The position numbers and the translations under genes are program-made. A DNA stretch of 64,000 nt from Williamsia phyllosphaerae. Lineage in GTDB: Bacteria > Actinomycetota > Actinomycetes > Mycobacteriales > Mycobacteriaceae. The notes under the pieces are model-generated. The model saw only the letters and a program-made list of their open reading frames with translations, was not told where the DNA came from and did no database searches. Positions 1 to 64,000 of the stretch are shown here, piece after piece; positions within the stretch are counted from its first letter, which is position 1, and every line of letters starts with the position of its first letter. The stretch lies in assembly GCF_014635305.1 (NCBI RefSeq), contig NZ_BMCS01000001.1, forward strand, positions 1,488,001-1,552,000, in the 5' to 3' direction.

Positions 1-741
1 TCGGAGCATCACACTCGGCCCGTACGCGTACACCGATGCGTCCACTGCTCCGGTTCGCGGGTCGCCGTCCGCGGTATGTGTGGAGACGGCGGTCGGCACC
101 CATCCTGGGACGGAGCGCGGGAGCTCCATCAACCGCTCCTGCTTTGCCTCGTTATTCCGTCGCCACCGAACGTTTTCGTTCTCGTACTCGATGGTCTGCC
201 CCGTCCATCGGAACAGCTCGTCGGAGAACACCTCATCCATTTCGTGCCAGAGCATCTCGACGACGTCGTTCTCGGTCTGCCAGGCAATCGCAAGTCCGGT
301 CTCGGCATCGATGACGAAGGTTTGCTCAGAACTCCTGATCGGGGATGTGGCAAAGACGACCTGCCATCCTCGCCTGCCGTGCACAGTTCGTTCTTCGATG
401 CTGGTGGGTTCGCCGACCGAGGGTGGATCGTACTGACCGGGTACCGGCCAGTTCAGGTGTGCGGCGACGAGAGCCCTACCGTCGCCTCCTGGACCGACGA
501 CATCGCCGCCACCGTCCTGGGTCATGTCGGTGTGCACCATCGCATCCGACGTCCGGCTGTACCGGTCGGAGGGGGTGACGATCAGAGTCGTCTGTCCCGC
601 CACGGCGGTCTGCCACCGTCCGGGGGGATCGAACCAGATCTCCTCGGGTTCCTCGAGCCCAAGGCGGCGAACAGCACCGTGGACCGTCCGCCCGATCGTG
701 CCGTAGTTCAGCGCACGGATCTGCCGCCATGTGGGGATCAC
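1..741 (-). CDS. Hypothetical protein, 3' end outside the window
   Basis: The minus strand is open from position 741 to the left edge, so only the N-terminal 247 codons are visible and no stop is reached. The translation is amino-acid balanced and rich in Trp, Glu and Asp (for example LNYGTIGRTV, IWFDPPGRWQ, ENDVVEMLWHEMDEVF). The opposite-strand reading of the same DNA is Arg/Pro-rich and looks non-coding. I chose GTG at 741. An in-frame ATG at 807 would add 22 residues, and no strong ribosome binding site decides between them. There is no signal peptide or membrane segment in the visible part. I do not recognise the family. It is divergent from the methyltransferase that starts at 841. Confidence 0.6.
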   Translation of the reverse strand, partial: MIPTWRQIRALNYGTIGRTVHGAVRRLGLEEPEEIWFDPPGRWQTAVAGQTTLIVTPSDRYSRTSDAMVHTDMTQDGGGDVVGPGGDGRALVAAHLNWPVPGQYDPPSVGEPTSIEERTVHGRRGWQVVFATSPIRSSEQTFVIDAETGLAIAWQTENDVVEMLWHEMDEVFSDELFRWTGQTIEYENENVRWRRNNEAKQERLMELPRSVPGWVPTAVSTHTADGDPRTGAVDASVYAYGPSVMLR

Positions 742-840
742 ACCCGAGAGGCTAGCCAACGATTGTCGGCGGGCGCCCGTGTTCGCACGACAGCTGAGCA
801 ACGCCATGGGCGGTGTTCTCGTACGCGCTAGTGTGACGTC

Positions 841-1623
841 ATGTCGTCTCCGATGGAGTGGTCGCGTGGTCGGTACGAGGCGGTTGCGGAACGTATCGCC
901 GCGATCGCAGACGAGGTGGTGTCCCGCCTCGACGACGTGAGTCCGCTCGACGGTGCCGACGTCGTCGACCTCGCGTGCGGCACCGGGAGTGCGGCGCTCG
1001 CCGCGCACGAACGCGGCGCGCACGTGACCGGCGTCGACCTGACCGGCGACCTCGTCGCCATCGCCGAGGACAAGGCGCGTGCCGCCGGTGCCGACATCGC
1101 GTGGATCACCGCGGACGCCTCCGACACCGGCCTGGACGCCGACTCGTTCGACGGCGCCGTGTCGAACATGGGGATCATCTTCGTCGACCCCGACCGGCAG
1201 CTCGCCGAACTGGCCCGGCTGCTGCGACCTGGCGGCGTCCTCGGCTTCTCGGCGTGGGTGCGCGCCACGCACAACCCGTTCTACGACCCGATCGTGTCGG
1301 TCCTCGGTCGTCCCGCGCAGACCGGGCCGTCACCGGACCAGTGGGGCGAGCACGACACGATCCACGCCCGGCTCGCCGATGACTTCCAGGACGTCGATGT
1401 CGTGACCCGCACCCACACATGGGAATTCGAGTCGTTGGAGTCCGCCCTGACGTTCATCTCCGACGAGTCCCCCATGCACGTCAACGTGCTGCACCGGATC
1501 AGCGAGATGCAGCACGATCGGTTGATGTCGGCGTTCGAGGTCGCGTTGACGCGGCACGTCGCCGCCGACGGTCGGGTTGCGTTCGATTCGCCCTACGTGA
1601 TCGTGACCGCCCGACGTCAATGA
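841..1623 (+). CDS. Class I SAM-dependent methyltransferase
   Basis: Predicted soluble small-molecule methyltransferase of 260 residues with the Rossmann-like class I fold. Motif I is VVDLACGTGS at residues 41-50, the acidic residue expected to bind the ribose of S-adenosylmethionine is D66 (GVDLTG), and the post-III motif LLRPGGVL is at 126-133. This resembles the UbiE/BioC-like Methyltransf_11 group. The substrate cannot be read from sequence. The gene ends just before an osmoprotectant transporter operon but is not obviously part of it. The ATG at 841 gives the usual family length. Confidence 0.85.
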   Translation: MSSPMEWSRGRYEAVAERIAAIADEVVSRLDDVSPLDGADVVDLACGTGSAALAAHERGAHVTGVDLTGDLVAIAEDKARAAGADIAWITADASDTGLDADSFDGAVSNMGIIFVDPDRQLAELARLLRPGGVLGFSAWVRATHNPFYDPIVSVLGRPAQTGPSPDQWGEHDTIHARLADDFQDVDVVTRTHTWEFESLESALTFISDESPMHVNVLHRISEMQHDRLMSAFEVALTRHVAADGRVAFDSPYVIVTARRQ

Positions 1624-1682
1624 CGCCTGATCCCGCGCGCGGGCTGGTGCAGTCGTGTTTCATGGGTGGGGTGGGGATCTCT

Positions 1683-2657
1683 GTGAACCGACCGCATCCA
1701 CGCCACGCGGTCATGGTGGTGGTGCTGGTTCTCGTCGCGGCCATGGCCACCGCCTGCTTCGATCCGCTCAACCGCCCCGGGTCCCGCGATTCCGATCCGA
1801 ACCACATCAGTGTGGGCTCCGGTGGGGTGCTCGAGGCCCAGATCATCGGCCAGATCTACATCGATGCACTCGAGGCCAACGGCTTCGTGGTGACCGATCA
1901 GCTCAACTCCGGGACACGCGAGCGCTACATCCCGGCGCTGCGGGCCGGCGACATCGACCTCGTCCCCGACTTCGCGGGCAACCTGCTGCAGTACCTGGCC
2001 GCGAACACCCCGACGATCAGTGCGCAACGCGCCGAACAACTCTCCTCGGTCACCAGCCTCCCCGACATCACGAAGGCCTTCCCCGAGGTGCTCGGTGACG
2101 ACCTGGCGGTGCTGACCCCCGCGCCCGGGTCGGACGCCGACAGCGTGACCGTGACGTCGGAGACGGCGAAGCGCTACGGCCTGAAGTCGATCGCCGACCT
2201 GGCGGAACTCTCGAAGAGGCAGACCGTGAGCTTCATGGCCAACAGCGAGTTCGCGACGCGCTCGGTCGGTGTTCCCGGGCTCGAGAAGAACTACGGCCTG
2301 CGAGTGGATTTCAAGCCCAACAACGACAGCGGCGGGCAGGCCACGATCAACGAGCTGACCAGCGGACGGGTGACCGCGGCCGACATCTACACCACCACCC
2401 CGGCCATCAAGACCGAGAACCTGGTGGTCCTCGAGGACCCGAAGAACAACTTCCCGGCCAACAACATCGTGCCGCTCATCGCGAAATCCAAGGCGACGCC
2501 GAAGGTGTCGAAGGTGATCGACGCCGTCTCGTCGAAGTTGACGGTGGAGGAGCTGCGCGATCTCAACTACGCGGTGTCCGGCCCCCGCAAACTCGAGGTG
2601 GAGCAGGCCGCCTCGGAGTGGGTTGCCAAAGAGAACCTCGACAGGTCGTTCGCCTGA
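1683..2657 (+). CDS. Osmoprotectant ABC transporter, substrate-binding lipoprotein
   Basis: Extracytoplasmic binding protein of the QAT/OpuAC family (glycine betaine, choline or proline betaine type), 324 residues. A type II signal peptide occupies residues 1-24 (VMVVVLVLVAAMATAC) with the lipidated Cys at 25. The mature part starts with the family's SVGSGGVLEAQIIGQIY segment and has GDIDLVPDFAGNLLQYL, typical of these periplasmic folds. I chose GTG at 1683 because a G-rich Shine-Dalgarno-like stretch ends about six bases before it and the signal peptide then begins correctly. ATG codons at 1620 and 1662 are in frame but put an odd leader before the signal sequence. It is the first gene of a four-gene transporter operon. 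Confidence 0.9.
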   Translation: MNRPHPRHAVMVVVLVLVAAMATACFDPLNRPGSRDSDPNHISVGSGGVLEAQIIGQIYIDALEANGFVVTDQLNSGTRERYIPALRAGDIDLVPDFAGNLLQYLAANTPTISAQRAEQLSSVTSLPDITKAFPEVLGDDLAVLTPAPGSDADSVTVTSETAKRYGLKSIADLAELSKRQTVSFMANSEFATRSVGVPGLEKNYGLRVDFKPNNDSGGQATINELTSGRVTAADIYTTTPAIKTENLVVLEDPKNNFPANNIVPLIAKSKATPKVSKVIDAVSSKLTVEELRDLNYAVSGPRKLEVEQAASEWVAKENLDRSFA

Positions 2658-2688
2658 CGTCGGCCCGGCGCCGTCGGAGAAGACAAGG

Positions 2689-3795
2689 ATGTCCATGATC
2701 ACGTTCGACTCGGTGACGAAGACCTACCCGGACGGCACCACTGCCGTCGACACCCTCGACCTCACCATCGAAGAGGGGTCGTTCACCGCGTTCGTCGGAC
2801 CCTCGGGATGTGGCAAGACGACGTCGATGCGCATGATCAACCGGATGATCGATCCCACCAGCGGCACGGTCAGCGTCGACGGGAACGACGTGTCCACGGT
2901 GAACCCGGTGACGCTGCGTCGCGGCATCGGATACGTGATCCAGAGCGCCGGTCTGATGCCGCACCAGCGAATAGTCGACAACGTCGCGACCGTGCCGGTG
3001 CTGCAGGGTGTCTCACGCAAGCAGGCCCGCAACGACGCCATCAGGCTCCTCGAGCGGGTGGGACTCGACCCGAGCCTGGCCAATCGCTTCCCTGCGCAGC
3101 TGTCCGGCGGGCAGCAGCAGCGGGTGGGGGTCGCGCGGGCCCTGGCCGCCGACCCGGCGATCCTGCTGATGGACGAGCCTTTCAGCGCGGTCGACCCGGT
3201 GGTCCGCGAGGATCTGCAGAACGAGATGCTGCGTCTGCAGGGCGAATTGCGCAAGACCATCGTGTTCGTCACCCACGACATCGACGAGGCGGTCAAGCTC
3301 GCCGACCGGATCGCGATCTTCGGATCCGGTGGACGACTGCACCAGTACGACACGCCTGAGCGTCTGTTGGCGGCTCCCGCGGACGACTTCGTCTCCGGTT
3401 TCGTCGGCCGTGACCGCGGATACCGGTTGCTGCAGTTCAGTTCCGGCAGCGACGTCGCTCTCGAGCCGTTGGCGCCGATCACCGAGTCGGGGATCGACGC
3501 ACTCGATCTCGGCCCCGACGAATGGCGCCTGGTCCTGGTCGACGGACGGCCGTTCGGATGGGTCGACGCCGACGGGGTCCGCGCGCACGCCGGCGGTGCC
3601 GGGGTCTACGACAGTTGTTCGGCGGGTGGGTCGTTGTTCGTCGAGGGCGGCACCCTGCGCCAGGCGCTCGACGCCGCGCTGTCGTCGCCGTCGGGTCTGG
3701 GTGTGGTCGTCGATTCCGGCGGCACGGTCACCGGCGGCGTCCGCGCGGCCGATGTCCTCGGGGTCATCGAGCGGGAACGGAAGTCGGTGCGATGA
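2689..3795 (+). CDS. Osmoprotectant ABC transporter, ATP-binding protein
   Basis: Cytoplasmic ATPase of the QAT (ProV/OpuCA) family, 368 residues. Walker A is GPSGCGKT (37-44), the signature is LSGGQ (138-142), Walker B is ILLMDEP (158-164), and a switch-His segment FVTHDIDEA follows. Residues after about 240 form the C-terminal regulatory extension that often carries CBS-like repeats. Here that part is short and divergent, so ionic-strength sensing by CBS domains is not certain. ATG 2689 is preceded by GGAGA eight bases upstream. The second ATG at 2695 is too far from it. The stop overlaps the start of the next gene (ATGA), indicating translational coupling. Confidence 0.92.
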   Translation: MSMITFDSVTKTYPDGTTAVDTLDLTIEEGSFTAFVGPSGCGKTTSMRMINRMIDPTSGTVSVDGNDVSTVNPVTLRRGIGYVIQSAGLMPHQRIVDNVATVPVLQGVSRKQARNDAIRLLERVGLDPSLANRFPAQLSGGQQQRVGVARALAADPAILLMDEPFSAVDPVVREDLQNEMLRLQGELRKTIVFVTHDIDEAVKLADRIAIFGSGGRLHQYDTPERLLAAPADDFVSGFVGRDRGYRLLQFSSGSDVALEPLAPITESGIDALDLGPDEWRLVLVDGRPFGWVDADGVRAHAGGAGVYDSCSAGGSLFVEGGTLRQALDAALSSPSGLGVVVDSGGTVTGGVRAADVLGVIERERKSVR

Positions 3796-4511
3796 CCTAC
3801 CTGTTCACGCACTTCGACAAGGTCTGGAGCCTGCTGCTCGAGCACCTCAAGCTCTCGCTCATCCCGATCGTCGTGGCCCTGGTCATCGCGATCCCGCTCG
3901 GGCTCGCGGTGCACCGGTCGTCGGTGGCCCGCCGGATCGCGGTCATCGTCGGATCGGTGGTGTTCACCGTCCCGTCGATCGCGCTGTTCATCGTCCTGCC
4001 GTCACTGATCAACACCCGCATCCTCTCCGACGTCAACGTGATCGTGGCGTTGGCGCTGTATGCGACCGCGTTGCTGGTCCGTTCGATTCCCGAGGCGCTC
4101 GACGCGGTCCCGGTCGCCTCCCTCGACGCCGCCGAGGCCGTCGGGTACAAACCGTGGGAACGTGTCGTCAAAGTGCAGCTGCCACTCGCGATCCCGGTCC
4201 TCATCGCGTCGATCCGGGTCGTGTCCGTCACGAACATCTCGATGGTGTCGGTCGGGTCGGTGATCGGATTCGGCGGACTGGGCAAGCTCTTCACCGAGGG
4301 ATACAGCCGTAACTACACCGGGGAGATCATCGCGGGCATCATCGCCACAGTCGTCCTCGCGCTGGTCATCGACGTGATCCTGGTGGCACTCGGACGTGTG
4401 CTGACCCCGTGGACGCGGGCGTCGCGTCCGACCCGACGATTGCGTCGCCGCGCGGTCCCGGCGACGACGCCGCAGACCACCGGAATGGCCGCCGAGGGGG
4501 CCACGGCATGA
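3792..4511 (+). CDS. Osmoprotectant ABC transporter, permease 1
   Basis: Inner-membrane permease of the binding-protein-dependent transport family, 239 residues with about five to six hydrophobic spans. The EAA-like loop that contacts the ATPase reads EALDAVPVASLDAAEAVGYKP. The family-typical SVGSVIGFGGLGKLF follows it. The C-terminal 35 residues are Arg/Ala-rich and cytoplasmic. The start overlaps the ATPase stop by four bases and the stop overlaps the next permease start by four bases, so the three are very likely made in fixed ratio. Confidence 0.92.
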   Translation: MTYLFTHFDKVWSLLLEHLKLSLIPIVVALVIAIPLGLAVHRSSVARRIAVIVGSVVFTVPSIALFIVLPSLINTRILSDVNVIVALALYATALLVRSIPEALDAVPVASLDAAEAVGYKPWERVVKVQLPLAIPVLIASIRVVSVTNISMVSVGSVIGFGGLGKLFTEGYSRNYTGEIIAGIIATVVLALVIDVILVALGRVLTPWTRASRPTRRLRRRAVPATTPQTTGMAAEGATA

Positions 4512-5209
4512 GCGGGATCCTCTCCGACACCGTCTCCTACCTGACGACGGGCTCGAACTGGTCGGGCACCGCCGACGTCGACGGACTCGGTCTGCTGATC
4601 GGCCAGCACCTGGAGTACACCGTGATCGCGGTGGCCGTCGCCGCCGTCGTCGCGGTCCCGCTCGGTCTCCTGGTGGGCCACACCGGCAAGGGCGAGGTGG
4701 TGGTGGTCGGGCTGGTCAACGTACTGCGTTCGCTGCCCACACTCGGACTCCTGCTGCTGTTCATCCTGTGGATGGGCCTGGGCCTGACCCCGACGATGTT
4801 CGCGCTGATCCTGCTGGGCATCCCGCCGATGTTGGCCGGCGCCTACTCGGGCGTCGCCAACGTCGACCGGGTCGTGGTCGACGCATCGCGTGCGATGGGG
4901 CACAGCGAACTGCAGATATTGCTGCGGGTGGAACTGCCCAACGCACTCCCGCTGATCCTCGGCGGCCTCCGCAACGCGACCCTGCAGATCGTCGCCACCG
5001 CCGCGATCGCCGCATATGCCGGACTCGGTGGGCTCGGACGCCCGATCTTCGACGGCCTCGCCACCTACGACTACCCGCCGATGATCGCGGGGTCGCTGCT
5101 GGTCACGATTCTCGCCCTCGTCCTGGATTCGCTGCTCGCCGGGCTGGTGTGGTTGTCGATGCCGGGAACAGGGCGTCTGCGGCCCGCGCCCACACTGGTC
5201 CGCGGGTGA
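4508..5209 (+). CDS. Osmoprotectant ABC transporter, permease 2
   Basis: Second inner-membrane permease of the QAT transporter, 233 residues with several transmembrane helices. The coupling loop is VDRVVVDASRAMGHSELQ and the conserved end of the domain is IAAYAGLGGLGRPIF. It forms a heterodimer-type pore with the preceding permease, judging from gene order (binding protein, ATPase, permease, permease). Last gene of the operon. A gap of about 60 bases follows before the next start. Confidence 0.92.
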   Translation: MSGILSDTVSYLTTGSNWSGTADVDGLGLLIGQHLEYTVIAVAVAAVVAVPLGLLVGHTGKGEVVVVGLVNVLRSLPTLGLLLLFILWMGLGLTPTMFALILLGIPPMLAGAYSGVANVDRVVVDASRAMGHSELQILLRVELPNALPLILGGLRNATLQIVATAAIAAYAGLGGLGRPIFDGLATYDYPPMIAGSLLVTILALVLDSLLAGLVWLSMPGTGRLRPAPTLVRG

Positions 5210-5267
5210 TCCGACGGGTTCTGCGGACGGTTGGTCGATATGTCCGACAGTCGCCTACCGTAGGGGC

Positions 5268-5879
5268 GTGAGCTCTTCTCAGGATCCCCAGCCCCGTGGT
5301 TCCGTCCCGGCCGACGATTTCAAGTCCGTCCTCACCTGGCGGGGGGCGAACAAGACGCGCCTCGAGCAGGCTCGTGTGCAGGTGTCCGGTAACCGGATCA
5401 AGGCGTACGGGCAGATCATCGGCGCCGCGACCGACGAGCACGAGGCGTTCAGCGCCACCTACGACCTGCTCACCAACGACGCAGGCATCACCCGTCGGCT
5501 CGCGGTCCACCTGATCCGGGCGAGCGGCGAGACGCAGATCTCGATCACCCGTGACGGCGAGAACACCTGGCTGGTGCAGACCCCACAGGGCATGGAGCGC
5601 GGCGCCTTCGGTGGGGCCGAGGATGTCGACCTCGCGCTCAGCCCCCTGTTCAACGCACTGCCCATCCGCAGGCACAACCTGCACCGCGAACCCGGCGAGG
5701 TCGAGGTGCCGGTCGTCTACCTCTATCTCCCCGAGGCGACCGTGACCGCCGCGACGGTGCACTACACCGCCACCGCGGACGCCATCACCGTCGTGTCGCC
5801 GGTGTCCGACGGCGCCACCATCACCGTCGACCCGACCGGATTCGTGCAGGACTACTCGGGGCTCGCCGACCGCGTCTGA
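5268..5879 (+). CDS. Glycolipid-binding-like protein (DUF1089 type)
   Basis: 203-residue protein that I match by overall pattern to the putative glycolipid-binding family (spuriously-named lipoprotein-like fold, Glycolipid_bind). Supporting segments are LTWRGANKTRLEQARV near the N-terminus, FSATYDLLTNDAGITRRL in the middle and VVYLYLPEATVTAATVHYT near the end. No signal peptide or membrane span, so cytosolic. GTG at 5268 is the start. The 3' end overlaps the convergent tyrA gene by 28 bases. Function within the cell is unproven. Confidence 0.65.
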   Translation: MSSSQDPQPRGSVPADDFKSVLTWRGANKTRLEQARVQVSGNRIKAYGQIIGAATDEHEAFSATYDLLTNDAGITRRLAVHLIRASGETQISITRDGENTWLVQTPQGMERGAFGGAEDVDLALSPLFNALPIRRHNLHREPGEVEVPVVYLYLPEATVTAATVHYTATADAITVVSPVSDGATITVDPTGFVQDYSGLADRV

Positions 5880-6826
5880 GCGCCCCGCCACACCCGACCG
5901 AGATGCGCCTGATGGCGCAGATCGCCGGTCCATCCCGGAGCACCGATCTCGACGTCGACGATCGGGTCGGGCTCGTCGCCCGCCATCTCCTCGTAGCGCA
6001 GCCGCGCCCGGTGACCGTTGTCGGCGACCACCTGGACCGAACCGCGGTCGCGCAGCTCGTCGCGAGCTCGGGTGAGTCGATCGATGGTCTCGCTCAGCGT
6101 GATCAGCAACGCCGGCGCATTGGCCTCGAGCATCGCCCGCTGCAGCGGTACCGCGGTGCCCGCCACCCGGGTCCCGTCGCGGAAACTGCCCGCGGCCAGG
6201 CGCAGCGCGAGGGCGCCCTCGCCCCCGCCGACGGCCGCGGTCACCGCCGCGGTGAGGTGCGGCAGGTGCGAGATCGCGGCAACCGCCCTGTCGTGGTCGT
6301 CGGTCGCGACCGGGACGACCACCGCGCCGACATCTCCGGCCAGAGCCGAGACCGACTGCCACACCTCCGGGTCGACGCCGTCGTCGGTCCCCACCACCCA
6401 GGTGGCCCCCGTGAACAGCGCCGGGTCGGTGGCCGCCCACCCCGACTCCGCCGTGCCGGCCATCGGATGGCCGCCGACGTACCGGTCGGACAGTCCGTGT
6501 TCTGCGACAGCCTGTGCGACAACCGCTTTGACGCTGATCACATCGGTCAGCGCACAGTTCGGCGCGTGCCGGGCGATCGCGCCGAGGATCGGGTCGAGCG
6601 CGGTGACCGGTGTCGCGATGACGATCAACGCGTCCTGGGTCGCCGCGCGGGTGAGGACCACGTCGAGATCGGCGTCGGCGTCGTATCCGGCGTCGCGCGC
6701 CTCGTCGACGGTCGCGGGCGATCGGTTGTAGCCGAACCCGACGCGGCCGGCCGCAGTGGCCGCGCGCAGTAGCGACCCCCCGATCAGACCGAGTCCGAGT
6801 ACGCAGATGCTGTCGTTGGCAGACAT
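5852..6826 (-). CDS. tyrA: Prephenate dehydrogenase
   Basis: Catalyses NAD(P)-dependent oxidative decarboxylation of prephenate to 4-hydroxyphenylpyruvate in tyrosine synthesis (or the arogenate equivalent). 324 residues. The dinucleotide-binding motif GLGLIGGS lies at residues 10-17, and the catalytic-domain signature GGHPMAGTAESGW is present in the middle, followed by the all-helical dimerisation domain (HLPHLTAAVTAAV). There is no fused chorismate mutase and no ACT domain, as usual in actinobacteria. It is divergent from the TadA partner gene across about 135 bases, an arrangement common in Mycobacteriales. Confidence 0.92.
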   Translation of the reverse strand: MSANDSICVLGLGLIGGSLLRAATAAGRVGFGYNRSPATVDEARDAGYDADADLDVVLTRAATQDALIVIATPVTALDPILGAIARHAPNCALTDVISVKAVVAQAVAEHGLSDRYVGGHPMAGTAESGWAATDPALFTGATWVVGTDDGVDPEVWQSVSALAGDVGAVVVPVATDDHDRAVAAISHLPHLTAAVTAAVGGGEGALALRLAAGSFRDGTRVAGTAVPLQRAMLEANAPALLITLSETIDRLTRARDELRDRGSVQVVADNGHRARLRYEEMAGDEPDPIVDVEIGAPGWTGDLRHQAHLGRVWRGAQTRSASPE

Positions 6827-6961
6827 GGCTCCTACAGTGGCACATCGGTGCCGTCGGCCGAACGCGACGGCTCACGCAGGCCCAGCTCACAGGCAGTTTT
6901 CGGCCCGGGATGAGGCGCTGATGACTTGGGATAACTCCGGCGGTGCGACTACGGTACGGAC

Positions 6962-7471
6962 ATGGCTGCTGCGAGTTCCGACGAGCTGGATGGTTTTGCC
7001 GTTGCTGTGGTCCGTGAAGAGGGTAAGTGGACCGTCACGGCGATGGACAACAAGTCCCTCTCGAGTCTCTCCGACGCCGAGAACCTCCTGCGGGAGATGC
7101 GCAGCGCCGGAGCGGTGTTCGGCCTCCTCGACATCGACGACGAGTTCTTCGTCGTGATCCGTCCCGCCCCGTCGGGGTCGCGTCTGCTGCTGTCGGATGC
7201 GACCGCGAGCATCGACTACGACATCGCCGCCGACGTCCTCGACGCCATGCACATCGACGTCCCCGACATCGACTCCGATGACCTCGACGACGTCGAGCCG
7301 TGGGAGGAGGGTGACCTCGGTCTGCTGGCCGATCTCGGGTTGCCCGAACCGGTGATGAGCGTGATCGTCGGCGACACCGACCTCTACGCCGACGAGCAGA
7401 TCGGCATGATCGCCGCGCGTCTGGGTTTCGCCGACGAACTGTCGCGCGTGCTGGACTCCCTCGGGCACTGA
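6962..7471 (+). CDS. tRNA adenosine deaminase-associated protein
   Basis: 169-residue acidic protein of the actinobacterial family always found next to tadA. Visible features are a compact N-terminal alpha/beta part (GFAVAVVREEGKWTV) and an Asp/Glu-rich central stretch (residues 97-117). The family has no established biochemical activity. Adjacency suggests it acts with, or is co-expressed with, TadA. tadA starts 19 bases after its stop, so the two are probably one transcript. Confidence 0.85.
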   Translation: MAAASSDELDGFAVAVVREEGKWTVTAMDNKSLSSLSDAENLLREMRSAGAVFGLLDIDDEFFVVIRPAPSGSRLLLSDATASIDYDIAADVLDAMHIDVPDIDSDDLDDVEPWEEGDLGLLADLGLPEPVMSVIVGDTDLYADEQIGMIAARLGFADELSRVLDSLGH

Positions 7472-7490
7472 CCGACCGAACCGGTCACCG

Positions 7491-7958
7491 ATGGCGCGCA
7501 CCGATCCCGACCTAATGCTGATGGCTCTCGAGGCGGCGAAACTGTCCGGGCCGCAGGATGTCCCGGTCGGTGCCGTCGTCCTCGATCCGTACGGTGTGGA
7601 ACTCGCTCGTAGCGGCAACACCCGCGAACGCGACGGCGATCCCACCGCACACGCCGAGGTCCTCGCCCTGCGCGCGGCGGCCGCACGCCACGGGGACGGC
7701 TGGCGTCTGGAGGACTGCACCCTCGTGGTGACCCTCGAACCGTGCGTGATGTGCGCCGGCGCGATCACCATGTCGCGGATCGGGCGCCTCGTCTTCGGCG
7801 CCTGGGAACCCAAGACCGGTGCGGTCGGATCCCTGTGGGACGTCGTGCGGGATCGGCGTCTGACCCATCGCCCCGAGGTGATCGGTGGGGTGCGCGAGGA
7901 GCAGTGCGCGGAATTGGTGCGGACGTTCTTCGTCGATCGCCGCACAGATGGAGCCTGA
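7491..7958 (+). CDS. tadA: tRNA-specific adenosine-34 deaminase
   Basis: Deaminates A34 of tRNA-Arg(ACG) to inosine in the cytosol. 155 residues with the cytidine-deaminase fold. The zinc and catalytic motif HAE is at 54-56 and the second zinc motif PCVMC at 84-88, followed by AGAITMSRIGRLVFGA. Complete relative to the family. It follows the associated-protein gene by 19 bases and is expected to share its promoter. Confidence 0.95.
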   Translation: MARTDPDLMLMALEAAKLSGPQDVPVGAVVLDPYGVELARSGNTRERDGDPTAHAEVLALRAAAARHGDGWRLEDCTLVVTLEPCVMCAGAITMSRIGRLVFGAWEPKTGAVGSLWDVVRDRRLTHRPEVIGGVREEQCAELVRTFFVDRRTDGA

Positions 7959-8131
7959 GCAGTCCGATCACGGTGATCACACGGTGGCCGAGTCTGCACA
8001 CGGTGTGGCACGGTTGATGGCGGGTGGCAGTAGTCATCCCGTGCGCCGTGGTGAAAAAGACCGCCGAAGAGCGCTCGAGGAGAACGGCCCGGCGGGATCG
8101 TCGGGCCATTCGGATCCAAGGAGTTGCGCCA

Positions 8132-8341
8132 ATGGGTATCGCAGACGACGCGAAGAACAAGGCAGAAGAGCTCAAGGGACGCGGCAAGGAAGCAGCCGGC
8201 AGCGCCACCGACAACGACGACCTCAAGGCCGAGGGCAAGGGCGACCAGGCGTCGGCCGAGACCAAGCAGAAGCTGACCGACGCCGCCGATGCCGTCAAGG
8301 GCAAGATCGACGACGTCAAGGACAAGCTCACCGGACACTGA
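8132..8341 (+). CDS. CsbD-family stress protein
   Basis: 69-residue, highly charged, Lys/Asp/Glu/Ala-rich helical protein of the CsbD/YjbJ family (begins MGIADDAKNKAEELKGRGK). Such proteins are general-stress induced in many bacteria but their molecular role is unknown. The ATG at 8132 is fixed by an AAGGAG ribosome binding site at 8118-8123. No membrane or signal sequence. It sits alone between tadA and the tRNA gene. Confidence 0.85.
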   Translation: MGIADDAKNKAEELKGRGKEAAGSATDNDDLKAEGKGDQASAETKQKLTDAADAVKGKIDDVKDKLTGH

Positions 8342-8408
8342 TGACTGCTCCGCAGGGCGCTGACCATACGATTTAGGGGTCAACCGGCCCTGCGGTAATG
8401 TCTTCGGC

Positions 8409-8499
8409 GGTGGCGTGTCCGAGCGGCCGAAGGTGCAACACTCGAAATGTTGTGTGCGGTTACCCCGTACCGGGGGTTCGAATCCCCCCGCCACCGCCA
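8409..8499 (+). tRNA. tRNA-Ser (anticodon CGA)
   Basis: Complete class II tRNA. The acceptor stem GGTGGCG (8409-8415) pairs with CGCCACC (8489-8495), followed by G and an encoded CCA. The T stem is GGGGG/CCCCC around TTCGAAT. The anticodon loop CTCGAAA gives anticodon CGA, reading UCG. The long variable arm typical of serine tRNAs is present. Confidence 0.95.
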
Positions 8500-8501
8500 C
8501 A

Positions 8502-8533
8502 ATCCCCCATCTGCTCCCGAGCAGGTGGGGGAT
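8502..8533 (+). terminator. Probable terminator after tRNA-Ser(CGA)
   Basis: Inverted repeat with 15-base arms (ATCCCCCATCTGCTC and GAGCAGGTGGGGGAT, one G-T wobble) separated by two bases, two bases after the tRNA. No U tract follows, as is common for actinobacterial terminators. Confidence 0.65.
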
Positions 8534-8599
8534 GTGTCGTTCACGGGGAAGAACCCCGAGACCGTGGCCAGGCGTGCGGCTGTTTCGTATGGTTGACGG

Positions 8600-9970
8600 A
8601 TGCGCGGTCTTGTTGATCCCAAAGACGCACTTTTCTGGCTTGGAACCTCGGACGCCATGCCGACCGACCAGTACTTCGTGCTCGCCTTCGACGCCCCCGT
8701 ACCCGAACACGCGCCGTCGTGGGACGAGGTGTGCGCGCACGTCAAGACCCGGTCGGCCGCGATCCCGGCGTTGAACAAGCGACTGGTCGAATCCCCCTCC
8801 GGCGTCGACTATCCCGTCTGGGTGCGCGAGGAGATGTCGGCCGAGGATTGCGTGACCCGACTCGGTGAGCCCGACGCCACCTGGGCATCGTGCGCCGACG
8901 CCATTGCCGAGAAGCTGGAGTCGACCGTCGACGCGACCGTCACGCCGTGGCAGATGCACGTGGCCGAGCGCGTTCGCGACGTCCCGTACGCGACCGGGAC
9001 CTGCACGGTCGTACTGGTCCGATTCAGCCATGTGCTCACCGACGGACTCGGTGGGGCGGCCCTGCTGCGTGCACTGTTCGGTCGGACGCCGCGGCCCGCC
9101 GACGCCGATGTGGCGGCAGAGGCGTCCACGGTCACCCCGCACGGGATCGCGTTCCGGCTCCGGGCCTGCGGTCAGGCCGTCGGACGCCTGACCCACCTGC
9201 TCCCCGCGTTCGTGTCGGTGACCGGCGCCGGTCGGCGGGCCGCGCAACTGATCGCGCGCGGCGATGTTGTCGCACCGACGCCGCGCGCGCGGCTGTCGGT
9301 GAACCGGTGCGCGGAATCCGACCGCCGGGTCGCCGTCATCCCGGTGCCTGCCGACCTGACCCGATCGTCGGAGTTCACCGTCACCCAACTCGCGCTGACG
9401 GCGGTGTCGTTGGCCACCGAGAAGTTGCTCCGAGATCGTGGTGAGAGCGCCGACTCGCTGACCGCGATGATGCCGGTGGCGTTCGGTCCGGACGCCGAGT
9501 GGCAGGGAGTCAACCGATTCGCGACCGGGATGGTGTCGATGGGTGGTGGGGCCGATGACCTCGCGGCCCGCGCCCGCACGGTGCGTTCATCGGTCACCGC
9601 CGAGCGCCGTCGGCTCGCGATCCCGGACATCGTCAAGCAGTTCCGGCTCGTCGAGACCGTGCCGTGGCCGATCCTGCGACGCGTCCTGCGTCGACGTCAG
9701 AAGGCCGACCCCGACCAGGTCGCCGCGAACCTGGTGTTCACCAGTGTGAACTGCGGCGACGGGGACATGGAGCTGTTGGGTTCGACCGCGGTGATGGTGG
9801 CGGGATTCCCGTGTCTGTCGGAGACCCTCGGGATCGGGATCGGTCTCTACGGGATCGGCTCGGCGCTGACCCTGGGTGTGCTCACCGCCCCGAACGCGGT
9901 GGGGGCCGACGACGGTTATATCGAGCTGCTGGAGTCCGCGCTCGTCGATGTCGCCGGGATGGTGGCCTGA
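8600..9970 (+). CDS. WS/DGAT-like acyltransferase, atypical motif
   Basis: 456-residue protein of the wax ester synthase/diacylglycerol acyltransferase family, which joins acyl-CoA to alcohols or diacylglycerol at the membrane face. The HHxxxDG active-site motif appears as SHVLTDG (143-149). The first His is Ser while the second, catalytic, His144 is kept. The C-terminal half shows the DUF1298-like part (VFTSVNCGDGDMELLGS). It also lacks a clear PLDxxRPLW segment, so it may act on an unusual acceptor or not be a lipid synthase. The upstream gene is a tRNA; the next gene is convergent. Confidence 0.7.
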   Translation: MRGLVDPKDALFWLGTSDAMPTDQYFVLAFDAPVPEHAPSWDEVCAHVKTRSAAIPALNKRLVESPSGVDYPVWVREEMSAEDCVTRLGEPDATWASCADAIAEKLESTVDATVTPWQMHVAERVRDVPYATGTCTVVLVRFSHVLTDGLGGAALLRALFGRTPRPADADVAAEASTVTPHGIAFRLRACGQAVGRLTHLLPAFVSVTGAGRRAAQLIARGDVVAPTPRARLSVNRCAESDRRVAVIPVPADLTRSSEFTVTQLALTAVSLATEKLLRDRGESADSLTAMMPVAFGPDAEWQGVNRFATGMVSMGGGADDLAARARTVRSSVTAERRRLAIPDIVKQFRLVETVPWPILRRVLRRRQKADPDQVAANLVFTSVNCGDGDMELLGSTAVMVAGFPCLSETLGIGIGLYGIGSALTLGVLTAPNAVGADDGYIELLESALVDVAGMVA

Positions 9971-10005
9971 GCGGTCCCCGCCGGGTCGTCCCCACCGGGT
10001 CGTCC

Positions 10006-10527
10006 CTACTGGGGGATGAGCCCGAAGGAGTCCGACCCGCGGGTGCACTTGGCCAGCACGCCTGCGGTCTGTGACGGGCCGCAGTCCCAGCCGTCGACGG
10101 TCTGGTTCCGCCCGGTCGAGATCAGCGGTCCGTACTTCTTGGCGACCGGCATGACGACCCCGCACCCTGCGGATCCGCCCGGGAAGACGACGACGCGCAG
10201 CGGCCCCTCGGGGCCGTTGGCGGTGTCGCACCGGGCTCCGGCGATGTTCGGCGCCTGCTTCGACGGGGGCACCGAGGCGGCGGGCGGCAGCTGCGGGCCG
10301 GGAACGGCCTCGGCGCTGGGGTCGGTGGTGCTCGGGGCATCGGGGTCGAGCGGTGGAGCCTGTGCCGAGGACGCACCGGGGGCCGACGACGCCGGTGTAC
10401 CCGTCGCGCCGACGGCCGACGACGAACTGCCGGAGGCGGTCGAGGAGTCACCGTCGCCGCATGCGCCGAGTCCGACGGTCAGTGCGGCCGCCGCACACAG
10501 CAGGGTTCCGGTTCGCCTCAGATGCAT
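10006..10527 (-). CDS. Secreted lipoprotein of unknown function
   Basis: 173-residue exported lipoprotein. The signal peptide (residues 1-22) ends in the lipobox LGAC with Cys at 23. A low-complexity Ser/Ala/Pro-rich spacer (about 24-95) leads to a small C-terminal domain with six Cys residues (ARCDTANG, GSAGCGVVMP, GWDCGP, LAKCTRG), which may form disulfides. The start at 10527 is chosen because it begins the signal peptide; an upstream ATG at 10581 would bury it. I do not recognise the C-terminal domain. Confidence 0.75.
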   Translation of the reverse strand: MHLRRTGTLLCAAAALTVGLGACGDGDSSTASGSSSSAVGATGTPASSAPGASSAQAPPLDPDAPSTTDPSAEAVPGPQLPPAASVPPSKQAPNIAGARCDTANGPEGPLRVVVFPGGSAGCGVVMPVAKKYGPLISTGRNQTVDGWDCGPSQTAGVLAKCTRGSDSFGLIPQ

Positions 10528-10631
10528 GATTGCCACCGTATCGAACGGAGATCTGCGGCCGCCGTCCATGAGCGGGCCCACAGCGACCCCACGGAGTGAC
10601 GCGTCTCATATAACTTCACTCGACTGAAAAA

Positions 10632-10647
10632 TTGCAGACGTGCGCAA
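10632..10647. promoter_or_regulatory. Candidate TetR operator upstream of the TetR-MmpL unit
   Basis: Imperfect palindrome TTGCAGACGTGCGCAA (12 of 16 bases symmetric), about 20 bases before the TetR start at 10667 and just downstream of a TATAAC -10-like hexamer (10609-10614). Position and symmetry suit autorepression. This is inference from pattern only. Confidence 0.4.
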
Positions 10648-10666
10648 GTTCTTCTACGGTTGCGTC

Positions 10667-11284
10667 ATGACCTCAGCCGGACTGCGCGAAACGAAGAAGG
10701 CGGCCACCCGCCAAGCTCTTGCCGTCGCGATGCTGCGCCTGTCGGCGCGCGACGGTTTCGACACCGTGTCGGTGGAAGCGGTCGCGGCCGAGGTCGGCGT
10801 CTCCGCACGCACCTTCCACAACTACTTCGCGGGCAAGGAAGAGGCGTTGCGCTTCTACCTGGCCGAGGTCATCGGCGCGATCTTCTCGGCCCTGGAAGAA
10901 CGTCCGTCGGACGAGAGCTTCTGGGACTCCACCGCCGCTGCGTTCATCGAGGTCGTGTGCGACCGCGCCGACGATCCACGGGAACTCGTCCACCTGATGA
11001 CCCTGATGGACACCGAGCCCAGCATCGCGATGAAGAAGAACGGCGACGACGTCGACGGAGACGCCGTCGTCGCCCGATTCGAGGAGCTGTGCCGCAAGCG
11101 GTCCATCGACTCGGCCGGTCTCGGTTACACGCGTCTCGTACTCGGTTGCGCCGCAGTCGGTGTGCGGGTCGCACTCGAGAGCCACGTCGACGTCACGCCG
11201 TCTCGCGCGGAGTTGCGCGTCACCCTCCAGAACACTTTCGACCAGATCCGGTCGGGTCTCGGGACTCCGATACCCACCGTCTGA
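10667..11284 (+). CDS. TetR-family transcriptional regulator
   Basis: 205-residue repressor. The N-terminal TetR_N helix-turn-helix covers residues 10-55 (VSVEAVAAEVGVSARTFHNYF, the recognition helix being RTFHNYF). The C-terminal ligand domain is of an MmpL-associated type. I prefer ATG 10667 over GTG 10640 because the GTG lies inside a candidate operator and neither has a strong ribosome binding site. It is followed after 55 bases by an MmpL transporter gene, so it most likely represses its own operon and responds to a lipid or drug ligand. Confidence 0.85.
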   Translation: MTSAGLRETKKAATRQALAVAMLRLSARDGFDTVSVEAVAAEVGVSARTFHNYFAGKEEALRFYLAEVIGAIFSALEERPSDESFWDSTAAAFIEVVCDRADDPRELVHLMTLMDTEPSIAMKKNGDDVDGDAVVARFEELCRKRSIDSAGLGYTRLVLGCAAVGVRVALESHVDVTPSRAELRVTLQNTFDQIRSGLGTPIPTV

Positions 11285-11339
11285 TCGACCCCCCGCTCGT
11301 AGTCCCCCGCGGCTCACGCCGTCGAACAGGAAGAATCTC

Positions 11340-13700
11340 ATGGCCACATATCTGTACCGAATCGGTAAGTGGGCGTTCGCCAACCGGTTCAAGGTGATCG
11401 GCATCTGGCTGCTGATCCTGGTCGGCATGGGCGTCGCGGCGTCGACGCTGGCCGGACCCACCAGCTCGAGCTTCTCGATCCCCGGCATCCCGTCGGAGAA
11501 GGCCCAGGACGCACTCGTCGAGAAGTTCCCGGAGAAGCCGAAGTTCTCCGAGGACATCAGCATCAAGTACGTCATCAAGGCGCCGGCGGGGTCGAACCTG
11601 ACGCAGCCGCGCTACCAGGAGGCCATCGACCAGATGGTCACCTCGATGAAGGCCTTCGACGGCGTCAAGTCCCCGGACACGATCATCAACCCCTTCGTTC
11701 CCGAGGCCTTCGGCACGCCGAACGCCCCCGGTGAGGTCACGCAGGCCGCGATCGACTTCCAGCGCGACACCTTCGGCAAGTCCGAGCAGGATGCGCGCAC
11801 CGACGCTGCGGCCGGCTCGCCCATCAACCCCGACGCCACCGTTGCGCAGCTGGGGGCGTCGTACAACGTCACCGAGGCCGACAAGGTCACGGCGAAGGCG
11901 CACGAGCAGCAGACCGCGGTCGCCGATGCGGCGCGTCAGGCCGGTCTCACCGTCGAGATGAGCGGAACGGCGTTGCCGCAGCCCGCGATCGGTGCGACCT
12001 CCGAGCTCATCGGTGTCGGCGTTGCCATCGTGGTCCTGATCATCACGTTCGGATCGTTCATCGCCTGGGGCATGCCGATCCTCACCGCACTCATCGGCCT
12101 CGGCATCGGACTGTTGGCCGTCACCGCGGCGTCCGGATTCTTCACCCTGAGCGCCGAGACCCCGATCCTCGCGACCATGATCGGTCTCGCGGTCGGCATC
12201 GATTACGCGTTGTTCATCGTCTCGCGCTATCGACACGAGCTGTTGACGGCCAAATCCAGGGCTGATGCCGCCGGACGTGCCGTGGGCACCGCGGGATCGG
12301 CGGTGGTGTTCGCGGGCCTGACGGTCATCATCGCGCTGTCCGCTCTGTCCATCGTCAACATCCCGTTCCTCACCGCGATGGGACTGGCCGCGGCGGTCAC
12401 CGTCCTGGTGGCGGTGCTCGTGGCCCTCACCCTGCTGCCCGCGGTCCTGGGATTGTTCGGTGGCAAGGCATTCGGCGCCTCCATCTCGTTCCTGAACGCA
12501 CCGGACTCGCCGAAGTCGGCGAGTGCCACGACGCCCCGCATCTCCAACGGGACCCGGTTCGTCAAGCAGATCGTCGCACGGCCCGCCATCGCGCTGGTTC
12601 TCGCGATCGTCGTGCTCGGTGTGATCGCGGCGCCGATGGTCGGACTCAAGCTGGCCCTGCCCAACGACGGAACCGGCGACCCCTCGACGACGCAGCGCAA
12701 GGCCTACGACCTGGTGGCCGAGGGCTTCGGGGCCGGCCAGAACGGTCCGCTCGTGGTCGTCCTGGACGGGACGAATGTCGCTGACGCCGATCGCAACTCG
12801 ACGTACAACGACGTCGTGGGCAAGATCAAGGACCTGCCGGATGTGAAGAACGCCCTCATCACCGCGGCCGACATCAACAAGGCCGGCGACACCGCCGTCG
12901 TGTCGGTGCTGCCCAACAGCGGCCCGAGCTCGTCGGAGACGCAGCAACTGGTGAAGGACCTGCGCTCGGCCGAGGGCGGGATCACCGACCAGTACAAGGT
13001 CACCTACGGCGTGACCGGTCAGACCGCCATCGAGAGTGACGTCTCGGACCGGCTCTCGCAGTCGCTGGTCCCGTACCTGGCCATCGTGGTGGGTCTGGCG
13101 TTCATCCTGCTGATGCTGGTGTTCCGCTCGATCCTGGTCCCGCTCACCGCGGCGCTCGGGTTCCTGCTGAGCATCGTGGCCACCTTCGGTGCGACGGTCG
13201 CGATCTTCCAGAACGGCGACCTCGGTCTGATGAGCAACCCGCAGCCGATCGTCAGCTTCCTCCCGATCTTCCTGATCGGCATCGTGTTCGGGTTGGCGAT
13301 GGACTACCAGGTGTTCCTGGTGACCCGGATGCGCGAGGAATACGTGCACGGCGCGTCGGCGAGAGACGCCATCGTCAAGGGCTTCTCGCACAGCGCCCGG
13401 GTGGTGGCGGCGGCCGCGGCCATCATGATCTCGGTGTTCGCGGCGTTCATGCTGCAGGACAACTCGCTGATCAAGTCGATGGGCTTCGCGCTCGCGGCGG
13501 CGGTCTTCTTCGACGCCTTCGTGATCCGCATGATCGTCATCCCGGCGGCGCTGGCCGTGCTCGGCGACAAGGCGTGGTGGTTGCCGAAGTGGCTGGACCG
13601 GATCCTGCCGAACGTCGACGTCGAGGGCGAGAAGCTGGGCGAGTACCTCGCCGAGAAGGACAAGCGTGACGAGCGGGACCGTGAGGCCGTCTCGGTCTAG
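11340..13700 (+). CDS. MmpL-family RND transporter
   Basis: 786-residue inner-membrane transporter of the MMPL/RND superfamily. Two homologous halves each carry a transmembrane helix, a periplasmic porter loop and a helical bundle. The family's DY-containing helices are AVGIDYALFIVSRYRHE and GLAMDYQVFLVTRMREEY, carrying the proton-relay Asp-Tyr pairs. These pumps export lipids or drugs to the mycolic envelope. ATG 11340 follows an AGGAAG ribosome binding site. It is paired with the upstream TetR gene. The substrate is not identifiable. Confidence 0.92.
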   Translation: MATYLYRIGKWAFANRFKVIGIWLLILVGMGVAASTLAGPTSSSFSIPGIPSEKAQDALVEKFPEKPKFSEDISIKYVIKAPAGSNLTQPRYQEAIDQMVTSMKAFDGVKSPDTIINPFVPEAFGTPNAPGEVTQAAIDFQRDTFGKSEQDARTDAAAGSPINPDATVAQLGASYNVTEADKVTAKAHEQQTAVADAARQAGLTVEMSGTALPQPAIGATSELIGVGVAIVVLIITFGSFIAWGMPILTALIGLGIGLLAVTAASGFFTLSAETPILATMIGLAVGIDYALFIVSRYRHELLTAKSRADAAGRAVGTAGSAVVFAGLTVIIALSALSIVNIPFLTAMGLAAAVTVLVAVLVALTLLPAVLGLFGGKAFGASISFLNAPDSPKSASATTPRISNGTRFVKQIVARPAIALVLAIVVLGVIAAPMVGLKLALPNDGTGDPSTTQRKAYDLVAEGFGAGQNGPLVVVLDGTNVADADRNSTYNDVVGKIKDLPDVKNALITAADINKAGDTAVVSVLPNSGPSSSETQQLVKDLRSAEGGITDQYKVTYGVTGQTAIESDVSDRLSQSLVPYLAIVVGLAFILLMLVFRSILVPLTAALGFLLSIVATFGATVAIFQNGDLGLMSNPQPIVSFLPIFLIGIVFGLAMDYQVFLVTRMREEYVHGASARDAIVKGFSHSARVVAAAAAIMISVFAAFMLQDNSLIKSMGFALAAAVFFDAFVIRMIVIPAALAVLGDKAWWLPKWLDRILPNVDVEGEKLGEYLAEKDKRDERDREAVSV

Positions 13701-13726
13701 TGCCACCCGCACTCCAGATTGACGAA

Positions 13727-13772
13727 GCGACGACGGTTGCGAGCGATATTTCATCGCCGCAATCGTCGTCGC
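13727..13772. terminator. Long hairpin after the MmpL gene
   Basis: Stem of about 20 base pairs with one wobble and one bulged A, and a 5-base loop (13748-13752), starting 26 bases after the MmpL stop. Arms begin GCGACGACGGTTGCG and end CGCAATCGTCGTCGC. No U tract follows. Best read as an intrinsic terminator-like structure; it also sits 30 bases upstream of the next gene. Confidence 0.6.
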
Positions 13773-13802
13773 TGTCGTCGTGGGGCGGGTTAATCTGCGC
13801 CC

Positions 13803-14285
13803 ATGACCCCCGTGCGATTCTTCCGGCAGCTCACCCGTCTGGCGATCGTCTCGACGGGCTGCGCGCTCGTCGCCGTCGCTCTACCGACCGGAACCGCGGG
13901 TGCCACACCGAGTTCCGGGATCAGTGCGGTGAACCTCGCCCAGGCCGACATCCCCGCCGGCCTGCTGCCGTTCATCACCGGACCAGGACAGGCGACGGTC
14001 CGTGAGATCACCATCGCGCCGGGCGGCACCACCGGATGGCACTTCCACGACGGTCGCCTGGTGGGGATCGTCAAGCAGGGAACGCTGACCCACCCGGGGG
14101 CGGACTGCAAGCCGGTCATCTACCGCCAGGGTCAGCTGATCGTCGAGCCCGAAGGTGAGAAGAACACCCACGTCGGACGCAACCTGACGAAGACCCCGGT
14201 GATCCTCGACGTGCTGTACCTGCTGCCCAAGGGCAAGCCGTTCTTCGAGGACGCACCCGCGCCCGCCTGCGACGCACCCCGGTAG
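13803..14285 (+). CDS. Secreted cupin-domain protein
   Basis: 160-residue exported protein. An N-terminal signal peptide runs to about residue 34 (LAIVSTGCALVAVALPTGTAGA). The mature part has a single cupin barrel with motif 1 as GGTTGWHFHDGRLVGIVKQG, including the HxH metal ligands. The acidic ligand usually found four residues later is absent. A second Cys pair (DCKP, ACDAP) may form a disulfide. Enzyme or binding role unknown. It lies between the MmpL terminator and tgt. Confidence 0.75.
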   Translation: MTPVRFFRQLTRLAIVSTGCALVAVALPTGTAGATPSSGISAVNLAQADIPAGLLPFITGPGQATVREITIAPGGTTGWHFHDGRLVGIVKQGTLTHPGADCKPVIYRQGQLIVEPEGEKNTHVGRNLTKTPVILDVLYLLPKGKPFFEDAPAPACDAPR

Positions 14286-14318
14286 CGCGCGTCGTTCTGG
14301 CCCTTCCCGACGTCTGAG

Positions 14319-15596
14319 ATGATCACGGGCGTGACCACGCCCGACGACACCGACCATGCCCCCGACCGCAGTTTCGAGTTCGGCACCCCGTTGGAGGGCA
14401 CTCTCGGTCGGACGGGTGTGATCCACACCCCACACGGGGACATCGCCACCCCGGCCTTCATCCCGGTCGGGACCAAGGCGACGGTGAAGACCGTCCTCCC
14501 CGAGGCGGTCGCGGATCTCGGTGCGCAGGCGGTGCTGGCCAACGCCTATCACCTGTACCTGCAGCCCGGCCCGGCGATCATCGACGCCGCCGGTGGGCTC
14601 GGTCGGTTCATGAACTGGCCCGGCCCGACCTACACCGACAGCGGCGGGTTCCAGGTGATGTCGCTGGGCGTCGGGTTCAAGAAGGTCATATCGATGGAGG
14701 TCCGCGACGCCGAGAACGACGATGTCATCGCCCCGGGCAAGGAGCGGCTCGCGCGGGTCGACGACGACGGTGTGACGTTCAAGTCGCACCTCGACGGCAC
14801 CACGCACCGGTTCACCCCGGAGGTGTCGATGCAGATCCAGCACCAGCTCGGCGCCGACATCATCTTCGCGTTCGACGAACTGACCACGCTGATGAACACC
14901 CGCCCGTATCAGGTCAATTCGCTGGAGCGGACCCGGCTGTGGGCGATCCGGTGCCTCGCCGAACACAACCGGCTCACCGCCGAGCGCAGCCACCGCCCGG
15001 TGCAGTCGCTGTGGGGTGTGATCCAGGGAGCGCAGTACGAGGACCTGCGGCGGCTCGCGGCGCGGGACCTTATGGAGGCCAGTCGCCGGGATCAGGACGC
15101 CGGCGGGCGCGGCTTCGGTGGCTACGGGATCGGCGGCGCACTCGAGAAGGAGAACCTCGGGCGCATCGTCGGCTGGGTGAACTCCGAGCTGCCCACCGAG
15201 ACCGCGAAACACCTGTTGGGGATCAGCGAGCCGGACGACATCTTCACCGCGATCGAGAGCGGCATCGACACGTTCGACTGCGTCTCGCCGTCACGGGTGG
15301 CGCGCAACGGCGCGATCTACTCGTTCGACGGTCGGTACAACGTCACCAACGCCCGCTTCCGCAGCGATTTCAGCTCCCTCGACCCGGAGCTCGACAACTA
15401 CGCCACGCAGTACAGCCGCGCCTACATCCACCACCTGTTCAAGGCGAAGGAGGGACTCGCGTCGACCTTGTGCACCATCCACAACGAACACTTCATCGTC
15501 ACCCTGGTCGACCGTGCGCGGCAGGCCATCGAGGACGGGAACTACGCCGAGTACCGCGACGGGTTCCTCGCGCGCTACTACGCGGGCAGCCGGTAG
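14319..15596 (+). CDS. tgt: tRNA-guanine(34) transglycosylase, zinc-site variant
   Basis: Base-exchange enzyme that replaces G34 in GUN-anticodon tRNAs by a queuine precursor; TIM-barrel, 425 residues. The TDSGGFQVMS segment with the general base (D107) and the nucleophile segment GIDTFDCVSPSRVARNG (315-331) are present. The downstream zinc site is altered. Where E. coli and B. subtilis enzymes have CxCxxC, this one reads PELDNYATQYSRAYIHH (356-372) with no Cys; only the later His (TIHN, 388) is kept. The usual GLAVGE loop is also changed to GGYGIGGALEKENL. Likely a divergent actinobacterial Tgt. The start may be GTG 14331. gluQ lies two genes away. Confidence 0.85.
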   Translation: MITGVTTPDDTDHAPDRSFEFGTPLEGTLGRTGVIHTPHGDIATPAFIPVGTKATVKTVLPEAVADLGAQAVLANAYHLYLQPGPAIIDAAGGLGRFMNWPGPTYTDSGGFQVMSLGVGFKKVISMEVRDAENDDVIAPGKERLARVDDDGVTFKSHLDGTTHRFTPEVSMQIQHQLGADIIFAFDELTTLMNTRPYQVNSLERTRLWAIRCLAEHNRLTAERSHRPVQSLWGVIQGAQYEDLRRLAARDLMEASRRDQDAGGRGFGGYGIGGALEKENLGRIVGWVNSELPTETAKHLLGISEPDDIFTAIESGIDTFDCVSPSRVARNGAIYSFDGRYNVTNARFRSDFSSLDPELDNYATQYSRAYIHHLFKAKEGLASTLCTIHNEHFIVTLVDRARQAIEDGNYAEYRDGFLARYYAGSR

Positions 15597-15614
15597 GCCG
15601 CCCGCGTAGTAGCG
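15573..15614. terminator. Terminator hairpin between convergent tgt and the RDD gene
   Basis: Perfect 15-base inverted repeat CGCTACTACGCGGGC / GCCCGCGTAGTAGCG with a 12-base loop. The first arm is the last codons of tgt. Its symmetry could serve both convergent genes. Confidence 0.75.
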
Positions 15615-15636
15615 GTGTCGAGATTCTCGGGGACGG

Positions 15637-16344
15637 TCAGACGCGGACGACGCGCGTGCCGCCGGCGAACTTGTCGTGCAGTCCCTGCTTGTTGGGGTCG
15701 TTGTTGATGGTCACGCCGATGGCGATCAACAGCGCGAAGGTGGCCAGTCCGACCAGGAACGGCAGGAAGAAAATGAAGCCGAGCAGGGACGACAGCACCG
15801 AGAGCAGCAGCCAGATGTTGCGCTTGAACGCGATGTCCTGCTTGGGGATGTTGCCGTCCGGTCCGACGGTGCGCAGCTTCAGGAGCTGCTTGCCCAGCGT
15901 CGCGCCCTTGCGGGACTCGAAGTACGTGAAGTAGGCGATCGCCGCGAAGCTCAGGATCACCGACGCCACGTAGTAGGCGACGTTGCCCGCGACGACACCG
16001 ATGATGCCCTCCACGATCGCAACGGGGATCCCGACGATCAGGCCGTCGATGATGCGCGCCCCGAGACGGATCCCGGCACCGGCCGGCTGGCCGGTCGTGG
16101 AGTAGATGCCCTGCTCATAGGGGGACTGTCCGACCGGCGGGGGCGGCGGGTAGGCGCCGGGCTGGCCGTACTGTCCGGGCGGCGGGTACTGGCCGGCAGG
16201 CGGCGGGTACTGACCGGAGGGCGGCGGGTAGCTCGCCTGACCGCTCGGGTCGCCGTACTGCGGCGGCTGCTGGTTCGGGTCGGACTGTCCGTACCGGGGC
16301 TGCTGGCCCTCCGGTCCGGGGCCGGGGTATTGCGGTCCGCTCAT
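15637..16344 (-). CDS. RDD-family membrane protein with Pro/Tyr/Gln-rich N-terminus
   Basis: 235 residues. Residues 1-75 are a low-complexity Pro, Gly, Gln and Tyr tract with repeated PPPxGQYPP units. The rest is an RDD domain with about four hydrophobic segments, beginning GIRLGARIIDGLIVGIP (the Arg and two Asp of the family name) and containing GATLGKQLLKLRTVG. The tract is probably cytoplasmic and disordered, as in many mycobacterial membrane proteins. Role unknown. The start at 16344 follows GAGAGGGA and excludes an 18-codon upstream extension. Confidence 0.85.
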   Translation of the reverse strand: MSGPQYPGPGPEGQQPRYGQSDPNQQPPQYGDPSGQASYPPPSGQYPPPAGQYPPPGQYGQPGAYPPPPPVGQSPYEQGIYSTTGQPAGAGIRLGARIIDGLIVGIPVAIVEGIIGVVAGNVAYYVASVILSFAAIAYFTYFESRKGATLGKQLLKLRTVGPDGNIPKQDIAFKRNIWLLLSVLSSLLGFIFFLPFLVGLATFALLIAIGVTINNDPNKQGLHDKFAGGTRVVRV

Positions 16345-16470
16345 GTCTGGTCCCTCTCGTCGTGGCCGACTCCACCAGATGGCGGGGCGGTGCCCCACGA
16401 GTCTAAGTCAGACGTAACCGGCATCTCGAGAGTTTGACGGGGACCTGACCCCAACTCGGGTCGTGGTGGC

Positions 16471-17388
16471 TCACCAGAGATCGTCGGGATCGACGATCCA
16501 CGGACCGTCCGGCAGTCGCGTGGGATCGAACCGGTCGAGAAGCACAGCGGTGGTCACGGTTTCGTTCGCGCTCGCCAACCGCAACGACCGCGCCATCATC
16601 GACAGCACCCGGGCGGTGTCGACACCGACGAGGGCGAGGTCGGCCAGGGTCACCGCGCCGTCGCGCTTGGCGAGGCGTTGCCCGGCGGTGTTGAGCACCA
16701 GTGGGACGTGGGCGTGGTCGGGGACGGGCAGTCCGAGCAGCGTCGCGAGATAGGCCTGGCGGGGGGTCGAGGACAGCAGATCGTCGGCGCGGACCACCTG
16801 GTCGATCCCCTGCGCTCCGTCGTCCACCACGACGGCCAGGTTGTAAGCGGCGGTGCCGTCGCCGCGTCGCAACACGAAGTCGTCGACCACGCCGGTGTAG
16901 CGGCCGCACAGGTCGTCGGTGATGGTGAAACGTGATGTGTCCGAACGCAGTCGGATCGCCGGCGGCCTGCCCTCGGCGCGGCGCTCGGCACGCTGCGCGT
17001 CATCGAGATCGCGGCATGTCCCGGGGTAGGCGCCGGGCGGTGCGTGCGGCGCGGTCGGTGCGGCCTGGATCTCCTTGCGACTGCAGAAGCACTCGAACGT
17101 GCGTCCGGCCGCGGTGAGGGTGTCGATGGCTGCGTCGTGCGCCGCCCGGCGGTCGGACTGCAGCATCGGTTCCTCATCCCAGTCCAGGCCGATGGACCGC
17201 AGGTCACGAAGCTGGGACTCGGCCGCACCATCCCGGGCGCGATCGTCGAGGTCCTCGATCCGCATCAGGAACCGCCGTCCGCTGTGGCGGGCGAAGAGCC
17301 AGGCCAGCAGCGCCGTCCGGAGGTTGCCGATGTGCAGGTCGCCCGACGGCGAGGGTGCGTATCGACCGGCGCCCGCGGTCTCGCTCAT
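16471..17388 (-). CDS. gluQ: Glutamyl-Q tRNA(Asp) synthetase
   Basis: Truncated GluRS paralogue that attaches glutamate to the queuosine base of tRNA-Asp. 305 residues, with the class I catalytic domain only and no anticodon-binding domain. Motifs are PSPSGDLHIGN (HIGH-like, 12-22) and RLAKRDGAVTL (KMSKS-like). The zinc-binding pattern CxC...Y...C is seen as CFCSRKE and YPGTCRDL, which distinguishes it from GluRS. Its start overlaps the NUDIX stop by four bases. Presence near tgt supports a queuosine-modification function here. Confidence 0.92.
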   Translation of the reverse strand: MSETAGAGRYAPSPSGDLHIGNLRTALLAWLFARHSGRRFLMRIEDLDDRARDGAAESQLRDLRSIGLDWDEEPMLQSDRRAAHDAAIDTLTAAGRTFECFCSRKEIQAAPTAPHAPPGAYPGTCRDLDDAQRAERRAEGRPPAIRLRSDTSRFTITDDLCGRYTGVVDDFVLRRGDGTAAYNLAVVVDDGAQGIDQVVRADDLLSSTPRQAYLATLLGLPVPDHAHVPLVLNTAGQRLAKRDGAVTLADLALVGVDTARVLSMMARSLRLASANETVTTAVLLDRFDPTRLPDGPWIVDPDDLW

Positions 17389-17810
17389 GCTTTCGCGACG
17401 AAGAACTCGTCGAGCTCGGGCGGGACGAGGCGGGCGGTGTCGACGCCCGGTCGCCACCAGAACACGATCTCCTCGGGTGCGTCGAGCACGGGGAAATGGT
17501 CGCGGTCCTCGATGGAGGCGTCGGCCAACTCGGCGTCGAAGACGAACACGATCTCGTGACCGACGACGCCGTCGACGACGAAGATGTTCTCGAAGGTCGC
17601 GCGGTGCTCCGCGCGCGCGACGGATCCCCCGATCTCCTCGGCGATCTCGCGGTCGAGGGCCGTGCGGGCGCTCTCGCCGAACTCGATACCGCCCCCCAGT
17701 GGCCGCACGCGCGGATCGTCGGTGTTCAGACCGTGTCCGGTGACGAGCAGAGCGCCGTCGGAACTCCGTCGGATGAGCGCCACCGCGATGGGTCGGATCG
17801 AACTCGCCAT
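17385..17810 (-). CDS. NUDIX hydrolase
   Basis: 141-residue pyrophosphohydrolase. The NUDIX box GX5EX7REUXEEXGU is seen as GGGIEFGESARTALDREIAEEIGG at about residues 47-70 with all four metal-binding acidic positions. The substrate is not predictable. The stop overlaps the gluQ start (ATGA), so the two are co-translated. It is divergent from the ligC gene, with three 21-base tandem repeats between them. Confidence 0.9.
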   Translation of the reverse strand: MASSIRPIAVALIRRSSDGALLVTGHGLNTDDPRVRPLGGGIEFGESARTALDREIAEEIGGSVARAEHRATFENIFVVDGVVGHEIVFVFDAELADASIEDRDHFPVLDAPEEIVFWWRPGVDTARLVPPELDEFFVAKA

Positions 17811-17833
17811 GTCGTCGAGGATATCGACACCGC

Positions 17834-17890
17834 CGCCCACTCGACGTCCGCATCCGCCCGGTCGGCGTCCGCATCCGCCCACTCGACGCC
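17834..17890. repeat. Three tandem 21-base repeats between NUDIX and ligC genes
   Basis: Two full copies (17834-17854, 17855-17875) and one partial copy (17876-17890). Copies share CGCCC, then TCG-CG and CCGCATC; copy two differs from copy one at three positions. They lie in the divergent promoter region, so they could carry regulator sites or be simple slippage products. Confidence 0.75.
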
Positions 17891-17913
17891 GGAGGTGATG
17901 CAACGATGGGGGT

Positions 17914-18960
17914 GTGGACCTCCCCGTGCTCCCTCCGGTGTCGCCGATGCTGGCCAAGGCCGTGACCGCCGTACCCGACCAGTTCGACGGGGATCGACCC
18001 CTCTGGTCGCACGAACCCAAGTGGGACGGGTTCCGTGCCCTCATCTTTCGCGACGGGGACGACGTCGTGATCGGATCACGCAGCGGCAAGGACCTCGCCC
18101 GCTACTTCCCGGAACTCGTCGACGCCGCCCGCTCCGAGCTGCCCGACCGGGTCGTCGTCGACGGCGAGATCGGCGTGCAGAAACTGATCGGCGGGGTCCG
18201 GCGTCTGGACTGGGACTCGTTGAGCCAACGCATCCACCCTGCCGATTCCCGGGTGCAGATGTTGGCGGAGAAGACCCCGGCGATGTTCATCGGGTTCGAC
18301 GCCCTCGCGCTGGGCGACCGCGATCTGACCGGTGAGAGTTTCGACATCCGGCGCGACGCGCTCACCGAGGCCATCCCCGGGGCCGGCAGTCTGCGCGTGA
18401 GTCGCGTGACCACCGACCCGGCGACCGCCGTCGACTGGTTCTCGGCGTTCGAGGGCGCCGGTCTCGACGGGGTCGTGAGCAAACGGATCTCCGGGCACTA
18501 CCTGCCCGGCAAGCGCGAGATGCTCAAGGTGAAGCACAAGCGCACCGCCGACTGCGTCGTCATCGGGTATCGGATCCACAAGAGCGGCACCGGGCTCGGA
18601 TCGATGCTGTTGGGGCTCTACCGCGACGGCGCGTTGCGCAGCGTCGGCGGGTCCAGCGCGTTCACCGACGCCAAGCGCATCGAGCTGCAGGAACAGTTCG
18701 AACCGCTGCGCCTGGACCCCGACAAGCTCGCCGAGGGTGAACCCAATCGCTGGAATGCGTCCGGAACCGGCCAGTGGGTGCCGATCCGACCGGAGCTTGT
18801 CGTCGAGGTGGGCTACGACCAGATGGAGGGCGACCGCTTCCGCCACACCGTGCGGTTCCAACGCTGGCGGCCCGACCGGGATCCGGAGAGCTGCGGCTAC
18901 GACCAGCTCGAGGTCCCCCTGACCTACGACCTGCACGACGTCCTGGAAGGGTCCGACTGA
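17914..18960 (+). CDS. ligC: ATP-dependent DNA ligase (LigC type)
   Basis: Seals nicks using ATP. 348 residues containing the adenylation domain and the OB-fold domain only. The adenylated lysine is K36 in EPKWDGFR, motif III is MFIGFDALALG, motif IV is LDGVVSKR and motif V is MLKVKHKR. The length and lack of other domains match mycobacterial LigC rather than multidomain LigD. GTG 17914 is the only sensible in-frame start. The stop overlaps the next start (TGATG), placing it in a two-gene repair operon with a primase-polymerase. Known work on LigC complexes points to short-gap or base-excision repair. Confidence 0.92.
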   Translation: MDLPVLPPVSPMLAKAVTAVPDQFDGDRPLWSHEPKWDGFRALIFRDGDDVVIGSRSGKDLARYFPELVDAARSELPDRVVVDGEIGVQKLIGGVRRLDWDSLSQRIHPADSRVQMLAEKTPAMFIGFDALALGDRDLTGESFDIRRDALTEAIPGAGSLRVSRVTTDPATAVDWFSAFEGAGLDGVVSKRISGHYLPGKREMLKVKHKRTADCVVIGYRIHKSGTGLGSMLLGLYRDGALRSVGGSSAFTDAKRIELQEQFEPLRLDPDKLAEGEPNRWNASGTGQWVPIRPELVVEVGYDQMEGDRFRHTVRFQRWRPDRDPESCGYDQLEVPLTYDLHDVLEGSD

Positions 18961-20042
18961 TGGCCAAGACCCCCGCGGCGATGGTGGCCGTCGGCGACCG
19001 CGAGGTACGGGTCTCCAGCCCGGACCGGGTCGTCTACGAGGCGACCGACCGAACCCCGGACATCACGAAGCTCGAGGTGTGCGAGTACTTCGCGGCGGTC
19101 GGCGACGTGCTCATGTCGGCGGTCGGCGAGCGTCCGACCGCGATGGAGCGATGGCCCGACGGGTGGCGCGAGGGCATGCGGCTGGCCACCGGACCGCAGG
19201 ACCGTGAGGGCGACGGTTTCTATCAGAAGCGTCTGCCCAAGGGGGCGCCCGACTTCGTCGACACCGTGACGATCGCGTTCCCGAGCGGGCGTAAGGCCGA
19301 CGAGCTCTGTCCGACCGAGCCGGCGTCGCTGGTGTGGGCGGCGCAGATGGGCGCCCTGACGTTCCATCCCTGGCCGGTCCGCCGGTCCGACGTAGATCAC
19401 CCCGACGAGCTGCGCATCGACCTCGACCCGCAGCCGGGGACGTCGTTCTCCGACGCCCAGCGCGTGGCCGCGGTCGCCGAGGAGCTGTTGGAGGAGTTGG
19501 GGTTACGCGGCTTCCCGAAGACCAGCGGTAACCGGGGTATCCACATCTACGTCCGCATCGAGCCGCGGTGGACGTTCGACGAGGTCCGCCACGCCGCCAT
19601 CGGTTTGGGACGAGAACTCGAGCGTCGCGACGACGGGGTGACCACCGCGTGGTGGAAGGAGGAGCGCGGCACCCGGCTGTTCCTGGACTACAACCAGAAC
19701 CTGCGGGACCGGACGATCGCCAGTGCGTGGAGTCTGCGCGCTCAGCCGGGGGCGCCGGTGAGCACGCCGGTGTCGTGGTCGCGGCTCGCCGAGGTCACCG
19801 ACGCACGCGACTTCAACCTGACGACCATCCGCGACTACCTGGCCGACGGCGATCCGTGGGCCGACATCGACGCCGAGTCGTACTCGATCGAACCGTTGCT
19901 CGAACTGTGGGAGACGCTGCCGGGAGGCGAGTTGAACTGGCCGCCGGACTATCCGAAGCAACCGGGCGAACCGCCGCGTGTGCAACCGAGCAAGAAGGTC
20001 GCCGAGCACTGGGACTCCGAGGGCAACCGCATCGAGGAGTGA
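18960..20042 (+). CDS. LigD-like polymerase/primase domain protein (PrimPol-C type)
   Basis: Stand-alone archaeo-eukaryotic primase-superfamily polymerase, 360 residues, related to the LigD polymerase domain. Catalytic acids are in RIDLDP (D154, D156), the nucleotide-binding SGNxGxH motif is TSGNRGIH (188-195), and the third acidic motif is RLFLDYNQN. It prefers to fill short gaps with ribonucleotides in characterised relatives. It is coupled to ligC by a one-base overlap. The C-terminal 30 residues (QPSKKVAEHWDSEGN) are a charged tail of unknown use. Confidence 0.9.
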   Translation: MAKTPAAMVAVGDREVRVSSPDRVVYEATDRTPDITKLEVCEYFAAVGDVLMSAVGERPTAMERWPDGWREGMRLATGPQDREGDGFYQKRLPKGAPDFVDTVTIAFPSGRKADELCPTEPASLVWAAQMGALTFHPWPVRRSDVDHPDELRIDLDPQPGTSFSDAQRVAAVAEELLEELGLRGFPKTSGNRGIHIYVRIEPRWTFDEVRHAAIGLGRELERRDDGVTTAWWKEERGTRLFLDYNQNLRDRTIASAWSLRAQPGAPVSTPVSWSRLAEVTDARDFNLTTIRDYLADGDPWADIDAESYSIEPLLELWETLPGGELNWPPDYPKQPGEPPRVQPSKKVAEHWDSEGNRIEE

Positions 20043-20058
20043 TCCCCCGTGGATCGGC

Positions 20059-20649
20059 TCAGGAGAAGAAGCGGTGCAGCGCCTCGTCCCAGAGGACGTC
20101 GCGTTTCTGGTCGTAGCGCCGCCGGATCCAGGTCATCGTCGCGATGACCGTCCCCATCAACACCCCGAGCAGGACCACGACCACCATCACCGCGGTCACC
20201 CCGGCGTCGGCGGGGACGGGGACCGCAGGCCGCGGATTGCCCTGAGCGTCGACCGTGATCGGGATACGGGTGCCCGCGTCGGTGCCGGGCGGCACCGTGA
20301 TGACCCCGGTCTTGTCGTCGCCCTGCCAGGACCAGTGCGCGGCCACCTTGTTGGAGTTGTCGGCGCCGATGGTCGACGTGATCGGGGCGATGGGTGCGGC
20401 ACCGGCCACCGTCGTCGCGATGGCGGTGCTGGTCTCGATCCGCGGGGCGTCGTCACGCGTCTGCCAGATCAGGACGCCGGGGGCGATGATCGCGGGCAAC
20501 AAGAAGATGGCGAGGATGAACACGAGCTTCTGCAGCCGGCGTTCGGTGATGTCGACGCTGCGTTCGAGCGGGTTCGTGGCCGCAACCGGGCGCCCGCTGA
20601 CGCGACGGGTGTCCAGCCGCCGGTTGTTCGGTTCCTGATCCTGGGGCAT
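20059..20649 (-). CDS. Rv1733c-like two-helix membrane protein
   Basis: 196 residues with two transmembrane helices, at about 42-62 (LVFILAIFLLPAIIAPGVLIW) and 150-172, flanking an extracytoplasmic domain of about 85 residues. The N-terminus is polar and Arg-rich (NPLERSVDITERRLQ). This topology and the internal WSWQGDDKTG segment match the Rv1733c family of mycobacteria, whose function is unknown. Convergent with the repair operon. Confidence 0.65.
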   Translation of the reverse strand: MPQDQEPNNRRLDTRRVSGRPVAATNPLERSVDITERRLQKLVFILAIFLLPAIIAPGVLIWQTRDDAPRIETSTAIATTVAGAAPIAPITSTIGADNSNKVAAHWSWQGDDKTGVITVPPGTDAGTRIPITVDAQGNPRPAVPVPADAGVTAVMVVVVLLGVLMGTVIATMTWIRRRYDQKRDVLWDEALHRFFS

Positions 20650-20733
20650 GTGTGTCGCTTCCGCTCGATCTCTCCCTACGTCTTTATTCGCAGCGACACG
20701 CGTCGCGGATGTCGTGTGAGCACCACGGCTTTT

Positions 20734-21978
20734 CTAGGCGACGGCATCGCTGGTCCGCCGCGCGGCGAGTACCCGCTCGATGTGGTCCGCGGCGCGGTCG
20801 GCCGAGCCCACCGCGGGCACGATCGACGCGACCCGCCGGGCCTCCTCGGTGCGGCCCAGGGCCGTGGTCACCGCCGCGCGGAGCGTCTCCGGGGTGAGAT
20901 CGCGCGGATCGAGTCGAACCCCGGATCCGCCTGCGTGCACCCGGACCGCTACATCGCGCTGGTCGCGCCCGAACGGCACGATGACCAGCGGTATCCCGCG
21001 GGCCAACGCCTTCTGGGTGATGCCCATGCCGCCGTGGGTGATGACCACCGAGGTCGTGGCCAGGACGTGTTCGTGTGCGACGAATCGGGTCACGGTGGAC
21101 GTCGCGGTGGAGCTGAACGCGTCGGGGTCGAGTGCGCCGGTGGTGACCACGGCGTGCATCCCGGTGCCCTCGAGTGCGGTCAGTGCGGTCCCCGCCAGGG
21201 CGGCGTCGGCCTGCAGTTCGGTCGAACAGGTCACGAGCGCGATGGGGTCGGTGATCGCGTCGATGGCCGGGTCGGGGTCGGTGGGCGGTGCCCATGAGGA
21301 CGGGCCGACGAGTTCGACGGTGTCCGGCCAGTCTGCGTGTCGGTTCTCCAGGGGTGGCCCGCAGAAGCTCAGGATCAGTGGCGCCCGACGGAGGGGCTCA
21401 TCGCAGTGCCGGACCGCGGGGAGGTCGTGGGTGCGACGCCATCGGTTGAACTTGTTCTTGAACGCGACCTCCCAGATCGCTCGGGAGGTGTGGGACAGAG
21501 CGGTGTCGCGCATTCGCGCGACGCGACTCGTCCCGGGCCGCAACCCCAGTCCGATGGGCGGCCCGTCGGTGCTGAACAGCGGAAGGAACGTGGGACACCA
21601 GATGGCCCACGGCAGGCCGGATGCCTCGGCGGCGCACTGCGCGCCGGTCGCGCTCACGTCGGTGAGGATCATGTCCGGCCGGTACGTCGAGATCATCGAC
21701 GCGAGATGGCGGAATTCGGCCTCGGCGCGGTCGATGAGTCCGTCGGTCAGCGCGCCGACGGATCGGCGGCCGTTCCCTTTCCAGTCACCGGGGTGCGCGT
21801 CGTTGAGTTCTGGCGGCAGCGCGGATGCGGTGACACCGAGTTCCCGCATGCGATCGACCTCGTCGGCGAGGGTGATGACGTGGATCGAGGCGCCACGGCG
21901 TCGCAGCGTCACCAATGTTTCGACAACCGGATAGAGCAATCCGCGCGCCGGGGATGTCATGACCAGAATGCGTGACAC
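20734..21978 (-). CDS. GT1-family glycosyltransferase (MGT type)
   Basis: 414-residue GT-B fold enzyme of the UDP-glycosyltransferase family that decorates lipids or natural products. The acceptor domain starts MSRILVMTSPARGLLYPVV. The donor-binding region has VVITHGGMGITQKALARGIPLVIVPFGRDQ, which carries the HGG and the following donor contacts but lacks the full 44-residue plant PSPG form. No signal peptide. The acceptor is unknown. An AT-richer 250-base gap lies upstream, containing a repeated GGAATTCAAC and a terminator from the opposite side. Confidence 0.85.
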   Translation of the reverse strand: MSRILVMTSPARGLLYPVVETLVTLRRRGASIHVITLADEVDRMRELGVTASALPPELNDAHPGDWKGNGRRSVGALTDGLIDRAEAEFRHLASMISTYRPDMILTDVSATGAQCAAEASGLPWAIWCPTFLPLFSTDGPPIGLGLRPGTSRVARMRDTALSHTSRAIWEVAFKNKFNRWRRTHDLPAVRHCDEPLRRAPLILSFCGPPLENRHADWPDTVELVGPSSWAPPTDPDPAIDAITDPIALVTCSTELQADAALAGTALTALEGTGMHAVVTTGALDPDAFSSTATSTVTRFVAHEHVLATTSVVITHGGMGITQKALARGIPLVIVPFGRDQRDVAVRVHAGGSGVRLDPRDLTPETLRAAVTTALGRTEEARRVASIVPAVGSADRAADHIERVLAARRTSDAVA

Positions 21979-22167
21979 CGCGCGTCCTTTCCCGAACAGC
22001 TAACGGGAATTCAACGGCGGAATTCAACAATCTCGTGAATCCGCGAATGCCCGACCATTCAACGTCTGGAGAAATGAATTGAATTCACAGGCTAACGGCG
22101 TCGAGAAATGCGGGTGCGGAAATGATGGCGACATGCATGTAATAAAAGCCACAGTTTGCCAAAGTGC

Positions 22168-22202
22168 AGAACCGCCGGGCGCGTGTTACGCCCGGCGGTT
22201 CT
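22168..22202. terminator. Strong intrinsic terminator hairpin
   Basis: Perfect 14-base inverted repeat AGAACCGCCGGGCG / CGCCCGGCGGTTCT with a 7-base loop, followed on the plus strand by GTTTA. It lies 31 bases after the stop of the minus-strand PEP-mutase-family gene and can end that transcript. Confidence 0.8.
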
Positions 22203-22232
22203 GTTTAGTGGTGTTCGCGGTGGAGCGGTCGA

Positions 22233-22985
22233 TCAGGTCCAGCGCGCGAGCAGTTCGTTCGAGCGCTCGGCCAGCACGGCCTGCCAGATCGGGCCGAAGC
22301 TGACGCGTCCGACGCCGAGGGCCGCCAGTGCGGCCTTGTCGCTGTTGGCCGGATGGCCGATCGCGTTGACCGGCAGGGGCAGCTCGGAGGTCAGTCGCTT
22401 CTGGACGTCGTCGCTGTGGAAGCCGACCGGGTAGAGCACGTCGGCGCCGGCCTCGGCGGCCAACTTCAGGCGCGCGATCGCGCGGTCGACACGGTCGGCC
22501 TCGTCGCCGATCTCCTTGACGAAGAGGTCGGTGCGGGCGTTGACCACGACGTGGACGTCGGTCGCGTCGGATGCCGCGCGCAGTGCGCCGACGAAATCGG
22601 CGTGCTCCTGCGCCTCGCGGAGACGGCCGCCCTCGCTGTGCACGGTGTCCTCGATGTTGAGGCCGACCGCGCCGGCGTCGATCAGGCCCTCGATCAGGCG
22701 CTTGGGGTCCTCGCCGTAGCCGGACTCGATGTCGACCGAGATCGGCAGGTCGACGGCGGCGGTGATCTGCTTGATCCGCGTGAGCACCTCGTCGAAGGTC
22801 AGGCCCTCGTTGTCGGACTTGCCGATGGAGTCCGAGATCGGGTGGCTTCCGACGGTGAGTGCGGAGAAACCGGCGGACAGCGCGAGGTTCGCCGACCACG
22901 CGTCCCACACGGTGGGGAGGATGACCGGGGTACCCGGCTTGTGCAGTTCGAGGAGCGTGGTCGCCTTCTGGCTCAGTGAGGTCAT
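22233..22985 (-). CDS. Isocitrate lyase/PEP mutase family protein
   Basis: 250-residue TIM-barrel enzyme of the superfamily that makes or breaks C-C or P-C bonds alpha to a carboxylate. Family segments are PTVWDAWSANLALSAGF near the N-terminus, VDIESGYG with the metal-binding acidic residue, GLNIEDTV and NARTDLF. The KKCGH active-site motif of true isocitrate and methylisocitrate lyases is not seen, so the reaction is open. Similar actinobacterial proteins are annotated as phosphonomutase-like. It has its own terminator. Confidence 0.85.
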   Translation of the reverse strand: MTSLSQKATTLLELHKPGTPVILPTVWDAWSANLALSAGFSALTVGSHPISDSIGKSDNEGLTFDEVLTRIKQITAAVDLPISVDIESGYGEDPKRLIEGLIDAGAVGLNIEDTVHSEGGRLREAQEHADFVGALRAASDATDVHVVVNARTDLFVKEIGDEADRVDRAIARLKLAAEAGADVLYPVGFHSDDVQKRLTSELPLPVNAIGHPANSDKAALAALGVGRVSFGPIWQAVLAERSNELLARWT

Positions 22986-23057
22986 GCATCACACAACACC
23001 ACAGTCAGGGGTCTATTTCCGGCCGTCCCACGATGTGAGAACGGTCGTTCTCCCCCT

Positions 23058-23123
23058 CCGCCGAACGTGCCGAAAACACCCGCCCAACGTGCCGAAACAA
23101 CCTGCCGAACGTGCGGCGGTTGC
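23058..23123 (+). repeat. Three tandem 22-base repeats, cluster A
   Basis: Units at 23058-23079, 23080-23101 and 23102-23123 share the core CGAACGTGCCG (CCAACGTGCCG in the second, CGAACGTGCGG in the third). The last unit ends four bases before the stop of the DUF4239-like gene. The same unit recurs in inverted orientation at 23999-24064. Confidence 0.85.
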
Positions 23124-23127
23124 CGTC

Positions 23128-23931
23128 TTACGTCGGTGTACCCCGCATGTCGCATGGGGCCATGTGACCGTCGTCGATCAGGGTGAGGGTGACCCGCATC
23201 TGATCGGGTTGCAGGCTGCCCGACCAATTGTCGTACGGGTGGTCGAGGAACCCGACGACGAGTAGCGCCGAGGTGACCAGGGCCGAGACGAACGCGATGG
23301 GAACGGCCTGGATGACGGCACTCTCCCGACGGTCGGCCTGCACGCACATGTAGGCGAGGATCGCGCTCGCCCCGATCCCGAGGACGATCCACAGCGGGAT
23401 GGGCACCGACGGTGCGGCCTCGGCGGCGCGGGCGCGGCGACCGTCTCTGCGTTGGGCCTGCTGGTCGAACCACTGGGCGTAGGCGGCTTCCTGTTTCGCG
23501 TTGGTCGGATCGATGGCGGCGAAGTCGGTCACCGTCGTGTCGACCCAGTGCTGCACCGACGGCGACGACTTGCCCCTCCGCATCGCCGGCCACTCGTCCT
23601 TCACGACAGCACGGGAGTAGCAGATGAGGTCACCGTGCAGACGAGATCCGTCGTGACCTTCCAGGACGTCGGCCACGTTGTGCAGTTCGGTGACCGCGAT
23701 GGCCTCGGAGCTGCCGCCGTCGCGGGCCTTCTGGTAGTTCTGCAGCGCGTAGAAGATGGTGAAGGCGAGCAGCACCGCGAACATGGTGCCGATGACCGTG
23801 AGGGCGCCCGCGGCGCGGGTGCTGTCGATGAACCAGCCGGGGTCGGGTGCGCGCCTGCGGGCCAACAACTTCACGACGACCACGGTCGTCACCACCACGA
23901 GGAGTACCACGACCGCCAGCCAGTTCAGCAC
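23128..23931 (-). CDS. DUF4239-like membrane protein
   Basis: 267 residues with four hydrophobic segments: 4-22 (LAVVVLLVVVTTVVVVKLL), about 42-64 (TVIGTMFAVLLAFTIFYAL), and two near the C-terminus (PLWIVLGIGASAILAYMCV, IAFVSALVTSALLVVGFL). A central cytoplasmic or exported domain of about 100 residues lies between. The pattern matches the bestrophin-like DUF4239 family, for which no activity is established. 22-base tandem repeats lie on both sides of the gene. Confidence 0.65.
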   Translation of the reverse strand: MLNWLAVVVLLVVVTTVVVVKLLARRRAPDPGWFIDSTRAAGALTVIGTMFAVLLAFTIFYALQNYQKARDGGSSEAIAVTELHNVADVLEGHDGSRLHGDLICYSRAVVKDEWPAMRRGKSSPSVQHWVDTTVTDFAAIDPTNAKQEAAYAQWFDQQAQRRDGRRARAAEAAPSVPIPLWIVLGIGASAILAYMCVQADRRESAVIQAVPIAFVSALVTSALLVVGFLDHPYDNWSGSLQPDQMRVTLTLIDDGHMAPCDMRGTPT

Positions 23932-23998
23932 TCGCTGATTGTGCCGTACGCAGCGAATCCTGGTGGGGCAACGAGCTACCTGGCCGCACGCTCGACAG

Positions 23999-24064
23999 GT
24001 GGTTACGGCACGTTCGGCGGGTGGTTACGGCACGTTCGGCGGGTGGTTACGGCACGGTCGGCGG
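23999..24064 (-). repeat. Three tandem 22-base repeats, cluster B, inverted to cluster A
   Basis: Units at 23999-24020, 24021-24042 and 24043-24064. On the minus strand they read with core CGAACGTGCCGTAACCAC; the first two are identical and the third has one change. A degenerate fourth copy precedes at 23977-23998. The array ends two bases before the stop of the acyl-CoA dehydrogenase gene. Confidence 0.9.
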
Positions 24065-24065
24065 G

Positions 24066-25229
24066 TCAGAGACCGAGGCTGCGCGCGATGAGCATGAGCT
24101 GCACCTCGGTTGTGCCCTCGCCGACCTCGAGGATCTTGCTGTCGCGGTAGTGCCGGGAGACGGGGTAGTCGTTCATGAACCCGTTGCCCCCGTGGATCTG
24201 GGTGGCGTCGCGGGCGTTGTCCATCGCGGCCTCCGATGACACCATCTTCGCGATCGACGCCTGCGTCTTGAACGGCTTGCCCGCCAACATCAGGGCGGCC
24301 GCGTCGTAGTACGCGGTCCGGGCCACGTACGCCCGCGCCTGCATCCGCGCGATCTTGAACGACACCGCCTGGTTGGCTCCGATGGTGCGGCCGAACGCCA
24401 CCCGCTCGTTGGCGTACTTCACGCTCTCGTCGACACAGCCCTGCGCGACACCGACCGCCAGCGCGGCGATGGCGATCCGTCCCTCGTCGAGGATCCGCAG
24501 GAAATTGGCGTACCCGCGTCCCTTGTCGCCCAACAGGTTCTCGCGGGGCACGCGGACGTCGCTGAAGCTCAGCGGGTGCGTGTCCGATGCGTTCCATCCG
24601 ACCTTGTTGTACGCGGGGCCGGCCGTGAAACCGGGGGTGTCGGTGGGGACGACGATGGTCGAGATCTGCTTGTTCCCTGATGCGTCGGTGTCGGTGACCG
24701 CGGCGACGGTGACGATCTCGGTGATGTCGGTACCGGAGTTGGTGATGAACTCCTTCGCGCCGTTGATGACCCATTCGTCGCCATCGAGCTTCGCGGTGGT
24801 CTTGGTGCCGCTCGCGTCACTCCCACAGTCGGGTTCGGTGAGTCCGAACGCGCCGAGCGCCGCTCCGGAGAGCAGCCGTGGCAGCCAGGTCTTCTTCTGC
24901 TCGTCGGTGCCGAACCGGAAGATCGGCATCGCGCCGAGCGACACCCCGGCCTCGAGGGTGATGGCCACGCTCTGGTCGACCTTGCCGAGCTCCTCGAGCG
25001 CAAGGCACAGCGCGAAGTAGTCGCCACCCATACCGCCGAACTCCTCGGGGAACGGCAGACCGAACAGGCCCATCTCGGCCATCCCGGCCACGACCTCGTA
25101 CGGGAAGCTGTGCTCTGCATCGTGTTTCGCAGAGACCGGTGCAACGACGGTGCGGGCGAAATCGCGCACCGACTTCACCAGCTGCTGGTACTCGTCGGGG
25201 AGGTTCTCGGTTGCGAGGAAGTCGCTCAT
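24066..25229 (-). CDS. Acyl-CoA dehydrogenase (FadE19/isovaleryl-CoA type)
   Basis: FAD enzyme that introduces the alpha-beta double bond into a short branched acyl-CoA. 387 residues, full length. Flavin and substrate segments are [17 protein letters not shown] and [14 protein letters not shown]. The C-terminal [20 protein letters not shown] is followed by the catalytic Glu in [11 protein letters not shown]. Its start overlaps the AccA stop by four bases. Synteny with carboxylase subunits matches the mycobacterial fadE19-accA1-accD1 leucine-degradation operon, so isovaleryl-CoA or a similar branched substrate is the best guess. Confidence 0.9.
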
Positions 25230-27340
25230 GGGATCTCTTTCACTGCGGGGTCGTCGTTCTCGGAAGTCGTGTCGTTCGGGATGATCCGGGCCAGGACGTC
25301 GCCGACCCCGACCTGATCGCCGGCGCCGACGAGCAGTTCGACGGTGCCGTCGACGGAGGCGGTGAGGGAGTGCTCCATCTTCATCGCCTCGACGACGAGG
25401 ACCACCGTCCCGGCCGTGACCGTCGCTCCGTCGTCGGTGCCGACGGCGATGACCGAGCCCGGCATCGGACTGCGGATGTCTGTGTCGGCGTTCGCGTCTG
25501 CGGCACCGGCCGCGCCCGGTCCGGCGTACCGGGCGAAACGCCAGACGCCGCCGGGTCGGTGCACCCAGATGACCTGGGAATCGGAGGCGACGCGGTAGTG
25601 GCGGCGTCGGCCGCTCACGGTCAGGCCGACACCGTCGTCGGTGACGGCGGCGGACACATCGACCGACGCGGCGTCGTCGACGCTCGCCGTGGCGTGCGAC
25701 GGCGTTCCGCGGAGCGCGACGACGAACGCCGCGTCCTGATCCGGTGTCGGTGAGCCGGTCTCCGCGCGCAGCCGGATGGTCGTGGGTGCCGCGGTGCCCC
25801 CGGGGCGCCACCCGCTGGGGGCCGACCACGGGTCGACCGCATCCGACCACAGCGCCGACCATTCGTGCACGGCGGCGGCGATGAAGACATCGGTTGGCGC
25901 CGGCGTCGCGGTGTAGGTGTCGACGAGCCGGTCGAGGAGGCCGGTGTCGAGGTCGCCGTTCCGGACGTCGGTGTCCGACAGCAGGAAACGGAGGAAGTCG
26001 ATGTTCGTACCGACGCCGAGCAACGCGGTGTGCTCGAGCGCGCGGTCGAGTCGCGCCACGGCGGTCGCACGGTCCGGGCCGTGGGCGATGACCTTCGACA
26101 GCATGGGGTCGTAGTTGCTGCCCACCACCGAACCGGTGGCGACACCGGAGTCGACCCGCACGCCGGTTCCGGTGGGCTCGTCCAGATCGACCACCGTGCC
26201 ACCGGTCGGGATGAAGCCGTGGGCGGGGTCCTCGGCGTAGACGCGGGCCTCGATCGCATGGCCGGTGAGCGTGACGTCGTCCTGTGCGATGTCGAGGGTC
26301 TCGCCGCGGGCGACGCGGATCTGCCACTGCACCAGGTCGACACCGGTGACCATCTCGGTGACCGGGTGTTCCACCTGCAGTCGGGTGTTCATCTCCATGA
26401 AGAAGAACTCATCGGGCCGATCGGCGGAGACGATGAACTCGACCGTTCCGGCTCCGCGGTAGCCGACGCTGCGGGCGGTGTCGCAGGCGGCCGCGCCGAT
26501 CAGGGCGCGGGTGGTCTCGTCGAGCAGCGGCGACGGCGCCTCCTCGATCACCTTCTGATGGCGTCGTTGCAGGCTGCACTCGCGTTCGCCGAGGTGGATG
26601 ACGCCGCCGTGGGTGTCGGCGAGGACCTGCACCTCGATGTGCCTGGGCCGCAACACGAATCGTTCGAGGAACAGGGTGTCGTCGCCGAACGACGACGCGG
26701 CCTCGCGACGCGCGCTGACCAGTGCGGCGGCCAGGTCGGAGGACTCGTGCACCACCCGCATTCCCTTGCCGCCGCCCCCGGCGGACGGCTTCACCAGGAC
26801 GGGATAGCCGATGTCGCCCGCGGCGTCGATCAGTTCGTCGTCGGTCAGGCCCGGGCGGGCTATGCCGGGCACCACGGGTACTCCATGGCCCGACACTGTG
26901 TTCTTGGCGGTGATCTTGTCGCCCATCACCGTCATCGCGTCGGGGGTGGGGCCGATGAACACAATCCCCGCCTTCTCGCACGCAGAAGCGAAATCGGCGT
27001 TCTCCGAGAGGAACCCGTATCCGGGGTGGATCGCGTCGGCGCCCGTACGAGTCGCGGCGTCGATGATGGCGTCTATCTTGAGGTAGCTCTCACGCGCCGG
27101 AGCAGGACCGATCAGGATCGCGTCGTCGGCGGCGTGCACGTGCGGCGCGTCGGCATCGGCCTCACTGAACACCGCGATGGACCGGATTCCCATGTCCCGC
27201 AACGTCCGGATGACGCGGACCGCGATCTCGCCGCGGTTGGCGACGAGCACCGAACCTATTTCAGCGACGGTCGCCGAGTGAGAATCGAGCGTAGCGAGGC
27301 TCGCAGCGAGAGCGGGCCGTCGTGAATTGGGTTCTGCCAT
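25226..27340 (-). CDS. accA1: Acyl-CoA carboxylase alpha subunit (biotin carboxylase and carrier)
   Basis: 704 residues. The biotin carboxylase domain covers about 30-480 ([17 protein letters not shown], the ATP-grasp glycine loop [25 protein letters not shown]). A linker domain follows, then a C-terminal biotin carrier with biotinylated K654 in EAMKMEH. With the beta subunit it carboxylates a short enoyl-CoA, most likely 3-methylcrotonyl-CoA. The first 30 residues are an atypical Arg/Ala/Ser-rich extension, and its DNA contains a GC-rich repeat-like stretch at 27285-27310. A start nearer [10 protein letters not shown] is possible. It is translationally coupled to the dehydrogenase downstream. 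Confidence 0.92.
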
Positions 27341-27345
27341 GTCGA

Positions 27346-28923
27346 TCACATCCTGAAGACGCCGTAGGAGACCGGCTCGAGCGGCGCGTTGGCGCAGACC
27401 CCCAGAGCCAGTCCGAGAACGGTCCGGGTGTCGGCGGGATCGATGATCCCGTCGTCCCACAGCCGTGCGGTGGAGTAGTACGGGTTGCCCTGCGCCTCGT
27501 ACTGATCACGGATCGGCGCCTTGAACGCCTCCTGGTCCTCCTCGGACCAGGGCTTGCCGGCCGAGTCGAGCTGATCGCCGCGCACGGTCGAGAGGACCGA
27601 CGCGGCCTGCTCGCCGCCCATCACCGAGATGCGGGCAGTGGGCCACATCCACAGGAAGCGTGGCGAATACGCGCGACCGCACATCGAGTAGTTGCCCGCG
27701 CCGTAGGAGCCACCGATGACGACGGTCAGCTTGGGGACGCGAGCGCAGGCGACGGCGGTGACCATCTTGGCACCGTGTTTGGCGATGCCGCCGGCCTCGT
27801 AGTCGCGGCCCACCATGAACCCGGCGATGTTCTGGAGGAACAGCAGTGGGATCGAGCGTTTGTCGCACAGCTCGATGAAATGCGCTCCCTTGAGCGCGGA
27901 TTCGGCGAACAGCACGCCGTTGTTGGCGATGATGCCGACCGGGTGGCCGTGGATGTGAGCGAATCCGGTGACCAGGGTGGTGCCGTAGCCGGATTTGAAC
28001 TCGTCGAACTCGCCGGCGTCGACGACCCGCGTGATGACCTCGTGCACGTCGTACGGGGTTCGGAGATCGGTCGGCGTGACGTCGTAGAGCTCGTGTTGGT
28101 CGGCGATCGGTTCGCGGGGTTCGATCATCGCCCAGGGCGTGTTGGTCCGCGGACCCAGCGTGGACACGATTCGTCGTACCCGGTGCAGTGCGTCGGCGTC
28201 GTCCTCGGCGAGATGGTCGGTGACCCCGGAGACGGTCGAATGCAGTTGTCCACCACCGAGTTCCTCGGCGGTGACGACCTCACCGGTGGCGGCCTTCACC
28301 AGCGGCGGCCCGCCGAGGAAGATCGTGCCCTGGTTCTTCACGATCACGCACTCGTCACTCATCGCGGGCACGTAGGCGCCGCCCGCGGTGCAGGACCCGA
28401 GCACGGCGGCGATCTGAGCGATGCCCCGTGCGCTCATCGTCGCCTGGTTGAAGAAGATCCGCCCGAAGTGTTCGCGGTCGGGGAACACCTCGTCCTGGCG
28501 GGGGAGGAACGCTCCGCCGGAGTCGACGAGGTAGATGCACGGGAGGTTGTTGTGCAGCGCCACCTCCTGCCCCCGGAGGTGCTTCTTGACGCTGAGCGGG
28601 TAGTAGGTGCCGCCCTTGACCGTGGCGTCGTTGGCGACGATCACGCATTCACGGCCGGAGACCCGGCCGACTCCCGCGATGACCCCGGCACCGGGGCATT
28701 CGTCGTCGTACAGCCCGGTGGCGGCCAGCGGCGACAACTCGAGGAACGGGCTGCCGGGGTCGAGCAGGGTGTCCACACGTTCGCGGGGGAGGAGCTTGCC
28801 GCGCGCGACGTGCCGATCCCGGGACTTCTGGCTCCCGCCGAGAGCCGCCTGCGCCGTCCGAGTCGACAACTCGGCGACGAGACGCTGGTGTTCGGCCCGG
28901 TTGAGGGCTCGATCGATCGGCAT
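27346..28923 (-). CDS. accD1: Acyl-CoA carboxylase beta subunit (carboxyltransferase)
   Basis: 525-residue carboxyltransferase of the methylcrotonyl-CoA carboxylase beta type. It contains the two crotonase-like halves with acyl-CoA-binding segments [16 protein letters not shown] and the biotin-side segment [19 protein letters not shown]. The sequence [26 protein letters not shown] near the end is characteristic of the MCC beta branch rather than propionyl-CoA carboxylase. First gene of the leucine-degradation operon, five bases before accA1. A palindrome overlapping the likely promoter lies 28 bases upstream of the start. Confidence 0.93.
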
Positions 28924-28950
28924 GCGGGAGGACCCCCTGGGGACACACTG

Positions 28951-28968
28951 AGTTAATCGCGAATAACT
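28951..28968. promoter_or_regulatory. Operator-like palindrome over the accD1 promoter
   Basis: AGTTAATCGCGAATAACT is symmetric at 16 of 18 positions. On the minus strand a CTGACA -35-like hexamer lies upstream of it. The -10-like TTAACT overlaps its end after a 16-base spacer, so a bound repressor would cover the promoter spacer. No regulator gene for it is adjacent except the DeoR gene, whose own candidate sites look different. Confidence 0.6.
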
Positions 28969-29027
28969 TAGTTGTCAGAGTAGGGGGTGCGGTTCGGTCT
29001 GTCCACAAGGACCCGGAGCAGGTCGGG

Positions 29028-29852
29028 CTAGCGAGATCCCCCGACGACCGCGGCGGTGTCGCGGTCGGTCGCGGACTCGCGGTGGGGGACCTTCACGACG
29101 GTGACGCCGGCCGCCTCGAACGGGTCGGTGAGTTCTGCGGTGGCCGACGCATCGGTGACCAGGGTCGTCCCCGGGGGCAGTGGCGCCCAGGCGTGGAACG
29201 GACGCTTGCCCAGCTTGGCGGCGTGCGCGAGGACGTAGACGTGCTCGGCGCGGTCCATCATCGCCTCCTTGAGACGGGTCTGGATCAGCTCGGCCTCACA
29301 GATGCCGTACTGCGCATCGACCGCGTCGGCACCGAGGAACGCGCGGTCGACGGTCAGCCGCGACAACGTCGCCTCGGCGAGCGGGCCGACGAAACCCTGG
29401 GTCAGCGGGCGAAGCGTCCCGCCGAGGCATTCGATGCGGGTCTCGGGGCTCTCCACGAGGGCTTCGAGGATGGTCAGCCCGGCGGCCACCACGGTCACGT
29501 CCCGGCAGTCGCGCAGGTGGACGCCCATCGCGCCGACGGTGGTGCCTGCGTCGACGAGGACGGTCTCGCCCGGTTGCACCTGTTGGGCCGCCCATGCGGC
29601 GATGGCGCGTTTGGCGTCGAAACCCTCGACGGAGCGTTGCCGTAGCGACGATTCGTGGGTGGTGTCGATGGCGATCGCACCGCCGTAGGTGCGGGCGATG
29701 AGGCCACGGGACGTGAGGTGGCCGAGGTCTCGGCGGATGGTCGAGGGGGTCACGCCGAACTGCACGGCGAGGTCTTCCACGCCCGCCAGGCCCGTGGATC
29801 GGGCCTGACGAACAATCTCCGCACGTCGTGATTCGGACTCGCGCAGGGCCAT
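29028..29852 (-). CDS. DeoR/GlpR-family transcriptional regulator
   Basis: 274 residues. The N-terminal winged helix-turn-helix covers about 7-60 with the DeoR recognition helix VTPSTIRRDLGHL. The C-terminal sugar-phosphate-sensing domain (about 75-250) has VLVDAGTTVGAMGVHL and FLGADAVDAQYGICEAE. Members respond to phosphorylated sugars or acids. It is the last gene of the leftward catabolic arm, 11 bases after the PdxA2-like gene, and is the natural candidate to control this locus through the palindromes at 32147-32192 and 35879-35893. Confidence 0.9.
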   Translation of the reverse strand: MALRESESRRAEIVRQARSTGLAGVEDLAVQFGVTPSTIRRDLGHLTSRGLIARTYGGAIAIDTTHESSLRQRSVEGFDAKRAIAAWAAQQVQPGETVLVDAGTTVGAMGVHLRDCRDVTVVAAGLTILEALVESPETRIECLGGTLRPLTQGFVGPLAEATLSRLTVDRAFLGADAVDAQYGICEAELIQTRLKEAMMDRAEHVYVLAHAAKLGKRPFHAWAPLPPGTTLVTDASATAELTDPFEAAGVTVVKVPHRESATDRDTAAVVGGSR

Positions 29853-29863
29853 GGACCAGAACC

Positions 29864-30907
29864 CTACTTCAAAGCCACTGTGCTGGTTGCCAGTTCAGCG
29901 GCCTGGCGCAGGGCCTCGACCATCGAGCCCGGCTCGGCGATGCCGGTCCCGGCGATGTCGAAGGCCGTGCCGTGATCGACCGACGTGCGGATGACCGGCA
30001 ATCCGACGGTGATGTTGACGCCTGCCTCGATGCCGAGCACCTTCACCGGGCCGTGGCCCTGGTCGTGATACATCGCGACGATCAGGTCGTAGTCGCCGCG
30101 GCCGGCGAGGAAGAACGCGGTGTCGGCGGGCAGCGGACCGCGCGCGTCGATCCCGTCGGCCTGCAACTTCTCCACCGCGGGGACGATCTTGAGGTCCTCC
30201 TCGCCGTAGCCGAAGAGGCCGTTCTCCCCGGCGTGCGGGTTGATACCGCACACACCGATGACCGGGTCGGCCACACCCGAGCGACGCAGCGCGTCGTGTC
30301 CGCGGCGGATCGTGCGCTCCACCAATCCCGGTTCGATCCGGGCAACCGCGTCGAGCAGACCGATGTGGGTGGTCACGTGGATGACCTTGAGCTTCGGCGT
30401 CGAGAGCATCATCGACACCTCCTCGGTGCCGGTCAGGTGCGCGAGCAGTTCGGTGTGCCCCGGGAAGATGTGGCCTGCGGCGTGCAGTGCCTCCTTGTTC
30501 AGGGGTGCGGTGCAGATCGCCTGGACCTCGCCGGCGACGGCCAGTTCGCTTGCCACGCGGATGTATTCGTAGGCGGCGTGCCCGGCGACCGCGGAGAGCT
30601 CGCCCCACTTCAGGTCCTCGGGCAGCAGGTCGAGGTCGATGACGTTGATGCGGCCGGGAGTCGATTCCGCCTCGGCCACGGTTGAGATCGTCACGATGTC
30701 CGGGGTGAGTCCGAGCACCTGCGCCGCGAGGCGCAACCGCTTCGCGTCACCGATGACGACCGGCAGACACCACGAGAGGGTGCGTGCGTCGAGTACTGCG
30801 GGCACGATCACCTCGGGCCCGATGCCGGCCCCGTCGCCCATCGTGAGGGCCACGATGGGGACCGCGGACGTCGCGGGTACTGCGGTCACGGCGTCGATCG
30901 ATGTCAT
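29864..30907 (-). CDS. PdxA2-like 4-phospho-C4-acid dehydrogenase
   Basis: 347-residue NAD-dependent dehydrogenase of the PdxA family. The N-terminus is IVALTMGDGAGIGPEVI, the substrate phosphate and metal region includes IFPGHTELLAHLTGT, and VCGINPHAGENGLFGYGEED is the family hallmark. Its start overlaps the stop of a DUF1537 kinase gene by four bases. In characterised systems that pairing (PdxA2 with DtnK/DenK) turns 4-phospho-threonate or 4-phospho-erythronate into DHAP and CO2. So I read it as sugar-acid catabolism, not pyridoxine synthesis. Confidence 0.88.
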   Translation of the reverse strand: MTSIDAVTAVPATSAVPIVALTMGDGAGIGPEVIVPAVLDARTLSWCLPVVIGDAKRLRLAAQVLGLTPDIVTISTVAEAESTPGRINVIDLDLLPEDLKWGELSAVAGHAAYEYIRVASELAVAGEVQAICTAPLNKEALHAAGHIFPGHTELLAHLTGTEEVSMMLSTPKLKVIHVTTHIGLLDAVARIEPGLVERTIRRGHDALRRSGVADPVIGVCGINPHAGENGLFGYGEEDLKIVPAVEKLQADGIDARGPLPADTAFFLAGRGDYDLIVAMYHDQGHGPVKVLGIEAGVNITVGLPVIRTSVDHGTAFDIAGTGIAEPGSMVEALRQAAELATSTVALK

Positions 30908-32133
30908 GGGACAACCTCACTGTCGAGAGAACTCATCGGATGTTTCGATGTCGGATCCGCTGTGGAGCGGAGGTGGTCCACGACGCGACGCAGGGTGTCG
31001 GCGTCGCCGAACGAACCGGGTTTGGTGGCGATCAGGCGGTGGTCGGGGGTGATGGAGACGACGGCGCCCCGTTCCACCTCGCCGATCGGTCGCAGGGACT
31101 CGATGCCGAGTGCATCGATGACCGCGCGGGCGGTCTCGCCGCCGGTCAACACGAGGTGCGCGCGGCGGCGGGAGTCCAGCGCGGCGACGGTGGCCGCGAG
31201 CGCCTGCGCGACACCCGAGGTCGTCTCGGGCCGCAGGTCGCCGTCGATGGTGACCACCGCGGCGCCGGAGTCGAGTGCGGAGGCGAGCGCATCGAGATCG
31301 ACGCGGTCGGCGAGCAGGTGGTCGACATGGACCGGTACGTGCGGGACACCTGCGGCCCGGAGGGCGGTGACCTGTGCGGTCCTGATCGCGTCGGCGGTGC
31401 CGACGACGGCAAGGACCGGCAGCGACGCGGGGTGTGGCGCGGCCGATGCGACCTCGTCGGGCATGGTCCTGGCCACGGCCGCAGCCAGTGCTGCCGTGCC
31501 GACGAGTCGCACGCCGGGGATGGTCGACGACGCGGCCACGATGTCGTCGAGGTCGATGTCGGTCGCCACGTCACAGATCGCGACCGCGCCACGTCGGCAC
31601 GCCTCGACGATCTGCTCGGCCCGATGTGGACCGTGGCCGATGACGATGTGGTCGATGTCGGTCAGCAGGGCGGCGATCGACGTCGGAGCGGGGATCGACT
31701 CCGCGTCCCACAGGTGGGTCTCGTGCAAGGGGGCACCGTCGACGTGGACGATCCCGCCCTGGACCACCCGCCGTGCTGCGGGCAGTCCCGCGGCCACGAT
31801 CACCGGATGTGCCGCTACGAGACAACGGATCTCGGCGCCGACGTGTCCGCGCAGTAGTGAGTCGATCTTCTTCACGATCGGGGTCCCGGCCGGGATCACC
31901 GACACCGCGTGGGCAAGCGCGCCGACCGCGGTGGCCTCGTCGGAGGTGCGGGTGCCGAGATCGACCACCTGCGTGGGCAGTCGGCCGTCGGCGGAGGTGC
32001 GCAGGGTGTGGTCACCGAGGTGCAGTTCGACGCCGCCGAGGCGGCCGAGGAAGACGGCTGCGGTCTCGGCCGCACCGGTGAGATCGTCGGCGATGATGAC
32101 GGGGGCGGGCCCGGTCTTCGGTCCGGCAGTCAT
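30904..32133 (-). CDS. Four-carbon acid sugar kinase (DUF1537 type)
   Basis: 409-residue kinase of the DUF1537 superfamily that phosphorylates C4 acids such as D-threonate or D-erythronate. The N-terminal domain starts VIIADDLTGAAETA (the conserved DDLTGA). The C-terminal nucleotide domain contains LVLTGGETARAVIDALG. The ATG at 32133 has an excellent AGGAGGTGATC ribosome binding site, excluding an upstream in-frame ATG at 32196. Two palindromes sit 14-59 bases before the start, suggesting this gene heads a regulated sub-operon with PdxA2 and DeoR. Confidence 0.9.
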   Translation of the reverse strand: MTAGPKTGPAPVIIADDLTGAAETAAVFLGRLGGVELHLGDHTLRTSADGRLPTQVVDLGTRTSDEATAVGALAHAVSVIPAGTPIVKKIDSLLRGHVGAEIRCLVAAHPVIVAAGLPAARRVVQGGIVHVDGAPLHETHLWDAESIPAPTSIAALLTDIDHIVIGHGPHRAEQIVEACRRGAVAICDVATDIDLDDIVAASSTIPGVRLVGTAALAAAVARTMPDEVASAAPHPASLPVLAVVGTADAIRTAQVTALRAAGVPHVPVHVDHLLADRVDLDALASALDSGAAVVTIDGDLRPETTSGVAQALAATVAALDSRRRAHLVLTGGETARAVIDALGIESLRPIGEVERGAVVSITPDHRLIATKPGSFGDADTLRRVVDHLRSTADPTSKHPMSSLDSEVVP

Positions 32134-32146
32134 GATCACCTCCTGT

Positions 32147-32192
32147 TGCGCGAAACGTGCACTAACCATAGCAATATTGCGCGAACCGCGCA
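32147..32192. promoter_or_regulatory. Paired palindromes before the kinase gene (candidate DeoR operators)
   Basis: TGCGCGAAACGTGCA (32147-32161, five of six arm bases paired) and TGCGCGAACCGCGCA (32178-32192, six-base arms perfect, three-base spacer) have centres 31 bases apart, three helical turns. A related site occurs in the divergent promoter at 35879. Confidence 0.6.
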
Positions 32193-32196
32193 TCAA

Positions 32197-32892
32197 TCAA
32201 CTCAGTGAGGTGCCGGCACACTGCACCAGCGTCTGCCCGGTGATGCTGCGTGCGGCGGGGCTGAGCAGGTACTCCACCGTGGCCGCGACCTCGGCCGGAT
32301 CGATGAGGTGACCCATGGGCGGAGTGCGTGGCGGGGTGGCGCTGCGAGCGGGATCGCTCAGCATCGGAGTCGCCGTCGGACCGGGGGCGACGACGTTCAC
32401 CGTGATGGCGCGACCGACCACCTCCGAGGCGCAGGACCGGGCGAAGCCGACCATTGCTGCCTTCGTGGCCGCGTACTGACTCTTGCCTGCGACACCGGTC
32501 ATGGTGCGTGAGCCCATCAGGACGATCCGTCCGCCGTCGCCCATCTTCTGCACGGTCGCGTCGATGAGGACCTGCGCGGCCGCCACGTGGATTCGCCACA
32601 TCAGTTCACCGTCAGCGTGATTCAACTGTCCGACGGGCGCGGAGAACTGCAGTCCGGCGGCGTGGACCACGGCGTCCGCGGCGGGTGCTTCGGTCGCGAT
32701 CCGACGCAGCTGGTCGAGGTCGGCGAGGTCGCATTCCTGCCAGGTGAACCGCTCGTCGGTGAACTCGGGTCGTCGGCGTGACAGCCCGGTCACCGACCAC
32801 CCGGATTTGGTCAGCAACGCCACGATCGACGCCCCGATCCCGGAGCTGGCACCGGTGACGATCGCGTGACCGGGCAGCGCGGCGGCGGTCAC
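32197..32892 (-). CDS. Short-chain dehydrogenase/reductase
   Basis: 231-residue classical SDR. The cofactor motif is TGASSGIG (13-20), with HAAG in place of the NNAG motif. The catalytic Ser and YxxxK are in MGSRTMTGVAGKSQYAATK. GTG 32892 overlaps the stop of the Asp-box gene by four bases (GTGA), so the two proteins are made together. The arginines after the first beta-alpha unit (LSRRRPE) favour NADP, an inference. Its substrate is probably an intermediate of the surrounding sugar-acid pathway. Confidence 0.88.
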   Translation of the reverse strand: MTAAALPGHAIVTGASSGIGASIVALLTKSGWSVTGLSRRRPEFTDERFTWQECDLADLDQLRRIATEAPAADAVVHAAGLQFSAPVGQLNHADGELMWRIHVAAAQVLIDATVQKMGDGGRIVLMGSRTMTGVAGKSQYAATKAAMVGFARSCASEVVGRAITVNVVAPGPTATPMLSDPARSATPPRTPPMGHLIDPAEVAATVEYLLSPAARSITGQTLVQCAGTSLS

Positions 32893-34118
32893 GGCTGCGC
32901 TCCGCTCACCCAGTCGGTGGGCACCCGCACGTACTCGATCGCCTGCCGGTAGCGGGTGAACGCGATGTGCAGGGTGCCGTCGGCCGCGACGATGCTCGGG
33001 TAGGAGAACTCCCGGTTGAGTCCGTCCCGGGAGTTGTTGCTCAGGCAGAAGCCGTCGCCGGTCTCGACGTCGCGACGGTGCGGCCAGGTGACGCCCTCGT
33101 CGTCGGAGATCGCCACGGTCATCGGTGCGCGCGGAGCGCCCCAGAACGCCGTACGGGCATCGCCGTCGTCGAGCGGTGCCGCGGGCTCGGCGGCGGCCGC
33201 GGGGTCGGTCAGTCCGCCGTCGGGATCGATCTCGTCGTACAGCGAGACGCGTCGCGCGGTGGCGTCGAGCGCGCTGGCCTCGTTGAACACCATCGCGAGT
33301 CGGTCGTCGTCGAGCACGACGAACTGGATCGACGAGTTGTTGTTGGGCACATCGATCGGGCCGGGCGCGGTCCACGTGTCGCCGTCGTCGTCGGAGATCG
33401 ATCGGTACACGTGGTCGGCCCACCGGCTGCGGTAGAGCGCGATCAACCGCCCGGTCGAGAGCCGGCCGATGTTCATGTGGACGCAGCCGATGCTGTCCGG
33501 AACCGTCACCTCGCGCCAGGTGTCGCCGCCGTCGTCGGAGACGAGGACCGAGCTGTAGTCGCGGTCGCCCACCCACCGACGTCCGTCGAGCCGCACACAG
33601 TGAAAGATCGGGAGCAGCAGCCGGTTCGAGGGCAGGCGCACCGGAGGTTGGCGTACGAACACCCCGCCGGCCTCGGTTTCGGGGATGAGGACGCCCGCTT
33701 CGGCCCAGGTCCGCCCGCCGTCCGACGAGATGCGCCGACACACACGCGCGGTGTCCTGATCGCCCGCGCGCTGCGACGTCCACAGCAACCACACCTCGTT
33801 CTCGTCGACGACGTGCAGCACCGGGTTCTGCTCGGATCGGGTCGGATCATCCGACAGCGCAATCGGATCCGACCATTGCGACGAGCCGGGATCGAGTCGG
33901 GAGAACCAGACGCTGATGTCGGGGACGCCCTCCTGCGTTCCGGCGAACCACACGCACGCCATCGAGCCGTCGGGCAGCACGCACAGGTTGGCCGCGTGGT
34001 TCTGGATCGCCGGCGCCGGGAGCAGCGCGTCGATGCGGCCTTCGCCGACCTCACGCAGCACTCCGTCGGAGATACCGGCGTCGACCGGGCCGATGTCGGT
34101 GGTGGTGGATGGCGTCAT
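32889..34118 (-). CDS. Asp-box (BNR) beta-propeller protein, sialidase-like
   Basis: 409 residues with four Asp boxes (SSDGGRTW 131-138, SDDGGDTW 194-201, SDDDGDTW 242-249, SDDEGVTW 338-345), the mark of six-bladed propellers in the sialidase superfamily. No signal peptide or membrane anchor, so it is cytoplasmic, unlike secreted sialidases. The full sialidase Arg triad and Tyr/Glu pair cannot be assigned confidently. It lies between a transporter binding protein and an SDR and overlaps the latter. A hydrolase or lyase acting on the imported compound is plausible; genuine sialidase activity is not shown. ATG 34118 follows GGAGA. Confidence 0.75.
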   Translation of the reverse strand: MTPSTTTDIGPVDAGISDGVLREVGEGRIDALLPAPAIQNHAANLCVLPDGSMACVWFAGTQEGVPDISVWFSRLDPGSSQWSDPIALSDDPTRSEQNPVLHVVDENEVWLLWTSQRAGDQDTARVCRRISSDGGRTWAEAGVLIPETEAGGVFVRQPPVRLPSNRLLLPIFHCVRLDGRRWVGDRDYSSVLVSDDGGDTWREVTVPDSIGCVHMNIGRLSTGRLIALYRSRWADHVYRSISDDDGDTWTAPGPIDVPNNNSSIQFVVLDDDRLAMVFNEASALDATARRVSLYDEIDPDGGLTDPAAAAEPAAPLDDGDARTAFWGAPRAPMTVAISDDEGVTWPHRRDVETGDGFCLSNNSRDGLNREFSYPSIVAADGTLHIAFTRYRQAIEYVRVPTDWVSGAQP

Positions 34119-34147
34119 GGTGGTCTCCGATGGTGTCGGGGGCGGTG

Positions 34148-35740
34148 TCACGCGCGCAGCGCCGCGGCGGACAGGTCGTAGGAGTTGGTGGGCCGTAGGC
34201 CGATGTCGTCGATGCGGGAGCGCCGTGCGAGAACGACTTTCGGGACGAACGACCACAGGAACGGCGAGGTGTCCCACACCTGCTTCTGGGCGGTGGCCAG
34301 CAGTTCCGAGCGCCGAGCCGGGTCGACGGCCTCCGACGCCTGGGTGATGGTGTCGGTGATCTCGGAGAACACGTAGCCCTGGTAGGTGTCTCGGGTGCGC
34401 TCCTTGGCCGCGGTGCCGGCGAACATGCCCTGCATGATGGTGATTCCGAGTCCGGTGGGGCCGGGGAAGCCGTTGCCCAGGACATCCCAGTCGCCGCCCT
34501 TGCCCTGGCGCCAGGTCATGATGTCGCCGCCGGGCTCGAACTGCTGGAGGGTCGCACGCACACCGGCCGCCGAGAGCATCTGCACGACCGACTCCATGAT
34601 GTCGGTGTCGGCGACGAATTCACCGGTCTCCCAGATGAACTTGAGGGTTAGGTCGCGGACGCCGAGTGCGGCGAGCTCGGACCGGGCGCGCGCCGGATCG
34701 TAGACGTAGCGCCCGGTCTCGATGGCGCCGTCGAGCGTCATGGGGATGACGCCGGTGGCCTCGGTGGCCGCACCCTGCATCACCTGGTTGATCAGCGCCG
34801 GGCCGTTGATGGCGTAGGTCAGGGCCTTGCGCACACGCGCGTCGGCCAGCGGGTGGTTGCGCGGCTTGCGGAAGTTGTAGAACAACTGGTTGAGGCGGAC
34901 GCCGTCGGCCCGGTCGATCGAGACGCCCTTGAGGCCGGCCAGCTGATCGGCGGCGTCGGGGCTGATCGAGTCGATCACGTCGACCTCGCCACTGCGCAGC
35001 GACACCACCCGGTTGGACTCGTCGGGCACGAAACGCACCTGGACCGACTCGATCTGGGCGGGGGTGCCCCAGTACTTCGGGTTGCGCTCGAGGGTGTAGT
35101 TGCCGGTACCGCGGTCCGACGACGTCACGACATACGGTCCGGAACCCCGGCCGCTCTGCAGCTCCTCGGGCTTGTTCGCGCGTGCCGGGGTGATGAGGAT
35201 GTTGGTCATCAGGTAGTCCAGGACGGGGACCGGTCGGTTGGTGTTGAGCAGGAACGTCGCGCCGTCGACCTGCTCGACCGTCGGCCACTCGGGGAAGAAC
35301 CCACCGACGAAGGAGCCGTCGACCTCGCTGTACATCTTCAGCGCGGTGGCGACGTCGGCGACCTCGACGGGCGAGCCGTCGGAGTAGTGGGTGCCGGGGC
35401 GCAGGTGGACGAGCCACTGTGTCGGGGCGACGAGTTCGAACCGGTCGGCCAGCACGAGCTGCGGCTTGAGGTTTTTGTCGAGCGTGATGAGCGACTGACG
35501 CACCCCGCGCTGCACGGTCAGCGCGGCGTCGAACTGGTTCAGTTTGTTGTCCAGGCTGACCAGCGAGCGGTTCAGCGCCAGGCTCACGGTGCGCGGACCG
35601 GGCGTGCCGGTGGGGGTTGCGCATGCGCCGATCGACCCGATCGCCAACCCGGTGGCGCCGAGGGCGAGACCGGAGCGCAGCAGGGTCCGTCGCGACATGG
35701 ATGTCCTCGAATGGGACTGCTGTACATCGGAACTGGTCAT
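34148..35740 (-). CDS. ABC transporter substrate-binding lipoprotein (family 5, DppA/OppA-like)
   Basis: 530-residue exported binding protein of the SBP_bac_5 family. The N-terminus carries a twin-arginine-like stretch SRRTLLRSG (16-24), a hydrophobic core and a lipobox IGAC with Cys at 40. The domain shows LRPGTHYSDGSPVEVADV and NPKYWGTPAQIESVQVRFV. Family members bind peptides, oligosaccharides, nickel or opine-like compounds; neighbours here suggest a sugar-derived ligand. ATG 35740 is preceded by GAGAGG. It is divergent from its permease genes, with 288 bases between. Confidence 0.9.
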   Translation of the reverse strand: MTSSDVQQSHSRTSMSRRTLLRSGLALGATGLAIGSIGACATPTGTPGPRTVSLALNRSLVSLDNKLNQFDAALTVQRGVRQSLITLDKNLKPQLVLADRFELVAPTQWLVHLRPGTHYSDGSPVEVADVATALKMYSEVDGSFVGGFFPEWPTVEQVDGATFLLNTNRPVPVLDYLMTNILITPARANKPEELQSGRGSGPYVVTSSDRGTGNYTLERNPKYWGTPAQIESVQVRFVPDESNRVVSLRSGEVDVIDSISPDAADQLAGLKGVSIDRADGVRLNQLFYNFRKPRNHPLADARVRKALTYAINGPALINQVMQGAATEATGVIPMTLDGAIETGRYVYDPARARSELAALGVRDLTLKFIWETGEFVADTDIMESVVQMLSAAGVRATLQQFEPGGDIMTWRQGKGGDWDVLGNGFPGPTGLGITIMQGMFAGTAAKERTRDTYQGYVFSEITDTITQASEAVDPARRSELLATAQKQVWDTSPFLWSFVPKVVLARRSRIDDIGLRPTNSYDLSAAALRA

Positions 35741-35878
35741 CGTCGACCTCTCGCGGACAATCGTTCTCAGGCGTGGTCGCGTCGTCGGTGCGACGCGCGT
35801 ACCCGTCGCGGATGTGACGACGAGCACATCTGGACAGTACGTCAGACTGCTCGATATGCGCAACAGCGATCCGGGTAT

Positions 35879-35893
35879 TGCGTAATCCGCGCA
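35879..35893. promoter_or_regulatory. Candidate DeoR operator in the divergent promoter
   Basis: TGCGTAATCCGCGCA has TGCG/CGCA outer arms. Extended three bases leftward it matches the site at 32175-32192 at 15 of 18 positions. It lies between the binding-protein start (35740) and the permease start (36029), where one regulator could control both arms. Confidence 0.55.
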
Positions 35894-36028
35894 GCAATGC
35901 CATTGTGAGCTGAGTAACACCGATCACCCGCGACGGGCACGCGTGGGTGAGTGCAGACAACGACGTCGCCCAGCTCTGGCAGAAGGTGGATCCATGAGAA
36001 GCAACGAGAGTTCACCGGCGGTGGCGCG

Positions 36029-37069
36029 ATGAGCGCATCGACGGACTCCATCGCGGTGCAGTTGCCACCGGCGCCTCCGGAGAAGGCGCCCGGTCGCGGT
36101 GGTTTCGGTGTCGACTCGGTGATCGGATCGGCCACCCTGCGCTACGTCATCAAGCGTCTGGCGCAGAGTGTCCTGACCATCTGGCTCACCATCACCACCG
36201 TCTTCGTGCTGATTCGCATGGCGCCCGGCGACCCGGCCTACTCGGTCGCCGGCCCGCTCGCATCGTCGGACGAGCTGGCGCGGATCCGCACCAGCATGGG
36301 TCTCGACGACTCGGTGTTTACCCAGTACCTGATCTACCTCAAGGACGTCGTCCGGCTCGATTTCGGCACCTCCTACTCGTTCCAGGCGCCCGCACTCGAC
36401 GTCGTCCTCGACCGTCTGCCGTACACGATCACCCTGGCCGTGGCCGCGATCCTGCTCACCGTCGTCGTCGCCGTGCCGCTGGGTGTCTGGATGGCGCGTC
36501 ACGCCGACAGCCGCCGCGAGCTCGGCGCCAACGTGGTGACCATCGCCGGTCAGTCCATGCCGGACTTCTGGACCGGACTGATGCTGCTGACGTTCTTCGC
36601 CGTGGTGTTCCCGATCTTCCCGGCCGCCGGCTTCACCTCCTGGTCCGGTCTGGTGCTGCCCGCCGTCACCGTCGCCGTGCTGCAGATCGCGCTGATCTCC
36701 CGGATGGTCCGCCGCGAGATGGTCAATTCCTTCGCGTCCCCGTACATGACGGTCGCGCGGGCCCGTGGGCTGACCGACCGGCGTCTGACATGGCGATACG
36801 CGATGCGCAACTCGGCCATCCCGGTCCTCACCGCGCTCGGTACGCGCTTCGCGGCGCTGCTCAACGGTGTCGTCGTCGTCGAGGTCGTGTTCGCTTGGCC
36901 CGGTGTCGGTTCGCTTGTCGTCCGAGCGCTCGAGACCCGCGACTACCCCCTCATCCAGGCAACCGTCCTGGTCACCGCCGTCCTGGCGATCGGCGTCCAG
37001 CTGCTCGTCGACCTCTGTTACCCACTGCTCGACCCGCGCGTCCGCCTGGGAAAGGGAGCCAGCAAATGA
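36029..37069 (+). CDS. ABC transporter permease, DppB-like
   Basis: 346-residue inner-membrane permease of the dipeptide/oligopeptide transporter family with about six transmembrane helices. The family N-terminal helix is LRYVIKRLAQSVLTIWLTITTVFVLIRMAPGDP. The ATPase-contacting EAA loop reads YMTVARARGLTDRRLTWRYAMRN, and the domain ends VEVVFAWPGVGSLVVRAL. The first 40 residues are a Pro/Ala-rich cytoplasmic extension. ATG 36029 gives a plausible N-terminus but has a weak ribosome binding site. Its stop overlaps the next permease start. Confidence 0.92.
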   Translation: MSASTDSIAVQLPPAPPEKAPGRGGFGVDSVIGSATLRYVIKRLAQSVLTIWLTITTVFVLIRMAPGDPAYSVAGPLASSDELARIRTSMGLDDSVFTQYLIYLKDVVRLDFGTSYSFQAPALDVVLDRLPYTITLAVAAILLTVVVAVPLGVWMARHADSRRELGANVVTIAGQSMPDFWTGLMLLTFFAVVFPIFPAAGFTSWSGLVLPAVTVAVLQIALISRMVRREMVNSFASPYMTVARARGLTDRRLTWRYAMRNSAIPVLTALGTRFAALLNGVVVVEVVFAWPGVGSLVVRALETRDYPLIQATVLVTAVLAIGVQLLVDLCYPLLDPRVRLGKGASK

Positions 37070-37989
37070 GCGTCGTCATCGAACGCCCCACCGAACCCCG
37101 TCCCAGCGCGGTCACCGAGAAGGACGTCGCCCGATCGGCGGCCACCCGACGCACGCGCGACTCCCGGATGAAGATCTGGATCGGCAGCATCTGCGCTCTG
37201 CTCGTGATCCTCCCCGTCGCCTTCGCCCGGGTGCTGCCCATCCCCGACCCCGACGTGACCAACCTCGGTGACCGCCGCCTCGCCCCGTTCACCGACGGCC
37301 ACCTCTTCGGCACCGACCAGCTCGGTCGCGACCTGCTGGCCCGCGTGCTCTACGGCGGCCAGGTGTCGCTGACCATCGGCATCCTCGCCGTGATCGTCTC
37401 CGGCCTGATCGGACTCATCCTCGGGGCGCTGGCCGGCTACGTCGGCGGCTGGGTCGACGCGGCCATCAGCCGTCTGCTCGAGGCGCAGATGTCGCTGCCG
37501 CTGCTGATGATGCTGCTGCTCGTGGTCGCATTGTTCGGACCGTCGATCCCGGTCATCACCTTCGTCATCGCGATCGCGCAGTGGCCCGAGATCGCCCGCC
37601 TCACCCGATCACTGGTACTGGTCGAGCGGGAGAAGCCCTACGTCGCCGCAGCCAAGGTCCTCGGACTCGGCAGCGTCGCCACCCTGATGCGCCACGTCAT
37701 CCCCAACGTCATCAAGTCGGTGTCGCTGGTGGTCCTGCTGCTGCTGGCCCAGGCTGTCCTGCTCGAGAGTGCGCTGAGCTACCTCGGCGCCGGACCACAA
37801 CGGCCGTTCGCGACCTGGGGTCGGATCATCTCCGACGGCCAGGACTACATCACCACCTCGTGGTGGCTGGTCACCCTGCCCGGCATGGTCATCGTGCTGC
37901 TCGTGGTCGGCGTGAACCTCCTCGGAGACGGACTGCGCGACGGCGCACCGAAGCTCCGCCGCTTCCCGTTCGGCCGAAAGGACAAGTGA
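37066..37989 (+). CDS. ABC transporter permease, DppC-like
   Basis: 307-residue second permease of the same transporter. It begins with a polar 35-residue segment, then a first transmembrane helix (WIGSICALLVILPVAFARV), the family motif HLFGTDQLGRDLLARVLYGG and the coupling loop KPYVAAAKVLGLGSVATLMRHV. ATG 37066 has GGGAG upstream and overlaps the DppB-like stop (ATGA). It is followed after two bases by the first ATPase gene. Confidence 0.93.
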   Translation: MSVVIERPTEPRPSAVTEKDVARSAATRRTRDSRMKIWIGSICALLVILPVAFARVLPIPDPDVTNLGDRRLAPFTDGHLFGTDQLGRDLLARVLYGGQVSLTIGILAVIVSGLIGLILGALAGYVGGWVDAAISRLLEAQMSLPLLMMLLLVVALFGPSIPVITFVIAIAQWPEIARLTRSLVLVEREKPYVAAAKVLGLGSVATLMRHVIPNVIKSVSLVVLLLLAQAVLLESALSYLGAGPQRPFATWGRIISDGQDYITTSWWLVTLPGMVIVLLVVGVNLLGDGLRDGAPKLRRFPFGRKDK

Positions 37990-37991
37990 CC

Positions 37992-38834
37992 ATGGGCAAC
38001 CTGCTGCAGGTGGACGATTTCCAGGTGGAGCTGATCACCGACAAGGGCGTCATCCGCGCCGTCGACGGCATCTCGTTCTGCATCGACGCCGGCGAGACCG
38101 TCTCCATCATCGGCGAATCCGGTTCCGGCAAGTCCACGACCGCCATGGGCATCCTCGGGTTGCTGCCCGCCGACCTCGCCGTCCGGTCGGGATCGGTCCG
38201 CTTCCGCGGTGCGGATCTGCTCGGCGACGAGGCCGCGCTGCACGAGGTCCGCGGACGACAGATCGCGCTGATCCCGCAGGACCCGATGGCCGCGTTGAGC
38301 CCCGTGCACACGGTGGGATCCCAACTGCGCGAGGCGGTCGCGCACAGCGGCGTACACGGGCGTGCGGCACAGAAGGCGCGGTGCGTCGAACTGCTGCACC
38401 AGGTGCGCATCCCCGATCCCGAGGGGCAGCTGGGCCGCTACCCGCACCAGTTCTCCGGCGGCATGCTGCAGCGGGTGCTCATCGCGGCCGCACTCGCGTC
38501 GTCACCGGTGCTGATCGTCGCCGATGAGCCGACCAGTGCGCTCGACGTCACCGTGCAGGCCAGCATCCTCGATCTGCTCATGGAGCTCCAGGAACGCACC
38601 GAGATCGGGATGCTGGTCATCACCCACGATCTCGGGGTGGCGCGGCTGGTCTCCGACCGCATCCACGTGATGAAGGAGGGTCGCTTCGTCGAGGTCGGGC
38701 CGGCCGACGAACTGGTTCGCACCCCGCAGAGCCCGTACACCAAGAAGCTGCTCGACGCCGTCCCACAACTGGGACCGTGGAGCCTGCCCGACGCGTCCAC
38801 CGCGCGGGCCCAGACGTCCGGAGTCCCCGCATGA
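37992..38834 (+). CDS. ABC transporter ATPase, DppD-like
   Basis: 280-residue cytoplasmic ATPase. Walker A is GESGSGKS, Q-loop IPQDPMAALSPVH, signature FSGGMLQRV, Walker B VLIVADEPTSALD, switch His in LVITHDLGVARL. The C-terminal oligopeptide/dipeptide transporter extension is short (SPYTKKLLDAVPQL), and the cysteine-rich iron-sulfur segment of some family members is absent. It overlaps the second ATPase by four bases. Confidence 0.93.
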   Translation: MGNLLQVDDFQVELITDKGVIRAVDGISFCIDAGETVSIIGESGSGKSTTAMGILGLLPADLAVRSGSVRFRGADLLGDEAALHEVRGRQIALIPQDPMAALSPVHTVGSQLREAVAHSGVHGRAAQKARCVELLHQVRIPDPEGQLGRYPHQFSGGMLQRVLIAAALASSPVLIVADEPTSALDVTVQASILDLLMELQERTEIGMLVITHDLGVARLVSDRIHVMKEGRFVEVGPADELVRTPQSPYTKKLLDAVPQLGPWSLPDASTARAQTSGVPA

Positions 38835-39706
38835 GCGCACCCGAGAAGTCCACGCCCCAGAAGTCCATGCCACTGCTGACCGTGGACGACCTGGCCGTCG
38901 AATACCACACGGGTGCAGGGGTGTTCCGCGCCATCGACTCGGTCTCGTTCGAGGTCGACCGGGGCAAGACCCTCGCGATCGTGGGGGAGTCGGGGTGCGG
39001 CAAGTCGACCATCGCCAAGGCGCTGGTGCGTCTGTTGACCCCGTGTGGTGGTCGGATCGTGTTCGACGGCACCGACATCGCGACACTGTCCGAACGGGCG
39101 TTGCGCCCGTACCGCTCGCGGATACAGATGGTCTTCCAGGATCCGTACGGCTCGCTCGATCCGCATCTGACGGCCCTCGACATCGTCGCCGAACCGCTGC
39201 GCATCCGTGGCAGTGGCAGCCGTGCCGAGCGCACCCGTCGCGCCGAGGAACTCATCGACCAGGTGGGGCTGCCGACCTCGGCACACCACCGCCGACCGGT
39301 CGAGTTCTCCGGCGGCCAGCGTCAGCGCATCGGGATCGCCCGCGCACTCGCATCCGACCCGGAGCTGCTGGTCTGTGACGAGGCGACCAGCGCGCTGGAC
39401 GTGTCCGTGCAGGCGCAGGTCCTCGACCTGCTCCGGTCCATCCAGCAGGACACCGGGATCACCTACGTGTTCATCTCACACAACCTCGGCGTCGTCCGCG
39501 AGATCAGCGACACCGTCGTCGTGATGTCGAAGGGGCGTCTCGTCGAATCCGGCGTCACCGCTGACGTTCTCGCCCGACCGGTCAACCCGTACACCGCGGC
39601 GCTGCGCTCGGCCGCGCTCGACCCCACCGCGATGGTCGGTATCAAGCCACGCCACATCGTGTCCCGACCGGCATCCCCCACGCAGAAAGCAGGAGCCCCC
39701 GCATGA
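38831..39706 (+). CDS. ABC transporter ATPase, DppF-like
   Basis: 291-residue second ATPase of the heterodimeric pair. Walker A is GESGCGKS, Q-loop MVFQDPYGSLDPH (typical of the F subunit), signature FSGGQRQRIG, Walker B LLVCDEATSALD, switch His in FISHNLGVV. The C-terminal part ends with the PYTAALRSAALD substrate-domain segment. Its stop overlaps the aldo/keto reductase start by four bases, binding transport and metabolism into one operon. Confidence 0.93.
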   Translation: MSAPEKSTPQKSMPLLTVDDLAVEYHTGAGVFRAIDSVSFEVDRGKTLAIVGESGCGKSTIAKALVRLLTPCGGRIVFDGTDIATLSERALRPYRSRIQMVFQDPYGSLDPHLTALDIVAEPLRIRGSGSRAERTRRAEELIDQVGLPTSAHHRRPVEFSGGQRQRIGIARALASDPELLVCDEATSALDVSVQAQVLDLLRSIQQDTGITYVFISHNLGVVREISDTVVVMSKGRLVESGVTADVLARPVNPYTAALRSAALDPTAMVGIKPRHIVSRPASPTQKAGAPA

Positions 39707-40659
39707 TGGCAGCACATCTGTCCGGACTCGTCCTCGGGACGATGACCTTCGGCGACACCGCCGACGCCGCCACCTCGGCGAAGATGGTCGACGCCGCACT
39801 CGACGCAGGTATCCGCCACATCGACACCGCCAACGGCTACGCCGGGGGAGAGTCCGAGCGCTTGCTGGCATCGATCCTCGCCACCCGCCGCGACGACGTC
39901 ACCCTCGCCACCAAGGCGGGTATGCCTAATCCCGATGCGGGCGAGCATTCCCCGCTGTCGGCGGCGGGTCTGCGCGCCAGTGTGGAAGCCAGCCTGCGTC
40001 GGCTCGACACCGACCGCGTCGACCTGTTCTACCTGCACCAGCCCGACCGTGCGGCGTCGCTGCACGAAACCCTGACTACCGTCGCCGAACTGGTCGCCGA
40101 GGGCAAGATCGTCGAACTCGGTGTGTCCAACTTCGCGGCCTGGCAGATCGGCGAGCTCAACCACGTCGCCGACGAGGTCGGAGCACCCAGACCCGTTGTC
40201 GCCCAGCAGCTCTACAACCTCATCGCCCGTCGTATCGAGGACGAGTACGCCGAGTTCGCCTCGGTCAGCGGGCTGGCCACCATGGTCTACAACCCGCTCG
40301 GCGGCGGCCTGCTGACCGGACGACACACGTTCGAGGCGGCCCCCGACGAAGGCCGCTTCGGCGACTCCCGACTGGCCGCGATGTACCGCGAGCGGTACTG
40401 GAACGCCGAGCTGTTCGAGGCGATCACTGCGCTGGCAACGGTCGCGAGCGACGCCGGGATACCCCTGGTCGAGCTGGCGCTACGCTGGCTGGTGTCGAAG
40501 CCGGCGACGTCGTCGTTGCTGCTGGGCGGATCGAAAGTCGAACAGCTGCAGTCGAACATCGCCACCGTGGCCAAGGGTCCGCTGCCCACCGACGTCGTCA
40601 CGGCGTGCGACGAGATCGGTGCCGCGCTGCGGGGTCCGATGCCGAACTACAACCGCTAG
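39703..40659 (+). CDS. Aldo/keto reductase
   Basis: 318-residue NADPH-dependent TIM-barrel oxidoreductase. The catalytic tetrad is visible: Asp and Tyr in HIDTANGYAGGESE, Lys in TLATKAG, His in FYLHQPD. The C-terminal cofactor segment is SSLLLGGSKVEQLQSN. Family members interconvert aldehydes or ketones and alcohols. In this operon it may reduce or oxidise the aldehyde released by the neighbouring aldolase, an inference. ATG 39703 is coupled to the ATPase stop. Confidence 0.9.
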   Translation: MMAAHLSGLVLGTMTFGDTADAATSAKMVDAALDAGIRHIDTANGYAGGESERLLASILATRRDDVTLATKAGMPNPDAGEHSPLSAAGLRASVEASLRRLDTDRVDLFYLHQPDRAASLHETLTTVAELVAEGKIVELGVSNFAAWQIGELNHVADEVGAPRPVVAQQLYNLIARRIEDEYAEFASVSGLATMVYNPLGGGLLTGRHTFEAAPDEGRFGDSRLAAMYRERYWNAELFEAITALATVASDAGIPLVELALRWLVSKPATSSLLLGGSKVEQLQSNIATVAKGPLPTDVVTACDEIGAALRGPMPNYNR

Positions 40660-40671
40660 GAGCTCCCCGAG

Positions 40672-41445
40672 ATGACCCGCAGAACCGCGGCCCGCGACTT
40701 CGCCGCCCGTGTCCGCGCCCGCGACCGGATCCTCGGCTACTGGTCGGTGATCGACAGCCCCGTCTCCACCGAATGGCTCGCCCACGTCGGCTGGGACTAC
40801 ATCGCACTCGACCTGCAGCACGGCCTGATCGGCTACTCCGGCATGCTCGCCGGCATCACCGCGATCGACGCCGCCGAGGGCCCCGTCGGACTCGTTCGCG
40901 TCGAGGCCAACGATCCCACCCCGATCGGTCGCGCCCTCGACGCCGGCGCCGCCGGTGTCATCGTCCCCCTCGTGAACTCGGCCGACGAGGCCGCCGCCGC
41001 GGTGGCGTCGGCCAAGTACCCGCCGATGGGCGTCCGGTCGTACGGACCCATGCGGTCGCAGCTGCGGATCGGGCCCGTCCCGGCCGAGGCCAACAGCGAG
41101 ACCATCGTCCTGGCGATGATCGAGACGCCGCAGGGACTCGCGAACGTCGCCGAGATCTGTGCGGTCGAGGGCCTCGACGGCATCTACGTCGGGCCGTCGG
41201 ATCTACGAATCGCGGTCGGTGGCGCGCATTCCAACGATCCAGCCGTCGACGCCGAGTTCGAGGCCGCGCTGACGACGATCCGTGAGGCCGCGGCCGCCGC
41301 CGGCGTCACCGCGGGCATCCACACCGCATCCGGAGAGCTGGCCGCGAAGCGTCTCGCCGAGGGCTACACGCTGGCGACCGTCGCCTCCGACCTCACCCAC
41401 CTCAGGGCCGTGTCGCAGTCGCATCTGGATGCGGCCCGCGGCTGA
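40672..41445 (+). CDS. HpcH/HpaI-family class II aldolase
   Basis: 257-residue metal-dependent aldolase that splits 2-keto-3-deoxy (or 2-keto-4-hydroxy) acids into pyruvate and an aldehyde. Family segments are YIALDLQHGLIGY, the metal-binding Glu in LAMIETPQGLANV, the Asp in GIYVGPSDL, and MGVRSYGPMR. The nearest described relatives act on HpaI- or rhamnonate-type substrates. Last gene of the rightward arm, 12 bases after the reductase; its product aldehyde could feed the C4-acid kinase branch. Confidence 0.88.
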   Translation: MTRRTAARDFAARVRARDRILGYWSVIDSPVSTEWLAHVGWDYIALDLQHGLIGYSGMLAGITAIDAAEGPVGLVRVEANDPTPIGRALDAGAAGVIVPLVNSADEAAAAVASAKYPPMGVRSYGPMRSQLRIGPVPAEANSETIVLAMIETPQGLANVAEICAVEGLDGIYVGPSDLRIAVGGAHSNDPAVDAEFEAALTTIREAAAAAGVTAGIHTASGELAAKRLAEGYTLATVASDLTHLRAVSQSHLDAARG

Positions 41446-41482
41446 GGCGACAGAGCGCGTCTCGTTGGAGCGCGCGAGTCGC

Positions 41483-42511
41483 TCAGCGCCAGCCGAGCTC
41501 CGGTGCGACCTCGGTCAGGATCGATTCGATGACATGCGCGTTGTACTCGACGCCCAGCTGATTGGGGACCGTCAGCAACAGCGTGTCGGCCTCGGCGATG
41601 GCCGAGTCCTGCGCGAGTTGCTCGATGAGTTTGTCGGGCTCGTCGGCGTATGACCGCCCGAACCGTGCGATGCCGCCGTCGATGTGGCCGACCTGGTCCG
41701 TCTCCGTGCCACCGCGCCCGAAGTATGCGCGGTCGCGGTCGTCGGTGATGGCGAAGATGCTGCGGCTCACCGACACCCGCGGGGTGAATGCGTGGCCGGC
41801 GTTGTCCCACTCCTTGCGGAAGACGCGGATCTGCTCGGCTTGCAGCTCGTGGAACGGGACACCGGTGTCCTCGGTCAACAGCGTCGAGCTCATCAGGTTC
41901 ATACCCTGCCGCGCTGTCCACTCCGCCGTCGCGCGGGTGCCCGCACCCCACCAGATGCGCTCCCGCAGACCTTCCGAGTGCGGCTCCAACCGCAGCAGCC
42001 CCGGCGGATTGGGGAACATCGGCCGCGGGTTCGGGCGGGCGAAGCCCTCTCCCTCGAGTGCCTGCAGGAACATCGCGGTGTGGCGACGTGCCATGTCGGC
42101 GTCGGTCTCACCCTCGGCGGGCGCGTAGCCGAAGTACTTGTAGCCCTCGATCACCTGCTCGGGCGACCCCCGGCTGATACCGAGTTGCAGCCTGCCCCCG
42201 GAGATCAGGTCCGCCGCACTCGCATCCTCGACCATGTACAGCGGATTCTCGTACCGCATGTCGATGACACCCGTACCGATCTCGATACGGGACGTCCGTG
42301 CGCCCACCGCGGCGAGCAACGGGAACGGGGACGCCAGTTGACGCGCGAAGTGGTGCACACGGAAGTAGGCACCGTCCGCGCCGAGCTCCTCGGCGGCGAC
42401 GGCAAGCTCGATGGACTGGGTGAGCACATCGGCCGCGGACCGCGTCTGCGACTGCGGGGACGGCGTCCAGTGCCCGAACGAAAGGAACCCGATGTTCTTC
42501 ATGGTCCCCAT
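41483..42511 (-). CDS. LLM-class flavin-dependent oxidoreductase
   Basis: 342-residue luciferase-like monooxygenase with the (alpha/beta)8 fold. It begins NIGFLSFGHW and has GAYFRVHHFARQLASPFPLLAAVGART, RIEIGTGVIDMRYENP and RLQLGISRGSPEQV, all typical of FMN or F420-using LLM enzymes. Cofactor choice is not decidable. ATG 42511 gives MGTMKNIGF; ATG 42502 is the alternative. A palindrome directly abuts the start. Convergent with the aldolase and probably not part of that pathway. Confidence 0.85.
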   Translation of the reverse strand: MGTMKNIGFLSFGHWTPSPQSQTRSAADVLTQSIELAVAAEELGADGAYFRVHHFARQLASPFPLLAAVGARTSRIEIGTGVIDMRYENPLYMVEDASAADLISGGRLQLGISRGSPEQVIEGYKYFGYAPAEGETDADMARRHTAMFLQALEGEGFARPNPRPMFPNPPGLLRLEPHSEGLRERIWWGAGTRATAEWTARQGMNLMSSTLLTEDTGVPFHELQAEQIRVFRKEWDNAGHAFTPRVSVSRSIFAITDDRDRAYFGRGGTETDQVGHIDGGIARFGRSYADEPDKLIEQLAQDSAIAEADTLLLTVPNQLGVEYNAHVIESILTEVAPELGWR

Positions 42512-42529
42512 AACGGACCCCGGTCCGTT
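42512..42529. promoter_or_regulatory. Palindrome adjoining the LLM oxidoreductase start
   Basis: Eight-base arms AACGGACC / GGTCCGTT around a CC spacer, ending at the base before ATG 42511. It would overlap the ribosome binding site, so a bound TetR-like repressor or an mRNA hairpin could block expression. Confidence 0.5.
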
Positions 42530-42788
42530 TGTATTCCAGGAATGGCCCGGAAGCATACGTCCGGGCCGACGTCGAACGCTCTGGGCGGCGAGAGACAGAT
42601 GCAGATCTGTGCGTGATGGGCACCGGGCCGCGGCTGTGGTGTCAGTGATGCACGTGTTGCAGCAGAACGCGGCCGGTTGCGGTGACGGTCTTCGACGACT
42701 GGGTTTCGACAACAACGATCTCGTCCCTGGCGGGAGCGACACTCAGGCGGATCGTGCAAGCGAAGCCGACGTAAAATGCGGGTTCCCC

Positions 42789-43679
42789 TCAAACGTTCCC
42801 ACTGGGCAGGACGCGGTCAGCCCTGTCTCGTCCGATGTTGCGCAGCGTCATCTGGCGGGTCTGGGGATCGTATGCGCGGAACGGGAGCCAGGCGAGAAGG
42901 TAGAAGAGGTACTGCGCCGGCAGTACGAAGCACGCGGCGAGAACCGCGTTGCGTAGGTCGCCATGGGCGCGATAGGTTCGCTGGTCTCGTAGGCAGTATC
43001 GCCAGAAGGTGCGCGGCGAACACAGGTACCGTCGCCCGGAAATACCCGCGTCGGCGTTCGGTATCAGAGCAATTCGGTAGCCGGCCGCTCGAATCGTCAA
43101 GGTCAGGTCGAGGTCCTCGAAGATGTCGGTACGGTGCGACCGTGACGATCTGACCGAGGTCCACGCAGACTGTGTTATCGCCATGTTGGACCCGAACAAC
43201 CTAGGGATTGCGGCAGTGTCGGGGTTGTTCGAGGCCAGTCGAGTCGATGTCACAGCGGTACGTTGCTGTTGGCGGCGCCGGAAGCGACCTTGGAATGGCA
43301 GGTCGTAGCAGTAGCACAGGCCCGATCCGGCCTGGAACCGGTCACTGTGTGTGGCGAAAAACTGTCGGACCGACTGCGACCATGCGTCGGGGACGTGCGT
43401 GTCGGCGTCGATGCGCGCGAGAACCTCACCTCGCGCGGAGTCGAACCCCAGAGACCGGGCGTTGATCACACCTTGCTCCGGGGCACGGATCAGTCGAATC
43501 ACGGCAGTCTCGCCCGTCATACGGAGCACGATGTCGGTGGTGTTGTCGGTGGAGTTGTTGTCGACGACGATGATCTCGTCGACCGGTTCTTGTTGCGACA
43601 ACAGAGCACGGAGACAGTCTTCAATGCAGTCTTGCTCGTTGTATGTCGGGATGATGACCGACAACGAAGGGGTGAGCAC
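42789..43679 (-). CDS. Family 2 glycosyltransferase
   Basis: 296-residue GT-A fold transferase. The N-terminal donor domain begins LSVIIPTYNEQDCIEDCLRA. The metal-binding DxD is ARIDADTHVP, with a later acidic motif FEDLDLTLTIRAAGY. One or two hydrophobic segments near the C-terminus (LAACFVLPAQYLFYLLAWL) tether it to the membrane. Donor and acceptor unknown. It belongs to an AT-richer patch with a small unknown protein and a PaaK-like enzyme on the same strand. Confidence 0.88.
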   Translation of the reverse strand: MLTPSLSVIIPTYNEQDCIEDCLRALLSQQEPVDEIIVVDNNSTDNTTDIVLRMTGETAVIRLIRAPEQGVINARSLGFDSARGEVLARIDADTHVPDAWSQSVRQFFATHSDRFQAGSGLCYCYDLPFQGRFRRRQQQRTAVTSTRLASNNPDTAAIPRLFGSNMAITQSAWTSVRSSRSHRTDIFEDLDLTLTIRAAGYRIALIPNADAGISGRRYLCSPRTFWRYCLRDQRTYRAHGDLRNAVLAACFVLPAQYLFYLLAWLPFRAYDPQTRQMTLRNIGRDRADRVLPSGNV

Positions 43680-43774
43680 TGACTAAACAGACCACATACC
43701 CGCGGAATCCTCAACGGCAGCGGCGAGCAAGCGTGATCCGCTGGGTCCGCCACGACCGGGTGCAGGACGCACGA

Positions 43775-44212
43775 TTAGGTGAGGCGAGACGCCCGCGGAT
43801 CGATCAGCTTCGATCGGTCGAGACCGGCCACCAGTAGATCGATCCGAGCAGCCACCGCGCGGTCGGTGAGTGTGGTGCCCGCTTCGCCGGTTCGAGCATC
43901 GTTACAAAGAGTTTGCTGAGGGGCCAGCAAGTCGTCGAAGGCGACGAGGAGACCCGAGGCCGCGTGGGGTACGTCCCCCCAACCCGACGACACACAGTGC
44001 ATGAGCCAGTCGAGGACTGCGGATGAGGATGTGCAACCCAGCAGCGGTACGGCGTAGCGCTCATCTCTGGTCCGCAGGACCAACTCGTAGGAGGACGGGT
44101 CTAGCCTCCACGGTCCCCACCGCCGCGCGTCGTCGGCAATGAACATGAATGGCGTAAAAATTTCAGTGGGCATGGGCATCCTCGGAATCGGTCCGTGAGA
44201 CTGAATGGTCAT
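43775..44212 (-). CDS. Hypothetical protein coupled to the PaaK-like gene
   Basis: 145 residues with no signal peptide or clear membrane helix. Notable segments are FTPFMFIADDARRWGPWRLD near the N-terminus and LLVAGLDRSKLIDPRASRL at the end. I do not recognise the family. ATG 44212 overlaps the stop of the adenylating-enzyme gene by four bases (ATGA); a further ATG six bases upstream is possible. The tight coupling suggests a stoichiometric partner. Higher A/T at third codon positions than in flanking core genes. Confidence 0.65.
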   Translation of the reverse strand: MTIQSHGPIPRMPMPTEIFTPFMFIADDARRWGPWRLDPSSYELVLRTRDERYAVPLLGCTSSSAVLDWLMHCVSSGWGDVPHAASGLLVAFDDLLAPQQTLCNDARTGEAGTTLTDRAVAARIDLLVAGLDRSKLIDPRASRLT

Positions 44213-45636
44213 TCGCATTGCTGTGAAACAGCTCTCGACTCCGTCCGCCGGGTATCGACTACGCGTACGAATTTTCCCCCCTGAGACCTCTGAGGGAGTT
44301 CGTCGGATATCTCGACGACGACGTGCGACAGACCGGAGTCTGCGAGCAGCTGGTCCAAACGGTGGCGCGCCTCTCTGCCTGAGGCCGCGCGGTCGGTCCC
44401 GGGTCGGATTGAGAACCTGACGGTGAGATGGTCGTCACCGTCGCGAACGATTTGAGACTGGGCGAACCCGTCGACGGCATCGAGCACCACCGACACGACC
44501 GTGGGCGAAATTCCGTGGCGTCTACCGGCGACATCGAAGTGCACAATCTCGCCAGAACGTCCGAGGACGTCGAACGCAGGCAGAGGGTTTCCGCATTCAC
44601 ATCGGTCCGGACGCATGAGAACGGAGTCGCCCAGGTCGTAGCGGATGATCGGTTGGACCCGGCGAAACAGGTTGGTGAGCAGAACCGAGTGCGACGGGTG
44701 TCCGCGCGGCGTCGGTTCTCCGGTCATCTCGATGGGCTCGAGGATCACCCAATCCGCGTTCAGGTGTTGCCATCCGAGATCGCACCGGGTCGCGATGAAC
44801 ATGCATTCATTGGCGACGTAGCGGTCGATGACCACAGCGCGTGGCCACGCGTGCCGAATGGTCTGCAGCGCAGTCGGGGTCATGGTCTCGGAGAACGGCA
44901 GCAAGACCGCGGGATCAATACGGAGGTTGCCTTCCAACTGCTCCTGCGCAAGCAGCACCAGCACCGACGAGTACGAGCTCACACTCGCGGGATCCATGGC
45001 CGTCAGCTGGGCGGAGAGGCTCGGGACCGACTCCAGAACAGAGAAGAATCGGACGCGGCGATCCGGTTTTGCGTTGTCTCGACTGTTGTAGAAAGCGGCA
45101 CCCATGTGGTGGCCCTCGAGTTTCAAGATGGCCGCGGTTCGACCGCGCTTGCGCGTGAACTGGGCGGCCGCGCGAGGCCCGAAGGCAGATAGCCGGGATC
45201 CGAGCGCGCGCAACACCTCTAGCGCGGAGTCCTCGGTGACGAAGCAGCCTCGTATTCCACTTGTTCCCGACGACTCGCTGTAGAGGTAGTTACCCAGGAA
45301 ACGACGGCCGACGTTGGCGTCATCATTCGCGAACTCGTCGACCGCGCGCGTGGTGATCCTGCGGTCAGACGCCCACCGGTCGAACTGATCCATCAACATT
45401 GCCTTGCCGGTCACCGGCAGATCGTGGAGGCCGGCCGAGTCCATGGCAATGCCCTGGTACAGGTCGGCGAAAAGCGGTGACGTCGCGCCAACGTGACGCA
45501 CCAGCGAAATCAGACGGCGGTCGGCCCTCGACCGACAGTGCTGCTCGTTGCGCGCCGCCCGCCGAGCGTCACGCTTCAGCCACCTCAGCCCTCTGTCGAT
45601 ATCGGCCGGGCCCTCCGACTCGTTTTGCCCTCGCAT
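44209..45636 (-). CDS. PaaK/CapK-like adenylate-forming enzyme
   Basis: 475 residues, similar in layout to phenylacetate-CoA ligase and CapK proteins that activate carboxylates as adenylates. The AMP-binding loop is YSESSGTSGIRG. Later motifs are QPIIRYDLGDSVLM and the Cys-rich RCECGNPLPAFDVLGRSGEI expected in this branch. The substrate is not predictable and CoA transfer is not proven. ATG 45636 is chosen by length; its ribosome binding site is weak. It is divergent from a WS/DGAT gene and co-oriented with the unknown protein and GT2. Confidence 0.78.
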   Translation of the reverse strand: MRGQNESEGPADIDRGLRWLKRDARRAARNEQHCRSRADRRLISLVRHVGATSPLFADLYQGIAMDSAGLHDLPVTGKAMLMDQFDRWASDRRITTRAVDEFANDDANVGRRFLGNYLYSESSGTSGIRGCFVTEDSALEVLRALGSRLSAFGPRAAAQFTRKRGRTAAILKLEGHHMGAAFYNSRDNAKPDRRVRFFSVLESVPSLSAQLTAMDPASVSSYSSVLVLLAQEQLEGNLRIDPAVLLPFSETMTPTALQTIRHAWPRAVVIDRYVANECMFIATRCDLGWQHLNADWVILEPIEMTGEPTPRGHPSHSVLLTNLFRRVQPIIRYDLGDSVLMRPDRCECGNPLPAFDVLGRSGEIVHFDVAGRRHGISPTVVSVVLDAVDGFAQSQIVRDGDDHLTVRFSIRPGTDRAASGREARHRLDQLLADSGLSHVVVEISDELPQRSQGGKFVRVVDTRRTESRAVSQQCE

Positions 45637-45879
45637 GTCCACAGCATTGCAGGGTTTGATGTCACAACTGTTGCTATCGCGAGTTGGCGGCATTTTTGGC
45701 GTCGATACTGGTGGGCGCCCGGTCAACATGATGTGGCAAGGTAATCAAAAGCGGCGAAGCGGACACCCAGAGTGTGCTCGTATCCACGTCGATGACACCG
45801 ATGCTGCGCTATGGTTCGGCCGTCAGGTTGTTTTGAACCGTTCGGGGCCGGTTCTCTGCGGGCGGGATTGGACCGTGTC

Positions 45880-47376
45880 ATGAGACAGCTATCAGCTCGC
45901 GATGCCGCGTATCTGTACCTCGATGATGGGCACACCTCTGCCACAGTGTTGTCGTGCTGGGTGCTGTCCACCGCCGACGGCAGCCCCAGCACCATCGAGC
46001 CGAACGACATCGTCGAACGACTGACCGATTTGGTCAACGCTGACGCCTTGTTCGCCAGCCGCTTACGTCGTCTGCCGCTCGATATAGGACTGCCCTACTG
46101 GCAGTACGACCCGACCTTTCGCGTAGCGGAGCATCTCGACATACACCGCAACGCCACCACGTGGACCGAAGCCCAAGATCTGCTCGCGCACATCGCGGGC
46201 GACCCGCTGGACCTGACTCGGCCGTTGTGGAAAGCGCACATCATCACCGATGTCAGACACATGCCGGACTGCCCCGGGGTCGCGACCATCGTGGCGATCA
46301 TGTTCCACCACGCCGCGTTCGACGGCGTCACCTGGGCTCGGCTCACCCGCGCAATCCTCGCTGATCATTCCCACCTCGTGGAGGAACCAGCGAATCCCGC
46401 GCGGTCAGAATCGTCCTTCCCAACCACACCACGACTTGTCGCGTTAGAGATCCTCCGACTACCCCGCAATGTGTTTCGATTTGCGGCGGCGCTGATCGGG
46501 TTGGTCGGAAAGCCCCAACACACCTCTTCATCAGGGCAGGACCCAAACCCAACCGAGACAACCGGAGCGCCCGCGTCATGGCCGGCTACCCGTTTCAATT
46601 CCGCCGTGCGCGGTGCCCGCCGCGTCGACTACTGCATCCTGAATTTGACTGACGTCAAGATGATCAAGACGATCGCTGACGGCGCAACCGTCAACGACGT
46701 CATGATCTCGATAGTCGGGCGCGCCCTCCACCTGTATCTGGAGAAGTGTGGTGAACCTCCCCAGCGCTCCCTGTCTGCATTGGTCCCCATGTCGACCCGG
46801 ACCGGTGACGGAGGAACGGCAAACCAGTTCGTGCCGTTGGTTGTTGACATGCACAGCGCCGAGGCGGATGTTGCGACGCGCCTCGCGGCGATCGTGGGGT
46901 CGTCGACCGCCGCCAAATCATCGATCCGCTCGGCGTCGCAGAAGCCTGGGTTGGTGCAGGCCGTTCCCGCGCCGCTGCTGCGGCTCATCGGCTCGGTCAG
47001 CCGGGCGATGTCGGCGCGGACCAGTTCGCCGACAACCGCCTTCGCGAACACTGTGATCGCCAACGTCCACACGAAAACCCCGATCGAGACCATGTTCGGC
47101 CGTACGATTTGCGCGGCATTCGGCATTCAGACACTGGGACCACCGTCAACGCTGGCGCACTCCATCAGCTCCATCGACGGTCACCTCGCCATATCGGTCA
47201 CAGTGGACGGCGCGGTGATGCCAGATACTGCAGAGTACGTGCGCTTGATCCGCATCTCGTTCGATGAACACCTCATTGGTGCGCGGCGCACCGTCAGCGC
47301 ACCCCACGATCCGGAACACCACCTGTCCAGGGCGGTACATGGTGAGCACCAGATCGCGGGACCGGAGGACGCATGA
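45880..47376 (+). CDS. WS/DGAT-family acyltransferase
   Basis: 498-residue wax ester synthase/diacylglycerol acyltransferase-like enzyme. The PLDxxRPLW-like segment PLDLTRPLW (109-117) and the intact active-site motif HHAAFDG (143-149) are present, and the C-terminal DUF1298 region has FANTVIANVHTKTPIETMFG. It would esterify an acyl-CoA to an alcohol, diacylglycerol or another hydroxyl acceptor at the membrane. ATG 45880 begins the family-typical RQLSARDAAYLYL. Its stop overlaps a 51-codon gene. Divergent from the PaaK-like gene across 243 bases. Confidence 0.85.
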   Translation: MRQLSARDAAYLYLDDGHTSATVLSCWVLSTADGSPSTIEPNDIVERLTDLVNADALFASRLRRLPLDIGLPYWQYDPTFRVAEHLDIHRNATTWTEAQDLLAHIAGDPLDLTRPLWKAHIITDVRHMPDCPGVATIVAIMFHHAAFDGVTWARLTRAILADHSHLVEEPANPARSESSFPTTPRLVALEILRLPRNVFRFAAALIGLVGKPQHTSSSGQDPNPTETTGAPASWPATRFNSAVRGARRVDYCILNLTDVKMIKTIADGATVNDVMISIVGRALHLYLEKCGEPPQRSLSALVPMSTRTGDGGTANQFVPLVVDMHSAEADVATRLAAIVGSSTAAKSSIRSASQKPGLVQAVPAPLLRLIGSVSRAMSARTSSPTTAFANTVIANVHTKTPIETMFGRTICAAFGIQTLGPPSTLAHSISSIDGHLAISVTVDGAVMPDTAEYVRLIRISFDEHLIGARRTVSAPHDPEHHLSRAVHGEHQIAGPEDA

Positions 47377-47528
47377 CCGCAATGACTCACAGAAAGTGGG
47401 TACCGATATGTCTTCTTGCGTCGACGACGGTCGCCATCGCCGGGATCTGGCGGCTTTGCAAAGTCCTTTCTGACACCCTCGACCGAACCCCGATGCACCC
47501 GCCGAGGGTTCTTCCACTTCGACGTTAG
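47373..47528 (+). CDS. Small membrane protein coupled to the WS/DGAT gene
   Basis: 51 codons from ATG 47373, whose ATGA overlaps the acyltransferase stop, to TAG at 47526-47528. One hydrophobic helix (residues about 9-27, WVPICLLASTTVAIAGIW) is flanked by HRK on one side and RLCK on the other, giving a single-pass topology. The tail is basic (RVLPLRR). No family recognised. The overlap and helix argue for a real peptide, perhaps an anchor or regulator of the acyltransferase. Confidence 0.5.
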   Translation: MTAMTHRKWVPICLLASTTVAIAGIWRLCKVLSDTLDRTPMHPPRVLPLRR

Positions 47529-47874
47529 CTGTTGAATCGAATTGTGCGAACCAAGAATTGGTTCACGCAGTCATGAGGCGACTGCAGCCGGTGTGCCGCT
47601 GCGTTGGCTGGCGCATCAGATTCATGAGGGCTCGTCGAGCGGGCCCCGGCGGCGACACATCCGCGTGCTGACAGCGGGGGTCGGGCTGGCGCTGCGCCGC
47701 GCCACCGGCGACGACGACCTCGATGCCCTTGCCCGGCCGGCCCCTCGATCCCCGCGATGACAGGTTTGACGGCGGCGAGCCACCCTGGTCGCCGAGGTTC
47801 CCGCGTCTTCCGATACCAATGACTCGGGGCGCGGCCGCGCTCGGAAGTGATGTGGAATCGAGGACCCGGAGACG
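47529..47874. other. Gene-free interval between the accessory patch and the MaoC gene
   Basis: 346 bases without a reading frame I can support. Short frames on both strands are Arg/Ser-rich and lack ribosome binding sites. Composition changes from moderate GC at the left to very high GC from about 47640, which may mark the junction between the accessory patch and core DNA. An inverted repeat CCAAGAATTGG is present near 47551. Confidence 0.5.
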
Positions 47875-48312
47875 ATGTCAGAGCTTCTGTACGCCGAGGA
47901 CCTGGTGGTCCGGTCTGAATGGGACCTGGGCAGTTGCGTCGTCACCGAGGCCGAGATCATCGAGTTCGCGCGGCAGTGGGACCCGCAGGGCTTCCACGTC
48001 GACCCCGACATCGCCGCCGCCGGCTATTTCGGCGGCATCATCGCCAGCGGCATCCACACCATGGCCATGTTCCAACGACTCGCGGTGCCCGCAGTGTTCG
48101 ACCGATGGGCCACGATCGCCGGTCGGGGCATGCGCGACGTCCGACTGCTGCGCCCCGTCCGCCCGGGCACCACGTTGACCGGCACGATGATCGTGGACGT
48201 CGTCGACCTGCACCGCCCCGACCGCGCCCGCGTCGAGATGACCGGACGCCTGGTCGAAGCCGGCGGGACCGTGCTCGAGATGACGATGGAGATCTCCGCG
48301 CGCCGACGCTGA
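47875..48312 (+). CDS. MaoC-like (R)-hydratase domain protein
   Basis: 145-residue hot-dog-fold protein of the MaoC dehydratase family, which hydrates enoyl thioesters. The hydratase-2 motif region is FARQWDPQGFHVDPDIAAAGYFGGIIASGIHT (about 31-62), with the Asp and His of the catalytic dyad present. A second conserved stretch MRDVRLLRPVRPGTTLTG follows. ATG 47875 gives a full-length single-domain protein. Role likely in fatty-acid or polyketide-like metabolism. Confidence 0.85.
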   Translation: MSELLYAEDLVVRSEWDLGSCVVTEAEIIEFARQWDPQGFHVDPDIAAAGYFGGIIASGIHTMAMFQRLAVPAVFDRWATIAGRGMRDVRLLRPVRPGTTLTGTMIVDVVDLHRPDRARVEMTGRLVEAGGTVLEMTMEISARRR

Positions 48313-48333
48313 TCGCGGCGTCGACAATGTGAC

Positions 48334-49446
48334 TCAGCGCAGCGTGCGTGCGAACAGGGCCTCGAGCTCGGTGAAGCTGCGTTCGGCCCCGGCCTCCTGG
48401 TACATCGAGGTGTCGGCCATCGAGTAGCCATGCGGCGCATCCGGATACACCTCGTTCTTCGCGGTCAGACCGGCAGCGTCCAGGGCGGCGCCCAGCGTCT
48501 GCACCGCCTCGGGCGGCATCGAGCCGTCGTTGTCGGCGTGGCCGTAGACGAACTCGGCGCGCGCGGTGGCGACGGACAGATGCGGGCTGTCGGGCTGGTC
48601 GGTGACCAGGCCTCCGCCGTGGAATCCGGCCGCCGCGACGACGTTGTCGGGGAAGGTTCCCGCATAGCGCGTCACCAACCGCGCACCCATGCAGTAGCCG
48701 ACGGTCCCGACGCGGTCGCCGACGACGGCTTCCAGCCCGAGCAGCGTCTGGTGGTAGACGGCGGTGTCGGCGGTCGACTTGTCCGTCGTGAGGTTGCCCA
48801 TCCGAGGTCCGATTCCCTCGAAGAAACTCTCCCGCTCACCGGGTTGCCGCAGATCGCCCTTCGGCATCAGTTCCTCGGCGGTGCCGTCGCGGTAGAACAG
48901 GTTGGGCGTGAGCACGACATATCCCCAGGATGCGATGCGCTCGGCCATGGTGATCAGCTCCGGCCGGAGACCGATGGCGTCCATGAACAGCAGCACACCG
49001 GGTCCCGAACCTGCAGGGGGAGTGGCGACGTGGGCTTCGACGGTTCCGCCGGGGGCATCAAAGGTGATGAGATCCATCACCTCAGCGTACGGATCGTTGA
49101 CCACCGGCTGATCCTTCGTGAGGTGCAGCAGCCAATCGCGACCGGTGTTGATCAGGGCATAACGGACGACACCCCGCTCGCCGTGCAGCTCGAACACCAT
49201 CCGTCGATCGGTGCTGTCGATGAGGTCCCACCAACCGTGGTCGGCAATGCTCTTGTGCTCGTCGGTGTAGCCGGCGTGGTCCATGTCGTGATCTCCGACC
49301 GCGACGGCGAGCCGATCGTGGCGCACGTCCGTCGGCATCCCCTTCGGTACCGCCCACGACCGGAGGACGCCGTCCTGTTCAAGCCGCAGGTCGAAATGCG
49401 GAGTCGGCTTCCGGTGGTCGTGAAGAACGAATACGGGGTTCACCAT
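48334..49446 (-). CDS. LigD-type 3'-phosphoesterase domain fused to a dienelactone hydrolase
   Basis: 370 residues in one uninterrupted frame. Residues 1-112 match the LigD phosphoesterase domain: HDHRKPTPHFDLRLE keeps the metal/catalytic set H11, H17, D19, R21, then SWAVPKGMP, then H53 in VGDHDMDH (the usual Tyr four residues later is His57). The canonical EGEYG region is shortened. Residues 125-370 are an alpha/beta hydrolase of the dienelactone hydrolase family with nucleophile C252 (GYCMGAR), D305 (GHADND) and H339 (DAPHGY). ATG 49446 shares its A with the stop of the MFS gene upstream. Whether both domains are active is unknown. Confidence 0.85.
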   Translation of the reverse strand: MVNPVFVLHDHRKPTPHFDLRLEQDGVLRSWAVPKGMPTDVRHDRLAVAVGDHDMDHAGYTDEHKSIADHGWWDLIDSTDRRMVFELHGERGVVRYALINTGRDWLLHLTKDQPVVNDPYAEVMDLITFDAPGGTVEAHVATPPAGSGPGVLLFMDAIGLRPELITMAERIASWGYVVLTPNLFYRDGTAEELMPKGDLRQPGERESFFEGIGPRMGNLTTDKSTADTAVYHQTLLGLEAVVGDRVGTVGYCMGARLVTRYAGTFPDNVVAAAGFHGGGLVTDQPDSPHLSVATARAEFVYGHADNDGSMPPEAVQTLGAALDAAGLTAKNEVYPDAPHGYSMADTSMYQEAGAERSFTELEALFARTLR

Positions 49447-51056
49447 CACCTTTCTTCGGTCGCTCGAGGCGCTGGGCGCAGCGCGAAGAACCGATTCTCC
49501 TCGGTTCGTCCGTCGACGGTCAGGGCCACCGCCGCGGTGATCGACTCGTGGTCGTAGCCAGTCCATCGTTCGGTGTGCTGACGGCGGTATTCCGACCACG
49601 ACCCGATGATGAACTGCTCGACGACGAGCTCGGTGTCGTCGCCGCTGCGATACAGACGCCAGCAACTACCGCCGGTCCGGCGTCGTCCACGCGCGACGCG
49701 CGACATCGCCCGCGTGAAGTCGTCGAGAGAGTCCGGTCGGACGCGATACCGCACCGTCACCAACACCGGTCCGTCGTCGGGTTGGGGCTCGAAGACGAGG
49801 GTGGGCACCGGCCACGTCATCGCCACCTCGCGATCCAACTTGCCGGTGCTCTCGCGTAACGGGATGTGTCGGACGCTCAGCGCGACCACCCCGAGCACGG
49901 CGCCGGCGACCAGCAGCGCGGTCCGGTAGCCGACGGCGGTGGCGACCGCACCCCACACGTAGGACCCGACGGCCTGTGACCCCATGAAGACCAAGAGGTA
50001 GGCGCCCATCGCCCGGGCCCGCACCCAGGCGGGCAGCGACAGTTGGATCCCGGAGTTGACGGTGGTGAGCGCGGCGATCCACGCGGCGCCGGCGGCGAGC
50101 AGCGCCGGGATCGCCAACCACAGCGGAGCGAATCCGAGGGCCAGGGTGCCGACACCGAAAACGGCTGCACCACCGCCCAACACGATCGACGCCGACACCG
50201 AGCGGCGCAGGCGCGGGACCAGCACGACGCCGAGCAGTGCGCCGAGTCCGAGGACACCGAGGATGCCGCCGTAGCCGGCCGACCCCAGCCCGAGATGCCG
50301 CGACGACGCGACCGGCAGCAACGCCCAGAGCGCGGACGCCGGGAAGGCGAACATGGCCGCCCTCAGCATCAGTCGACGGATCGTCGGCGCGGCGAGGACG
50401 TACCGGACGCCGACCACGAGGGACGTGCCGATGCGTTCGCGCTCGATGACTCGGGTGTCCGGCGGGCGCCGCCAGATCGCCAGTGCCCACACCACCGCCA
50501 GATAGCTCACCGCGTTGAAGGCGAACACCGCGCCCGGTCCCGCGGCCGCGACGACCACACCGGCCAGTGCGGGACCCACCGCGCGAGCACCGTTGACGGT
50601 GACGCTGCCGAGCGCCGACGCCGACGGGATCTGTTCGCGTGGAACCAGTTCGGGTTGGATGGCCTGCCACGCCGGAGACGTCAACGCCGACCCGGCACCG
50701 AGCAGGAAGGTGGTGACCAGCAGCAATGACGCGGTGAGCAGGCCGGTCCACGCGAGCACGGCCATGACCGCTCCCACCACTCCCGAGTACACCGAGAGAG
50801 CGATGAGCATGCGGCGGCGGTCGAGGAGATCGGCCAGCACCCCGGCGAGCAGCGAGAACAGAATGGTCGGGGCGAGGCTCGCGGTCTGCACGAGTGCGAT
50901 GACGGTCGGGCTGCTGCCGCGTTCGACGAGGAACCACTGCGCCCCCACCGATTCCATCCACAGGCCGATGTTGGAGATCATCTGCGCCAGGAAGAGGTTG
51001 CGGTAGACCGTGTTGCGCAGCGGAGCCCATGCGGACCCCTCGGTCGTGGCGGTCAT
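49446..51056 (-). CDS. MFS exporter (MFS_3) with C-terminal ABM-like domain
   Basis: 536 residues. Residues 1-410 form a 12-helix major facilitator of the MFS_3/enterobactin-exporter type (starts LRNTVYRNLFLAQMISNIGLWME; loop LADLLDRRRML). Residues about 420-536 are a soluble ferredoxin-like domain related to antibiotic-biosynthesis monooxygenases (VLVTVRYRVRPDSLDDFTRAM), a known appendage in this family. Start and stop overlap the neighbours on both sides, so NmrA-like protein, exporter and the fused hydrolase are one operon. Confidence 0.88.
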   Translation of the reverse strand: MTATTEGSAWAPLRNTVYRNLFLAQMISNIGLWMESVGAQWFLVERGSSPTVIALVQTASLAPTILFSLLAGVLADLLDRRRMLIALSVYSGVVGAVMAVLAWTGLLTASLLLVTTFLLGAGSALTSPAWQAIQPELVPREQIPSASALGSVTVNGARAVGPALAGVVVAAAGPGAVFAFNAVSYLAVVWALAIWRRPPDTRVIERERIGTSLVVGVRYVLAAPTIRRLMLRAAMFAFPASALWALLPVASSRHLGLGSAGYGGILGVLGLGALLGVVLVPRLRRSVSASIVLGGGAAVFGVGTLALGFAPLWLAIPALLAAGAAWIAALTTVNSGIQLSLPAWVRARAMGAYLLVFMGSQAVGSYVWGAVATAVGYRTALLVAGAVLGVVALSVRHIPLRESTGKLDREVAMTWPVPTLVFEPQPDDGPVLVTVRYRVRPDSLDDFTRAMSRVARGRRRTGGSCWRLYRSGDDTELVVEQFIIGSWSEYRRQHTERWTGYDHESITAAVALTVDGRTEENRFFALRPAPRATEER

Positions 51057-51892
51057 CGCGTGCTGATGACGCCGTCAAGCCAATCTCCGAAGGTCTGCCA
51101 GCCGATACCGGGGTGCGTGGCGTGCAGATTATTGATGTCGGCGGAGTACCCGTGGCCGCCCAGGTAGGTGAACATCGCCCGCATGTCGTCGGAGCCCAGT
51201 TCGGCCGGGTCGGTCGCGACCGCGGTGACCTCGCGATCCAGGACTGCGCCGAGCGTTGCCGCCATCTCGTCCGGTGTCGGGTTGTCCGAGGCGATGTCGA
51301 TGCGCAGGCCGTCGAAGACCGACGGATCGGTCAGAACCGCGGCGGCGAACCGGCCGAGGTCGCGACGCGAGAGTTGCTGTAGGGGTGTGGTCGTCGGGAT
51401 GGGGAGCTCGAGCAGGCCGGTTTCCCGGATCTCGTCGAGGCTGCCTACGATGTTGTCGTAGAAGTAGGTGGGGCCGATGATGGTGTGCGGGCGCCCGGAC
51501 TCGCGCAGCGCCGATTCGACAACGGCTTTGCTGTCGAAGTGCGGGACACCGGTGCGGCGATCGGCGTCCGATACCGACGAGAAGACCAGATGCGCAACGT
51601 CGACGGATGCAGCCAGGATCGACATGCCCTGATCGATCTCGGCCTGTGGGCCGCTCTCGAACGGGGTGGTGACCGCGAAGACGGTGTCGGTGTCGGCGAA
51701 CGCCGCGCGCAGGGCCGCCTGATCCAGGAGATCGGCCTCGACCACCTCGACGCCTGCCGCCGAGAGTGCCTGCGCCCGAGCGGAGGACGCGTGACGGGTG
51801 ACGGCCCGCACCGTCTCGCCCAACTCCAGCAGGGCGGTGACGACAGCCCCGCCCTGGGCGCCGGTGGCGCCGAGAACCGTGTGGAGTGACAT
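51053..51892 (-). CDS. NmrA-like NAD(P)-binding protein
   Basis: 279-residue atypical short-chain dehydrogenase of the NmrA/HSCARG group. The cofactor motif is VLGATGAQGGAV (6-17), followed by VRAVTRHASS as expected for NADP binding. Conserved HLVFSSVSDA and HTIIGPTYFYDN follow; the YxxxK dyad is absent, consistent with redox sensing or quinone/azo reduction. First gene of the operon with the MFS exporter and fused hydrolase, preceded by a long perfect inverted repeat. Confidence 0.88.
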   Translation of the reverse strand: MSLHTVLGATGAQGGAVVTALLELGETVRAVTRHASSARAQALSAAGVEVVEADLLDQAALRAAFADTDTVFAVTTPFESGPQAEIDQGMSILAASVDVAHLVFSSVSDADRRTGVPHFDSKAVVESALRESGRPHTIIGPTYFYDNIVGSLDEIRETGLLELPIPTTTPLQQLSRRDLGRFAAAVLTDPSVFDGLRIDIASDNPTPDEMAATLGAVLDREVTAVATDPAELGSDDMRAMFTYLGGHGYSADINNLHATHPGIGWQTFGDWLDGVISTR

Positions 51893-51904
51893 GGAAGTCC
51901 CTTC

Positions 51905-51942
51905 GAGTTGGTCGGATCGGTCGACACCGATCCGACCAACTC
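51905..51942. promoter_or_regulatory. Perfect inverted repeat before the NmrA-MFS-hydrolase operon
   Basis: Arms GAGTTGGTCGGATCGG and CCGATCCGACCAACTC (16 bases, no mismatch) flank a 6-base spacer, 13 bases upstream of the start. A GAAGGG ribosome binding site lies between. Could be a repressor operator or a 5'-UTR hairpin affecting translation. Confidence 0.65.
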
Positions 51943-52007
51943 TAGGAACTCAGGGTGTTCTGTGCCCCTCGTTCTGAGCCGTCAACACCACGGATCAGGA
52001 CTCGGTG

Positions 52008-52526
52008 TCAGCGGTTGCCGAGCAGGATCGGGCCGTTGCCGAGGTCGATGCACCCGCTGAAGGTTTGAAAATCGCCGGCGAACGACAGTCCGCCCGAGCA
52101 GGTGGCCGGATCCTTGCCGTTGAGGGTGACCGTCGCGCCGCGGCCCGCGATCCCGATGGCCAGGCCCGGCTTGATGCCGGTGAGCGTCGCCGACGAGCGG
52201 GGACCGACGGCGATGGCGGCGGGCGCCGAGTAGTTGGTCGCTGAGGATGTGGCCTTGCCGCCGTCGAGCCCGATTCCCAGCGAGAGTCCGTTGCGGCCGG
52301 CGTTGGCACTCGCGGCACCCTTGGTGTCACCGATCGCGGCCGAGGTGCCGGTGGCCGACGAGGTCGCCTGGCAATCGGCGCGATTGCTGGTCTGCCCCGG
52401 GAATGCCTGACACACGTCAGGTGCGGCGGATGCCGGCGCCGCCGCGAATGCGGTGCCCCCGGCGGCGAGCAGGGTGAAGGCCGCGATGCCCGCGGCCCGT
52501 CGCGCAGAACTGATGGTGATCGACAT
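52008..52526 (-). CDS. Small secreted protein of unknown function
   Basis: 172 residues. A Sec signal peptide covers about 1-35 (ARRAAGIAAFTLLAAGGTAFA, cleavage after ASA). The mature protein is Ser/Ala/Thr/Gly-rich with four Cys (DVCQ, DCQA, ATCSG, SGCID), probably two disulfides, and a glycine-rich GLSLGIGLDGG core suggestive of beta structure. I do not recognise the family. The start at 52526 follows the cluster GGGAGGACATCTC, which contains a good ribosome binding site. Confidence 0.78.
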   Translation of the reverse strand: MSITISSARRAAGIAAFTLLAAGGTAFAAAPASAAPDVCQAFPGQTSNRADCQATSSATGTSAAIGDTKGAASANAGRNGLSLGIGLDGGKATSSATNYSAPAAIAVGPRSSATLTGIKPGLAIGIAGRGATVTLNGKDPATCSGGLSFAGDFQTFSGCIDLGNGPILLGNR

Positions 52527-52686
52527 GAGATGTCCTCCCGACATTCCGTGCACCGCCCCGACGGCGATGTCTGATTTCGACGATGCAGTCGGAAGGTCGA
52601 GCACCGGAGCCCGCGAGGTCACCTGTGGATAACGAAAAGTCACGGAACGATAACGGCGTTCGACGCGACGTTGGGTGAGACCACAA

Positions 52687-52711
52687 ATGCCCGCCCGGTC
52701 GGGGCGGGCAT
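52687..52711 (-). terminator. Terminator after tRNA-Ser(GGA)
   Basis: Perfect 10-base inverted repeat ATGCCCGCCC / GGGCGGGCAT with a 5-base loop, five bases after the tRNA 3' end on the minus strand and followed there by TTTGT. Confidence 0.75.
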
Positions 52712-52716
52712 CTCGA

Positions 52717-52805
52717 TGGCGGAGGATAGGGGATTCGAACCCCTGAGGGCTATTAACCCAACCCGCGTTCCAGGCGAGCGCCATAGGCCACTAGGCGAAT
52801 CCTCC
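52717..52805 (-). tRNA. tRNA-Ser (anticodon GGA)
   Basis: Class II tRNA on the minus strand. Acceptor GGAGGAT pairs with ATCCTCC, with G and encoded CCA at the 3' end. The anticodon loop CTGGAAC gives GGA, reading UCC and UCU. T arm GGGGTTCGAATCCCC and a long variable arm are present. Confidence 0.95.
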
Positions 52806-52900
52806 GTCGGGAATGATAGCCGCGCAGGTGACAGGCGCCAAAAACAGCCTGGTCAACGCCCCGCTGTGCGAGCGGCGCGGCACCGTCTACACTTGACGAC

Positions 52901-54307
<1,407 letters not shown>

Positions 54308-54310
54308 TCG

Positions 54311-55597
54311 GTGCCGGAACCACGGGTTCCGCGGCCGGTACTCGTCACCACGATCGCCGTCGCGCTGGGACTGCTCGCGATCTACCTGCAAAACGTGATC
54401 GTGGCGTTCGACGAACCGTTCTGGGGTCTGTTCGACAACCAGCTCGACCTCGACGTCTACCGCGCCGGTGCTCAGACCGTTCTCGACGGCGGCCGGCTCT
54501 ACGACGCCAAACTCCTCGGCCACCTCGACTACACCTACGCGCCGATCTCGGTGGTCCTGTTCACCCCGTTCGCGTGGATGCCGTTTCTCGCGGCGCGAAT
54601 CGTCTGGTCCGCGGCGATATTCGTCGTGCTGTATCTCGTCATAACCCTGAGTTTGCGCAACCTCGGCTACCGGATCACGTGGCAGCTGCGCGTGATCGCC
54701 GGATCGCTGGTGGTCGTCTCGACGCTGCTCGAACCGGTGCGCAGCACGATCTGGTTCGGGCAGGTCAACATCTTCCTGATGGCGTTGGTGCTGTGGGATC
54801 TGCTTCGTCCGGGTTCCTCTCGGCTGCGTGGCGTCGCCACCGGAGTCGCCGCGGGCATCAAACTCACCCCGCTGATCTTCATCGTCTACCTGGCCGCCCA
54901 GCGGCGATGGCGATCGGTGGCGGGCGTGTTCGGCGGATTCGCCGCGACCGTCGTCATCGCATTCGCGGTGTTTCCTCGCGACTCCTGGCAGTACTGGACC
55001 GGCACGTTCATCGACTCCGACCGCGTCGGGACACCGAACACCGCGGGTAACCAATCGATCCGGGGTGCCCTGGCGAACAACTTCGACACCGAGCACCCGT
55101 CGACCATCGCCTGGCTCGTCCTGGCGCTGGCCGCGTTGGCACTCGGTCTCGGTGCGGCGATCATGGCCCACCGGCGCGGGCACGAGCTCCTGGCCCTGAC
55201 GATGGTCGGTCTCACCTCGTGCGCGGTGTCGCCGATGTCGTGGGGTCACCACTGGGTGTGGATCGTGCCGCTGGGTGTCATCGCCGTCCACCACGCGGTG
55301 CAGGCGCGCACGCTCGCAATCCGCCTGCTGGCCTGCGCAGGGGCGCTGGCGTTGGTGCTGACGGCGTTCTCGTGGCGGACCTACATCGCCGGGCGGATGG
55401 TCTTCGTCGGTGTCGAGCACCCCGACGCGTACTACACAGGTCTCTTCTTCAAGTACGGCATCAGCTGGCTGCGCTGGTTCACCTACGACCCCTACAACTG
55501 GATCTTCGTGGTGGCCGCGGTGACGACGATCGTCGCTCTCACTGCGACCCGGTCGCGTGCCGCCGAGTCCACGCCTCGCATCGCGGCGGCCCGGTAA
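54311..55597 (+). CDS. GT87-family mannosyltransferase (PimE-like), copy 1
   Basis: 428-residue polytopic transferase using polyprenol-phosphate sugars, with about 10 hydrophobic segments. The catalytic Asp region near the end of the first loop is FDNQLDLDVYRAG (D46 aligned with the essential PimE Asp). Conserved SWGHHWVWIVPLG occurs late in the protein. Such enzymes build phosphatidylinositol mannosides or other envelope glycans. GTG 54311 starts almost at the aminotransferase stop. A close paralogue follows. Confidence 0.85.
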   Translation: MPEPRVPRPVLVTTIAVALGLLAIYLQNVIVAFDEPFWGLFDNQLDLDVYRAGAQTVLDGGRLYDAKLLGHLDYTYAPISVVLFTPFAWMPFLAARIVWSAAIFVVLYLVITLSLRNLGYRITWQLRVIAGSLVVVSTLLEPVRSTIWFGQVNIFLMALVLWDLLRPGSSRLRGVATGVAAGIKLTPLIFIVYLAAQRRWRSVAGVFGGFAATVVIAFAVFPRDSWQYWTGTFIDSDRVGTPNTAGNQSIRGALANNFDTEHPSTIAWLVLALAALALGLGAAIMAHRRGHELLALTMVGLTSCAVSPMSWGHHWVWIVPLGVIAVHHAVQARTLAIRLLACAGALALVLTAFSWRTYIAGRMVFVGVEHPDAYYTGLFFKYGISWLRWFTYDPYNWIFVVAAVTTIVALTATRSRAAESTPRIAAAR

Positions 55598-55739
55598 CCG
55601 ACGCCGAACGGATCGAAAGCGTCCAAAACGGTCTCTGAGCACTGTGGACGCCGAACCGCCCGACGGTGAGGGATGTTCGCCACCGCACGCTGAGGTGGTT
55701 ACTATTTCTCACATTCCACGGGAAGCAGGGAGGTCGGTA

Positions 55740-57098
55740 GTGAACTCACCGGGTTCGGCCGCCCCCGCCGAGCGGCGGGCGGGCAAGAGCCTGCCCCGTC
55801 ATCCCCTCTTCCTGGTGCTGCTCGCGATCATCGCGGCGGTCGCGGTGTACGTGCAGCTCACCTACATCCCGATCAACGCCCGCGTGTTCGGGTTGTTCGA
55901 CAACCAGGTCGACCTCAAGGTCTACCGGGCCGGTGCCCTTCATCTGCTGCACGGCATCCCGATCTACGACGGCCCGATCCGTGGCCGTTTCGAGTACACG
56001 TATCCGCCCTTCTCCACCGTCGTCCTGCAGCCGTTCGGGTGGATGTCGATGCACGCCGCGGTACTGGTCTGGTCGGTCCTGATCGTCGCGGCCCTGTTCT
56101 GGGTCGTCTTCGGATCGTTCCGCGCACTGGGGTACCGGGCCGACTGGCGCCTGGCGGCGATGTCGGTGGCGTTGGTGACCGTCGCCCTGCTCATGGAACC
56201 GGTGCGCACCACCATCTGGTACGGCCAGATCAACGTCTTCCTCATGGCCATCGTGATGTGGGATCTGTTGCGGCCCGACGGGAGTCGGCTCAAGGGCTTC
56301 AGTGTGGGACTCGCCGCGGGCATCAAGCTCACACCCGGCTTCTTCGGGCTCTACCTCCTCGCGACCCGTCGGTGGAAGCCGGCGATCATCGCGGCCGTCA
56401 CCGGACTGCTCACGGTGGTCATCGGCGCGGCGATCATCCCGCGGGGATCGTGGAAGTTCTGGAGCGACAAGATCTTCGACTCGCAGCGCGTCGGCCCCAC
56501 TCGGACACCGGCAAACCAGTCGATCCGTGGCGCGCTCGCCCGCATCTTTGCCACCGAGCACCCCAGTGGCGGTCTCTGGGTGTTGATCTCCGCGGTGGCG
56601 ATCGTCATCGGGCTCACCGCGGCGTACCTGGCGATCCGGCACGGCAACGAGGTCCTGGCGCTGGCCCTGACCGGTATGACGACGACCGCGGTGTCGCCGT
56701 TCTCGTGGGGTCACCACTGGGTGTGGTTCGTCCCGCTGCTCGTGGTGGTGGTCGATTTCGTCCTCGGGGCGCTGCGCGACCGACGACCACTCGCCGCCGT
56801 CGGGCTGCTCGTCCTGCCCGTCGGTCTGATGCTCGCGACCTTCATCTGGAGCTTCTATCTTCCCGACGGTGCTCTCGGGCTGCGGCCGTTCTACGGCATC
56901 GGGACGTTCATGAACCCGGTCCCGGACTGGTTCCGGTGGTTCGGCACGCAGCCCTACATCTGCGTGTTCGGTCTGACCGCGCTGGCGACCATCGCGGTGT
57001 GCCTGACGAGGTCGACGAACGGGTCGTCGGCCGAGTACGCGCGGGGGCCTGTGGATGACGGCCTCGGCGCCTCGAGCGCCGTCGGTCCACGCCGGTAG
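55740..57098 (+). CDS. GT87-family mannosyltransferase (PimE-like), copy 2
   Basis: 452-residue paralogue of the preceding gene with the same order of segments: FDNQVDLKVYRAG (the conserved Asp is residue 58, the same number as the essential Asp of mycobacterial PimE), TTIWYGQINVFLMAIVMWDLLRPDGSRLKG, and SWGHHWVWFVPLL. GTG 55740 has a good GGGAGG ribosome binding site. A TACTAT -10-like hexamer lies about 40 bases upstream, so it may have its own promoter. Its 3' end lies just before dnaX. Confidence 0.87.
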   Translation: MNSPGSAAPAERRAGKSLPRHPLFLVLLAIIAAVAVYVQLTYIPINARVFGLFDNQVDLKVYRAGALHLLHGIPIYDGPIRGRFEYTYPPFSTVVLQPFGWMSMHAAVLVWSVLIVAALFWVVFGSFRALGYRADWRLAAMSVALVTVALLMEPVRTTIWYGQINVFLMAIVMWDLLRPDGSRLKGFSVGLAAGIKLTPGFFGLYLLATRRWKPAIIAAVTGLLTVVIGAAIIPRGSWKFWSDKIFDSQRVGPTRTPANQSIRGALARIFATEHPSGGLWVLISAVAIVIGLTAAYLAIRHGNEVLALALTGMTTTAVSPFSWGHHWVWFVPLLVVVVDFVLGALRDRRPLAAVGLLVLPVGLMLATFIWSFYLPDGALGLRPFYGIGTFMNPVPDWFRWFGTQPYICVFGLTALATIAVCLTRSTNGSSAEYARGPVDDGLGASSAVGPRR

Positions 57099-57108
57099 TC
57101 TCTTCGAC

Positions 57109-59352
<2,244 letters not shown>

Positions 59353-59406
59353 CCGCGTACGCAGACCGGGCGGAATACCTGGTGCCGCCACGGTGCTGAT
59401 TGCGGA

Positions 59407-60285
59407 ATGACGGTCGTCAACGACACACCGCCGCGGCAGGCGCTCGATCGCGCGCTTGCGGCATTGGAATGGACCCTGGTCGAGTCAGGTCGCGTCGAGC
59501 TCGACGCAGGACGCTTGATCGAGCACTCGGACGGCCCGGCCGGGTTCGTTTTCGTCACGACAGGTCTGGCAACGCTCTGGGTCGACGATGGTGACGGGAT
59601 CGACATCGCCGCAGGCGATCTGGTGATTGTCCCCCGTGTTCACCGCTACCGTCTCCGGGCGCAGACCCGGACCTCTGCGGTGCGCGTGAACATGGTGCCG
59701 ACGGTGGACGGACGGACGGCCGCGGACACGCTGCCCTCGGCGATGACCGTGCGCAGGTTCTCCCATCACGAGCCGCAGGTGATCGCTCTGATCGAGGACA
59801 TGAGCGCTGGTTGCGGGCCGAACGGATCAGTGCGACTGGGGGACTCGGTCATCTGCAGTCGGAGCGGCACCATGGTCGTCTCGGTGGCCATCCGGCGCTG
59901 GTTCGAACTCGGCTGCGCGGAAGCCGGTTGGCTGCGGCAGGTCCAGGACCCTCACATCAGCAGGGCCGTCGACGAGCTGCACCGTGACCTGGGTCGGTCC
60001 TGGACGGTCGACGACCTGGCACGCGTGGCGGCGATGTCACGTTCGGGTTTCGCGGTGCGGTTCCGCGACCTGCTCGGACAGCCCCCGGTCGCCTATCTCG
60101 CGGCCGCACGCATCGATGCGGCCAAGCGGATGCTGAAGCACGGCGATGTCACCGTGACGGAGGTGTCGCACCGGCTCGGTTACGGCTCCGACGCAGGTTT
60201 CAGCCGTGCATTCCAGCGCCACGAGGGGGTCTCGCCCACACGGTGGCGAGCGGCACGCCGGGCATCAGGCGCCCACGCCGTCTGA
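59407..60285 (+). CDS. AraC-family regulator with cupin sensor domain
   Basis: 292 residues. The N-terminal half is a cupin-like ligand domain (FVFVTTGLATLWVDDGDGIDIAAGDLVIVPRVHRYRL). The C-terminal half has two AraC helix-turn-helix motifs, WTVDDLARVAAMSRSGFAVRFRDLLG and VTEVSHRLGYGSDAGFSRAF. It is the cupin_6/AraC subgroup that often controls an adjacent transporter. The 3' end overlaps the convergent MFS gene by 21 bases, and that gene has two AraC-style half-sites upstream. Confidence 0.9.
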   Translation: MTVVNDTPPRQALDRALAALEWTLVESGRVELDAGRLIEHSDGPAGFVFVTTGLATLWVDDGDGIDIAAGDLVIVPRVHRYRLRAQTRTSAVRVNMVPTVDGRTAADTLPSAMTVRRFSHHEPQVIALIEDMSAGCGPNGSVRLGDSVICSRSGTMVVSVAIRRWFELGCAEAGWLRQVQDPHISRAVDELHRDLGRSWTVDDLARVAAMSRSGFAVRFRDLLGQPPVAYLAAARIDAAKRMLKHGDVTVTEVSHRLGYGSDAGFSRAFQRHEGVSPTRWRAARRASGAHAV

Positions 60286-61470
60286 CTCACTGCCCACCGA
60301 CAGGCGAGCTGTGCTGAAGATGATCGCGCCGACCAGGGCAGTGGCCGCGGCTATGAGGACCGCCGCCCGGATGCCCGCGCTGTCCACGAGGAGGCCACCG
60401 GCACCGGCGCCCAGGGTGATGGCGAGCTGGAACCCGGCCACGACCAGCCCGCCGCCGGCCTCCAAGCGTTCTCCCGCAGCCCGGGCCATCCACGTCGACA
60501 CGACGGTCAGCCAGGCGCCGAAGGAAAATCCCCACGCGGCAACGGCCACGGCGATCACCGCAACCTGACCTGGAAAGATCCCCAGGACCGCGATGCCTGC
60601 AGCCATCACGAGCGGCACCGCCAGTCGCAGGACCGCGAGGTGACGGTCGATGAGCACGCCCACGACGAGATTGCCGACAAAGCCCCCGATCCCGAACACG
60701 ATCAGCAGAACGGCCGCGCCGGTCGAGCCGAGCGACGGTGACTGATCCAGTGCGGACCGGATGTAGGTGAAAGCGGCGAAGTGTCCCAGCACCACGAGGA
60801 CGTGCCCGACCAGTCCCCAGGTGACACCGGGTATCGCGAGGGCGTCACCGAGGCCGCGGAGACCGGTTGCCGCGCCGGGTGTGACGGGCGGGAGGACCAG
60901 CCGCACGACGACCGCCACGACTGCGGTGAGCGCCGCGGCCCCCAGAAAGACCGTGCGCCAGTCCAGGATCGAGCCGAGATAGAGGCCGAGCGGCACTCCC
61001 GCGACGGTCGCGAGGGTGGTGCCGGTGTTGACGGCCATGACTGCACGGCCCAGATGCTCCGGGGCACTCAGACGGGCCGCGACGGCCAGCGACATCGCCC
61101 AGAATCCACCGATCGCGGCGCCGAGAAGCAGGCGTGCCACCAGCAGGGTCAACAGGTTTGGCGCGAGGGCGACGACAACGTTGGAGACCGTGGCGCCGAT
61201 GACCAGCCAGACCAGGAGGGCGCGCCGGTCGAGTCGCGGGAAGATGACGGCGATCGTGGGAGCGGTGAGCAGCCCCACGAATGCGGTCACGGTCACGGCC
61301 TGTCCCGCCTGACCCTCCGTGACGCCCAGGGAGGCGGCCATCGACGGCAGCAGGCTCGGTGGGAGGAACTCGGCGGTCACCAGGACGAAGCTTGTCGCCA
61401 TCATCGCCACTACGGCCCACCACGCAGTGTGGGTCCGCGGGATCGGGGCCGCGTCGGTCTTTGTCGTCAT
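60265..61470 (-). CDS. MFS drug/sugar efflux transporter (DHA1-like)
   Basis: 401-residue major facilitator with 12 predicted helices. It begins AWWAVVAMMATSFVLVTAEFLPPSLLPSMAASLG, typical of the AraJ/CynX-like DHA1 group. The motif A loop is FPRLDRRALLVW and helix 5 has the antiporter-type GVPLGLYLG. Substrate unknown. ATG 61470 is used. Control by the convergent AraC gene is likely from the operator pair at 61508-61539. Confidence 0.88.
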   Translation of the reverse strand: MTTKTDAAPIPRTHTAWWAVVAMMATSFVLVTAEFLPPSLLPSMAASLGVTEGQAGQAVTVTAFVGLLTAPTIAVIFPRLDRRALLVWLVIGATVSNVVVALAPNLLTLLVARLLLGAAIGGFWAMSLAVAARLSAPEHLGRAVMAVNTGTTLATVAGVPLGLYLGSILDWRTVFLGAAALTAVVAVVVRLVLPPVTPGAATGLRGLGDALAIPGVTWGLVGHVLVVLGHFAAFTYIRSALDQSPSLGSTGAAVLLIVFGIGGFVGNLVVGVLIDRHLAVLRLAVPLVMAAGIAVLGIFPGQVAVIAVAVAAWGFSFGAWLTVVSTWMARAAGERLEAGGGLVVAGFQLAITLGAGAGGLLVDSAGIRAAVLIAAATALVGAIIFSTARLSVGSESDGVGA

Positions 61471-61507
61471 GTGATCAGCTTGACGGGTCGATGTGGCCGG
61501 CGCATGA

Positions 61508-61539
61508 CCGCGCGTCCACCGCAACTGATCGCACGTCCA
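61508..61539. promoter_or_regulatory. Two direct half-sites 21 bases apart (candidate AraC-type operator)
   Basis: CGCGCGTCCAC (61508-61518) and CGCACGTCCAC (61529-61539) differ at one of 11 positions and are offset by exactly 21 bases, the spacing of adjacent AraC-family half-sites. They lie 38-69 bases upstream of the MFS start codon. Confidence 0.55.
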
Positions 61540-61625
61540 CGTCGCGTGATTCCCACGCTCCCTCAGGAGGTCGCGAGGCCGCGAAGGTGGGTGCGGGAAT
61601 CGATGAAGCGCAAGACGGCCCCGAT

Positions 61626-62231
61626 TCAGACGGGCGGTTGCGGGTCGTACTGGATGCCACGGCGGACCTGGCGGGCGCGATCCGGCCCGGCGAGACGGGC
61701 CACGAGATGCAGGGCCATGTCGATGCCGGCCGACACACCGGACGCGGTGATCAGGTCTCCGTCGTCGACCCAGCGGTCGTCCTCGCGCACCTCGATGGTG
61801 GAGTCCAACCGGCGCAGCTCGTCCATCGCACCCCAGTGCGTGGTCGCAGGGCGCCCGGCGAGCAACCCGGCGGCGGCGAAGACGAGCGAACCGGTACACA
61901 CGCTGGTCATGAGGGGCACCACCTCGCGCTGTTGTCGGACCCAGGCCAGGTGATCGGGATCGCGCATCAGTAATCGGGTGCCACCCCCGCCCGGGTGCAC
62001 GAGCACCTCCAGGGCGGGCGCGTCCGCGAACGACTCGTGGGCCCCGATGACAAGGCCTTTGGCCGCCGTGACGGCGCGGCCATCCGACGAGATGCAGGAC
62101 ACGACGTACCCGTCCTCGGGATGGGATCGCGTCCAGTAGGACAGCACCTCCCACGGGCCGACGGCATCGAGCTCCTCGACGTCGTCGAACAGCAGGATGC
62201 CGATGTGCAGCGGGGGCGTTGGCGTCGTCAT
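61626..62231 (-). CDS. DJ-1/PfpI-family protein (isonitrile hydratase-like)
   Basis: 201-residue class I glutamine-amidotransferase-like fold. It starts HIGILLFDDVEELDAVGPWEVLSYW. The nucleophile elbow is SVCTGSLVFAAAGLL, followed by ATTHWGAMDELRR and GVSAGIDMALHL. The closest named activity in this group is isonitrile hydratase, but glyoxalase or sensor roles are equally open. It is divergent from a regulator that carries the same fold as its sensor, 81 bases apart. Confidence 0.85.
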   Translation of the reverse strand: MTTPTPPLHIGILLFDDVEELDAVGPWEVLSYWTRSHPEDGYVVSCISSDGRAVTAAKGLVIGAHESFADAPALEVLVHPGGGGTRLLMRDPDHLAWVRQQREVVPLMTSVCTGSLVFAAAGLLAGRPATTHWGAMDELRRLDSTIEVREDDRWVDDGDLITASGVSAGIDMALHLVARLAGPDRARQVRRGIQYDPQPPV

Positions 62232-62312
62232 GAGTTCAGACTGCCTGCGGCGAGCAACGCCCACGATAGGCAGCAATGCCTCATTCCATCAGGATCCTGC
62301 CATCATGGACGA

Positions 62313-63257
62313 ATGCATCGTGTGGTGGCGCTGGTACTCCCGAATGTCGTCGCGTTCGACCTCGCGATACCGGCCCAGATCTTCGGTCATGCCGCAGAGC
62401 AGGAGTACTACTCGTTCACCACCTGCGGGGTGGCGCCGGGGCCGGTTCCGTCGACCACCGGTTATGCCGTCTACGCCGAGCGCGGAATCGATGCAATCGC
62501 ATCCGCAGACACGGTGGTGGTGCCCGGTTATGCGCCTCACGATGTCCCCGATCCGGTGGTCCTCGATGCGCTCAGGACGGCTGCCGGCCGGGGCGCGCGG
62601 GTGGTGTCGGTGTGCACCGGCGCATTCGCGCTCGCCGCGGCCGGTCTGCTCGATGGCAGGAAGGCCACCACACACTGGCAGCACACCGACGAGCTCGCGG
62701 CGCTCTACCCGTTGGTCGACGTCGACGGCGATGTCCTCTACGTCGATGCCGGCCAGATCATGACCAGTGCCGGTGTCGCAGCCGGTATCGACCTGTGTCT
62801 GCACATCGTGCGCACCGACCTGGGCGCCGACGACGCCGTGCGCATCGCGCGCCGCATGGTCGTCGCCCCGCACCGTGACGGCGGCCAGGCCCAGTACCTT
62901 CAACGCCCCGTCCCTGCGGACGGCACAGGCCTTGCCGCGACCTGCGACTGGGCGCGGGAGCACCTCGAGGAGTCGCTGACCGTTGCCGACATGGCGAAGC
63001 ATGCGGGCTGGGCACCGCGCACGTTCGCCCGGCGATTTCTCTCCGAGACCGGTATGACGCCGTTGCGCTGGCTGGTGGCGCAGCGGCGTCTGGAAGCCCG
63101 TCGCCTCCTCGAGTCGACCGACATGCCGGTCGACGAGGTGGCTCGTCGCTCAGGGCTGGGCACGGCTGGCAATCTGCGCCTGCATCTTGCCCGAGACGCC
63201 GACTCGACCCCCACGGCCTACCGCCGCACCTATCGGAACCGTCTCCGTCGACCTTGA
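62313..63257 (+). CDS. FtrA-type regulator: DJ-1 domain plus AraC helix-turn-helix
   Basis: 314 residues. Residues 1-185 are a DJ-1/GATase1-like sensor with VVSVCTGAFALAAAGLLDGRKATTHW, very similar to the active-site region of the divergent enzyme next door. Residues 215-310 carry two AraC HTH motifs (LTVADMAKHAGWAPRTFARRF and VDEVARRSGLGTAGNLRLHL). ATG 62313 is chosen; no clear ribosome binding site. A perfect CAGGATCCTG palindrome at 62290-62299 lies in the shared promoter region. Confidence 0.9.
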   Translation: MHRVVALVLPNVVAFDLAIPAQIFGHAAEQEYYSFTTCGVAPGPVPSTTGYAVYAERGIDAIASADTVVVPGYAPHDVPDPVVLDALRTAAGRGARVVSVCTGAFALAAAGLLDGRKATTHWQHTDELAALYPLVDVDGDVLYVDAGQIMTSAGVAAGIDLCLHIVRTDLGADDAVRIARRMVVAPHRDGGQAQYLQRPVPADGTGLAATCDWAREHLEESLTVADMAKHAGWAPRTFARRFLSETGMTPLRWLVAQRRLEARRLLESTDMPVDEVARRSGLGTAGNLRLHLARDADSTPTAYRRTYRNRLRRP

Positions 63258-63320
63258 CGACCGACACCTGGTGTAGCCGCACGAGCGACGTATGCATGAC
63301 GCGGCGCCGACGACTTCCGG

Positions 63321-63890
63321 TCAGGCGATCCCGCGAAAGAGGTTGTCGACCAACGTGTCCACGAAGGCCCGGTCGATGGGTTGATCGGGCAGCAACAGTC
63401 GGTGGTAGCAGGCTCCCCACAACTGATCGACGACACTCTCGGTGTCGAGGTCTGATCGCAGCTTCGCCGCCGCTTTCGCTGCATCGAGGCGTTTGATCGC
63501 GAGGGCTCGACGCGGCGCCGAGTAGGTCGCGAGGTATGCCGACAGCAATTCCGGATCGGTCTGCGCCGCACCGATCAGTTCCCGGATGACGCTTCCGGCC
63601 CGTGTGGTGACGAGCAGATCGGCGAAGGCGTGCAGTTGCTCGCGCAGATCGGCCTCGATGTTCCCCGAGTCCGGGAAGGCCAGCGACTCCGACACCGTGT
63701 CGAAGTAGCCCGCCAGGGCCAATGCGCCCTTGGACGGCCAGAGCTTGTAGATCGTCACCTTGCTGGCCCCGCTGATCGCCGCCACCTTCTCGATGGTGAA
63801 TCCGCCCATGCCGACCTCGAGCAGCAGGCTTCCGGCCGCCTGCAGTATGTCCGCCCGCACCTCGTCGACCGGTCTGCGGCCTCGCCCCAT
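63321..63890 (-). CDS. TetR-family transcriptional regulator
   Basis: 189-residue repressor. The N-terminal HTH covers about 15-55 (GGFTIEKVAAISGASKVTIYKLWPSKGAL). The C-terminal domain resembles the TetR_C_11/AefR-like group (SVIRELIGAAQTDPELLSAYLATY). It faces away from the right edge; a palindrome with an internal TetR-like sequence lies just upstream and probably controls both this gene and a divergent one beyond the window. Confidence 0.9.
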   Translation of the reverse strand: MGRGRRPVDEVRADILQAAGSLLLEVGMGGFTIEKVAAISGASKVTIYKLWPSKGALALAGYFDTVSESLAFPDSGNIEADLREQLHAFADLLVTTRAGSVIRELIGAAQTDPELLSAYLATYSAPRRALAIKRLDAAKAAAKLRSDLDTESVVDQLWGACYHRLLLPDQPIDRAFVDTLVDNLFRGIA

Positions 63891-63912
63891 GTCGCGAACC
63901 TCTCTGTAAGTT

Positions 63913-63935
63913 TATATGGACGGTTAGTTCATATA
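63913..63935. promoter_or_regulatory. Operator-like palindrome upstream of the TetR gene
   Basis: TATATG and CATATA arms flank 11 bases (GACGGTTAGTT), 23-45 bases upstream of the TetR start. A TATAGT -10-like hexamer for rightward transcription overlaps its right arm. The window ends with GAGAGGATCGAC, which looks like a ribosome binding site for a rightward gene starting beyond position 64000. Confidence 0.55.
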
Positions 63936-64000
63936 GTGCTTTAATGAACTCAGCGTACACATCGCGTCTTCGACGCGAACGCTCAACCGAGAGGATCGAC

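Follow-up and report, generated by a model that had tools for sequence, protein, structure and literature searches.

Genes for the serovar-specific decoration of glycopeptidolipids differ between strains. In mycobacterial glycopeptidolipid loci, the accessory part encodes the glycosyltransferases and acyltransferases by which an envelope compound, the product of an NRPS and its MbtH-like partner, is decorated; the core locus, with its MbtH-like protein, has been described (PMC3537567). According to the part of the source considered here, Rhodococcus and its relatives carry large NRPS clusters with predicted lipopeptides and no known product, and a make-up of WS/DGAT, GT2 and exporter is not among the features described (PMC5550956).

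In this work, we describe an accessory island of Williamsia phyllosphaerae whose protein families are known and for which variable glycopeptidolipid decoration is the closest concept. As in the mycobacterial loci, glycosyltransferase and acyltransferase genes stand together, but the island is unlinked to NRPS genes, its acyltransferase is of the WS/DGAT type and it includes a PaaK-like enzyme. The Williamsia-type core NRPS locus differs further from glycopeptidolipid loci in having an ABC-2 (Drr-like) exporter, and the acceptor proposed below is deduced from the genes. The original prediction knew of no described cluster of this make-up, and we likewise found no description of the gene combination in the literature searched, which lay mostly outside subscription journals.

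An inserted segment of low GC content

The window, that is, the whole 64-kb stretch analysed (C1:1488001-1552000 within a 4.8 Mb genome), contains an insertion of 5.18 kb (window 42.58-47.76 kb; table 1). In two genomes of the same genus, G007 and G004, blastn showed both flanks to be contiguous, with a spacer of 26-28 bp between them; the left flank is 95-96% identical in these genomes and the right flank 90-91%. Close relatives thus lack the genes at this place, rather than carrying them there with normal composition. Transfer, originally suggested from codon usage, is supported by this empty site in relatives rather than by codon use.

Table 1. Features of the island and its flanks (positions in the window)
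Feature	Position	Strand	Basis or remark
Left flank, core luciferase-like monooxygenase	41483..42511	-	Flank comparison
Inserted segment (accessory island)	42578..47760	.	Flank blastn against G007 and G004; low GC
GT2 glycosyltransferase	42789..43679	-	PF00535, E=6e-27
Small orphan protein, 147 aa	43775..44218	-	Overlaps adenylating-enzyme gene; no family match
PaaK/F390-synthetase-like adenylating enzyme	44209..45636	-	ORF reaches 45729; homologues suggest start near 45636
Divergent intergenic region, adenylating enzyme/WS/DGAT	45637..45879	.	Head-to-head arrangement kept in G001 and G006
WS/DGAT-superfamily O-acyltransferase	45880..47376	+	ORF from 45811; homologues suggest start near 45880
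Hydrophobic 51-codon ORF, unproven	47373..47528	+	No homologue
Right flank, core MaoC-like protein	47875..48312	+	Flank comparison

Each 1 kb window wholly within the patch has a GC content of 0.615-0.630, and no 1 kb window of the 64-kb window lying well away from it falls below 0.643, the patch being the sole stretch with successive 1 kb windows below 64% GC. The higher A/T content at third positions reported at first was confirmed, with GC3 of 0.71-0.75 in the four larger island genes versus 0.84-0.90 in five neighbours; the shift per gene is mild (z of -1.2 to -1.9 against the 45 called genes of the window), and by RSCU distance only the small ORF is unusual among the island genes. What is odd in composition is that all island genes are low together, not any single gene.

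The simplest reading is an insertion in the intergenic gap between two divergent core genes. Loss of the island in both G007 and G004 is a possible alternative, but it would leave the composition shift unexplained. No integrase or transposase was found among the island ORFs, no tRNA site at the island ends (the tRNAs of the window are only at 8.4 and 52.7 kb) and no shared end repeats of at least 10 bp; such features are common in horizontally acquired islands, not obligatory. No informative match was obtained for the final 230 bp up to the right junction.

Three enzymes kept together at different sites

The ORFs named in the original prediction are all present as described, including that of the small protein (about 145 residues, here 147). 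In 3 of the 301 genomes of the family, namely the present one, G001 (L027) and G006 (L028), the adenylating-enzyme and WS/DGAT genes form a neighbouring, head-to-head pair. GT2 genes lie at most 3 kb from the pair in all three, with the GT2 order of the island differing from those of G001 and G006. The modules of these two genomes occupy sites other than that of the island, with species-specific neighbours. In G006 the module is close to mscL (identified by sequence reading) and beside an ABC-2 pair, a flank found only in this member of the genus; each of the other seven genomes also has mscL, at places where no module was found. The G001 module adjoins a phosphatidylserine-decarboxylase-like gene, again a flank unique within the genus. 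A shared core at different sites with different neighbours indicates that the two divergent units were co-inherited as a mobile module, whose composition is conserved and whose site is not. The joint acyl and glycosyl function first proposed gains from the company of the three enzyme genes in G001 and G006, and loses two of its parts, since the small protein and the 51-codon peptide fall outside the conserved module. The peptide, predicted as a membrane member of one unit, has no homologue, nor was a counterpart found 3' of related WS/DGAT genes.

The island GT2 is 56% identical to its G001 counterpart. In a tree it groups with the GT2 genes of the G001 and G006 modules (support 92/88) and lies near GT2 genes from Williamsia NRPS loci.

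The adenylating enzyme resembles PaaK-like ligases and F390-synthetase-related proteins (TIGR02304; AjiA1, 6siw) in its adenylation motifs, which are intact and include SSGTxG, YDLGD, GR and a C-terminal GGK, and in a C-x-C-G motif. AjiA1 and PaaK-like ligases are the nearest solved structures. Unlike TIGR02304 proteins, it stays below the cut-off of that model (E=4e-22) and belongs to a subclade of its own in Williamsia-like genera. Close kin occur in 19 of the 301 family genomes, and in most of the other genomes having it the enzyme stands alone. The genome studied here has a second copy (C1:491835-493220; L024:9833-11242), 53% identical to that of the island and likewise alone, flanked by a cyclase gene and purA. 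Because it mostly stands alone elsewhere, this copy included, the adenylating enzyme can serve another purpose.

The acyltransferase matches PF03007 (E=6e-26) and shares with WS/DGAT O-acyltransferases (TIGR02946, PF03007) the fold family and the HHxxxDG motif, present as an intact HHAAFDG. It scores 234 bits against TIGR02946, below the curated cut-off of 310, and lies in a clade separate from storage-lipid WS/DGATs. In a tree of 28 proteins, from which a third typical set was left out, this clade (100/100) holds acyltransferases mostly of the NRPS core locus, and the typical WS/DGATs that these genomes also encode fall outside it. Inside the clade, the island enzyme, those of the G001 and G006 modules and two orphan copies from G004 and G007 join at 87/89. 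The orphan copies (L074:9002-10411; L113) are the nearest to the island enzyme by identity (44-46%), and no GT2 or adenylating genes were found alongside them. Close kin of the island WS/DGAT occur in 19 of the 301 family genomes, and none was found on plasmids.

The core locus to which these relatives belong adjoins mycofactocin-type genes in the present genome and in several others of the family. It comprises an ABC ATPase, two ABC-2 membrane genes (a Drr-like exporter), MbtH and a giant NRPS, together with one or two WS/DGAT genes and, in most cases, GT2 genes. The NRPS has some 11,000 residues in W. muralis, and in the present genome repeated condensation and adenylation domains run through some 34 kb. 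The module is unlinked to this locus in all three genomes; in the present one the locus is at C1:2.13-2.18 Mb and the island at 1.53 Mb. The region C1:2130000-2189700 (L066:1-19901, L086, L087) holds about 11 NRPS modules, and the locus is conserved in several of the family's genera.

The small protein, despite overlapping the adenylating-enzyme gene, is probably a mobile-element passenger, judging from its few kin, two of which lie beside mobile-element-like genes. It has no Pfam or NCBIfam match, and its structure model (pLDDT 66) gave no fold match. Kin were found in three other genomes only (G165, G156 and G383), two of which have it next to AAA/excisionase or AAA/terminase-like genes, as read from translations; no relatives were found on viral contigs or plasmids. 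A role in an acyl-glycoconjugate system was therefore rejected for this protein, which is not conserved in the module and has such neighbours in two of its three other carriers; of the gene set proposed for the cluster search, only the PaaK-like, WS/DGAT and GT2 genes recurred together in G001 and G006. The kin (L057, L058 and L114) have in common a GPW...C...LD...Q...C pattern without a Pfam match, and the mobile-element-type neighbours are those of L036/L058 and L114. A defence system was also rejected, as none of the five island proteins gave a PADLOC match.

Possible roles of the island

Our best explanation, held with about even confidence, is that the island may be a horizontally acquired decoration cassette placing acyl and sugar groups on a surface glycolipid or lipopeptide. 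The PaaK-like enzyme would turn a carboxylic acid into an acyl-AMP and hand the acyl group over, with CoA as the simplest recipient; the WS/DGAT-type enzyme, with its HHxxxDG motif, would esterify the acyl group onto a sugar or lipid hydroxyl; and the GT2 would add a sugar. We infer as acceptor either a surface glycolipid or the compound that the core NRPS locus makes, because the island enzymes are akin to enzymes of that locus. Four observations count against the cassette: the island has no sugar-donor genes, carrier or exporter, linkage to the NRPS locus is absent in the three genomes, the adenylating enzyme stands alone in most other genomes and so can have another use, and the island and G001/G006 WS/DGATs join at only 87/89. 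If this is correct, Williamsia-like actinobacteria would have a surface glycolipid or lipopeptide that is still undescribed and whose decoration varies by gene transfer. A bolder version, which we regard as unlikely, is a mobile "acyl-sugar cap" cassette of three enzymes in which the PaaK-like enzyme would activate an unusual (e.g., aromatic) acid and the WS/DGAT would esterify this acid onto an envelope glycolipopeptide made by the giant NRPS; transfer between species would then alter surface chemistry, as serovar loci do.

It is possible, if rather doubtful, that the cassette makes a small acylated glycolipid of its own, independently of the NRPS, with the GT2 glycosylating a lipid or polyprenyl acceptor and the WS/DGAT acylating it. 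Two or three enzymes suffice for such a product, and the module stands alone, away from the NRPS locus, in all three genomes; however, its WS/DGAT and GT2 are closest to NRPS-locus enzymes, and an exporter or carrier is missing here too.

A chance assembly of unrelated passengers at an insertion hot spot seems quite improbable. The small ORF is an orphan of mobile-element type, the gene order is unlike those of G001 and G006, and distant kin of the adenylating enzyme ride plasmids, some adjoining metal-resistance genes, with no other island genes beside them in the three plasmid regions examined. Against this, the head-to-head pair recurs in three species at different sites, whereas we estimate that roughly 0.1 pair within 10 kb would be expected by chance for some 20 possible pairs, counted only in genomes holding kin of both enzymes.

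Storage-lipid (TAG or wax ester) synthesis gained as a metabolic trait, an option also raised at the outset, agrees with Pfam family membership and is very improbable, being rejected by the position of the WS/DGAT outside the TAG/wax clade and inside that of the NRPS loci, its score below the TIGR02946 cut-off, the several typical WS/DGATs already in the genome and a GT2 that would have no purpose. The clade is tied to lipopeptide loci and not to oil storage, so annotation by family name would mislead.

Two minor observations concern relatives of these genes. On a Mycolicibacterium crocinum plasmid (L121:7086-9353), the gene for a distantly related adenylating enzyme comes after an adenylate/guanylate cyclase gene and metal-resistance genes, the cyclase neighbour being common to it and to the second copy of the present genome. 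The loci L022 and L023, recorded under Williamsia muralis and Kitasatospora arboriphila, are nearly identical, so one of the two records is probably mislabelled or contaminated.

Follow-up and report, generated by a model that had tools for sequence, protein, structure and literature searches.

What would a phosphoesterase domain of the end-healing type known from LigD be doing in one polypeptide with a dienelactone hydrolase? The question is raised by a 370-residue open reading frame on the reverse strand (49446..48334; ATG start at 49446, stop codon at 48334..48336) of the window, by which is meant the whole 64,000-nucleotide stretch analysed here. The window belongs to the 4.8 Mb genome of Williamsia phyllosphaerae, whose genus relatives are the Williamsia species.

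Domain organization of the fusion

Pfam matched LigD_N at residues 9–99 (E 3.8e-17, 62.8 bits, gathering threshold 31.1) and dienelactone hydrolase (DLH) at residues 137–367 (E 5.1e-33, 114.9 bits, cut-off 21), in agreement with the original prediction that a LigD_N domain and a complete DLH are joined in one frame. The N-terminal LigD-phosphoesterase-like (PE) domain was delimited as residues 1–114 (49105..49446, reverse strand) from the Pfam match, the AlphaFold model and the ends of standalone relatives. It is followed by the linker VVNDPYAEV (residues 115–123; 49078..49104, reverse strand), a low-confidence hinge in the model, and by the C-terminal DLH domain (residues 124–370; 48337..49077, reverse strand) with its nucleophile C252, D307 and H339. 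M124 coincides with the start of the standalone DLH orthologues of Actinomycetes. As the domains are joined without an intervening stop, translation from the PE start must continue into the DLH; if M124 also serves as an internal start, free DLH would be made as well.

The fusion is real. The same architecture was sought in other genomes and found at full length in W. maris DSM 44693, with 93% amino acid identity and 87–91% nucleotide identity, and with the linker GISDPYAVV of the same nine-residue length. A join through a missing stop in this one genome had been considered as an objection. An error of sequencing or assembly that deleted a stop codon between two genes would be compatible with a Williamsia MAG (SupBloom) in which the halves are separate open reading frames. 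The W. maris assembly, however, is independent and shows the halves in one frame with a linker just as long, and in the MAG the halves are parted by a 1.7-kb gene pair, more than a one-base difference. The probability of such an artefact is therefore practically nil, and it was ruled out on the strength of the corresponding fusion in W. maris.

The PE-DLH fusion is a very narrowly distributed and previously unreported combination of known domains. That no protein of this architecture has been described, as first supposed, agrees with a literature search in which no paper was found to treat LigD together with dienelactone hydrolase; we know of no publication linking the two. A reading as a defence system was dropped, since neither the fusion nor the adjoining MFS protein matched any anti-phage model in PADLOC.

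Predicted structure

The AlphaFold model of the fusion has an overall pLDDT of 95, and confidence dips only around residues 111–122, to about 68 in the block 111–120 and to below 50 at linker positions 117–119. The model thus shows two confidently predicted domains with a flexible stretch of about 10 residues between them. The N-domain predicted alone (pLDDT 96) superposes on the LigD phosphoesterase 3n9b with a TM score of 0.90 and an rmsd of 1.6 Å, and on 3p4h and 3p43 with a TM score of 0.86. All seven significant PDB matches of this domain are LigD-type PEs (among 3p4h, 3n9b, 3p43, 3n9d, 5dmp and 2lj6), so that model and matches together uphold the phosphoesterase beta-barrel fold expected for it. 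For the C-domain, DLH structures top the PDB matches returned by Foldseek (TMt 0.82–0.86).

Active site of the PE domain

The putative metal and phosphate site has its core in H11, H17, D19 and R21 (49384..49416, reverse strand), as judged from conservation and from the roles of the LigD residues, with the subfamily-specific H9 just upstream. H53 (equivalent to LigD His84), H57 (at the position of LigD Tyr88) and Y60 follow at 49267..49290 on the same strand; the putative His-rich site comprises H9, H11, H17, D19, R21, H53, H57, Y60 and K65. The five residues named in the original prediction (H11, H17, D19, R21 and H53) all stand where it had placed them. It was equally right that the Tyr normally near H53 is replaced, the residue being H57, and that the EGEYG loop is missing, where the alignment with five LigDs has a nine-residue gap.

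In P. aeruginosa LigD, Mn is bound by His42, His48 and Asp50 and sulfate by Arg52, His84 and Tyr88; mutation of Tyr88 inactivates the enzyme, and Gln40Ala is impaired (review PMC8656161). All five of the metal and phosphate ligands comprising the Mn site, Arg52 and His84 are present in the N-domain, which keeps five of the six core catalytic residues of LigD PE. Tyr88 and Gln40 are not, and His57 and His9 are fixed in their place across the subfamily. The PE family thus retains the metal site and has His at two further positions of the LigD active site.

Against TIGR02777, the LigD-PE equivalog model with a cut-off of 144 bits, the N-domain scores 65 bits and fails, with the subfamily as a whole at 65–70 bits; the LigD PE of the same genome passes with 165 bits. 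The latter belongs to a canonical full-length LigD (G000:C1:1381862-1382248, locus L002) with standard PE residues, including the Tyr and an EGEYGG loop. Because the genome has its own canonical LigD, the orphan PE adds to a fold already represented there, and the earlier view that DNA repair is an unlikely role for the N-domain holds. The PE half might still be an auxiliary enzyme healing DNA or RNA 3' ends as in NHEJ, with the DLH as a passenger; the retained fold and core residues would fit, and the superfamily includes archaeal standalone PEs (3p4h, 3p43). Yet a canonical LigD is already at hand, the subfamily falls below the equivalog cut-off and no repair genes were found among the neighbours tested, which makes this role very unlikely.

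A standalone PE family in Actinomycetes

Searched with residues 1–114, 33 of 398 other genomes from the order gave strong matches, as did one of 395 others sampled across the phylum, and about two dozen further PE loci were found at class level by an alignment-based search. The relatives inspected are free-standing genes of about 110–140 amino acids, scattered through the Actinomycetes. Their ends fall at residue 114 or slightly beyond it, at or shortly after a K-[DE]-Q-P motif that marks the start of the Williamsia linker, and none among the loci inspected continues into a DLH. In one class-level genome (G981, locus L147) the standalone PE is broken by a TAA codon and is possibly a pseudogene; the gene is intact in related species.

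Standalone members score 65–68 bits against PF13298 (LigD_N). H9, H11, P14, H17, D19 and R21 are invariant in 55 distinct subfamily sequences; H53 and H57 occur in 54 of these and Y60 in 52, and K65, D69 and G71 are nearly invariant. The changes from Gln40 to His and from Tyr88 to His and the absence of the EGEYG loop are common to the standalone family. The proposal that the exchanged Tyr and the lost loop marked a new role gained with the fusion is consequently not supported: these are hallmarks of a standalone Actinomycete family, and the fusion was ruled out as their cause, the same features being fixed in the standalone relatives.

The PE half is likely to be a metal-dependent phosphoesterase of altered specificity, as far as the conserved residues allow this to be read. 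As a Tyr essential in LigD is replaced here, it is possible that the domain is inactive on phosphates, and it could conceivably be catalytically dead or a purely binding module, such as a sensor of 2'- or 3'-phosphates that regulates the DLH. The inactivity of LigD Tyr88 mutants (PMC8656161) and the additional replacement of Gln40 would accord with this. However, H11, H17 and D19, with R21 and H53, are essentially invariant among the 55 sequences, most of which are free-standing and have no partner to regulate, and the replacements are conserved His residues, unlike what is lost by drift. A dead or binding module is accordingly quite unlikely.

In the PE tree a long branch of modest support (0.52) separates the subfamily from LigD, and the Williamsia sequences (support 0.97) fall within a set of standalone PEs from other families. 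Searches of genomes from the same taxonomic family found no PE of this subfamily beyond this species group. From this distribution the Williamsia PE would appear to have been acquired horizontally. A phage or plasmid origin was considered and dropped: the PE has no match in 50,697 phage records, and plasmids gave no full-length match, the best of them covering the DLH only.

The DLH half

The original prediction placed a catalytic triad at C252, D305 and H339. Its Cys and His stand, being shared by all 32 of the DLH relatives aligned; the Asp is probably D307 rather than D305. In the alignment of these relatives D307 is Asp in all 32, position 305 in 24, and the conserved Asp in PDB entry 3f67 falls at D307. 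DLH occurs as a standalone gene in other Williamsia and in Marmoricola, Nocardioides, Janibacter, Tsukamurella and others.

History of the fusion in Williamsia

Both domains are under purifying selection, with dN/dS of about 0.08–0.09 for the PE and 0.075–0.095 for the DLH across three Williamsia species. In the third of these, the SupBloom MAG (locus L029), PE and DLH are separate genes and the flanking order NmrA-MFS-PE ... DLH-MaoC is unchanged. Exactly at the joint lies a divergent pair of genes (L029:3276-4931) for an MmyB-like XRE regulator and an SDR oxidoreductase. Other Williamsia have similar SDR/XRE pairs at different loci (the W. herbipolensis SDR has 77% identity), so the two genes form an independent unit.

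The PE of the MAG has no stop at the usual end; its frame extends some 20 codons further, antisense to the 3' end of the XRE gene, and DPYA linker codons persist upstream of the DLH. The antisense sequence of the PE also provides the XRE stop codon. The missing stop of the PE and the persisting linker codons favour an order in which the fusion came first and its interruption later. This order would be no more than favoured, since the three-species tree is weakly resolved and its markers conflict: the LigD tree places our species and the MAG closest (support 92), the AAT tree W. maris and the MAG (support 68), and in neither tree do the two fused species form a group without the MAG. As the halves are separated in the MAG and both intact, the PE-DLH joint is dispensable.

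Gene neighbourhood

Upstream of the fusion, on the reverse strand, lie an exporter-type MFS_3 gene (49446..51056; Pfam MFS_3, E 4.7e-139) and a gene for an NmrA-family NAD(P)-binding protein (51053..51892; Pfam NmrA, E 1.3e-45) that overlaps the MFS start. A MaoC-like dehydratase gene on the forward strand (47875..48312; Pfam MaoC, E 7e-17) is the convergent neighbour and is kept in the three-species group. The stop codon of the MFS gene overlaps the start codon of the PE (TGATG) in our genome and in the MAG, and in W. maris the two genes are about 35–40 nt apart; the order NmrA-MFS-PE-DLH is common to all three.

Beyond this group the linkage of MFS and NmrA to the PE does not recur. W. deligens and W. 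serinedens carry their MFS and DLH relatives on separate contigs, and the search of three other Williamsia species gave no close MFS. At 20 standalone PE loci (L088-L107), with flanks of up to 5 kb, homologues of DLH, MFS and NmrA are absent, nor were they found near the class-level PE loci. No recurrent neighbour of explanatory value extends beyond one genus at the 20 loci, and conserved neighbourhood was dropped as a clue to function. Within one genus PhoX, a GH30-like glycosidase and others recur beside the standalone PE; the PhoX-type alkaline phosphatase adjoins it there on the same strand (L093:3464-4963, L099:5428-6921, L107:5431-6885) and was not seen beside it in other lineages.

The suggestion that the neighbourhood points to detoxification finds no backing here: with unrelated genes beside the standalone PEs and with MFS and DLH apart in other Williamsia, an argument from the operon has little weight. 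The same evidence bears on the possibility that both domains act in one pathway or on one compound, such as a phospho-ester or a lactone, as a bifunctional enzyme that forms a detoxification unit with MFS export. The gene order shared by all three species would be expected of such a unit, as would the persistence of the fused form in two species at dS 0.35–0.54 with purifying selection on both halves. But neither the 20 standalone nor the class-level loci have the partner genes, other Williamsia have DLH and MFS far apart or no close MFS that could be found, and the halves are separate genes in the MAG, so that such a bifunctional unit is unlikely.

Other features were observed around the locus. 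Pfam MFS_3 covers residues 8–510 of the MFS protein, which has a C-terminal tail of more than 100 residues past the MFS core, the MFS_1 match ending near residue 357. A tRNA-Ser(GGA) gene (52717-52805, reverse strand) lies directly upstream of a gene for a DUF6764 secreted-type protein, and the longest open reading frame there (52008-52784) wrongly extends into the tRNA. A WS/DGAT wax ester synthase gene (45811-47376, forward strand) is followed by about 500 bp with no obvious conserved gene. A 506-residue reading frame (44209-45729, reverse strand) resembles by eye an adenylate-forming, phenylacetate-CoA ligase-like enzyme and has no Pfam match at 0.001.

Proposed function

The account that we consider probable is a two-domain chain of independent PE and DLH hydrolases, formed by loss of the stop codon of an acquired standalone PE beside a DLH gene. 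A standalone PE gene would have been acquired horizontally and placed next to the DLH gene, and loss of its stop codon would have joined it in frame to its neighbour. The two active sites would then operate independently in one chain. The PE half would probably bind a divalent metal through H11, H17 and D19 and hydrolyse a phosphate ester, with H57 (and H9) shifting the choice of substrate or the chemistry relative to LigD; the DLH half would act as a Cys-Asp-His hydrolase of a small lactone or ester. Nothing was found to connect DNA-end healing functionally with ester hydrolysis, and the join, known from a few closely related Williamsia, is rare and probably incidental, although its retention in two species leaves room for some benefit of being fused. 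A further reading, to which we assign little probability, takes the standalone sequences as an unrecognised Actinomycete-wide phosphoesterase family whose His-rich site performs a chemistry other than that of LigD, with the Williamsia fusion as a bifunctional enzyme whose substrate is a phosphorylated ester or lactone.

By itself the fusion is a lineage-specific curiosity, and the small PE family that it exposes matters more. This family is conserved across many Actinomycete families, and its remodelled LigD-type site has apparently been overlooked. Its members match only LigD models, far under the NCBIfam cut-offs, and could be mislabelled as DNA ligase fragments. They are short proteins with a confidently modelled fold and should lend themselves readily to assay. 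If active, they would be an example of the LigD end-healing fold redirected to another substrate; if inactive, the question would be why a 110-residue protein with such a site persists.

Comparison with known systems

With members of the DLH family (1din, 3f67; PF01738) the C-domain shares the alpha/beta hydrolase fold and the Cys nucleophile, Asp and His. At the classical Glu36 motif it has instead Asp156, as do 32 of 32 aligned relatives, and it differs further in carrying an N-terminal PE domain. In comparison to the LigD PE of P. aeruginosa (3n9b), the N-domain has H11, H17, D19, R21 and H53 as the counterparts of His42, His48, Asp50, Arg52 and His84, but His9, His57 and Tyr60 where LigD has Gln40, Tyr88 and a Phe, and a short D-x-x-K segment in place of the EGEYG loop. 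LigD PE is linked to the polymerase and ligase in NHEJ, whereas the subfamily is fused to DLH or free-standing. The archaeal standalone enzymes (3p4h, 3p43) likewise have a small, free-standing PE fold (TM 0.86), and 3p4h is the solved structure nearest to the N-domain by sequence (E 8e-16); these enzymes, however, retain the Tyr and an EG-x-YGAG loop, and the N-domain has neither.
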